From: Bacteroidota bacterium
GTDB taxonomy: Bacteria > Bacteroidota > Ignavibacteria > UBA10030 > UBA6906
Assembly: GCA_020846365.1 (NCBI GenBank)
Contig: JADLEA010000415.1
Span: forward strand, 1 to 36,361
DNA: 36,361 nt
Direction of reading: 5' to 3'
This document shows, piece after piece, positions 1 to 36,361 of this stretch. Each line of letters opens with the position of its first letter. Within the stretch, counting starts at the first letter, position 1. Below the pieces are notes generated by a model. The model worked only from the letters and a program-made list of their open reading frames with translations. It had not been told where the DNA came from and ran no database searches. The position numbers and the translations under genes were made by a program.

Positions 1-743
1 AGCTGCTGCTCGAGCGCGCGTTGCTCCGTGACGTCACGGTGCGACCCCAGATACCCCACGACGTTTCCGTCCACGTCCATGATCGGAGAGATCAGGAGCT
101 GCGTATACAGCGGTTCGCCGTCCTTGCGGCGGTTCTCGATTTCACCGTTCCAGATCCTCCCGGCGCTGATGGTCGTCCAGACGCGCTCCCAGAATTCCCT
201 GCCGTACTTCTTGCTGGAAATGATGCTGGGATTGCGGCCGATGAGTTCTTCCTTGGTGAACCCCGTCGTGCGTTCGAACGCCGGGTTCACGTAGATCATT
301 CTCCCCTGGGCATCGGTGATCTGGATGGGGTTGACCGTATAGTGGACCACGTTGGCAAAACGGAGCAGATCCAGTTCGCGCTGCTTGGATCCCGAGATAT
401 CCCTTCCGAACACCAGATACTGTCGGTCGGCCTCAACCCCCATGCAATTCACGTACACCAGGGCATCCATGGCCCTGCGACCGTCCTGGCGGAACCGGAC
501 TTCAGTTTCACAAGAGCGGTTGGTATCGTCGAGGACATCGAAGGGAGGACGTGGCGAATCGGGGGTCAGCAGAGACGCAAAAGGGATGGAGCCGTCGAGT
601 TGAGCAGGGAGACCGGTCACTGCCCGTGCCCGTTGGTTGCAGTCCAGGATCTTCTGATCCGCAGAGATGACAAAACACATATCGGGAACGATATCCAGAA
701 GATCGCGGAGAGACTCAGCCGCAGACGGAGAAAGAGCCTTCAT
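1..743 (-). CDS. PAS-domain sensor protein, N-terminal part (runs off left edge)
   Basis: The frame is absent from the ORF track because it has no stop inside the window. Reading the minus strand from the ATG at 743 gives about 247 residues without a stop. Residues about 10-120 form a first PAS-like domain (LLDIVPDMCFVISADQK, then FGRDISGSKQ). Residues about 125-245 form a second, clearer PAS/PAC domain with ITDAQGRMIYVNPAFERTTG, the GR-P-I-S motif, ENRRKDGEPLY and YLGSHRDVTEQRALEQQ. No signal peptide or membrane segment is visible, so the sensor part is probably cytoplasmic. The output module lies outside the window; histidine kinase, diguanylate cyclase or phosphatase are all possible. The ATG lies only 6 bases after a good -10 box, so the mRNA may be leaderless. 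The PAS assignment is firm; the signal sensed is unknown. Confidence 0.85.
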   Translation of the reverse strand, partial: MKALSPSAAESLRDLLDIVPDMCFVISADQKILDCNQRARAVTGLPAQLDGSIPFASLLTPDSPRPPFDVLDDTNRSCETEVRFRQDGRRAMDALVYVNCMGVEADRQYLVFGRDISGSKQRELDLLRFANVVHYTVNPIQITDAQGRMIYVNPAFERTTGFTKEELIGRNPSIISSKKYGREFWERVWTTISAGRIWNGEIENRRKDGEPLYTQLLISPIMDVDGNVVGYLGSHRDVTEQRALEQQ

Positions 744-749
744 CGCTTC

Positions 750-778
750 ATAATACCAAGAAATGCCCTGAGGTTCAA
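750..778 (-). promoter_or_regulatory. sigma70-like promoter of the PAS sensor gene
   Basis: On the minus strand TTGAAC and TATTAT are separated by exactly 17 bases. The -10 box ends 6 bases before the ATG of the PAS gene, so transcription would begin at or next to the start codon. The promoter follows the ahcY terminator, which fits a separate transcription unit. Confidence 0.6.
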
Positions 779-828
779 GCGAAGGGAACCTGCACCCCTT
801 ATGGGGCAGCGCCCAACCGGGCACACCG

Positions 829-866
829 TCAAAAACAAACGGCGGGCCGCTTGCGCAACCCGCCGT
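829..866 (-). terminator. rho-independent terminator after ahcY
   Basis: On the minus strand a 7-bp GC stem (CGGCGGG/CCCGCCG, plus-strand 840-865) with a 12-base loop is followed directly by the T-rich run TTTGTTTTT. It begins about 30 bases past the ahcY stop and should end the nucleotidyltransferase-metK-ahcY transcript. Confidence 0.85.
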
Positions 867-894
867 GGTCCTGCACAACGTCTCTGTCCCGGGA

Positions 895-2175
895 CTACGT
901 GCCCGAGCTGTAATCCTCGATGTACTTGAGCTGGTCGGGGGTCAGTTTGTCGATCTTGATCCCGTTCGTTCCCAGTTTCACGCGCGCGATTTCCTGATCC
1001 TGGGCTTCGGGAATGTCGTGCACGGTGTTCTCCAGCCGCACGCCCTTCTTATGCAATTCCGCCAGCCGGAGCTGTGACATGAACTGGTTCGCAAACGACA
1101 TGTCCATCACTTCCGAAGGATGTCCCTCCGCCGCGGCGAGGTTCACCAGGCGTCCCTGGGCGAGCAGATAAATCCGCCGGCCGTCTTTCGTGACATACTC
1201 TTCGTTGTTCTCCCGGATCTCACGTTTCCCTTTCGTCACGGAAAGCAGATCGGGAAGATTGATTTCGCAGTCGTAGTGGCCGGTGTTCGAGACGATCGCC
1301 CCATCCTTCATGGATTGGAAGTGCCGTTTGACGATCACGTCTTTGACGCCCGTGGCGGTCACGAAGATGTCGCCCACCTTCGCGGCATCATCCATCTTCA
1401 TCACACGGAACCCTTCCAACGTGGCCTTCAGGGCGGCAGTCGGCTTGACTTCCGTCACGATCACGTTGGCACCGAGGCCTTTTGCGCGCTGCGCGACGCC
1501 GCGCCCGCAATGGCCGAATCCCGCGACGACGATGTTCTTTCCGGCGAGGAGCACGCTCGTCGCGCGGAGGATGCCGTCCAGCGTCGACTGGCCCGTACCG
1601 TAGACGTTGTCAAAGTCCCACTTTGTTTCCGCGTCGTTCACCGCAATCACCGGATACCGCAATGCTCCGTCCGCGGCCATTGCGCGGAGACGGTGCACGC
1701 CCGTGGTGGTCTCTTCCGTGCCTCCGATGACGAACTTCTGGGCGAATTCCGGGTGGGATTTGTGAATCGTGAAGATCAGATCCGCGCCGTCATCCAGAGT
1801 GAGGTTGGGATGGAATTTCAACGTCTGCTCGATGCACCAGTAGAATTCCTTCACGTTCATGCCGTGCCAGGCAAAGATGGACACGCCCTGGGCCGCCAGC
1901 GCCGCGGCCACCGCATCATTGGTGGAGAGCGGGTTGCAGCCGCTCCAGCTCACGTCCGCTCCGGCCGCAACAAACGTCTTCACCAGGACTGCGGTCTCTT
2001 TGGTCACATGCAGACATCCGGCGATCCGGTACCCCTTGAACGGTTTGGTTTTCTTGTACTTCTCCTGAAGCGCCATGAGCACCGGCATGCGCGACTCGGC
2101 CCACTCGATGAGTCGCGTACCTTCCTTGGCCATCTTCAGGTCACGGACTTTGTATTTGCCGACTTTCTGATCCAT
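895..2175 (-). CDS. ahcY: S-adenosylhomocysteine hydrolase
   Basis: This cytoplasmic NAD-dependent enzyme splits S-adenosylhomocysteine into adenosine and homocysteine, closing the methylation cycle. The 426-residue protein has the substrate-domain motif SGCNPLSTNDAVAAALA near residue 80, VIAVNDAETKWDFDNVYGTGQS in the middle, and the NAD-binding loop VVAGFGHCGRG, followed by VIVTEVKP. It ends IKIDKLTPDQLKYIEDY, without the long C-terminal tail with K-x-x-H-Y-R-Y seen in eukaryotic and many bacterial enzymes. It resembles the shorter thermophile/archaeal-type enzyme (Thermotoga style) as I recall that sequence. AGAAGG lies about 9 bases before the ATG. It sits 45 bases downstream of metK, the enzyme making the precursor, and is followed by a terminator, so it is the last gene of its operon. 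Confidence 0.96.
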   Translation of the reverse strand: MDQKVGKYKVRDLKMAKEGTRLIEWAESRMPVLMALQEKYKKTKPFKGYRIAGCLHVTKETAVLVKTFVAAGADVSWSGCNPLSTNDAVAAALAAQGVSIFAWHGMNVKEFYWCIEQTLKFHPNLTLDDGADLIFTIHKSHPEFAQKFVIGGTEETTTGVHRLRAMAADGALRYPVIAVNDAETKWDFDNVYGTGQSTLDGILRATSVLLAGKNIVVAGFGHCGRGVAQRAKGLGANVIVTEVKPTAALKATLEGFRVMKMDDAAKVGDIFVTATGVKDVIVKRHFQSMKDGAIVSNTGHYDCEINLPDLLSVTKGKREIRENNEEYVTKDGRRIYLLAQGRLVNLAAAEGHPSEVMDMSFANQFMSQLRLAELHKKGVRLENTVHDIPEAQDQEIARVKLGTNGIKIDKLTPDQLKYIEDYSSGT

Positions 2176-2220
2176 ACGTTCTCGTACCTTCTGAATGAAG
2201 AATGTGTTCCGGGTATCCCG

Positions 2221-3363
2221 TTATTTAATCGCCTTGAGGATCGTGTTCACGAGGTCCAGCTTCTCCCACGTGAATTCCTTTTCGGTCCGTCCGAAATGGC
2301 CGTAGGCAGCAGTCTTCCTGTAAATCGGGCGGAGGAGGTCGAGCCGCTTGATGATCCCCCGCGGGGTCATATCGACTTCATTGACAATCACCTTCTCCAG
2401 CTCCATATCAGGTATTCTGCCTGTGCCGTAGGTATTGACGTGCACAGAGACCGGTTCGGCGACGCCGATGGCATACGCCACCTGGATCAAACACTCGTCC
2501 GCCAGGCCGGACGCCACGAGGTTCTTGGCAAGGTGGCGCGTGGCATACGCCGCGCTGCGGTCCACCTTCGAAGGGTCTTTTCCCGAAAAGGCGCCGCCGC
2601 CATGCGGAGCCCGCCCGCCATAGGTGTCCACGATGATCTTGCGCCCCGTGAGCCCGGTGTCCCCATGCGGTCCGCCGATCTCAAAGCGGCCGGTGGGGTT
2701 CACGTGAATCACGGTGTTCTTGTCCAGCATCTCCTCAGGAAGAACCTTGCGAATGACATGCTTGATGACATCCTCGCGGATCTTCTTCTGCGTCACGTCG
2801 GGATCGTGCTGCGTGGAGACCACGATGGTGTGCACCCGCACCGGTTTTCTGCCGTGGTATTCGATCGTCACCTGCGATTTGGCATCGGGACGCAGGTAGG
2901 GCATCAGCTTGTTCTCTTTTTTCCGGATATCGGAGAGCCGTTTTACCAGCTTGTGCGCAAACATGATCGGCATCGGCATGTACTCGGGCGTTTCGCTGGA
3001 GGCGTACCCGAACATCATTCCCTGGTCACCCGCCCCGCCCGTGTCCACCCCCCGGGCAATGTCCGGTGACTGCGAATGAATACTGGAAATGACCGAGCAG
3101 GATTCCCCGTCGAATCGATAGTCCGCCTTGGTATAGCCGATATCATGGATCACCTTGCGGACAAGGTCCTGCACTTCTATGTATGCTTTCGTCGTGATTT
3201 CACCTCCGACAAACGCCAGACCCGTCGTCACAAAGCTCTCGCACGCCACACGGGAATGCTTGTCTTGTGCCAGGATTGCGTCCAGCACAGCATCCGAAAT
3301 CTGGTCGCACACCTTGTCAGGGTGTCCCTCGGAGACGGACTCGGACGTAAACAGATAGGACAT
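2221..3363 (-). CDS. metK: S-adenosylmethionine synthetase
   Basis: This enzyme makes S-adenosylmethionine from methionine and ATP. The 380-residue protein carries the family signatures [13 protein letters not shown] at the N-terminus, [12 protein letters not shown] in the middle and [16 protein letters not shown], the glycine-rich phosphate-binding loop. Length and domain order are normal. GAGG lies 6 bases before the ATG, supporting the chosen start. Its neighbours are a sugar nucleotidyltransferase 29 bases upstream and ahcY 45 bases downstream, on the same strand, so an operon with ahcY is likely. I saw no SAM or SAH riboswitch in the short gaps. A 649-residue plus-strand frame in the ORF track (1120-3069) is an antisense shadow of metK and ahcY. 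Confidence 0.98.
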
Positions 3364-3392
3364 GGAGTACCTCAGCTGTGATCGATACGTGA

Positions 3393-4370
3393 CTATTGGA
3401 ATTCAAGTTCCGAAGCATCGCCGACGTTGAAGCGTTTGTAACTCCCCTTCACCATGGCGCCGTTGCCGATGATCGAGTTTTCCAGAAGCACCCTCCCCAC
3501 CCGGGCCTGCGACCCGATGATGGAGTTGCGGATGACGGCTTCGCTGATTTCCGCGCCGTCGCCGACCGTGGTGTTCGGGCCGATCACGCAATTGCACAAC
3601 ACAGCGTTCGGAGCGATGTACACGGGTTCGGAAATCACGACACCCTCCATGGGGCGAAAGGTGGAGTGCCCCTCCAGCAATGCGCGGTTGGTGGAGAGCA
3701 TGGTTTCCGGTTTCCCGCAATCATACCATCCTTCAACGGGAAATGTCTCCATCCGCTCACCCCGGTCAATCATCATCTGCAACACGTCCGTCAATTGGTA
3801 CTCCCCCTTCGTCCGGATATCGCGGGAGACGACTTCATCCAGGCAGGCACGCAACAGGGGCGTATTATGGATATGATAGAGTCCCACCACGGCAAGATTG
3901 CTGGTGGGGCGTTCGGGTTTCTCCACCAGACGGACGATCGCGCCGTCGAGCACCTCTGCGACGCCGAAACGCCGCGGATCTTCGACCATTTTCACCCCGA
4001 GTGCCGACACCGGTTTCTTCAGCACCGGACGCAGGTCCACGTCGAAAATCGTATCCCCCAGAATGATGAGGATGGGCTCATCCTTCAGGGCATGGCGTGC
4101 CGTGTAGATCGCGTGCCCCAGCCCCAGGGGCATCTCCTGCTCAATAAAATCCACCGGAAGCTTCGGATACGCGGCCTCTACGAACTCAATGATCCGCTCG
4201 CTCATATGCCCAACGACCACTGTCGCCGAGGTCACGCCGTCAGCGACCACCTTGTCCATGATATGCCCGAGAATGGGTTTCCCGGCCACGTTGAGCAGCA
4301 CTTTGGGGTGCGTGAACGTGTGCGGGCGAAGGCGCGTCCCAATCCCCGCGACCGGTATGATGGCATGCAT
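3393..4370 (-). CDS. sugar-phosphate nucleotidyltransferase (RmlA-like, with left-handed beta-helix tail)
   Basis: The N-terminal two thirds is a nucleotidyltransferase domain: [20 protein letters not shown] matches the family signature GxGTRLRPxTxxxPK, with [13 protein letters not shown] supplying the metal-binding Asp. [10 protein letters not shown] and [10 protein letters not shown] are typical of glucose-1-phosphate thymidylyltransferase-like enzymes. From about residue 240 the protein has hexapeptide repeats ([24 protein letters not shown]), a left-handed beta-helix. It should couple NTP with a sugar 1-phosphate to give an NDP-sugar for envelope polysaccharide. The exact sugar and nucleotide cannot be read from sequence, so no symbol is given. 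It is the first gene of a minus-strand cluster with metK and ahcY and is divergent from fni, with a promoter candidate just upstream. Confidence 0.88.
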
Positions 4371-4400
4371 AGTGTGGATTCCGGCTTAAAAAATCACTTC

Positions 4401-4429
4401 ATGGTACACAACTCTCGAGTGATAAGCAA
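4401..4429 (-). promoter_or_regulatory. promoter candidate for the nucleotidyltransferase-metK-ahcY operon
   Basis: On the minus strand TTGCTT and TACCAT are separated by 17 bases, with the -10 box ending about 30 bases before the ATG at 4370. The -10 is weaker than in the other promoters here but matches the -10 of the promoter at 11146-11174. Confidence 0.4.
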
Positions 4430-4464
4430 CCTGCCCCGGCCCATCTGTGACCACCGTCACGGGA

Positions 4465-4493
4465 TTGAAATTCGGGAGTGAATTGCGTATGTT
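4465..4493 (+). promoter_or_regulatory. promoter candidate for the isoprenoid-PTS operon
   Basis: TTGAAA and TATGTT are separated by 17 bases. The -10 overlaps the upstream in-frame ATG at 4489, which argues that the real fni start is the ATG at 4531, leaving a leader of about 30 bases. It is divergent from the promoter at 4401-4429. Confidence 0.5.
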
Positions 4494-4530
4494 GAGCGCA
4501 AGCAACCGGAGCACAACGCCACCGACCTGC

Positions 4531-5586
4531 ATGCCCAAACGATCCCCTCCCCGCGGTACCGTTGCCCGGAAGGCCCAGCACGTTGACCTCGTCCTGAAGA
4601 GGAACGTGACGTTTCGTTCCAAGACCACCGGGCTTGAAGAGTGGGAGTTCGTGCACAACGCGCTCCCGGAGCTCGATCTTGCGCAGGTCGATTGCTCGAC
4701 GGTGTTTCTTGGCCACGCCCTCTCCGCGCCGCTGATGGTTTCGTGCATGACCGGCGGTTACGCAGGGGCCGGGAGAATCAACCGCGATCTTGCGGCGGTC
4801 TGCGCCGAGGCCCGCATCGCCATGGGCGTCGGAAGTCAACGCCAGGCCCTCGAAGACACCACCTTTCATAAGACCTTCTCTGTCGTTCGCGACGTGGCGC
4901 CCGGCATCCCCATCGTAGGGAACATCGGCGCCGCGGAAATCGCCTCGGCACACCGTACCGATGCGATCCTGCGCCTCCTGAACCTGGTCAAAGGGGATGC
5001 GCTGGCGGTGCATCTGAATCCGCTCCAGGAGTTCCTTCAACCTGAAGGGACGCCGCAGTTCAGTGGCGTCCTCGAAGGCATCGCCCTCCTGGTGCGCGAA
5101 CTCCCCGTACCCGTGATCGTCAAGGAAGTCGGCGCGGGTCTATCGCGGGACGTTGTCCGCCGTCTCCTGGATGCTGGAGTGCGATACATCGACGTTGCGG
5201 GCGCTGGAGGAACGAGCTGGGCAGGTGTGGAAATTCTCCGCCGTGATGCGTCGGACCGGCGGGAGACTTTCTGGGATTGGGGCGTGCCCACGGCAACGGC
5301 AGTACGCGAGGCCGCATCCCTCCGCACCGGGTCGCTCCGTTTCACGCTTATTGCCTCCGGCGGCATCGGCTCCGGCATGGACATGGCCCGGTGCATTGCT
5401 CTCGGGGCTGATCTCGTCGGCTCTGCCCGGCCGATGCTCGAAGCGCTCCGCGCCGGCGGGCGGGCGCGATTGCTGCAACAGATACAGCGATGGATGGAAG
5501 ACCTCAGAGGCGTCATGTTTCTTACCGGGGCACGGACGATCGCCGACCTGCAAACACGACCTCTCGTCAGGAGATCCAACCCGTGA
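4531..5586 (+). CDS. fni: isopentenyl-diphosphate delta-isomerase, type 2
   Basis: This FMN- and NAD(P)H-dependent enzyme interconverts isopentenyl and dimethylallyl diphosphate. The start at 4531 (MPKRSPPRG) is preferred over the track start at 4447 because the family begins shortly before the RKxxHxxL region, seen here as RKAQHVDLVL, and because a -10 box covers the upstream start. Family motifs follow in order: FVHNALPELDL, APLMVSCMTGG, MGVGSQRQALE, HLNPLQEFLQPEG, VIVKEVGAGLS, DVAGAGGTSWAGVE and LIASGGIGSGMD (FMN phosphate site). The 351-residue length is normal. No Shine-Dalgarno is evident. Its stop overlaps the GTG of the next gene by 4 bases, coupling it to the prenyl synthase that uses its product. 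Confidence 0.95.
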   Translation: MPKRSPPRGTVARKAQHVDLVLKRNVTFRSKTTGLEEWEFVHNALPELDLAQVDCSTVFLGHALSAPLMVSCMTGGYAGAGRINRDLAAVCAEARIAMGVGSQRQALEDTTFHKTFSVVRDVAPGIPIVGNIGAAEIASAHRTDAILRLLNLVKGDALAVHLNPLQEFLQPEGTPQFSGVLEGIALLVRELPVPVIVKEVGAGLSRDVVRRLLDAGVRYIDVAGAGGTSWAGVEILRRDASDRRETFWDWGVPTATAVREAASLRTGSLRFTLIASGGIGSGMDMARCIALGADLVGSARPMLEALRAGGRARLLQQIQRWMEDLRGVMFLTGARTIADLQTRPLVRRSNP

Positions 5587-6599
5587 CCGAGGAACACTTC
5601 CGTCGCCGATACTTCCGGTTGAGAACCCGCGTGGACCGGTACCTTGCTTCCCTCATCACGGAACGTACTCCCAGGCAGCTTCACGAGGCATGCGCGTATG
5701 TGCTAACAGGAGGGGGGAAACGCCTGAGAGCCGCTCTGGTTCTGCTGGCAGCTGAGGCCGTGGGAGGTTCGACCGCAAAGGCACTCCCAGCCGGCGCAGC
5801 CGTCGAAATCATGCACAACTTCACCCTGGTGCATGACGATATCATGGACCATGCCCGTACCCGCCGCGGACGGCCGACCGTACACGTCCGCTGGGATCTG
5901 AACACCGCGCTTCTGGCCGGAGACACGCTCCTTGCCGTTGCGTACGAGCAGTTGCTCAAGACCGCCGTCGAGGATCAGGAAGCTCTCCTCCGGCTGTTCA
6001 CCAGGAGCGTCATTGGCGTGTGTGAAGGTCAGGCCTTTGATCTTGAATTCGAGCGACGCAATGACATCACGGTGGACGACTACTTCGCCATGATCGACCT
6101 CAAGACCGGGCTGCTGATCTCCGTGGCCGCCGAGCTCGGAGCCAGAATCGGGGGCGGATCCGTTCGCGACGTGAACCGTTTGAGTACCTTTGGCCGCTAC
6201 TTGGGCCGCGCCTTTCAATTGCAGGATGACCTTCTGGACGTCGTCGGCGACGAAAAGCGGTTTGGAAAGACCATCGGCGGGGATATTCTGGAGGGGAAAC
6301 GGACCTTTCTCCTGCTTACGGCGCGGGAACGGGCGCGGAAGTCCGACAAGGTCCTGCTGGACCGCGTGCTGAGGCGCAAGACGATTCCTCCCGCCCGCAC
6401 GGAGTCACCCGCACAAAGGCGGGAGCTCATTGCCACAGTCCGGTCGCTCTACGATGCATACGGCGTTATCAGGGACACCGAGGCCGCGGTGATGCGCCAT
6501 ACACGGCGGGCAACGGGATCTCTCGACACGCTCCCCCGCACGCCGGCAAGGGAGATGCTCCACGCCCTGGCCCGTACGCTCGTTCACAGAGAGACCTGA
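5583..6599 (+). CDS. short-chain polyprenyl diphosphate synthase (farnesyl/geranylgeranyl type)
   Basis: This trans-prenyltransferase condenses isopentenyl diphosphate onto allylic diphosphates. I choose the GTG at 5583, which overlaps the fni stop (GTGA), instead of the track start at 5490, which lies deep inside fni; this gives 338 residues. GGGKRLRAAL is the usual N-terminal motif. The first Asp-rich motif DDIMD is at residues 85-89 and the second, DDLLD, at 215-219, both intact, so it should be active. An aromatic residue (Phe) sits five positions before the first motif (F-TLVH-DDIMD). In type I enzymes that position limits chain length, so a C15-C20 product is likely; this is inference. 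It is followed 7 bases later by ptsH. Confidence 0.92.
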   Translation: MTEEHFRRRYFRLRTRVDRYLASLITERTPRQLHEACAYVLTGGGKRLRAALVLLAAEAVGGSTAKALPAGAAVEIMHNFTLVHDDIMDHARTRRGRPTVHVRWDLNTALLAGDTLLAVAYEQLLKTAVEDQEALLRLFTRSVIGVCEGQAFDLEFERRNDITVDDYFAMIDLKTGLLISVAAELGARIGGGSVRDVNRLSTFGRYLGRAFQLQDDLLDVVGDEKRFGKTIGGDILEGKRTFLLLTARERARKSDKVLLDRVLRRKTIPPARTESPAQRRELIATVRSLYDAYGVIRDTEAAVMRHTRRATGSLDTLPRTPAREMLHALARTLVHRET

Positions 6600-6606
6600 G
6601 CCGTCC

Positions 6607-6873
6607 ATGATCGAGCGCACCGTCATCATCGTGAACAAGGCGGGTCTGCATACCCGGCCCGCTGCGGCAATCGTGAAAACCGCCTCGCGCTACAAAGCGG
6701 ACTTCACCATCAAGAAAGGCGTTTTCGAGATCAACGGCAAAAGCATCATAGGCGTCATGACCCTTGCCGCCGAGCAAGGATCGTCTCTGCTCCTGGTCTT
6801 CAGCGGCCCGGATGAGGAACAGGCGGCCGAAGCAATGGTGGAACTGTTCGAACAGGGTTTCGGGGAGAACTGA
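6607..6873 (+). CDS. ptsH: phosphocarrier protein HPr
   Basis: This is the small phosphocarrier of the phosphotransferase system, 88 residues as in the family. The active-site histidine is His15 in AGLHTRPAAA. The second site known from Firmicutes HPr is also present at exactly residue 46 (NGKS46IIGVMTLAA), the serine phosphorylated by HPr kinase/phosphorylase where that enzyme exists. No hprK, EIIA or sugar permease gene lies in the window. It is placed 7 bases after the prenyl synthase and one base before ptsI, so HPr and enzyme I are co-translated. A regulatory role is possible but is inference. Confidence 0.96.
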   Translation: MIERTVIIVNKAGLHTRPAAAIVKTASRYKADFTIKKGVFEINGKSIIGVMTLAAEQGSSLLLVFSGPDEEQAAEAMVELFEQGFGEN

Positions 6874-6874
6874 A

Positions 6875-8638
6875 ATGATGGACGCAACGCTCACGCAGGC
6901 CGAAATCATCTTCAAGGGCATCGCTGCCGCTCCGGGCATCGCCGTCGGGCCGGTGTACCTCTATTCTAAGGTGGTCCCGGAGGTGAACGCCCGCGCGATC
7001 GCACCCGATGACGTCCCGGCAGAAATCGAGCGCCTGCGAAACGCCAACGCACGGGCGGAAAAAGAGCTCCGCAAGATCCACGCGTTCGCCGAGCAGAAGC
7101 TCGGCTCAACCAGCGCGACGATTTTTGAAGCGCAGATCATGATCCTGGGCGACACCATCCTCATGGGCACCATCGAGCGCAGGATCGCCGATGAGCTCCA
7201 GAATGCGGAATTCATCGTCCACGATGAGATCAGCAAGTACAAACACCTGATGCTTGCCGCCACCGATGAATACATGCACGAGCGGGCGCACGATGTGGAT
7301 GACGTCATGAACAGGATCATCCGGAACATCCAGGACCAGAAGCTCATCTCCCGACTGGAAGGAACCTCCGTCATCGTTTCCGAAACCCTGACCCCGGCCG
7401 ATACCGTCATCTTCAGCCGGAACCAGGTGCTGGGCTACGCCACCGACCTGGGCGGCGTCACCTCACACGCAGCCCTCCTCTCCCGGTCACTGAAAATCCC
7501 CGCGGTGGTCGGCCTGCGCAACGCCACGAAGCAGGTCAAGACCGGCGATTCCGTGGCCATCGACGGGTATGCCGGCGTGCTGATCCTCAATCCCTCTGCG
7601 ACGACGCGGGAAAATCTTGAAGTCAAAGCCGCCAGGTTCCGGGCGTTCGAGGAGAAGCTCGCGGATATTGCCGGATTGCCGGCAGAAACCATTGACCGGA
7701 AGCGCGTGGAGCTCTCCTCGAATCTTGAGTTTCCCGAGGAGATCGAATTTGCCAAGGTGCAGGGCACGGAAGGAGTCGGACTGTTCCGCACCGAAAGCCA
7801 GCTCATCGGCCGGCCGGATTATCCGAGCGAGGACGAACAGGCCCTCGTCTACACGCAGATCGCCAATGCTGCATACCCGCATCCGGTCATCTTCCGCACC
7901 TTCGACGTCGGCGGCGACAAACTCGCGCCCGATACACATCATGAAGAGAACCCGTTCCTCGGGTGGCGCGGCATACGTGTCCTGCTGGATCGGCCCGAGA
8001 TCTTCATGAATCAGCTTCGCGCCATCATCAGGGCGAGTGCCCGTCGAAATGTCCGGGTGATGTTCCCCATGGTGGCAACGCTCGAAGAGGTGCAGAAGGC
8101 CAAAGCGTACGTCCGGCAGGCCAAAGAAGAACTCCGCGCCAGGGGTGTTCCGTTCGACGCGCGGATCAAGATCGGCGTGATGATCGAAATTCCGGGTGCC
8201 GCGATCATGGCCGAACAGCTCGCAGCGGAAGTGCATTTCCTCAGCATCGGGACGAACGACCTCGTGCAATACATGATGGCGGTGGACCGCGGGAATGATT
8301 CCGTCGCCGCGCTCTACCAGCCCTTCAACCCCGCGGTCGTCCGGATACTCCACCATATCATCGAGGCGGCACACCGGAGACATGTCTGGGTCGGCGTCTG
8401 CGGCGAAATGGGAGGCGATCCCCTCGCAACGGTCCTGCTGGTGGGACTCGGCATCGATGAGCTCAGCGTCGTTCCACCCGTCCTCCCGGAAATCAAGAAG
8501 ATCATCAGGTCCATCAAGTACAAGGATGCACGACGCGTGGCGGACAAGGTGCTGGGCATGACACGCGAGCGCGATATCCGTGAGTATCTTTCATCGATCA
8601 TCAAGAACAAGGTCCCCGAAATACCTCTCGAAGTGTAA
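6875..8638 (+). CDS. ptsI: PTS enzyme I (phosphoenolpyruvate-protein phosphotransferase)
   Basis: Enzyme I takes phosphate from PEP and passes it to HPr. The track start at 6764 lies inside ptsH in another frame. The ATG at 6875 (or the next ATG, 6878) gives 587-588 residues, the normal length. The phosphohistidine motif is GGVTSHAALLSR, with His at about residue 198. The C-terminal PEP-binding barrel shows FRTEsQ, FRTFDVGGDK, the metal-binding run VMIEIPGAAIMA, SIGTNDLVQYMMAVDRGN and the catalytic cysteine in CGEMGG. All key residues are present, so a full PEP to EI to HPr relay is encoded. It ends about 35 bases before the sugar-phosphate isomerase gene. Confidence 0.97.
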   Translation: MMDATLTQAEIIFKGIAAAPGIAVGPVYLYSKVVPEVNARAIAPDDVPAEIERLRNANARAEKELRKIHAFAEQKLGSTSATIFEAQIMILGDTILMGTIERRIADELQNAEFIVHDEISKYKHLMLAATDEYMHERAHDVDDVMNRIIRNIQDQKLISRLEGTSVIVSETLTPADTVIFSRNQVLGYATDLGGVTSHAALLSRSLKIPAVVGLRNATKQVKTGDSVAIDGYAGVLILNPSATTRENLEVKAARFRAFEEKLADIAGLPAETIDRKRVELSSNLEFPEEIEFAKVQGTEGVGLFRTESQLIGRPDYPSEDEQALVYTQIANAAYPHPVIFRTFDVGGDKLAPDTHHEENPFLGWRGIRVLLDRPEIFMNQLRAIIRASARRNVRVMFPMVATLEEVQKAKAYVRQAKEELRARGVPFDARIKIGVMIEIPGAAIMAEQLAAEVHFLSIGTNDLVQYMMAVDRGNDSVAALYQPFNPAVVRILHHIIEAAHRRHVWVGVCGEMGGDPLATVLLVGLGIDELSVVPPVLPEIKKIIRSIKYKDARRVADKVLGMTRERDIREYLSSIIKNKVPEIPLEV

Positions 8639-8674
8639 ACCGGCCGACGGCCACCAGTGAAAAGAAAGGATCAC

Positions 8675-9727
8675 ATGGACTCCGAATCCATTGCCCGCGT
8701 AGACAAGGCCAACATGTTTAGTTTGCTCCGCGGTTTCCCCCAACAGGTTTCCGAGGCGCTGGAGATCGGCCGGAACGCCGGGGTACGGCTCCGGGCGACC
8801 GGCATCCACAACATCGTCGTGTGTGGACTCGGCGGCTCGGCCATCGGCGGAGACCTGCTCCGTTCGTATCTTGCCGACGAGCTGAAGATCCCGTTTCTTG
8901 TCAACCGCAACTATACGCTTCCGAAATTCGTGGGTCCGGATACCCTCGTCATCATCTCGAGTTACTCCGGGAACACAGAGGAAACCAACGCGGCGCACCG
9001 CGAGGCCCTCAGGCGCAAAGCGCGCATTTTGTGCATTTCGTCGAACGGGACGACCGAAGTGCTTGCGCGGAAGGCGCGTACGCCCTTCATCAAAGTCCCC
9101 GGCGGCCTCCCCCCCCGGGCAGCACTCGGGTATGCATTCTTTCCGCTTCTCCTCACCCTCATGAACCTCGGCCTCGTCAAGAACAAACAGAAAGAGATCA
9201 AGGAGACCCTGTCGCTGCTCACCGTCAAGGCCGGCGAGTACACGTCGCCGGATCCCGCGTCGAACCGTGCGCTGGCACTCGCCCAGGAGATCAAGCACCG
9301 CATCGTGGTGTGCTACTCTTCAACGGAGCGATTCGACACCGTGAATACACGCTGGCGTGGCCAGATCGCAGAGAACGGCAAGGCACTTGCGTTCGGCCAC
9401 GTCCTGCCCGAAATGAATCACAACGAACTGGTGGGATGGAAGGTGCTGGAGAACGAGATGCAGGAGATGGCCGTGCTCTTCCTGCGCGACAAAGCGGACC
9501 ACCCTCGTGTGCAGATCCGCATGGGCATCACCAGGGAGATCATCGGGAAGCACACGTCGCACGTTACGGAGGTATGGAGCGAGGGGAATGGGCTCCTGGC
9601 CCGCATGTTTTCGCTGATCTACCTTGGCGACTGGGTAAGCTACTACCTGGCCATCCTTCACGAAGAGGATCCGACGCCGGTCGAGGTGATCAACTATCTC
9701 AAAACGGAGCTCGGGAAGGTGACATGA
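8675..9727 (+). CDS. bifunctional phosphoglucose/phosphomannose isomerase
   Basis: This SIS-domain enzyme interconverts fructose 6-phosphate with glucose 6-phosphate and mannose 6-phosphate; it is the type found in archaea and some bacteria in place of classical PGI. Motifs are GLGGSAIGGDLLRSYL (first SIS domain), ISSYSGNTEETNAAH (phosphate-binding serines), PPRAALGYAF and MNHNELVGW near residue 250. The track starts at a GTG at 8657; I prefer the ATG at 8675 because AAAGGA lies 4 bases before it and the family begins close to this point, giving 350 residues. Its stop overlaps the ATG of a 31-residue membrane peptide. Product class is firm; dual specificity is inferred from the family. Confidence 0.88.
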   Translation: MDSESIARVDKANMFSLLRGFPQQVSEALEIGRNAGVRLRATGIHNIVVCGLGGSAIGGDLLRSYLADELKIPFLVNRNYTLPKFVGPDTLVIISSYSGNTEETNAAHREALRRKARILCISSNGTTEVLARKARTPFIKVPGGLPPRAALGYAFFPLLLTLMNLGLVKNKQKEIKETLSLLTVKAGEYTSPDPASNRALALAQEIKHRIVVCYSSTERFDTVNTRWRGQIAENGKALAFGHVLPEMNHNELVGWKVLENEMQEMAVLFLRDKADHPRVQIRMGITREIIGKHTSHVTEVWSEGNGLLARMFSLIYLGDWVSYYLAILHEEDPTPVEVINYLKTELGKVT

Positions 9728-9819
9728 AGAAACAGCACTACATTGCCCTGGGAGTAGCGATACTCACGCTTGCTCTGATCCTCTTCGTCACCGTCTTCCG
9801 TGACGGCACCGCCTGGTAG
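9724..9819 (+). CDS. 31-residue single-span membrane peptide coupled to the isomerase gene
   Basis: The ATG at 9724 overlaps the TGA of the preceding isomerase gene (ATGA), and the frame closes with TAG at 9817-9819. The product begins with a basic MKKQHY, then has about 18 hydrophobic residues (IALGVAILTLALILFVTV), and ends FRDGTAW. It therefore looks like a small single-pass membrane protein with its N-terminus in the cytoplasm, by the positive-inside rule. It is not listed as its own line in the ORF track, only as the end of a longer shadow frame. The overlap, the compact operon and the clean hydrophobic block support it as a real gene. I do not recognise the family. A chance ORF cannot be excluded. 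Confidence 0.6.
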   Translation: MKKQHYIALGVAILTLALILFVTVFRDGTAW

Positions 9820-9869
9820 CGCCGACGCGGTTCGTGCGAAGGGCGCGTGTGGTGCTGACCGGAACCCCG

Positions 9870-9897
9870 GGGAACGTGCGGTTGATTGCACGTTCCC
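9870..9897. terminator. perfect 10-bp inverted repeat between convergent operons
   Basis: GGGAACGTGC and GCACGTTCCC are perfectly complementary around an 8-base loop (GGTTGATT). The hairpin lies 50 bases after the small membrane peptide (plus) and 27 bases after the kinase gene (minus), where two transcripts converge. Neither side has a T run, so it may be a bidirectional terminator or RNA 3'-end stabiliser, not a classical intrinsic terminator. Confidence 0.55.
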
Positions 9898-9924
9898 GGC
9901 ATGCCGCGTGCTGGCCGGCGCACA

Positions 9925-11007
9925 TCAGCGCTGAATACGCGCAGACCCTCCTTTGGCAAATGCGCGAACCTGTTCGACGGTAGCCATCGTCGTGTCTCCC
10001 GGGAAAGTCGTGAGCAACGCGCCGTGCGCCCATCCCAGCCTCACCGCTTCGTCCGGATTCTCGTCCGAGAGCAACCCGTAGATAAATCCGCTGGCAAAGC
10101 CGTCCCCTCCCCCGACCCGGTCTAGCACGGTCAATTCCGCCGTCGGGGCCGTGAACGTCTTCCCGTTCAGCCAGGCCACGGCGCTCCAGCTATGATGGTT
10201 GGTGGAGTGCACCTCGCGCAGCGTGGTCGCCACCCCCTTGACATGCGGATGCTTTTTCAAAACGTTGTCGATCATGGCAAAGAAGGCGCTGGGGTCAAGT
10301 TTGGACTTCGCTTCCACCTCGGGGCCGGGGATCCCGAGGCCTTTCTGCAAATCTTCCTCATTCCCGACGAGCACGTCCACGTTCTGCACGATGCGTCCGA
10401 TAACATCGACGGCCTTCTGTTGTCCACCCCAGATGTTCCAGAGCTTCTCGCGGAAGTTCAGGTCGAAGCTGGTAATCGCTCCCGCCTTCCGGGCTGCCTT
10501 CATCCCTTCGACGATTACCTCACCGGTGGATTCGGAGAGGGCGGCGAAGATGCCTCCGCTATGGAACCATTTCACGCCGCCGGCGAAAATGGCGGCCCAG
10601 TCGAAATCGCCCGGCTTCAACTGCGCGGCTGCTTCGTTGCTCCGGTTATAAAACACCACAGGGGCGCGCACACCCTGTCCGCGGTCACTGTACACCGTGG
10701 CCATGTTCGGGCCGTTCACGCCGTTGTGTTTGAACCGTTTGTAGAACGGGCGCACGCCCATGGCTCTCACCCGTTCCGCTATCAGATCGCCGATAGGATA
10801 CTCCACCATCGCAGTGGCAATGCCGGTGTTCATCCGGAAACAGTCCGCAAGGTTCGCGGCTACGTTGAACTCTCCACCGCTGACATGGATCTTGCACTCC
10901 GTCGCCTTACGAAAGGGGATGATCCCTGGATCCAGCCGGTGCACCAGTGCGCCGAGCGAGACGAGGTCCAGGGCGGCATCTTTGCGTATGGTCAAGCCTG
11001 AACTCAT
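9925..11007 (-). CDS. PfkB-family sugar kinase, 2-keto-3-deoxygluconate kinase-like
   Basis: This is a ribokinase-fold carbohydrate kinase. I place the start at 11007 (MSSGLTIRKD), not the track start at 11157, because GGAGG lies 5 bases before this ATG and the kinase fold begins at ALDLVSLGALVHRLDP. This gives 360 residues. Evidence includes KIHVSGGEFNVAANLA (N-terminal substrate region), FDLNFREKLW, which is typical of KDG kinases, NEEDL, and the catalytic GxGD motif DRVGGGDGFASGF in which the Asp is the base. KDG kinases make 2-keto-3-deoxy-6-phosphogluconate for Entner-Doudoroff-type sugar-acid catabolism. No aldolase or transporter is next to it, so the substrate remains tentative. It is transcribed alone from a divergent promoter region. 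Confidence 0.82.
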   Translation of the reverse strand: MSSGLTIRKDAALDLVSLGALVHRLDPGIIPFRKATECKIHVSGGEFNVAANLADCFRMNTGIATAMVEYPIGDLIAERVRAMGVRPFYKRFKHNGVNGPNMATVYSDRGQGVRAPVVFYNRSNEAAAQLKPGDFDWAAIFAGGVKWFHSGGIFAALSESTGEVIVEGMKAARKAGAITSFDLNFREKLWNIWGGQQKAVDVIGRIVQNVDVLVGNEEDLQKGLGIPGPEVEAKSKLDPSAFFAMIDNVLKKHPHVKGVATTLREVHSTNHHSWSAVAWLNGKTFTAPTAELTVLDRVGGGDGFASGFIYGLLSDENPDEAVRLGWAHGALLTTFPGDTTMATVEQVRAFAKGGSARIQR

Positions 11008-11047
11008 GAAGTCCTCCGTGTTCTCCTGTGGTGTTTCGTGTGGAAAA

Positions 11048-11078
11048 TTAATATCGCTCCCAGCATACCCATTGTCAA
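11048..11078 (-). promoter_or_regulatory. promoter of the PfkB-family kinase gene
   Basis: On the minus strand a perfect TTGACA -35 box (plus-strand 11073-11078) is followed after 18 bases by ATATTA, or after 19 by TATTAA. The -10 ends about 40 bases before the ATG at 11007, with the GGAGG ribosome-binding site in between. Confidence 0.55.
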
Positions 11079-11145
11079 TACATCTTTCGACCCGGGGGCG
11101 CATGGGCTGCCCCGTAAAGTAACTCGCCCGCATCGCCGCATCCGG

Positions 11146-11174
11146 TTGCAACTTCATCCAAAACTTTCTACCAT
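11146..11174 (+). promoter_or_regulatory. promoter candidate for the three-gene envelope operon
   Basis: TTGCAA and TACCAT are separated by 17 bases and end 39 bases before the ATG at 11214. It is divergent from the kinase promoter. The -10 box is identical to that at 4401-4429. Confidence 0.4.
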
Positions 11175-11213
11175 GCAGTGGAATACGGGGTTTCGGAATC
11201 TGTCGGGCCGGAT

Positions 11214-14042
11214 ATGGAGCGGATCGCCTTGCGAATATTCCTCATCGTCGCCTTTCTTGCACTTGCGGAGGTGGCTCACGCCCAGTTTTTTTACTTCGGG
11301 CGGAACAAGGTGCAGTACACCGATTTTGAGTGGCATGTCCTCAAGACGGAGCACTTTGACATCTACTACTATCCGGAGATGAAGGACCTGGCGGAACGGG
11401 GTGCGCACTTCGCCGAAGAAGCGTACCGCGGTCTGGAAATCCGGTTCAACCACTCCCTGAACACGCGCGTCCCCCTGATCTTCTACAGCTCCCACCTGCA
11501 TTTCCAACAGACCAACACCATCGGCGGCTTCATCCCCGAAGGCGTCGGTGGGTTCTTCGAATTCCTGAAAGGCCGCGTGGTCATCCCCTCGGACGGGTCC
11601 ACGTCCCAGTTCCGCCATGTAATCCGGCACGAGCTGGTCCATGTCTTCATGCACAGCAAGATGAGCCGCGTCCTGACCGACCACCGCAAGACGCAGGATC
11701 GCTATCCGCCGCTCTGGTTCGTGGAAGGCCTCGCCGAGTACTGGTCGACAGACTGGGACTCACAGGCGGAAATGGTCATGAGAGACGCCGTGCTGAGCGA
11801 CCTCATTGTCGGACTGGAGGACATGTCGCGCATCTACGGCTCCTTCCTCATGTACAAGGCCGGCCAGCATGTCCTGACGTATATCGGCAAACACTACGGA
11901 GAGGAGAAGATCCTCCTCCTGATGGAAAACTTCTGGAAAGAATCATCGTTCAACGATGTGCTGAAGATCACCATCGGCAAAACCTTCAAGGAGTTCGACG
12001 AAGAATGGCTGTATAGTCTGAAGAAGGCATACTACCCCCTCCTCGCGTCCAAAGACCAGCCCAGCAAGGTGACGAAGAAAGTCGCCGTCGAGGGATTCAA
12101 CACGAAGCCCGTGGTGTTCGAACACGACACGACACGGGAGGTCTACTTCATCGGCAACCGCACCGGCTATACCGGTATCTACCGGAAGCTCCTCGGCAAA
12201 GAGACGCTTGAAGACGAAGTGGAGAATGTCGTGGAAGGGGAACAAACAGACGAGTTCGAGGCCTTCCACCCGTTCAGAAGCCGCATCGATATCTCGCGTG
12301 AAGGGAGACTCGCCTTCGTTACCAAGAGCGGGGAGAACGATGCCCTGCACGTGTATGATGTCCTGACCGACGAGCTTGTGACCACGTTCCGCTTCCGCGA
12401 TCTGGTCAGCATCGGTTCCACATCCTGGGCGCCCGACGGGAAGCGGGTGGCGTTCTCCGCGATCAACAAGGCCGGACAGAATGACCTCTACATCCTGGAC
12501 ACTGAAACGCGCGCGCTGCAACCGTTGACCAACGATTACTACGACGACCGGGATCCGGCATGGTCACCGGACGGTCATCGCATTGCGTTCAGTTCCGACC
12601 GGACGCCGTACGGGGCGCAGGGGAAATACAATCTCTTTCTGTTTGACCTTCGCGACAACGATATCCGGTATCTTACGTGCGGTCCGCACAGCGACGCCTC
12701 CCCTGCCTGGTCACACGACGGCTCCCTGCTCGCCTTCACGTCGGATGTGGACGGCACCAACAACATCTGGGTCACGGACCCGAACAAGATGTTCCCGGGC
12801 GGAACGCGCACGATGACGCGCATCACCTCCTTCGTCACATCGGCGTTTGATCCGGCCTGGACATCCACCGGAGACCTCGTGTTCGCCACCTTCGAGCGAT
12901 TCAGCTTCCGCCTGCAGTCGCTCAAGGACGTTCGCAGCGTCTCCGATACATCCACCACCGTCCGGATCATGGATCTGTATGCCCGGGCCCGGCCCTGGGA
13001 AGCCAGGACCATCTCCGGAGAATCCGAGATCGAACACCTCAAATACCGCGGGGACTACAGCCTGGACATCGCCCAGAGCGCAATATCCACGGACCCGGTG
13101 TTCGGCACTTCGGGGGGCGCGTTTGTCGCATTGAGCGACCTTCTGGGAAACGATCAGTATTACTTCCTCCTCTATAATACGGCCCAGTCCCAGGACGAGC
13201 TCCTCTCCAGCTTCAACATCGCCATTTCACGGATTTCCCTGAGCCAGCGGACGAGCTACGCCTATGGAATCTACCGCTTCACGGGGAGAAGGTACGACCT
13301 GACATCAAAGGATGAGTTCTACTATGAGCGGGTGTTCGGAGGGTATTTTGCGCTCAGCTATCCCCTGACAAAATTCCAGCGCGTGGAAACCGGCATCAGC
13401 CTCAGCAACTCCAACCGCGAGGTGGATGGGGCCATCGAACAGCGCAAGGCCCTGCTGCTCTCCAACTCGATCGCCCTGACCCACGACAATTCCCTCTGGG
13501 GGCCCAGCGGACCGCTGGACGGAAGCCGGTTCAACTTGACGCTCGCCTACACCTCGGACATCCAGTATTCGAACGTCAACTACTTTTCGATCATCGCAGA
13601 CTACCGGCATTATACACGGCTTTCGCAGCGGAGCGCATTCGCTTCCCGGTTCTGGATCTTCTACAATCACGGCAAGGAGTCGCGACGTTTTGTCATGGGC
13701 GGGAGTTGGGACCTGCGCGGCTTCGAGAGATGGAGCGTCCGCGGGGAGAAGCTCTGGTTGACGAGTCATGAGCTGCGCTTCCCGTTTATCGACGAGCTCG
13801 CCATCCGCTTCCCGGTCTTCGGCCTGAGCTTCTTCTCCATCCGGGGTGCATTGTTCTTTGACGCGGGAGGAGCGTGGGATCGCACGTATGTCGAGACCCT
13901 CGGGAGCACAGGGGGCGGTCTGCGCATGAACCTGGGAGGATTCCTGGTCATTCGTTATGACGTCGGCAAACGCATCGAAGAGAACTTCTCCAGGTTCCAG
14001 AACGGGCTGTTTCATCAGGTGTTCTTCGGATGGGATTTCTGA
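11214..14042 (+). CDS. outer-membrane fusion: gluzincin-like peptidase + TolB-like propeller + Omp85-type barrel
   Basis: I use the ATG at 11214 because it gives a standard signal peptide (RIALRIFLIVAFLALAEVAHA, cleavage before QFFYF); the track start at 11178 is a GTG upstream. The mature protein of about 920 residues has three parts. Residues about 25-270 resemble the peptidase MA family, with HELVH at 139-143 and GLAEYW holding a Glu at about 175, consistent with a zinc gluzincin. Residues about 390-570 carry four PD40-type repeats (SWAPDGKRVAFS, AWSPDGHRIAFSSD, AWSHDGSLLAFTSD, AWTSTGDLVFA). From about residue 660 the sequence is beta-barrel-like, with the Omp85 loop motif DLRGFE near 835 and a terminal phenylalanine (FFGWDF). 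POTRA domains are missing. It overlaps the next gene by one base. Family members are known in Bacteroidota-like genomes, but the function is not established. Confidence 0.82.
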   Translation: MERIALRIFLIVAFLALAEVAHAQFFYFGRNKVQYTDFEWHVLKTEHFDIYYYPEMKDLAERGAHFAEEAYRGLEIRFNHSLNTRVPLIFYSSHLHFQQTNTIGGFIPEGVGGFFEFLKGRVVIPSDGSTSQFRHVIRHELVHVFMHSKMSRVLTDHRKTQDRYPPLWFVEGLAEYWSTDWDSQAEMVMRDAVLSDLIVGLEDMSRIYGSFLMYKAGQHVLTYIGKHYGEEKILLLMENFWKESSFNDVLKITIGKTFKEFDEEWLYSLKKAYYPLLASKDQPSKVTKKVAVEGFNTKPVVFEHDTTREVYFIGNRTGYTGIYRKLLGKETLEDEVENVVEGEQTDEFEAFHPFRSRIDISREGRLAFVTKSGENDALHVYDVLTDELVTTFRFRDLVSIGSTSWAPDGKRVAFSAINKAGQNDLYILDTETRALQPLTNDYYDDRDPAWSPDGHRIAFSSDRTPYGAQGKYNLFLFDLRDNDIRYLTCGPHSDASPAWSHDGSLLAFTSDVDGTNNIWVTDPNKMFPGGTRTMTRITSFVTSAFDPAWTSTGDLVFATFERFSFRLQSLKDVRSVSDTSTTVRIMDLYARARPWEARTISGESEIEHLKYRGDYSLDIAQSAISTDPVFGTSGGAFVALSDLLGNDQYYFLLYNTAQSQDELLSSFNIAISRISLSQRTSYAYGIYRFTGRRYDLTSKDEFYYERVFGGYFALSYPLTKFQRVETGISLSNSNREVDGAIEQRKALLLSNSIALTHDNSLWGPSGPLDGSRFNLTLAYTSDIQYSNVNYFSIIADYRHYTRLSQRSAFASRFWIFYNHGKESRRFVMGGSWDLRGFERWSVRGEKLWLTSHELRFPFIDELAIRFPVFGLSFFSIRGALFFDAGGAWDRTYVETLGSTGGGLRMNLGGFLVIRYDVGKRIEENFSRFQNGLFHQVFFGWDF

Positions 14043-15322
14043 TGCGGACCACCCACGAATTCCCGGGAGGAATACCGGGCCGTCGTTGTGCAGAAAATGA
14101 CCTGCATGCCGGCCGGCACCTGTCACCCGGACCGGCGAAAGACCTCGCGCACTTCCTCCGTGTGTTGCCCGCAATCGTCGCACGTTCCCTCTGTGGAGGT
14201 CTCCTCCTCCTGTCGGCCGAAGGATGCAGCGGGCTCCGCCTTCCCGAGGCCCCGCGGGATTCTGCATTCAGCATCCGGACCTTTGCCACAAACACGATGC
14301 GCAACAACGAAGTGCCAGCCATCCCCGGTCCTCCGCTCGTGCTTGATTGGGAAGAAGACCTGACGGCGGGGTTCGGTGAGGGTGCCCCCCTGCTCGTGGA
14401 CAGCGTGCTCTTTCTCGGCAACCTCCGGGGCGAACTGTATGCCCTGAACGCCGGGACAGGCAAGCGGTTCGGATGGGTGACCCTCGGCGGAGCGATTCAC
14501 GGAGCGCCGGTTCTTGTCGGCAACACCGCGATCGTTCCTCTCGCTGGATCGCGGGAGTCGCTTGTGGCATATGATTTCCTCGAGGGCAGGATCCTGTGGC
14601 GTCAGGAACTCGGCGACATTCATGTCTCCCCGCTCCTCCTGGGTTCTCGCGTCTTCGTCGCGAATACCATCGGGGTGGTGCATTGTGTCTCCCTGGACGA
14701 CGGCGCGCCTGTCTGGAAATTCGAGCTCCCTGAGAACAAGGCCCTGAAGGGAATCCGTTCATCTCCTGCCGGGTTTGGCCGCTCGGTGTTCTTCGGCGCG
14801 GATGATGGGTTCCTGTACCATCTCAATGCCGCCACCGGCAGCCAGGAGTGGCGGTTCGACGCAGGCGCGTCGATCCAGGCAACGCCGGTGTTGCACGAAG
14901 GGCGCGTGTACATCGGCACGCTTGCAGGCAAACTCTTCGCCATTGCCGATTCAACAGGCAGACCTGAGTGGTCGTGTGATGTGGGCGGATCCATCTATGG
15001 CACTGCCCTCGTCGATTCTGCCCTTGTGATCGTCGGAACCACCGCCGGCGACGTCATTGGATTGCAGCGCTTGACGGGGAAGATCATGTGGAAAACGGAA
15101 TTGCGTGCCCCGGTCAATTCCGGAATCCTCGGGGCCGGCGAGTTCGTGTATGCCGGGACCCTCAGGAAAGACCTCGTCGCAATCCGTCGAACGACAGGCG
15201 AAATCGTCTGGCGCGGCACAACAGGCGGGAGAGTGAAGACAACCCCAACTGCTGGCCTGGGCCGCTTGTTTGTTGCCGGGGATAATCGGGTCGTGCAGGC
15301 CTTCAAGGAGGAAAAGAGATGA
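14042..15322 (+). CDS. PQQ-type beta-propeller protein, probably a lipoprotein (BamB-like fold)
   Basis: The protein has seven or eight propeller blades of the PQQ/BamB type, each with a pattern such as LRGELYALNAGTGKR, FLYHLNAATGSQEWRFDAG, GKLFAIADSTGRPEW and GDVIGLQRLTGKIMW. Near residue 53 lies a hydrophobic run with a possible lipobox (LLLLSAEGCSG), so it may be anchored in a membrane. The start is uncertain. The ATG at 14042 overlaps the previous stop (TGATG) but leaves about 40 residues before the hydrophobic run; the in-frame GTG at 14162 would give a normal signal peptide but has no visible ribosome-binding site. No PQQ-enzyme active-site residues are evident, so a scaffold role is more likely. 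Its stop overlaps the start of the PEGA gene (ATGA). Confidence 0.75.
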   Translation: MRTTHEFPGGIPGRRCAENDLHAGRHLSPGPAKDLAHFLRVLPAIVARSLCGGLLLLSAEGCSGLRLPEAPRDSAFSIRTFATNTMRNNEVPAIPGPPLVLDWEEDLTAGFGEGAPLLVDSVLFLGNLRGELYALNAGTGKRFGWVTLGGAIHGAPVLVGNTAIVPLAGSRESLVAYDFLEGRILWRQELGDIHVSPLLLGSRVFVANTIGVVHCVSLDDGAPVWKFELPENKALKGIRSSPAGFGRSVFFGADDGFLYHLNAATGSQEWRFDAGASIQATPVLHEGRVYIGTLAGKLFAIADSTGRPEWSCDVGGSIYGTALVDSALVIVGTTAGDVIGLQRLTGKIMWKTELRAPVNSGILGAGEFVYAGTLRKDLVAIRRTTGEIVWRGTTGGRVKTTPTAGLGRLFVAGDNRVVQAFKEEKR

Positions 15323-16236
15323 TCCGGACACCTGGACTTTCGGCGTGTGTCGCGTTCATGCTCCTCCTTGGACAGTCCGCATTCGCGTGGCCGGGAGCAT
15401 CCGGCACAACGACGTTGTCAGACCCAATCTCAATCACCGATACGGCCCCGTCTGCCAATACCACCTCGATCGCCGATACGTCTTCGGTCGCTGACACTAC
15501 CGCTGCGGCAGACACAACCACAACCGCACGACGATCGAGTATAATCATTACTACGGATCTTGACAGCGCGCTCGTTTTCCTGGATTCTGTCTATGTGGGC
15601 CGGACCCCGTTTTCCACGGACACGCTCCAGCCCGGAACCCACGTTCTGAGAATCAGCCACCCCCATGTGGAGAGTTGGCACGGAGGGATTGTCACGGACA
15701 CGCTGCGATTGGCACCCGGCGAATCCAGAACCGTGCGGTACAACGTCCGCACCTACATGTCGGTGACCAGCCTGCCTCCCGGTGCCGATGTGTACGTGGA
15801 TGATTCGCTGGCGGGCCGGACACCGTTTCTTGTACTTCCATCCCTCCTGCGGGAGGATCTGCGCCTTACAGTGAAAAAAGAAGGGTTTGAGCCGGCGGGC
15901 ATGAGTGCCGCCACCCTTTCCGAGAGCGTATTCCAGGTTGCTCTCAGGGGCGGCTGGCAGAATCTGCCGGTTGAAGATTCCCCGTATTTTGAAGCACGGC
16001 CCGGTCTGTCTTCGCGCCGGATCGGCCTCTACCTTAGTGGCGGATTGTCGGTGCTTGCTGGCGCCGCCGCGGCCTACTGCAAAATTGCAGCAGACAACAG
16101 GCAAGCGGCGTACCTTGAGAGCGGAAACGCCGCGTTGCTTACCGAAAGGAGGAATCTCGACACCTGGGCCGGAATCTCCTTTGCGGTAACGCAGATCGGT
16201 TTGGCTGTCTTCTCCTACCTTCTCATCTCGGAATGA
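15319..16236 (+). CDS. secreted/membrane PEGA-domain protein with Thr/Ser/Asp-rich linker
   Basis: A signal peptide (ending GQSAFA, before WPG) is followed by a low-complexity linker of short degenerate repeats (ITDTAPSANT, IADTSSVADTTAAADTTTT; residues about 34-72). Two PEGA-like domains follow, at about 75-135 (SALVFLDSVYVGRTPFST, LQPGTHVLRISH) and 140-210 (PPGADVYVDDSLAGRTPFLV, LRLTVKKEGFEPAG). PEGA domains are often found on surface or envelope proteins. The last 70 residues hold two hydrophobic segments (LYLSGGLSVLAGAAAAY, WAGISFAVTQIGLAVFSYLL) that probably anchor it in the inner membrane, with the linker and PEGA part outside the cytoplasm. It overlaps the PQQ-propeller gene by 4 bases (ATGA). 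It is the last gene of the three-gene unit; a new promoter lies 28 bases downstream. Confidence 0.78.
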   Translation: MIRTPGLSACVAFMLLLGQSAFAWPGASGTTTLSDPISITDTAPSANTTSIADTSSVADTTAAADTTTTARRSSIIITTDLDSALVFLDSVYVGRTPFSTDTLQPGTHVLRISHPHVESWHGGIVTDTLRLAPGESRTVRYNVRTYMSVTSLPPGADVYVDDSLAGRTPFLVLPSLLREDLRLTVKKEGFEPAGMSAATLSESVFQVALRGGWQNLPVEDSPYFEARPGLSSRRIGLYLSGGLSVLAGAAAAYCKIAADNRQAAYLESGNAALLTERRNLDTWAGISFAVTQIGLAVFSYLLISE

Positions 16237-16264
16237 CAGAGACAGCCGTAACCTCTTGCAAACC

Positions 16265-16293
16265 TTGACTTTCACGCACGTTCACCCTATATT
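16265..16293 (+). promoter_or_regulatory. promoter of the Crp/Fnr-family gene
   Basis: TTGACT and TATATT are separated by exactly 17 bases. The spacer holds a direct repeat TTCAC-5-TTCAC, one helical turn apart. The same hexamers with the same spacing recur at 20476-20504. Confidence 0.7.
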
Positions 16294-16350
16294 TCGACGT
16301 TGCGATCGGTCGTATCGCCAGGACACAGTCACCAATTGCCGGCCCACGCC

Positions 16351-17034
16351 ATGAAGGACGACCTGGAATTTCTCAAAAACGTCCCGATCCTCAGTGACCT
16401 CGAGGCGATGGACCTCGATACGATCTCCAAAGTCGGAGTCCGTAAGAAATACAAGAAGGGGAGCATCATCCTCCTGGAAGAGGAGGCCGGAGCCGCGCTC
16501 TTTGTAATAGTTTCCGGCAAGGTGAAGATCGTACGGATGGACGATGACGGACGCGAAGTGATCCTCTCCATCCTGGGGGAAAGCGATTTTTTCGGCGAAA
16601 TGGCTATTCTGGATGGTCTCGCCCGAAGCGCCAGTGTCGTCGCGACGACCAAAGCCGAATTGTTCATGATCCATCGGAGGGATTTCCTGAAATTGCTTCA
16701 CGATTTCCCCTCTGTGGCGATTGCCCTCCTCAAGGAACTGACGATGCGTCTGCGCAAAGCGGACGCGATGATCAAGAGCCTGTCTTTGAAAGATGCTTCG
16801 GGACGAGTGGCCAATGTGGTGTTGCAGCTTGCTGATGATATAGGGAAGATCCGTAAAGGTCGCGTGGAAATAGACGAGCTCCCTCTGCAGCAGGATCTTG
16901 CCAACATGGCAGGAACTTCCCGCGAGACCATCTCCCGGATGATCCACTCCTTTATCCGGGAAGGTCATATCGAGATCGAACGCGGCAAGCTGATCATCAA
17001 TGACTACGAGAAGTTCAAAAGCAGGTATCTGTAG
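16351..17034 (+). CDS. Crp/Fnr-family transcription regulator
   Basis: This DNA-binding regulator has an N-terminal cyclic-nucleotide-binding fold and a C-terminal winged helix. The track starts at a TTG at 16300, but the ATG at 16351 (MKDDLEFLKNV) fits the family start and leaves a leader of about 50 bases after the promoter. The result is 227 residues. The phosphate-binding cassette FFGEMAILDGLARSASVVA keeps the Glu and the Arg-Ser pair used by Crp to hold cAMP, so nucleotide binding is plausible. No Fnr-type cluster of cysteines is present, so oxygen sensing through an iron-sulfur centre is unlikely. The recognition helix GTSRETISRMI matches the R-E-T-x-x-R pattern of Crp. No adenylate cyclase gene lies in the window; the effector is unknown. 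Confidence 0.9.
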   Translation: MKDDLEFLKNVPILSDLEAMDLDTISKVGVRKKYKKGSIILLEEEAGAALFVIVSGKVKIVRMDDDGREVILSILGESDFFGEMAILDGLARSASVVATTKAELFMIHRRDFLKLLHDFPSVAIALLKELTMRLRKADAMIKSLSLKDASGRVANVVLQLADDIGKIRKGRVEIDELPLQQDLANMAGTSRETISRMIHSFIREGHIEIERGKLIINDYEKFKSRYL

Positions 17035-17268
17035 GCCATTCTTCGTTCTTTCTTCCCAAATTGAAGGCACTCACACTGCCTCCCTGTCTTCATTCCGCGA
17101 GTGTGCAATACGGCTGATGCTCCGCAGACACCGTCATGATGGGACGTCGTAGCCGGGAGGGGGAGAGCATATGCTCAACCAGAGGCTTTCGGGAAGCTCC
17201 TCCACATCGCCTCGGCCGTGCAGATGGAGGATGTTGGTGATGACGGCTGTGAAATGAGGAACAACTCC

Positions 17269-17757
17269 ATGCGAATCATCGAAGGGCAGATCACTGCCGA
17301 GGGATCCACCTTTGCCCTCGTCGTGAGCAGGTTCAACAGCCTTGTAACACAGCAACTGGTGACAGGGGCGGTCGATTGTCTCGTGCGCCACGGAGCGAAA
17401 GAAGACGCGATCTCCGCGATCTACGTGCCGGGAGCGTTCGAGATCCCTCAGGCCGCCCTTCAGGTCGCGCGCACCGGCTCCGCAGATGCCATCATCTGTC
17501 TCGGCTGCGTCATCCGGGGTGACACACCGCACTTTGAGTACATCGCCTCCGGGGTGGCGCGCGATCTCGGGTCCGTCGCCCTCCAGACAGGGATACCGTT
17601 AACCTTCGGCGTGCTTACGACGGAAACGCTGGAACAGGCGCTCGAACGCGCAGGCGCCAAGGCCGGCAATAAGGGCTGGGATGCCGCGTTGAGCGCAATG
17701 GAACTGCTTCACGTGAGCAAACAACTGCACAACAAAAAGAAGAGAGCGGGAGCGTAG
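17269..17757 (+). CDS. ribH: 6,7-dimethyl-8-ribityllumazine synthase
   Basis: This enzyme makes the penultimate intermediate of riboflavin synthesis from the ribityl-aminouracil and dihydroxybutanone phosphate. The start at 17269 (MRIIEGQ) is chosen over 17218 and 17254 because GAGGAA lies about 8 bases upstream and the protein then has the normal length of 162 residues. Diagnostic parts are RFNSLVTQQLVTGAVDCL, VPGAFEIPQAA, GCVIRGDTPHFEYI with catalytic His88, and TTETLEQALERAG. The other rib genes are absent, and I found no FMN riboswitch-like sequence in the 230 bases upstream. The PorZ-like gene follows after 10 bases, so the two may be co-transcribed even though their roles are unrelated. 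Confidence 0.96.
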   Translation: MRIIEGQITAEGSTFALVVSRFNSLVTQQLVTGAVDCLVRHGAKEDAISAIYVPGAFEIPQAALQVARTGSADAIICLGCVIRGDTPHFEYIASGVARDLGSVALQTGIPLTFGVLTTETLEQALERAGAKAGNKGWDAALSAMELLHVSKQLHNKKKRAGA

Positions 17758-17767
17758 GATCATCGAC

Positions 17768-20035
17768 ATGAAGAGCGGGTGGTATGTCTGTGCAGTTGTT
17801 CTCCTCGGTCCGATGTGCGCGTTGAGCGCGACCGGAACGTGGCGTAACTATACCTCCATGCAGGAGGTTCGATCCATCGTCCGCGACGGCAACGCCGTTT
17901 GGGCAGCAACCTCCGGCGGACTCTTCCGATGGACATCCTCTCCCGACCAGTATCTCCTCTTGACAAACGCCGAGGGGCTGCGAACGATCGACCTTACGGC
18001 CGTCAATATCGATCAACAGGGGAATGTCTGGTCAGGAAGCGCCAACGGCACCCTGCATGTGTACACACCGGCGACCGGTACCGTGAGATTGATTCTGGAT
18101 ATCGCGGCCTCGAATCAGACCAACAAACGCGTCAACGCGATCAGCATCGCGGGAGACACTTCCCTTTTCTGCACGGAATTCGGTCTGAGCCTTTTCCATA
18201 TCGGGCGCTTTGAATTCGGCGACACTTATTCCCGTTTCGGGAATATCCCCGCGGGGACACGCGTTGCCGTCACTTCCGCGCTTCTCCACGGCGGGTACGT
18301 GTGGGCATGTATTACCGACGGACAGTCCCTCCACCGGATCGCTTTCGCTTCGCTCTCCCAACCAAACCTTCTCCCTCCGGAAGCATGGACGCTTCAAACC
18401 GTCGGCGGACCCGGCACTGTACCGAAGGTGCTGGCAGTGTTCGCGGGAAAGTTATATGCCGGCACTTCCTCAGGGTTGTTTTTTGAGGAGGGCGGCTCGT
18501 GGTCCCAGGTTGCGTCGCTCAGCGGCAGGAATATCACCGCGCTCTCGACTTCGGCCACTCAGCTTCTCGTCACAACCATCGATAGAGCTGTGCTCTCCGT
18601 TACCGCCGGAGACGTCGTCACACCCCTTGGCTCCACCTTGCCGGAGGTCCCAACGGCACTCGCCATCAGCGAGAATGGCAATCCCGTCGTGGGAACCTCG
18701 ACCACGGGTTTGCTGGCATGGGATACCGCGTGGACTGTGCACGTGCCGAATGGACCAAACTCCAACCAGTTCCTGAACCTCCTCGTGGACGCCGACGGGA
18801 TACTCTGGTGCGCGTCCGGTGATGTCTCTGGTCGCGGCTTGTACCGGTATGACGGCACCACGTGGACATCGTTCACAACCGCAAACAGCCCGCTCCCGGC
18901 AAACGAGGTCTACCGGGTGTCCAGCGGGGCCGACGGTACCGTGTGGGCTTCCACCTATGGGCGTGGCGCTGTGGCCATCCCACGGGGAAGCGCACGCATC
19001 GATTCCCAGAATGTCTTCGGCAAGAATGTCGGCATGCCGGGTCTCGCTGCGGACCCCAACTATGTGGTCGTAAGCAATGTGGCCTCGGACAGCCGCGGAA
19101 ATGCATGGATGAGCGTGGTCCTGGCAGGCGACAGAAACGTGTTCTCGGTCCGGAGGTCCGACGGCAGCTGGAGACACTTCCCCGCTATCATCAATGGCAT
19201 CAAGATGGGCCAATTGATGGAACGGGTGGTGGACCGCTGTCTGGCCGTTGACGCCTTTGACAATGTCTGGGCCACCGTGCGCGACGCCGGGTACAGGGGG
19301 ATACTGTGCCTCGGCAATGGGGGATCGATCGACAGTACCGCCGCTTTCCACCTGGGTGCTTCCAACGGGCTTCCCAGCAGCGAGGTGAAGACGATCCTGG
19401 TGGACAGCGATAATGACATCTGGATAGGAACGGATCGCGGCATAGGCATCATTCTGGAACCGTCGAACCCGACGCGCACGGGAAGCATCGCCGCCTACAA
19501 ACCGCTGAACGGCCTCGTGATCAACACCATTGCCGTCGATCCTCTCAATCAGAAATGGGTCGGGACGACGGAGGGGGTGATTCTCCTGTCCCCCGACGGC
19601 ACGCAGACGCTCGCGTCCTATACGGTGGAAAGCACGGACGGAAGGCTCATGGACAACGATGTCAAGTCCATCAGCGTAGACGCGAAAACCGGCACCGTGT
19701 ATTTCGGCACCATGTCGGGTCTGGCAAGTCTGACCACGCCGGCTGCTGCGCCGCGGGCGTCGTTCGACGGTCTGAGCGTGTTTCCGAATCCGTTCCTGGT
19801 GCCATCCTCCGAACCGCTTACGGTCAGCGGCCTTGTGGCGGAATCACAACTGAAGATTCTCACCGTCGACGGCAAGGTCATACGCAACATTTCAACGCCG
19901 GGGGGATTGGTCGGAACATGGGACGGCAAGGATGCCGAAGGGGAATTTGTGGCCTCGGGTGTGTATCTCATCGTGGCATTTGCACAGGACGGCAGCGCGG
20001 TTGCCACCGGGAAAGTCGCACTCATCAAACGATAA
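17768..20035 (+). CDS. PorZ-like two-propeller surface protein with type IX secretion C-terminal domain
   Basis: The 755-residue protein starts with a signal peptide (YVCAVVLLGPMCALSA) and is then built of beta-propeller blades of the two-component-regulator type: VWAATSGGLFRW, VWSGSANGTLHVY, VWASTYGRGAVAIP, IWIGTDRGIGII, KWVGTTEGVILLS, VYFGTMSGLASL. The last 90 residues form an Ig-like type IX secretion/FlgD-like domain: VFPNPF, a short linker, LKILTVDGKVIR, GTWDGKDAEGE, VASGVYLIVAF and KVALIKR at the end. This order matches PorZ, a surface component of the type IX secretion sortase complex, or a related T9SS cargo protein. AGGA lies 8 bases before the ATG. Sequence alone cannot separate PorZ from a generic propeller cargo; absence of a histidine kinase part rules out a hybrid sensor. 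Confidence 0.8.
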   Translation: MKSGWYVCAVVLLGPMCALSATGTWRNYTSMQEVRSIVRDGNAVWAATSGGLFRWTSSPDQYLLLTNAEGLRTIDLTAVNIDQQGNVWSGSANGTLHVYTPATGTVRLILDIAASNQTNKRVNAISIAGDTSLFCTEFGLSLFHIGRFEFGDTYSRFGNIPAGTRVAVTSALLHGGYVWACITDGQSLHRIAFASLSQPNLLPPEAWTLQTVGGPGTVPKVLAVFAGKLYAGTSSGLFFEEGGSWSQVASLSGRNITALSTSATQLLVTTIDRAVLSVTAGDVVTPLGSTLPEVPTALAISENGNPVVGTSTTGLLAWDTAWTVHVPNGPNSNQFLNLLVDADGILWCASGDVSGRGLYRYDGTTWTSFTTANSPLPANEVYRVSSGADGTVWASTYGRGAVAIPRGSARIDSQNVFGKNVGMPGLAADPNYVVVSNVASDSRGNAWMSVVLAGDRNVFSVRRSDGSWRHFPAIINGIKMGQLMERVVDRCLAVDAFDNVWATVRDAGYRGILCLGNGGSIDSTAAFHLGASNGLPSSEVKTILVDSDNDIWIGTDRGIGIILEPSNPTRTGSIAAYKPLNGLVINTIAVDPLNQKWVGTTEGVILLSPDGTQTLASYTVESTDGRLMDNDVKSISVDAKTGTVYFGTMSGLASLTTPAAAPRASFDGLSVFPNPFLVPSSEPLTVSGLVAESQLKILTVDGKVIRNISTPGGLVGTWDGKDAEGEFVASGVYLIVAFAQDGSAVATGKVALIKR

Positions 20036-20103
20036 CGGCGTACCCGCACTACCGACGGGAGCACCGGCACGCAACTCACATACTGTAGAAGGAGGAGTCA
20101 ACA

Positions 20104-20370
20104 TTGGAGAATGACGGCTACAAAGATGAAATCTTCACGAAACGCGTGAGGGCAGGGAAACGGACATACTTCTTCGACGTGAAGTCGACGAAATCCGAGA
20201 AAGATTACTACATCACCATCACGGAAAGCAAACGCGTTGGAGATGACGAATACGAGAAGCACAAGATCTTTCTCTATAAAGAGGATTTTGAGAAGTTCAA
20301 AGAAGCTCTTGCAGAGACCGTCGAGCATGTGCAAACGCAGCTCCTGGAGCACGGCGTAGAAGTCCGCTGA
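20104..20370 (+). CDS. DUF3276 PUR-type nucleic-acid-binding protein
   Basis: This 88-residue protein matches the DUF3276/PUR family found in Bacteroidota and spirochaetes, whose members bind single-stranded nucleic acid. Typical residues are GKRTYFFDVKSTKSEKDYYITITESKR and YEKHKIFLYKEDFEKFKEAL; the pattern is a beta-sheet followed by a helix. The start codon is TTG: AGGAGG lies 8 bases upstream, while no ATG fits. It lies 68 bases after the PorZ-like gene and is followed by a GC-only hairpin, so it probably ends that transcription unit. The specific target (RNA, DNA or a particular promoter) cannot be told from sequence. Confidence 0.87.
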   Translation: MENDGYKDEIFTKRVRAGKRTYFFDVKSTKSEKDYYITITESKRVGDDEYEKHKIFLYKEDFEKFKEALAETVEHVQTQLLEHGVEVR

Positions 20371-20399
20371 TTTCATCGAACTCCCCAACTTTCTCGCGA

Positions 20400-20429
20400 C
20401 CCCCCGGGGCGGCCACGGGCCCCGGGGGG
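20400..20429 (+). terminator. 10-bp all-G/C hairpin after the DUF3276 gene
   Basis: CCCCCCGGGG and CCCCGGGGGG pair perfectly around a 10-base loop, 30 bases after the DUF3276 stop. There is no T run on the plus strand, so termination is likely but not of the classical intrinsic form. Confidence 0.55.
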
Positions 20430-20475
20430 CCGTGAGCCACATCGAGATCCCACTCTCCGTCTACCGCCCGGATTC

Positions 20476-20504
20476 TTGACTCTCAGGGAACTTCTCGGTA
20501 TATT
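20476..20504 (+). promoter_or_regulatory. promoter of the DUF177-rpmF-fab operon
   Basis: TTGACT and TATATT are separated by 17 bases, identical in both boxes and spacing to the promoter at 16265-16293. Transcription would start near 20511, about 60 bases before the DUF177 start. The track's TTG start for DUF177 at 20476 coincides with the -35 box and is therefore rejected. Confidence 0.72.
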
Positions 20505-20571
20505 GGTACACTTTTTCGGTCGTTTGAAGAATGGGGCCATGGAGCCCCATTTGAGCGTCTGGCAGGAAACG

Positions 20572-21075
20572 ATGAGAATTCAGATTGGAAGTCTCTCGGA
20601 GGGTACGCACCAGTATCACTTCGAGGCAGACGCCGCGGACATCAGTTTGGGGGAAGAGTTTCGCAAGCCCGTTGCCGTTGATGCAACGCTGGATAAAACG
20701 GGGAAACAACTCTTCCTGCGTGTGCAAGTGCGGACGACGGGTGTGTTTTCATGCGACAGGTGTACAGTGCCGTTTGAGCTGGCGCTGACGCCGGAGTATC
20801 GCATGCACTATGTGACGGATGAGACCGACGCCGAGAGTCTGGATCCCTCGGAGGTGCAAGTCGTCCCTGCCGGTCTCCCGATCATAGACCTCTCTGACGA
20901 CGTCCGACAGACGGTTCTCCTTGCAGTTCCGCTGAAGCTCCTCTGCCGTCGAGATTGCCGGGGGCTCTGCCCGCGGTGCGGAAAGGACCTGAATACGGGG
21001 CCCTGCAGTTGCCCTGTGGAAGAGGGGGACGGGCGCTGGGATCAGTTGCGCGCCCTCAGGCCGGGAGAGAACTGA
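20572..21075 (+). CDS. YceD/DUF177 family zinc-ribbon protein (23S rRNA accumulation)
   Basis: The family is found next to rpmF in many bacteria and is linked to 23S rRNA accumulation. The ATG at 20572 (MRIQIGSLSEGTHQYHFE) matches the usual family start and has AGGA 5 bases upstream, giving 167 residues; the ATG at 20539 is a less likely alternative. The C-terminal part has the conserved cysteines: CDRC near residue 58, then LLCRRDCRGLCPRCGKDLN and a final CSC, which would bind zinc. It lies 32 bases upstream of rpmF, the standard order. Confidence 0.9.
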   Translation: MRIQIGSLSEGTHQYHFEADAADISLGEEFRKPVAVDATLDKTGKQLFLRVQVRTTGVFSCDRCTVPFELALTPEYRMHYVTDETDAESLDPSEVQVVPAGLPIIDLSDDVRQTVLLAVPLKLLCRRDCRGLCPRCGKDLNTGPCSCPVEEGDGRWDQLRALRPGEN

Positions 21076-21107
21076 GCAAACGGTTGTAAACAACAGGAGT
21101 ATGGACC

Positions 21108-21290
21108 ATGCCGAATCCGAAGCGACGCCATTCCAAGACCCGTGGCCGGAAGCGCCGGACCCACTACAAGGCCACAGCACCCGCCATTTCGGAATGCCCG
21201 AACTGCCACACGCAGAAACTTCCCCATCGGGCCTGCCCAAACTGCGGTTACTACAACGGCCGTTCGATCATCATACCGAAGTCCTCCTGA
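21108..21290 (+). CDS. rpmF: 50S ribosomal protein bL32
   Basis: The 60-residue protein starts MPNPKRRHSKTRGRKRRTHY, the typical basic bL32 N-terminus, and continues with two cysteine pairs, CPNC and CPNC, which form the zinc ribbon. GGAG lies about 8 bases before the ATG; an out-of-frame ATG at 21101 is just upstream and is ignored. The gene is placed between DUF177 and plsX, as in many bacteria. Confidence 0.96.
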   Translation: MPNPKRRHSKTRGRKRRTHYKATAPAISECPNCHTQKLPHRACPNCGYYNGRSIIIPKSS

Positions 21291-21323
21291 TCCGGTTATC
21301 CGAAGAGACTCCATTATACGGTA

Positions 21324-22376
21324 GTGTGCTCTTTGACCTCCCAGGCTAAGCACATAACAATTGCTGTGGATGCGATGGGTGGGGATTATGCGCCGGCGAA
21401 TGTCGTCAGCGGCGCATGCCAAGCGCTCCATGAAGCGGGGGGACGCTTTCGCGTGGTGCTTTTCGGCCCCGAGGATACGCTCCGCGCCACGATCCGGGAC
21501 CAGGGAGCCCTCCCCGATGGCCACGTCCCGTCTCCCGACCAGTATTCCATCGTCCACGCCCCGGAGGTCATCGATATGCATGACCCCGCAACGGCTGCCC
21601 TCAAGACGAAGCGCAAATCCTCCATCAGCGTCGGTCTCCACCAACACCGGGACGGCCTGGTGGATGCCTTCGTGAGCGCCGGCAACACAGGGGCCGTGCT
21701 CTCGGCTGCAACACTGATCCTCGGCCGGCTTCGCGGCATCGGGCGTCCGACCATCGGCGCCCTCGTCCCGACGCCCAAAGCTCCCTGTCTTCTCGTTGAC
21801 GCGGGGGCCAACGTGGACTGTCGTCCGCAGCACCTGCTGGAATTCGCCATCATGGGATCGATCTACGTCGGGGCTATGCGCAATATCGCCAACCCGAAAG
21901 TGGGGCTCCTGAGTATCGGCGAGGAGGATTCCAAAGGCAATGAAGCCAGCCTGGCAGCCCTGAAGCTCCTCCGCAAGAGCGGACTGAACTTTGCCGGGAA
22001 CGTGGAGGGAAGAGACATCATGAGCGGAGAGCTTGACGTCGTGGTGTGCGACGGCTTCGTCGGAAACATTCTTCTGAAATTCGGAGAGAGTATTCCGCAC
22101 TTTTTCAAAGCGAAATTCCAGACCTTTGCCCGGTCCAGCCCCCTGAGCTCCGCCATTGCCCTGGTTGCCAAAAACGGCCTGCGCCGCGTGATGAAGGAGA
22201 TGGACTACCAGGAACACGGCGGCGTGCCCCTGCTGGGCGTGAACGGCGTCGTGATTATCGGCCACGGGAAGTCGTCACCCAAAGCCATCAAGAACATGAT
22301 CTTTAGAGCCGAAGAAACGATTCACAAAGCGGTAAATCGAAATATACAGGAAATGCTGACGCAGACCGATGCCTAA
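21324..22376 (+). CDS. plsX: phosphate acyltransferase PlsX
   Basis: PlsX converts acyl-ACP to acyl-phosphate, the first step of phospholipid synthesis in most bacteria. The signature [10 protein letters not shown] is near residue 15. [41 protein letters not shown] and [17 protein letters not shown] follow, as expected. The start is the GTG at 21324; the first in-frame ATG is within the conserved VDAMGGD and cannot be the start. A TTG at 21333 is an alternative. No clear Shine-Dalgarno is seen, so translation may depend on rpmF 33 bases upstream. The end overlaps fabH by 8 bases. Confidence 0.95.
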
Positions 22377-23373
22377 ACGCAGAGCAACAATCACCGCGGT
22401 CGGGCACTATGTCCCCGAGAAGATCCTGAGCAACCGTGACCTCGAAACGATGGTCAACACCACCGACGAGTGGATTCGCACGCGAACCGGAATCGAGGAA
22501 CGCCGCATCCTGGAACAGGGTGCGAGCTCAGACATGGGTGCAATGGCCCTGAAGAACATGTTGCAGAACCGGGGGATAACCGCCGACGCAATCGACCTCA
22601 TCATTGTCGCGACGGTGACGCCCGACATGTTCTTCCCCTCGACTGCCTGCCTGGTGCAGGAAAAAGTCCATGCAAAGAATGCCTGGGGTTTCGACCTCTC
22701 CGCCGCGTGCTCGGGCTTTCTGTTTGCGCTCATGACCGGCGCGCAGTTCATCGAGACCGGGGCCCATAAGCGGGTGGTCGTTGTAGGGACCGACAAGATG
22801 AGCGCGATCACCGATTACACCGACCGCAACAACTGCATCCTGTTCGGCGATGCGGCCGCAGCCGTCCTGCTGGAACCCGTGGAAGATGACTCCGGCGGCA
22901 TCCTGGATCACATCCTCCGCTGCGATGGCGCGGGCGAACGGTATCTGCATATGCGCGGAGGCGGGAGCTTGCATCCACCCACTCACGAGACCGTCGACAA
23001 ACGGATGCACTATCTGTATCAGGACGGGAAAGCTGTGTTCAAGGTGGCCGTTGTCGGCATGGCCGATGTCTCCGCCGAGATCGTCCAGCGCAACTCCCTG
23101 ACCGGCAAGGATATCGACTGGCTGGTCCCTCACCAGGCGAACCTGCGTATCATCGATGCCACGGCGGAGCGCATGGGGATCGAGAAAAGCAAGGTCATGA
23201 TCAACATCAATCGTTACGGCAATACAACGGCTGCGACCATCCCCCTCTGCCTCTCCGAATGGTGGCACGCCGGCAAGCTCCGCAAGGGACAAACACTTGT
23301 TCTCGCGGCCTTTGGCGCGGGCTACACATGGGGTTCGGTCCTCCTACGCTGGACCGCCGAGAACGCGGCCTGA
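22369..23373 (+). CDS. fabH: 3-oxoacyl-ACP synthase III
   Basis: FabH starts fatty acid chains by condensing acetyl-CoA (or a branched acyl-CoA) with malonyl-ACP. The catalytic triad is visible: Cys at residue 114 in [12 protein letters not shown], His in [12 protein letters not shown] and Asn in [15 protein letters not shown]. The N-terminus ([35 protein letters not shown]) is also typical. The 334-residue length is normal. Translation overlaps plsX by 8 bases. Primer preference cannot be read from the sequence with confidence. Confidence 0.97.
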
Positions 23374-23388
23374 CTCCGGAACCACAGC

Positions 23389-24312
23389 ATGTCCACGATC
23401 GCATTCATCTTCCCGGGTCAGGGCTCGCAATACGTCGGTATGGCTCGGGATTTCTCTGCGCAGGATCCTCCGTCCGGTGCGTTCATCGCGGAAGCGGATC
23501 GAATCCTCGGCGTACCGTTGAGCGGCATTTGCTTTGACGGCCCGGAAGACACGCTCAGGCAGACCAGCAACACGCAGCCGGCGATATTCCTGCACAGCAT
23601 GGTTGCCTTCCGGGCGATCAGCCAGCTTGTCCCTGCCATGGTCGCGGGCCATTCGCTTGGAGAATATTCTGCGCTCGTCGCGGCAGGAGCACTGAGTTTT
23701 GAAGACGGTCTCCGGCTCGTGCGTCTCCGGGGCAGTCTTATGCAACAGGCAGGCGAAACACACAAAGGCACCATGGCGGCTATCGTGGGACTTTCCCCCG
23801 AGCTGACGGAGGAGGTCTGCCGCGAGGCAAGCTCCGCCGGCATCGTACAGCCTGCAAATTTCAATTCGCCCGGCCAGATCGTCATTTCCGGTTCGTTGGA
23901 AGGCGTACACAAAGCAATGGAGCTGGCGCGAGCCCGGGGGGCCAAAATGGCGAAAGAACTTGTGGTCAGCGGTGCATTCCATTCGCCCCTCATGCAGAGC
24001 GCAAAAGAGGGCTTGAAAGATGCACTGGACCGCACGACGATTCGCGACGCACGCATCCCCGTGTATGCGAACGTCACCGCCGAACCCGTGCGCAAGGCGT
24101 CGGAGATCCGGGACCTCCTGTACCGGCAGCTGACAAGCCCTGTGCGCTGGGAACAAACCGTCAGGAACATGGTTCGTGACGGCGCCGGCTCCTTCTATGA
24201 AATCGGACCCGGAAAGGTGCTGCAAGGTCTTGTAAAACGGATTGTCCCCAACGTGCAGACAAGCGGATTCGATAAGTGGGCGGATATTCACACTGCGCAG
24301 AGCGAAGCATGA
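23389..24312 (+). CDS. fabD: malonyl-CoA-ACP transacylase
   Basis: FabD loads malonyl groups onto ACP. Diagnostic parts are FIFPGQGSQYVGM at the N-terminus, the nucleophile serine at residue 89 in VAGHSLGEYSALVAAGAL, and the histidine in SGAFHSPLM. The 307-residue length is normal. It lies 15 bases after fabH, and its TGA overlaps the ATG of the cysteine-rich gene (ATGA). Confidence 0.97.
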   Translation: MSTIAFIFPGQGSQYVGMARDFSAQDPPSGAFIAEADRILGVPLSGICFDGPEDTLRQTSNTQPAIFLHSMVAFRAISQLVPAMVAGHSLGEYSALVAAGALSFEDGLRLVRLRGSLMQQAGETHKGTMAAIVGLSPELTEEVCREASSAGIVQPANFNSPGQIVISGSLEGVHKAMELARARGAKMAKELVVSGAFHSPLMQSAKEGLKDALDRTTIRDARIPVYANVTAEPVRKASEIRDLLYRQLTSPVRWEQTVRNMVRDGAGSFYEIGPGKVLQGLVKRIVPNVQTSGFDKWADIHTAQSEA

Positions 24313-24917
24313 CAGCCGGGCACGTGGTGCAAATCGGAGCGCTCAAGTACGCGCGAGAACTCTTTGAAAAGGGGTATCCGGCAGGCCAGAGTCCGTGCAC
24401 CTGCGCCTCGAAATGCTGCCAGTGGGGCGTGTACGTCGATGTTAGGGAAAAAGAGAGGATACTGGAACACCGGCGCGCCATCGCCGACCAGATGGATGAG
24501 ACACAGACGCGGAATGAGAAGGAATGGTTCGAAAACGACGAACACGATGATCCGGACTTTCCTTCGGGACGGTGTGTCGGTACGCACGTACATCACGACA
24601 AGTGTGTGTTCCTGGACAAAGTGGGACGGTGCGCCATTCAGCTTGCTGCGGTCGCCGCAGGATTGGACCGCTGGGCCTGGAAACCGATGTATTGCGTCCT
24701 GTTCCCGATAGAGATCTCCGACGGCATCGTCAGCTTTGACCCCATGCTCCAGGGAGACGAAAGCTGCTGCTCCATCAGGTCCGGGTATGATACGCCCCTT
24801 TTCCGGGCCTGCAGCGCCGAGCTCATACACCTGATCGGCCAGGAAGGATATGACAAACTGGAAGAGTTCTACCGGGGTCTTGAAAAAGAAGTTGGTTCTG
24901 GTAATATTGCGGTTTAA
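24309..24917 (+). CDS. cysteine-rich protein (DUF3109/YkgJ-like metal or Fe-S binding), coupled to fabD
   Basis: The ATG at 24309 overlaps the fabD stop, so I prefer it to the track's GTG at 24276. The 202-residue protein has 11 cysteines: a first cluster C30-C32-C36-C37 (PCTCASKCCQWGV), then GRCVGTHVHHDKC, VGRCAIQ, MYCVLFP, ESCCSI and RAC. The spacing recalls the putative zinc- or iron-chelating families YkgJ and DUF3109 of Bacteroidota. There is no signal peptide or membrane segment, so it should be cytoplasmic. It lies between fabD and fabG in an operon where no such protein is part of the standard pathway. The function is unknown; a metal-dependent or modifying role on fatty-acid or ACP metabolism is only a guess. 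Confidence 0.7.
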   Translation: MTAGHVVQIGALKYARELFEKGYPAGQSPCTCASKCCQWGVYVDVREKERILEHRRAIADQMDETQTRNEKEWFENDEHDDPDFPSGRCVGTHVHHDKCVFLDKVGRCAIQLAAVAAGLDRWAWKPMYCVLFPIEISDGIVSFDPMLQGDESCCSIRSGYDTPLFRACSAELIHLIGQEGYDKLEEFYRGLEKEVGSGNIAV

Positions 24918-24952
24918 CCTTTACGGTTCGACAACACGCAAACTGGAGGAGA

Positions 24953-25699
24953 ATGGATCAGCTTCGGGATCAGGTTGCCATCATCACCGGCGGAGGCCGC
25001 GGCATTGGGCGTGCGATTGCCAGGGCGTTTGCGGAAGAGGGCGCTCACGTGGCAATCTTCGACAGGGCATTCCCCGATGATTTTCCGGCATTCGTCGAAT
25101 CACTGAAAGCCCTGGGAAGGAATGTCGTAGCGAAGGCGGTGGACATCACCAACACCCCGGCCACCGAGACGGCTTGCGACGAGGTGGTCAAAGAGCTGGG
25201 CAGGATCGATATCCTGGTCAACAACGCCGGGATCACGCGTGACAAGCTCATGATTCGCATGTCGGATGACGAGTGGGACGCGGTGTTGACGGTGAACCTG
25301 AAGGGCGCCTTCATCACCACGCGCGCCGCAAGCAGGATCATGATGCGCCAGCGCAAAGGCAAGATCGTCAATGTCAGCTCGGTCGTCGGCCTCATGGGCA
25401 ATGTCGGACAGAGCAACTACGCGGCATCCAAGGCAGGTCTTATCGGTCTGACAAAATCCGCGGCCAAGGAACTCGCCGCCCGGAATATTTGCGTAAATGC
25501 CATTGCTCCGGGATTCGTGGAGACGGAAATGACGGCGGTCCTGAGCGAAGACCAGCGTGCGGCGTTTTTGAACGTCATCCCCCTGCGGCGGGGATGCAAA
25601 CCGGAAGAAGTCGCCGGCGTGGTCGTGTTTCTGGCTTCCCCCCGGGCCGACTACATCACGGGGCAGGTCGTGGCAATAGACGGCGGGATGACGATGTAG
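24953..25699 (+). CDS. fabG: 3-oxoacyl-ACP reductase
   Basis: FabG reduces 3-oxoacyl-ACP with NADPH. The short-chain dehydrogenase pattern is complete: IITGGGRGIGRAIARAF binds the cofactor, NNAGITRDKLMIRM is the structural motif, and the catalytic residues are Ser143, Tyr156 and Lys160 (NVSSVVGLMG, SNYAASKAG). GGAGGA lies just before the ATG. The C-terminus ITGQVVAIDGGMTM is typical. Length is normal at 248 residues. Confidence 0.97.
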   Translation: MDQLRDQVAIITGGGRGIGRAIARAFAEEGAHVAIFDRAFPDDFPAFVESLKALGRNVVAKAVDITNTPATETACDEVVKELGRIDILVNNAGITRDKLMIRMSDDEWDAVLTVNLKGAFITTRAASRIMMRQRKGKIVNVSSVVGLMGNVGQSNYAASKAGLIGLTKSAAKELAARNICVNAIAPGFVETEMTAVLSEDQRAAFLNVIPLRRGCKPEEVAGVVVFLASPRADYITGQVVAIDGGMTM

Positions 25700-25762
25700 T
25701 CGCCCGCCCAGGGATAGCATTGTAGATCATTTTCATTCCACCATCATACAGGAGGTTGCACC

Positions 25763-25999
25763 ATGGCAGACATTGCTGCTAAAGTGAAAGAGATTATCGT
25801 CAACAAGCTCGGCGTCGATGACGGGCAGGTCACTCCCGAAGCATCCTTTACGAACGATCTGGGCGCCGATTCTCTGGACACGGTCGAGCTCGTCATGGAA
25901 TTCGAGAAGGCTTTCAACCTCCAGATTCCCGACGAAGACGCCGAGAAGATTTCCACGGTCGGGGATGCCATCAAATACATCCAGGGCAAATCTGCCTGA
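25763..25999 (+). CDS. acpP: acyl carrier protein
   Basis: This 78-residue acidic protein carries growing acyl chains. The phosphopantetheine serine is Ser37 in the [14 protein letters not shown] motif. GGAGG lies about 7 bases before the ATG, one of the strongest ribosome-binding sites in the window, as suits an abundant protein. It lies between fabG and fabF, 63 and 62 bases away. Confidence 0.98.
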
Positions 26000-26061
26000 T
26001 CGGCCTGTACCACCAATGGCGGCCGGGATGTGATGAACCGCGATGACACGAGAGAGCGAGT

Positions 26062-27312
26062 ATGAACCATAAGCGCAGAGTGGTAGTCACCGGTATGGGT
26101 GTGTTAACGCCCATCGGGCTCAATGTCGAGGATTTCTGGAATGCGATGATGCGCGGCACGAGCGGTGCCGCGCCAATCACGTATTTCGACACCGCCGCAT
26201 ACGGCACCCGCTTCGGCTGCGAACTGAAGGGGTTCAAGGCGACGGACTTCCTTGACCGCAAGGCCTCGCAACGGATGGATCCATTCTCCCAGTATGCGTT
26301 GATCTCTTCGGACATGGCGGTTCGCGATGCGGGTCTCTCGGCAAAGGATACCGACCCCGACCGCATTGGTGTGATCTTCGGTTCGGGCATCGGGGGCATG
26401 ATCACGTACGACGCACAGTTCACCAACTACATGCAGGGCGGTCCGCGGCGCATCAGTCCGTTTTTCATCCCGATGCTCATCCCCGATATTGCGGCAGGGA
26501 ACATCTCCATCAAGCACGGCTTCAAGGGCCCGAACTACGCCACCGTGTCGGCGTGTGCGACGGCCTCCCACGCTATCGGGGATGCCTACCGCATCGTGCA
26601 GTACGGCGATGCCGACGCCATGGTGTGCGGCGGATCCGAAGCGCCGATCACGCCCATGGGACTGGGCGGGTTCGACAACATGCGGGCCCTGTCCGCGCGG
26701 AACGACGCCCCGGAAAAAGCCAGCCGTCCGTTTGACCTCCATCGCGACGGCTTTGTCATCGGCGAGGGCGGAGGGGCGATCATCCTGGAAGAACTCGAGT
26801 TTGCCCTCAAACGGGGTGCCCGCATCTACTGCGAGATGTCCGGCATCGGGTTTACCGCCGACGCCCATCATATCACTGCGCCTCCGGAAGGCGGCGAGGG
26901 GGCCGTACGTTCTATGCGCCGCGCTCTCAAGGACGCAGGCATCACACCGGACATGGTCGACTATGTCAATGCTCACGGGACGTCCACGCCGCTCAATGAC
27001 GCGAGCGAGACGGGCGCCATCAAGACGGCGTTCGGAGAGCATGCCCGCATCATGAGCATCAGCTCGACGAAATCCATGACCGGCCATCTCCTCGGCGCGG
27101 CCGGAGCAGTCGAGGCGGTCGCCAGCATCCTCGCGGTGAAGAACGGCATTATTCCGCCCACCATCAACTATGAGGTCCCGGATCCGGCGTGCGATCTCAA
27201 CTATACGCCCAATACGCCGGTGAAACGGGATATCCGCTACGCCATGAGCAACACCTTTGGCTTCGGCGGGCACAACGCAACGCTGTTATTCAAGAAATAT
27301 TCAACGGACTGA
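26062..27312 (+). CDS. fabF: 3-oxoacyl-ACP synthase II
   Basis: FabF extends acyl-ACP with malonyl-ACP. The catalytic Cys is residue 165 in [16 protein letters not shown]; the two histidines lie in [14 protein letters not shown] and [28 protein letters not shown] at the N-terminus and [14 protein letters not shown] at the C-terminus are standard. Length is 416 residues, normal. The minus-strand frame of 389 residues (26104-27273) in the ORF track is its shadow. Confidence 0.98.
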
Positions 27313-27319
27313 CCACGGC

Positions 27320-28099
27320 ATGGTGCGGGTTAAACAATTCATAAGGGACCTGTTTGCCCGCTCCCGCTCAGCCGATGAGGAGGCCTGTGAAGACCTCCCG
27401 GCGTCCCTTGACAACACCACCCTGCAAAACCTCGAGCACGTCCTGGATTACCGCGTCCGCAGGAAAGACCTGTTCATCCAGGCGCTCCTCCACCGCTCGT
27501 TTCCTCAAAGCACGTCCCAACCCAACCTCTCGAATGAGCGGCTCGAATTCCTGGGCGATTCTGTGTTAAACCTCATCGTCGGAGAGTATCTGTACCGCAC
27601 GTACCCCCGGGCGCCCGAGGGGGATCTCACGAAATTCCGCTCCCGCCTTGTCAACCGCAAGGCCCTTGCCGTCTACGGGAAAAACCTCCGTCTTTCCACG
27701 TTCATTCTGATGAGCCCCAGCGCCGCGCAGTCCGTCGGAAAGGGATACGAGACCATCATTTCGGATACCTTCGAGGCGCTCGTCGCCGCGATCTATCTGG
27801 ACAGCGGGTTTGACGCCGCCCGCCAGTTCGTCGAACGCCAGGTCGCCGCCGCATTCTCCCACGGCACCATTGCCACCTCGGACGAAAACTACAAGAGCCG
27901 GCTCCTGGAATACGCGCAATCGCAGGGCTTCGGCGTTCCGCGCTATACGATCATCAAGGAAGAGGGGCCTGATCACGACCGTACCTTTACGGTCGAAGTT
28001 TTTCTCAAGAGCGAGCGCCAGGGCGAGGGTTCCGGCAAGAACAAGAAGGAAGCCGAGCAGGCTGCAGCCAAACAAGCGCTCGACCACCTTCACGCATAA
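27320..28099 (+). CDS. rnc: ribonuclease III
   Basis: This endonuclease cuts double-stranded RNA, including rRNA precursors. I use the ATG at 27320, 7 bases after the fabF stop; the track start at 27257 is inside fabF. The RNase III signature NERLEFLGDSVLNLIVGEYLY is followed by SDTFEALVAAIYLDSGF with the second catalytic acidic site. The C-terminal double-stranded-RNA-binding domain is seen from about residue 190 (NYKSRLLEYAQSQGFGVPRY to GSGKNKKEAEQAAAKQAL). The protein is 259 residues. Its placement after acpP-fabF is common in bacteria. Confidence 0.97.
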   Translation: MVRVKQFIRDLFARSRSADEEACEDLPASLDNTTLQNLEHVLDYRVRRKDLFIQALLHRSFPQSTSQPNLSNERLEFLGDSVLNLIVGEYLYRTYPRAPEGDLTKFRSRLVNRKALAVYGKNLRLSTFILMSPSAAQSVGKGYETIISDTFEALVAAIYLDSGFDAARQFVERQVAAAFSHGTIATSDENYKSRLLEYAQSQGFGVPRYTIIKEEGPDHDRTFTVEVFLKSERQGEGSGKNKKEAEQAAAKQALDHLHA

Positions 28100-28106
28100 G
28101 ACGCCC

Positions 28107-29459
28107 ATGCCCCCCCCTCACTCCTCCGACGCCTGCCGGATTCTGCTCGTTTGTGTTGCGTCCTTGGGGTGCGCGATGCTTGGCGCATTCGGCCATGCGC
28201 AAGACACTCCGGAAGGACTCTTTCCCTCCCTGGGCACCGTTGACACCGTGATCATCGTCGGGAATGCCTCTACCAAAGAGTATGTGATCCTGAATGAGAT
28301 GAGCATCAGGCCGGGGACCTCCATTACGCTTCCTCTCCTGGAGTATGACCGCGCCCGTATCTACAGTCTGGGGCTTTTCACCTCGGTGGATCTTTCCCTG
28401 GATACTTTGAGCGCGCTCCGGTCGCTGATTGTTCTTGTTAGTGAGCGCTGGCACTATTTCCCCGTACCGGTCATCGGATTCCGGGACGGAGACCCGAAGA
28501 AAGTGTACTATGGCGCGGGGTTCATGCATAACAATTTCCAGGGGCGCAACCAGAAGCTGTTTACCTCTCTTGTCCTCGGCTACAATCCTTCCGCGCAGAT
28601 TTCCTTCCGGGAACCCCTGATCGATCCGGAGCACCGTCTTTCCTTCTCCACGGGGGCGGCCTTCAGCCGCGTGCGGAACAAGAGCGAGATCGAGGCGGAG
28701 GTCACCGGAGATTTTGACGAGCTCCATTATGATTTCGCCGCGGGCATCGGCAAACGGCTCACCCTCTTCGAAAGCGTGAACCTCAGTCTTACCTATCAGG
28801 TGGTGGAGGTCTCCTCTTACCGCCCGCTGCGAACGGTGTCGAGCAGCGGTATTGACCGGTTCTTTTCGGTCACGGCATCCTACGGCTATGACTCGCGCGA
28901 TCTCCGGGAGTATCCGTCCCGCGGCCTCTCACTCGGGGCCTCCCTTACCAAACACGGACTCGGCACTTCCGATGTCAACTTCGCCCGCTTCGGCTCGGAC
29001 ATCCGCGGGTATCTTCCGCTCAACTCCCTGTTCACGCTTGCGGGGAGAGTGACCGGGAGCATTGTCTCCGGCGGGACCGTGCCGACGTACGCGCGCATGT
29101 ACTTCGGCTACGGGGAACGTATCCGCGGGTACTTCAAGTCCGTGCTGGAGGGAGAGAACCTTCTCGGTTCCAGCATCGAGTTTCGCTTCCTGCTTCTTCC
29201 TGTACGGGTATTCCGGCTACCAACGACTCTGCTCCCGGACGAGTTCACGGTGTGGCAGTTCGGCATCAGCCTTGCCGTTTTCGCCGATGCGGGAACAACT
29301 TGGTTTCGCGGCGAGCCGCTTGCAGTGGACCGTTTCCTCTCGGGATATGGAGGAGGTATCCGGTTTCTCCTCCCGTACGGGATCGTCGCCCGCACGGAGT
29401 ATGCGCTCAACAACTACGGCAAAGGACAGTTCATTCTTGACTTCCGAACGCCCTTCTGA
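28107..29459 (+). CDS. BamA/TamA-like outer-membrane barrel with a single POTRA domain
   Basis: The ATG at 28107 follows the rnc stop by 7 bases and gives a signal peptide (RILLVCVASLGCAMLGAFGHA, cleavage before QDT). One POTRA-like domain follows (VDTVIIVGNASTKEYVILNEMSIRPGT, LGLFTSVDLSLD; residues about 45-110). The rest, from about 120, looks like an Omp85-type barrel: YGAGFMHNNFQGRNQ, ITASYGYDSRDL-like strands, the loop motif ERIRGYFKS near residue 350 and a terminal Phe (ILDFRTPF). Length is 450 residues, with one POTRA where BamA has five and TamA three. It could insert or export outer-membrane material, or be a related Bacteroidota surface-antigen protein. It overlaps rsmE by 23 bases. 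Confidence 0.82.
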   Translation: MPPPHSSDACRILLVCVASLGCAMLGAFGHAQDTPEGLFPSLGTVDTVIIVGNASTKEYVILNEMSIRPGTSITLPLLEYDRARIYSLGLFTSVDLSLDTLSALRSLIVLVSERWHYFPVPVIGFRDGDPKKVYYGAGFMHNNFQGRNQKLFTSLVLGYNPSAQISFREPLIDPEHRLSFSTGAAFSRVRNKSEIEAEVTGDFDELHYDFAAGIGKRLTLFESVNLSLTYQVVEVSSYRPLRTVSSSGIDRFFSVTASYGYDSRDLREYPSRGLSLGASLTKHGLGTSDVNFARFGSDIRGYLPLNSLFTLAGRVTGSIVSGGTVPTYARMYFGYGERIRGYFKSVLEGENLLGSSIEFRFLLLPVRVFRLPTTLLPDEFTVWQFGISLAVFADAGTTWFRGEPLAVDRFLSGYGGGIRFLLPYGIVARTEYALNNYGKGQFILDFRTPF

Positions 29460-30231
29460 TTCCCCGGCCGCTCCCGGGCCTCCGCACGGGCTGGAGTACT
29501 TCTTCGCCGATCCTTCAGCGATCTCAGGGGACGCCGTGCACATTGAAGGGGAGGAGTATGCGCACCTCACGCATGTCATGCGCCGGCGTGAAGGAGACAT
29601 CATTGGCATCATCGACGGGCAGGGTATGGCATATGTCGTGGCGATCACGGCGCTGGAGAAACGCCGCGCCACCGGCACGATTCAATCACGACACCCCTTC
29701 CTTCACGAACATCCCGTGGCCGTCACGCTGGCGGCCGCGATCCTGAAGAACCCTTCCCGCTTCGATACCATGATCGAGAAGGTTACCGAACTAGGCATCC
29801 GTTCGTTCATACCGCTGTTCACGGAACGAACCATTCCCCGGCATGCACGCACCGATCGCTGGCAGAAGCTGGCATTGGCTGCGGCGAAACAGTCCGGACG
29901 CTCGGTCATCCCCCACATCCTTCCCGCAGTAACCTTCGAAGAGTTTCTCGGTCAGGCATCCTCTCATGGGGTCCGGCGGTGGATCCTGCACGAAGAAGCA
30001 ACGGAAGAGTTGCCGCGCGACCCGGTGAAGCCGGAGGCAACGGACGAACCGCACGGTGCGCTGGCGCAGAACGCGGAAACGCATACGCTCTTGATCGGAC
30101 CGGAGGGAGGATTCACCGATGGGGAGGTGGCGCTGGCAACGGCACGGGGCTACCGCGCCGTCTCTCTGGGGACTCGACGGTTACGAAGCGAAACGGCGGC
30201 CATTGCGGCCGCCGCGAGAGTGTTGTCGTAG
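29437..30231 (+). CDS. rsmE: 16S rRNA (uracil-1498-N3)-methyltransferase
   Basis: RsmE is a SPOUT methyltransferase acting on 16S rRNA with S-adenosylmethionine. The track starts at 29062 inside the barrel gene; the likely start is the TTG at 29437, with AAAGGA about 10 bases before it, overlapping the barrel gene by 23 bases. The mature fold starts at GLEYFFADPSAISG and VHIEGEEYAHLTHVMRRREGD. The knot and cofactor loop are seen in LLIGPEGGFTDGEV and LGTRRLRSETAAIAA. The resulting 264-residue protein is close to the family length. It ends a long plus-strand operon and converges with fchA. Confidence 0.93.
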   Translation: MTSERPSDSPAAPGPPHGLEYFFADPSAISGDAVHIEGEEYAHLTHVMRRREGDIIGIIDGQGMAYVVAITALEKRRATGTIQSRHPFLHEHPVAVTLAAAILKNPSRFDTMIEKVTELGIRSFIPLFTERTIPRHARTDRWQKLALAAAKQSGRSVIPHILPAVTFEEFLGQASSHGVRRWILHEEATEELPRDPVKPEATDEPHGALAQNAETHTLLIGPEGGFTDGEVALATARGYRAVSLGTRRLRSETAAIAAAARVLS

Positions 30232-30275
30232 TGCCTGCTGCCGCGTGACGCCACCCGGCCGCAGGGGGGGGTCTG

Positions 30276-30902
30276 CTATTTCTTCTGGAGATGTTCCTCC
30301 ACGATCGCCTGGATTTCCTCGAGCATCAGTGCGCTCGTGGAGAGCAGCGACTGCACCTCATCTTCTTTCCACCCCACGAATTCAGGATCGTCCAGACCGT
30401 TCAGGTTCGTGCGGACATTGAGCCCGGCGCCCTCGACTGCGGCATGCAGCATGAGAGCGCTGACGCCCGCGTCGGTCACCGAGTTGGTGTTCCCTTTCGC
30501 CGCAACCGCCTGCGCCAGCGCCAGAGCGTCGATGCAGTGTTTCATGACTTCCAGCGGAACGAGGGTTGCCTCCTTGGTCGCCTCACGAATGGCGGCTGCA
30601 CGGAGGGCCTTCTGGGGTTCGGTCTCCTTGGGCAGCGCGAAGGCTTCCATGACTTTGTTGAACGCAACCGTGTCGCGCTCAATCAACTCGGTGAATTGCT
30701 CCCGCAGATGCTCTGATTGCGCGAGAACGTTCTTCAACTCGTCCTCCACATCCGCGTACTTTTTCTTCCCGACGGTGAGATTGCAGACCATGGAAGTGAG
30801 CGCCGCGCCCAGCGCGCCGGAGAGTGCCGCTACGCTTCCTCCGCCGGGTGCCGGCGATGACGAGGCCAGTTCATCCAGAAATGCGTTCAGGGATTTGCGC
30901 AT
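30276..30902 (-). CDS. fchA: formimidoyltetrahydrofolate cyclodeaminase/methenyl-THF cyclohydrolase family protein
   Basis: The family acts on one-carbon tetrahydrofolate derivatives. The start at 30902 (MRKSLNAFLDELASSS) is chosen over the track's TTG at 30926. The motif SPAPGGGSVAALSGALGAAL marks the family; the later CNLTVGKKKY, NTNSVTDAGVSALMLHAAVEGAGLNV and the 208-residue all-helical form also fit. It follows ftcD by 21 bases and carries the cyclodeaminase half that in animals is fused to the formiminotransferase. I infer that it removes ammonia from 5-formimino-THF made by FtcD. Confidence 0.9.
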   Translation of the reverse strand: MRKSLNAFLDELASSSPAPGGGSVAALSGALGAALTSMVCNLTVGKKKYADVEDELKNVLAQSEHLREQFTELIERDTVAFNKVMEAFALPKETEPQKALRAAAIREATKEATLVPLEVMKHCIDALALAQAVAAKGNTNSVTDAGVSALMLHAAVEGAGLNVRTNLNGLDDPEFVGWKEDEVQSLLSTSALMLEEIQAIVEEHLQKK

Positions 30903-30922
30903 GGGTCTACCGCATCCTTCCG

Positions 30923-31945
30923 TCAAGAAAGTTGATACTCAATCACTTTTTTTGCTGGATCGAAACGCTCCAGTTGGCTCAGACCGAGGCGCTCGATGGC
31001 GACCGTCAGGAGCGCGTGATCATCCGCCGCCTCGGGCGCGTAGTATTTGCCGGCCATCAACAGGGCCTCGCGCGGAGTGAGACCGACAATTTCGCTGCCA
31101 GTCACTTCCACGCCGAGCGTGGCGGCCTGCCGACGCACCTCTTCAAACGCGACATGAGGCGGTGTGACCTGGAAATTCACAAGGTTGATGGACACCTGTG
31201 CGATATGGTGAGCTTCCAGGAGCACGCCCATCGCCTTCACGGCCTTCAGGGTTCCGGGAATCATGACCTTCTGCCCCCGTGCATCCAACGTTGGTTCACC
31301 GTTCGCATCCTTCTTTACGCGGCCGCTCTCGCGGATCCGGAGGGCGATTTCCTGCGCGATCTTCGGATCGTTAGTCTTCAGGTTTACATTGTATGCGATA
31401 AGGAATACCCGCGCACCCGTGACGGTCGCACCCGACTGCTCGTTCATCTCGGCCGGTCCGAAGTCCGGAATCCACTCCGGATCGCGCAATTTGCTGGCGA
31501 GCCCCTCGTATTCTCCTTTGCGGATCGCGGCGAGATTGCGCCGCTCGGGACGTGTCGCCGCCTCCTCGTACAAATACACGGGAATCCGGAGCTCCTCTCC
31601 AACCCTCCGGCCGTATTCCCGCGCCAGCTGAACGCATTCCGCCATCGTCACTCCCGCAACCGGTACAAAGGGTACAACGTCCGTCGCGCCGATGCGCGGA
31701 TGCTCTCCCTTGTGCTGCCGCATGTCGATCAACCGCGCGGCGGTGCGGGTCGCCTGAAAGGCCGCCTCTCCGATCGATTGCGGCGCCCCGACAAATGTCA
31801 CGACAGTCCGGTGGTAATCCTTGTCCGGCTCCGCACTCAGCAGCGTCACACCGTGCACGGATCGAATGGCCTCTCCGATTGCTCCGATGATGTTCAGGTC
31901 CCGCCCCTCACTGAAATTCGGGACACACTCAACAATGGCTGGCAT
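30923..31945 (-). CDS. ftcD: glutamate formimidoyltransferase
   Basis: This enzyme moves the formimino group from N-formimino-glutamate to tetrahydrofolate, a late step in histidine breakdown. The N-terminus VECVPNFSEGRD and HKGEHPRIGATDVVPFVPV (catalytic His region) are diagnostic, followed by NLAAIRKGEYEGL and LIAYNVNLKT. The 340-residue protein lacks the cyclodeaminase part, which is encoded separately just downstream. GGAG lies about 6 bases before the ATG, and the gene follows hutI by 11 bases. Confidence 0.95.
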   Translation of the reverse strand: MPAIVECVPNFSEGRDLNIIGAIGEAIRSVHGVTLLSAEPDKDYHRTVVTFVGAPQSIGEAAFQATRTAARLIDMRQHKGEHPRIGATDVVPFVPVAGVTMAECVQLAREYGRRVGEELRIPVYLYEEAATRPERRNLAAIRKGEYEGLASKLRDPEWIPDFGPAEMNEQSGATVTGARVFLIAYNVNLKTNDPKIAQEIALRIRESGRVKKDANGEPTLDARGQKVMIPGTLKAVKAMGVLLEAHHIAQVSINLVNFQVTPPHVAFEEVRRQAATLGVEVTGSEIVGLTPREALLMAGKYYAPEAADDHALLTVAIERLGLSQLERFDPAKKVIEYQLS

Positions 31946-31956
31946 GGCTGCTCCGG

Positions 31957-33204
31957 TTAGGGGATCTCAAGAAGGGTTCCGTTTTTGACGGTATGGCGGA
32001 TGTGATTGGTGCCGAAGTGGTAGACCAGGTGCCGCACGTCCGGGACATCGGCAATGAGAATGTCTGCCTGCTTCCCCACCTCGATGCTGCCGTGGGTGGC
32101 GGAAAGGTTGAGCGCCGCAGCGCCATGCAGCGTCGAGGCGGTGATGGCCTCCTCGGGGGCCATGCCCATGTGCGTACAGGCAATGGTCATCATCAGCGGC
32201 ATGGAAGAGGACATGCACGAACCCGGGTTGAAGTCCGACGCGATCGCCACCGGCACTCCTCCGTCGATGAGATCCCTGGCAGGCGCGTACCCGTGGTTCA
32301 GGAAAAAGGAAACGCCGGGCAGCAGGCCCGCCACAACCTGCCCATCGCGCAGCGCCCGAATGCCTTCGGGCGTAACATGCTCAAGATGATCGGCCGACAC
32401 CGCTCCGATCCGGCCTGCAAGTTCCGCTCCGCCGTACGAAACGAGTTCTTCCGCGTGGATCTTGGGAAGCATCCCCCATGCCCGGCCGGCGCTCAAGACT
32501 GCCTCAGATTGCGGAAGCGTGAAGTACCCCTTTTCACAGAAGACGTCACAGAACACTGCAAGGTGTTTTTTGCCGGCATACGGAATCATCTTCTCGCACA
32601 CAAGGCGGACGTACCCGTCTGCGTCGCCGCGGAACTCCGGCGGAACGGCGTGGGCACCAAGGAATGTCGGGACCACGGTCGCCATTTCCTCCTCCCGCAG
32701 TTCATGGAGTGCCTCAAGCATCTTGATTTCGGAATCCATGTCCAGACCGTACCCGGTCTTGATCTCGACGGTTGTCGTTCCCTGCTTCATCACGGTCGAC
32801 AGATGCGCCGCCGTGGATCGCTTCAGTTCCTTTTTCGACGCCGCCCGGACGTGACGCACGGTATTCAGGATTCCCCCGCCTTTTTCCGCTATCTCCTGGT
32901 AGGTGGCCCCGCGGGCGCGCAGGCCGAACTCCTCAACTCTGTCCCCCGCAAACATCATGTGCGTATGCGAATCCACAAATCCGGGGAGCACCACCGCATC
33001 CGAGGCGTCGAGTTCCGGGATATCATCGGGGAGCGGCTCCGTAAGGGAAGTCATCGGGCCGACCCAGGCGATTTTCCCTTCGCGGCAGAGCACACCCGCG
33101 TCCCGGATGATACCCAGTTCCTTCATCTCAGGACCGAGGCGAAACCGTTGCCCGTGGGCTGCCACGGTGACAAGCTCGCGGATGTTCTTGATAAGCAGAT
33201 TCAT
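31957..33204 (-). CDS. hutI: imidazolonepropionase
   Basis: HutI opens the imidazolone ring in histidine degradation, giving N-formimino-glutamate. The ATG at 33204 (MNLLIKNIRELVT) fits the family start better than the track's TTG at 33222. It belongs to the amidohydrolase superfamily: PGFVDSHTHMMFAGDR carries the metal-binding His pair, with VDVFCEKGYF-like FCDVFCEKGYF, KIHAEEL, ADHLEH and IASDFNPGSC later. The protein is 415 residues. The -10 box ends 8 bases before the ATG, so the mRNA may be leaderless. hutH and hutU are not in the window. Confidence 0.95.
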   Translation of the reverse strand: MNLLIKNIRELVTVAAHGQRFRLGPEMKELGIIRDAGVLCREGKIAWVGPMTSLTEPLPDDIPELDASDAVVLPGFVDSHTHMMFAGDRVEEFGLRARGATYQEIAEKGGGILNTVRHVRAASKKELKRSTAAHLSTVMKQGTTTVEIKTGYGLDMDSEIKMLEALHELREEEMATVVPTFLGAHAVPPEFRGDADGYVRLVCEKMIPYAGKKHLAVFCDVFCEKGYFTLPQSEAVLSAGRAWGMLPKIHAEELVSYGGAELAGRIGAVSADHLEHVTPEGIRALRDGQVVAGLLPGVSFFLNHGYAPARDLIDGGVPVAIASDFNPGSCMSSSMPLMMTIACTHMGMAPEEAITASTLHGAAALNLSATHGSIEVGKQADILIADVPDVRHLVYHFGTNHIRHTVKNGTLLEIP

Positions 33205-33212
33205 TCTGCCCC

Positions 33213-33241
33213 AAGATACCAAAACTCCGCTGGAACTTCAA
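33213..33241 (-). promoter_or_regulatory. promoter of the hutI-ftcD-fchA operon
   Basis: On the minus strand TTGAAG and TATCTT are separated by 17 bases. The -10 ends 8 bases before the hutI ATG, so the transcription start would fall at, or one or two bases before, the start codon. Confidence 0.6.
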
Positions 33242-33291
33242 CCCGCCCGCTGAGGGCAATGGGGACTCGTGGGGTCCGGATGCAGATCTGT

Positions 33292-33335
33292 TGCGTGGTC
33301 ACGCATCGGGTTGTCACATATCTGTGCGATCACGC
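33292..33335. promoter_or_regulatory. cluster of GTGAC/GTCAC half-sites upstream of the hut promoter (possible operator)
   Basis: About 50-95 bases upstream of the hut -35 box are TGCGTG-GT-CACGCA (6-bp arms), TGTCACA and GTGCGATCAC. They resemble loosely the TGTGA-type half-sites of Crp-like activators or a GntR-type operator. The pattern is weak and could be chance. Confidence 0.25.
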
Positions 33336-33400
33336 GCCGTGTTGCTCCCGACCCGAGTCGAAGCCCTCGCATCGCGCTATCGCCTGTCCGGGCGACTACG

Positions 33401-34522
33401 CTACTGTGTACGACGGGAGATCTCTTGCTGCAGGAGGGGAGAAAGTTGGGGTAGGCCGGGATCCTGTTTCATGAGCCGGAGGTAGGTCATGAAGAACACG
33501 TTGGGACCTTTGCGAATGGTTTCCACCAGTGCAACGCGGCCGAGCGTTTGATCGATCTGCCGGGCGATGATCATGCCGGTGATGGAGCCATAGCTCTCCC
33601 AGTATCCGGAGGTGTTGGCATTGCGAAGGATGTCGGCGGCGCGGGGAGGAGCTAGACGGGGCGAGAGCAATTCTGCGGCAGCGTTGTTGAACTGCTCAAA
33701 CGCTTGCTGCGCCCGCTGCAATCCATCCTGCGGCAGACGCCCCTGACTCCGCTGGATCAGCGAGAGGTAGTAGGCAACGCCCTCATTGTGCGCGAGATCC
33801 ATCAACTCGTCGAGCGGTTGGAGCGGTGAAGCATAATACGCCTGCCATTCCGGCGTCGTGGTCTTGTATTCGCCGAAGGCCGCATGAAACACCTCGTGCG
33901 CGACGACGCTCAGTAGGCCGATGAACCGTTCATCCGTGGAAGACCCATAGTGCACGGCCTTCGCCAGGTTCACCACGATCACCTGCTCTCCCTCCTGCTC
34001 TCCTGCGGGGCGCGGCACGTGGCCTTCCCATGTGACACGAACCACGAAGGCATCGATATTCTGGTGTCCGAAAGCCACGACGTACATGGGGATCCGTGCG
34101 TTCACCCGCGCATCGCCCGGAAAGAGTTGCTCCACCGTACTCACCACGCGCTGCCCGAAATTGCGGCGGCGGAGTTCCTGTAGCAGCTCACCAATCGGGG
34201 CGGCATTTGCTCGCGCCTCTCTCATCCGAAACAGGTCTTCCCCGTCGCTCTGGTTGAATTTGGCCGCCGCCAGACTTTGTTCAAGGTCGGCTGTCTGAAG
34301 CTGCCGACGTGCGAGCATCCCGGTAATGGCCAGTGCGAGTTGGCTTCCCCTGAGTGAGGCGATTTCCGCGGGACGGCCCGACAGCCCGGTGTAGAGCTCT
34401 ATGGATTTGTCGGCCGACGCATAGTTCACATCCAGGGCCAGCGAAAACTGACCGTGCGGCTGGGCAGCCACCCGGGCGGCGCACAGCAGCAGGACGAGCG
34501 CGCATACCCACGCGGATCTCAT
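33401..34522 (-). CDS. secreted HExxH putative zinc protease (DUF5700-like)
   Basis: A signal peptide (RSAWVCALVLLLCAARVAA, cleavage before QPHG) is followed by about 350 residues. The zinc motif is HEVFH in SVVAHEVFHAAFGEYK near residue 210, with a likely third ligand Glu about 30 residues later in LAHNEGVAYYLSL. This arrangement resembles the DUF5700 family of putative zinc proteases; the match is from memory, so treat it as tentative. The protein should be in the periplasm or exported. It follows the SpoIIE-type phosphatase gene by one base, so the two are probably co-translated. The substrate is unknown. Confidence 0.72.
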   Translation of the reverse strand: MRSAWVCALVLLLCAARVAAQPHGQFSLALDVNYASADKSIELYTGLSGRPAEIASLRGSQLALAITGMLARRQLQTADLEQSLAAAKFNQSDGEDLFRMREARANAAPIGELLQELRRRNFGQRVVSTVEQLFPGDARVNARIPMYVVAFGHQNIDAFVVRVTWEGHVPRPAGEQEGEQVIVVNLAKAVHYGSSTDERFIGLLSVVAHEVFHAAFGEYKTTTPEWQAYYASPLQPLDELMDLAHNEGVAYYLSLIQRSQGRLPQDGLQRAQQAFEQFNNAAAELLSPRLAPPRAADILRNANTSGYWESYGSITGMIIARQIDQTLGRVALVETIRKGPNVFFMTYLRLMKQDPGLPQLSPLLQQEISRRTQ

Positions 34523-34523
34523 T

Positions 34524-35735
34524 TCAGTGCGCCTTTATGACGACCAGCGTCATATCATCATGTTGCGGGGCATCGCCAGCAAACTGCCGGACATCGTCGG
34601 TGAGACGGGCGATGATTTCCGGAGCGGTCAGCTGATCCAATTCCACGGCGCCCGCACTTTGCTCGACCCGTTCCATGCCGTAGGATTCGAGCCCCGCATT
34701 CATGGCCTCGGTAAACCCGTCGGTCAGCAGAAAGAGCATGTCTCCCGGCTGCAGTTGAAGAGAGAATTCCTCATACGCCGTGTCTTCACGCATGCCAAGC
34801 GGAAAGTGCACTCCCCTGCCATCAATCCACTGAAGAGTCCCGCCGCGCCGGAGCAATGGTTTGGTTTGCCCGGCGTTGGCAAAGTGAAACTTCTTCTCTT
34901 GCACGGAGATCGTGCCGAGGAGAAACGCAACAAATTGTCCCCGGCGGGAATGCTTGAATACCGCACGGTTCAGGTGTGTCAGAATCGCCGACGGTGAATC
35001 GGTCTGGCGGATCTCGCTGGCGAGGGCTCCGCTCGTGAAGACCGCCGACATCGCGGCTTCCATGCCCTTTCCCGAAACGTCGACGACGGACACGCAAAGC
35101 TCTTCCCGTCCGTTGTTGAGACATGAGAAATCGTAGAGATCGCCTCCCACCTCCTGCGCAGGAAGCGACATGCCGGCGACATCAAAGCCCTTCACGACCG
35201 GTTGCTCTTTGGGCATGAGAGAGACCTGTACACTGTGCGCGAGACGAAGCTCCGTTTGAAGCGTCTCTTTGCCGACACGTTCGAGGGAAACGAGCCAGGT
35301 CAGCAGGTTGACTCCGCCCAGGACAATGACTCCTGATATCACGAGGGGCATGAGCCCGGTGCCGACCTTCAGGAACGCCAGGACGACGCCGACGGCGATG
35401 AGGGTGAATGCACTGACAACGAGCCGGCGACGGTCTGCCGGAATCTCCTGCATGATCTGGTCGCTCCAGAGGAGCGAGAAGAAGAGGGCGTCTCTGATGC
35501 GCAGATCCTGCCCAGCCGTCTCGACCTTGCGCCGCGCCAGCTCCTTGCGCTCCCGGATGAGCGCGGTGATACGCTCCCAGGTGATGTACAAGATCCCGGC
35601 AATGACCATGTCGATGCCGAACCGGTCCCACCCGCCTCCGGATACTCCCACCATGAAGGCGCTGACCAGCTCGATAATGATCAGCAGCTTCAGGAGACTG
35701 ATGAGAATGCGTTTATAGCGAACCGGGTCGATCAT
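34524..35735 (-). CDS. membrane RsbU/SpoIIE-type PP2C phosphatase
   Basis: Four hydrophobic segments lie in the first 150 residues (ILISLLKLLIIIELVSAFMV, GIDMVIAGILYITW, LVVSAFTLIAVGVVLAFL, LVISGVIVLGGVNLLTWLV). A short coiled region (ELRLAHSVQVSLMPKEQP) leads to a PP2C/SpoIIE domain: AQEVGGDLYDF, VVDVSGKGMEAAM, FLLGTI, LLTDGFTEAMN and the final HDDMTLVVI, which together give the metal-binding aspartates. It should dephosphorylate an anti-anti-sigma type partner protein. No such partner gene is in the window, and the sensor input may be the membrane part. It is 403 residues. An upstream TATATT box is present, but its -35 is poor. Confidence 0.92.
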   Translation of the reverse strand: MIDPVRYKRILISLLKLLIIIELVSAFMVGVSGGGWDRFGIDMVIAGILYITWERITALIRERKELARRKVETAGQDLRIRDALFFSLLWSDQIMQEIPADRRRLVVSAFTLIAVGVVLAFLKVGTGLMPLVISGVIVLGGVNLLTWLVSLERVGKETLQTELRLAHSVQVSLMPKEQPVVKGFDVAGMSLPAQEVGGDLYDFSCLNNGREELCVSVVDVSGKGMEAAMSAVFTSGALASEIRQTDSPSAILTHLNRAVFKHSRRGQFVAFLLGTISVQEKKFHFANAGQTKPLLRRGGTLQWIDGRGVHFPLGMREDTAYEEFSLQLQPGDMLFLLTDGFTEAMNAGLESYGMERVEQSAGAVELDQLTAPEIIARLTDDVRQFAGDAPQHDDMTLVVIKAH

Positions 35736-35984
35736 GGCAGTACAGGAATATACGAAGAAGCATCAAGGATGTTCCTTCCGGCGACCGGTGGCGTCCGCAT
35801 AGCCGGCGCACGAGTGGACGGGCAGGCGGGGGTACTTGGGGAAGGCGGATTCCGTCCGGGAAAGCTCGCAAAGGACAAACAAGGAGCCGCGACCGGAAAC
35901 GTGCGTCCGCGCGTGCGCACACCTGGCGCAAAGTCCCGCGGATTCCGGTACCGGTCGGCGGCTCCCGTGTTCTCTCAACGCGTG

Positions 35985-36361
35985 TTACCCAGCCGTCGGG
36001 GGCGTTTGTCCGGCGGGCTGCGCGGGGGGTGCCTGCCAGAGACAGAGGAGACAGCCGTCGGGCGTCGCAAACTGTGCGAACCAGCCCATGCCCGGAATCT
36101 CCGTCTTCTTCACAACCACCTTCCCCCGCGCCTTCTTGATTTCCTTCAACTTGGTGTCGATGTCCTCCACCTCAATATAGACGTTGACCTGCCCTTTTTT
36201 CGGCATCTTCTTCACAAGGTAGAACCCCCCGTTGGGCTCCGACCCCGCACGGAAAATGACGTACTTCATCTCAGGATAGTCCTCATACGTCCACCCGAAC
36301 AGCGTTTCGAAGAACTTCTTCGTCCGCTTGAAGTTTGTAGAGGGTATCTCGATGTGACCGA
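35985..36361 (-). CDS. VOC (glyoxalase/bleomycin resistance) family protein, N-terminus cut by window edge
   Basis: The frame is open from the right window edge, although the track lists only 35985-36269 from an internal Met. The added part reads GHIEIPSTNFKRTKKFFETLFGWTYEDYPEMKYV, the usual first strand-helix of a VOC domain. It continues with GGFYLVKKMPKKGQVNVYIEVEDIDTKLKEIKKARGKVV, then KTEIPGMGWFAQFATPDGCLLCLWQ, the standard second half. About 125 residues are visible and only the first few are missing. The family ranges over dioxygenases, glyoxalases and binding proteins, so no substrate can be given. A proline/glutamine-rich tail (APPAQPAGQTPPTAG) ends it. Confidence 0.88.
   Translation of the reverse strand, partial: GHIEIPSTNFKRTKKFFETLFGWTYEDYPEMKYVIFRAGSEPNGGFYLVKKMPKKGQVNVYIEVEDIDTKLKEIKKARGKVVVKKTEIPGMGWFAQFATPDGCLLCLWQAPPAQPAGQTPPTAG

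What the first reader, a model, noticed from the sequence alone, without database searches (positions are those of the whole stretch)
11214..14042. Peptidase-propeller-barrel fusion: zinc-peptidase and TolB-like domains attached to an Omp85-type barrel lacking POTRA domains
The sequence shows an N-terminal HELVH...GLAEYW gluzincin pair, four PD40 repeats and a C-terminal barrel with an RGF motif and terminal Phe. Omp85 proteins normally carry POTRA domains where this one has a peptidase and a propeller. The order suggests a surface or periplasmic device in which a protease is tethered to its own outer-membrane pore. The function of such fusions is not known to me.
Basis: partly seen in the sequence, partly recalled or inferred. 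Interest (0 to 1): 0.68.

Follow-up and report, generated by a model that had tools for sequence, protein, structure and literature searches.

The report
Protease-propeller-barrel outer-membrane machine
This gene encodes one long protein that joins a zinc protease, a TolB-like propeller and a BamA-type outer-membrane barrel, and it is usually partnered with a BamB-like lipoprotein, which suggests that a whole group of bacteria carries an extra, unstudied machine for building or policing its outer membrane.

Summary
The 942-aa ORF at 11214-14042 (+) carries a signal peptide, a gluzincin-type zinc-peptidase domain, a six-bladed TolB-like propeller and a 16-stranded Omp85 barrel, with no POTRA. 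The zinc motif (H139, E140, H143, E171) is invariant in 69 of 69 orthologues. It is not an oddity of one genome: an orthologue or paralogue occurs in 41 of 41 near relatives, 44 of 61 genomes across the host's phylum and 41 of 41 from the phylum of a Gemmatimonadota member. The new point is context. The next gene, overlapping the stop codon, is a BamB-like propeller lipoprotein, followed by a PEGA-domain protein. The BamB-like neighbour is seen in 58 non-redundant loci from several phyla. Where the barrel gene has moved away, all nine Ignavibacteria genomes checked keep the BamB-like gene elsewhere. In four Gemmatimonadota loci an LptE-family gene follows instead. Best reading: a periplasm-facing machine for outer-membrane assembly or proteolytic quality control. 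A propeller-Omp85 class without POTRAs was published in 2014 (PMC4104836); the protease and the BamB-like partner are not described in the papers I could search. Function is inferred.

The parts
11214..14042 (+). Peptidase-propeller-Omp85 protein, 942 aa
11214..11282 (+). Sec-type signal peptide, residues 1-23 (MERIALRIFLIVAFLALAEVAHA|Q)
   Evidence: read from the sequence; N-terminal helix in the model; no signal-peptide predictor was run
11286..12089 (+). Gluzincin-type zinc-peptidase domain, residues 25-292
   Evidence: Peptidase_MA_2 at cut-off; fold matches to M1, M9 and M61 peptidases; alignment A2 of 43 members
11628..11642 (+). HELVH zinc motif, residues 139-143
   Evidence: H139, E140, L141, H143 invariant in 69 of 69
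11724..11738 (+). EGLAE, residues 171-175; E171 is the probable third zinc ligand, 28 residues after H143
   Evidence: E171 invariant 69/69, E175 68/69; spacing 28-30 in those relatives of the A and B types where a simple pattern found it
12075..12974 (+). Six-bladed TolB-like propeller, residues 288-587
   Evidence: PD40; partial TolB family score; TolB fold match; 24 strands
13059..14039 (+). 16-stranded Omp85 barrel, residues 616-942
   Evidence: PF01103; BamA barrel fold match; strand count
13713..13724 (+). LRGF motif in the loop between barrel strands 11 and 12, residues 834-837
   Evidence: L834, R835, G836 invariant or all but one of 69
14030..15322 (+). BamB-like PQQ-propeller lipoprotein with lipobox-like LSAEGC, overlapping the upstream stop codon; exact start uncertain (14030, 14042 or later)
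   Evidence: PF13360 151 bits; BamB structures matched by profile; TIGR03300 144 bits, below its cut-off of 285; adjacency in 58 loci
15319..16236 (+). PEGA-domain protein with signal sequence and hydrophobic C-terminal part, overlapping the previous stop by 4 bases; probable third gene of the module
   Evidence: PF08308 59.5 bits; homologues follow the BamB-like gene widely

Best explanation
The protein is anchored in the outer membrane by an Omp85 barrel, and its propeller and zinc protease hang in the periplasm where POTRA domains would normally be. The TolB-like propeller, with the separately encoded BamB-like lipoprotein as a second propeller, most likely holds incoming or stalled envelope proteins next to the barrel seam. 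The protease then cuts those that fail, or matures those that pass. The PEGA protein is a likely further partner. It would work like BepA, BamB and BamA combined, as an accessory outer-membrane assembly and quality-control machine beside the canonical BamA that the same genome also appears to encode. Shown here: domain anatomy, invariant zinc motif, 16-stranded barrel model, absence of POTRA, conserved gene module and breadth of occurrence. Inferred: periplasmic location of the soluble domains, physical partnership with the lipoprotein, proteolytic activity, and the role in assembly or quality control.
For: Zinc motif under strict constraint. Omp85 barrel with the LRG loop motif and terminal aromatic. 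BamB-like lipoprotein immediately downstream in 58 non-redundant loci, including Calditrichota, KSB1 and distant families of the host's phylum; a possible start codon at or before the stop in 37 of the 42 in which a lipobox was located. Where adjacency is lost in one Ignavibacteria clade, 9 of 9 genomes checked keep a full-length BamB-like gene elsewhere, with a PEGA-like gene beside it in all nine, weakly in L146. Control: the two paralogues in this genome have no BamB-like neighbour on their contigs, and only one other strong PQQ_2 protein exists in the genome, on contig C216. In 4 of 7 Gemmatimonadota loci an LptE-family gene (PF04390 over cut-off) lies two genes downstream. E. coli BepA is a periplasmic zinc peptidase that promotes assembly of, or degrades, LptD, probably at the BAM complex (PMC8423444). 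Enzyme domains in front of an Omp85 barrel can stay periplasmic (PlpD, PMC11116518). What reads as canonical BamA is separate, split over contig ends C25 and C424 (by eye from sequence and gene order).
Against: No substrate, location or activity has been measured. Peptidase_MA_2 is only at its curated cut-off. The downstream protein does not reach the NCBI cut-off for true BamB, so the link to BAM is by resemblance. The BamB-like neighbour is absent in the Gemmatimonadota, Zixibacteria and WOR-3 loci examined, where only weaker PQQ hits occur, so the partner is not universal. The gene is missing from 17 of 61 genomes drawn across the phylum at 1e-20 and the A type from 4 of 41 close relatives, so it is not needed in every lineage. 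Without POTRAs, substrate delivery cannot work as in BamA.
Confidence: 0.52

Rival explanations
1. Barrel-anchored periplasmic protease: the barrel is mainly an anchor or channel, and the propeller and protease degrade or trim peptides or regulatory proteins in the periplasm, unrelated to outer-membrane protein assembly.
For: Catalytic motif invariant; protease fold related to peptide-cleaving M1 and M61 enzymes; no POTRA; three divergent copies per genome would suit substrate diversification.
Against: The Omp85 features (16 strands, LRG loop) are retained under constraint, which a passive anchor would not need; the BamB-like and LptE-family neighbours point to membrane assembly.
Confidence: 0.22
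2. Type Vd-like secretion: the barrel exports its own N-terminal protease and propeller to the cell surface.
Against: For PlpD the enzyme domain was shown to stay in the periplasm (PMC11116518); a folded six-bladed propeller sits between protease and barrel; the conserved partner is a BamB-like lipoprotein.
Confidence: 0.1
3. The peptidase domain is a non-catalytic scaffold, as in some pseudo-proteases, and the protein is only an assembly platform.
For: A more distant Bacteroidia relative with the N-terminal part lacks HExxH altogether (L104).
Against: Within the family the zinc-binding histidines, the catalytic Glu and the probable Glu ligand are invariant from Ignavibacteria to WOR-3.
Confidence: 0.08

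Closest known systems
WD40-Omp85 subfamily (Heinz and Lithgow 2014, PMC4104836)
   Same: Omp85 barrel without POTRA, preceded by a propeller whose nearest relative is TolB; the authors likened it to a BamA-BamB fusion
   Different: That paper's main text never uses the word peptidase and mentions no zinc-peptidase domain before the propeller, and no operon with a BamB-like lipoprotein; its supplementary tables could not be read here
Patatin-Omp85, PlpD (PMC11116518)
   Same: Hydrolase domain at the N-terminus of an Omp85 barrel, facing the periplasm
   Different: PlpD has a patatin lipase and one POTRA; here a zinc peptidase and a propeller, no POTRA
Metallo-Omp85 (Heinz and Lithgow 2014)
   Same: Called a metalloprotease-Omp85 in that paper
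   Different: Defined by PF00149, which from my own knowledge is the calcineurin-like phosphoesterase family; no PF00149 hit here
BepA (M48 zinc metallopeptidase of E. coli, PMC8423444)
   Same: Zinc peptidase acting at an Omp85 machine; proposed functional analogy
   Different: BepA is a separate soluble M48 protein; no M48 hit here, and the protease is covalently joined to the barrel
BamB (compared with the downstream gene)
   Same: PQQ-type propeller lipoprotein; its profile matches BamB structures at E 3e-44
   Different: Below the NCBI equivalog cut-off (144 against 285 bits), and encoded with a non-BamA Omp85

Membership tests
Omp85 superfamily | Omp85 barrel profile above curated cut-off | tested here: met
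   PF01103 48.5 bits, cut-off 24
Omp85 superfamily | 16-stranded barrel matching BamA or TamA | tested here: met
   16 strands counted in 616-940 of the model; Foldseek to BamA barrels E 3e-9, TM 0.62 by target
Omp85 superfamily | Conserved RGF/Y motif in the loop between strands 11 and 12 | tested here: met
   L834-R835-G836 conserved in 69 sequences
Omp85 superfamily | At least one POTRA domain (typical, but not required in the classification of PMC4104836) | tested here: not met
   No POTRA hit; in the model the propeller runs almost directly into the barrel
WD40-Omp85 subfamily | Propeller resembling TolB in place of POTRA, before an Omp85 barrel | tested here: met
WD40-Omp85 subfamily | Clusters with the published subfamily sequences | not testable with these tools
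   Supplementary sequence tables of PMC4104836 are not readable here
Metallo-Omp85 subfamily | PF00149 domain | tested here: not met
   No hit
Patatin-Omp85 (PlpD) | Patatin domain plus POTRA | tested here: not met
   No hit for either
Gluzincin zinc peptidases (clan MA, Peptidase_MA_2) | HExxH and a downstream Glu ligand in successive helices of a gluzincin fold | tested here: met
   Invariant residues, helices 130-156 and 167-178, M1/M9/M61 fold matches; Pfam exactly at cut-off; ligand distances not measured
Gluzincin zinc peptidases (clan MA, Peptidase_MA_2) | Measured zinc binding and proteolysis | not testable with these tools
   Needs purified protein
BepA / M48 | M48 peptidase domain | tested here: not met
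   No M48 hit among families listed up to E 1
BamB (gene at 14030-15322) | NCBI equivalog model TIGR03300 above cut-off | tested here: not met
   144.4 bits against 285.2
BamB (gene at 14030-15322) | PQQ_2/BamB propeller profile and lipoprotein signal | tested here: met
   PF13360 151 bits; lipobox located by pattern in 42 relatives; LSAEGC in the window by eye, a less typical lipobox

The most novel reading that the evidence does not exclude
Many bacteria of the Bacteroidota-Gemmatimonadota-Calditrichota group carry a second, self-contained outer-membrane assembly machine in which protease, chaperone-like propeller and insertase barrel are one polypeptide working with a BamB-like lipoprotein, giving a built-in fold-or-destroy decision at the barrel.
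Probability: 0.3. Interest if true: 0.8.

Novelty: new variant of a known kind. Interest (0 to 1): 0.6.

Why it matters
If the reading holds, a large part of the bacterial tree has an outer-membrane assembly or quality-control machine, unlike any described in E. coli, with the protease fused to the barrel rather than recruited. The recent Bacteroidota BAM structure paper mentions no BamB, propeller or peptidase (PMC12611786). The module would allow a clear test of how an Omp85 barrel works without POTRA domains, and whether assembly and degradation are decided on one molecule.

Tried and rejected
Taking the 'Metallo-Omp85' class as the match was rejected because that class is defined by PF00149, which is absent here. 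Filing the downstream gene as true BamB was rejected on its curated cut-off. A start codon 12 bases before the stop appears in most relatives, but it partly follows from the conserved C-terminal codons (GWDF-stop), so overlap alone is not taken as proof of translational coupling. The FastTree tree has long branches; it was used only to see that loss of adjacency in Ignavibacteria is mainly one clade of 20. Searches for papers combining Omp85 with this peptidase or with PD40 gave nothing beyond PMC4104836. Some references to loci failed for frame reasons and were redone; 'of' with locus ids failed; one search was a mis-typed look-up. The identity of the first gene after the barrel in Gemmatimonadota is unresolved: no Pfam hit, though it looks like a lipoprotein.

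Full report
Observation. The ORF at 11214-14042 (+) is 942 residues with a Sec-type signal peptide. Pfam gives Peptidase_MA_2 (136-269, at its cut-off), PD40, and Omp85 (677-920, twice its cut-off), and no POTRA. NCBIfam gives partial TolB and BamA scores far below their equivalog cut-offs, as expected for single domains of a fusion.

Structure. AlphaFold2 on 43 aligned members gave pLDDT 84.3 and pTM 0.80. I count 24 propeller strands (six blades) at 288-587 and 16 barrel strands at 616-940, with LRGF in the loop between strands 11 and 12. Foldseek places the propeller with TolB and the barrel with BamA. The peptidase domain alone (pLDDT 83.5) matches M1 aminopeptidases, clostridial collagenase peptidase domains and M61; by sequence profile the nearest solved proteins are bacterial collagenases at E 0.009. 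HELVH lies in helix 130-156 and EGLAE in helix 167-178, the gluzincin order. Distances between the ligands were not measured.

Conservation. In 69 aligned orthologues H139, E140, H143 and E171 never vary; the 43-row alignment, which reaches down to 29 percent identity and includes Gemmatimonadota, Zixibacteria and WOR-3 members, agrees. All the further Gemmatimonadota members have HExxH; the downstream Glu motif was found there by a narrow pattern in only some. The zinc site is therefore under constraint, which argues for catalysis.

Breadth. All 41 genomes searched near the window have at least one member; 37 have the full orthologue (my count). Over the host's phylum 44 of 61 have a match at 1e-20; 41 of 41 genomes drawn from the phylum of a Gemmatimonadota member have one. 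Named carriers include Ignavibacteria, Calditrichota, KSB1, Gemmatimonadota, Zixibacteria and WOR-3. The window's genome has two further paralogues with the same three parts, 1100 and 1072 residues, both with HExxH; Peptidase_MA_2 is below its cut-off in the second. It also has what reads as canonical BamA, beside uppS and an Skp/LpxD-like region at contig ends. Phyla outside this group were not systematically searched.

Gene context. The next ORF (14030-15322) is a PQQ-propeller lipoprotein related to BamB, then a PEGA-domain protein (15319-16236). A profile of the BamB-like protein finds it directly downstream in 58 non-redundant loci across Ignavibacteria, Calditrichota, KSB1 and distant families of the host's phylum. 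In one Ignavibacteria clade of 20 sequences it is not adjacent; in 9 of 9 such genomes tested a full-length BamB-like gene lies elsewhere, with a PEGA-like gene beside it in all nine, weakly in one. The two paralogues lack such a neighbour on their contigs. In the Gemmatimonadota loci the BamB-like gene is absent; instead 4 of 7 have an unnamed probable lipoprotein gene and then an LptE-family gene. Two independent neighbourhoods thus point to outer-membrane assembly.

Mechanism. I propose a periplasm-facing accessory assembly and quality-control machine: the barrel offers an Omp85 seam, the two propellers hold clients, and the protease removes or trims them. The precedents are BepA, which promotes or degrades LptD, probably at BAM (PMC8423444), BamB as a possible scaffold (PMC3359395), and PlpD, whose enzyme domain stays periplasmic (PMC11116518). 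No step of the function is shown here.

Known or new. Heinz and Lithgow 2014 (PMC4104836) already named a WD40-Omp85 class without POTRAs and likened it to BamA plus BamB. This protein fits that description. Their main text does not mention a zinc peptidase in it. Papers in the held library add nothing, but most subscription journals are missing from that library. I therefore rate it a new variant of a known kind: the class is known, while the protease domain and the conserved BamB-like/PEGA module appear unreported.

Noticed in passing
window 27810-29459 (+): A second Omp85 protein in the same window, with one POTRA (PF07244) and an Omp85 barrel; the ORF just upstream (27257-28099) reads like ribonuclease III (by eye, not searched).
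   Followed up: no
window 17768-20035 (+): Large propeller protein with a just-below-threshold match to PorZ of the type IX secretion system and a FlgD-like C-terminal domain.
   Followed up: no
window 33401-34522 (-): DUF5700 putative zinc-dependent peptidase with a signal-peptide-like start.
   Followed up: no
L105:4395-7694 (-) and L106:7278-10493 (+), same genome: Two further three-part paralogues (39 percent identity over 6-468, and more distant); the second has a wider HExxH-to-Glu spacing of 56.
   Followed up: partly
L104:5971-9381 (+): Bacteroidia relative of 1137 aa that shares the N-terminal part but has no HExxH and no Pfam hit, possibly a degenerate version.
   Followed up: partly
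L166, L170, L171, L172: In Gemmatimonadota the gene is followed by an unnamed probable lipoprotein and an LptE-family gene.
   Followed up: partly
PMC4104836, section 10: The paper calls PF00149 a metalloprotease domain; from my own knowledge PF00149 is the calcineurin-like phosphoesterase family, so its 'Metallo' class is probably not a protease class.
   Followed up: no
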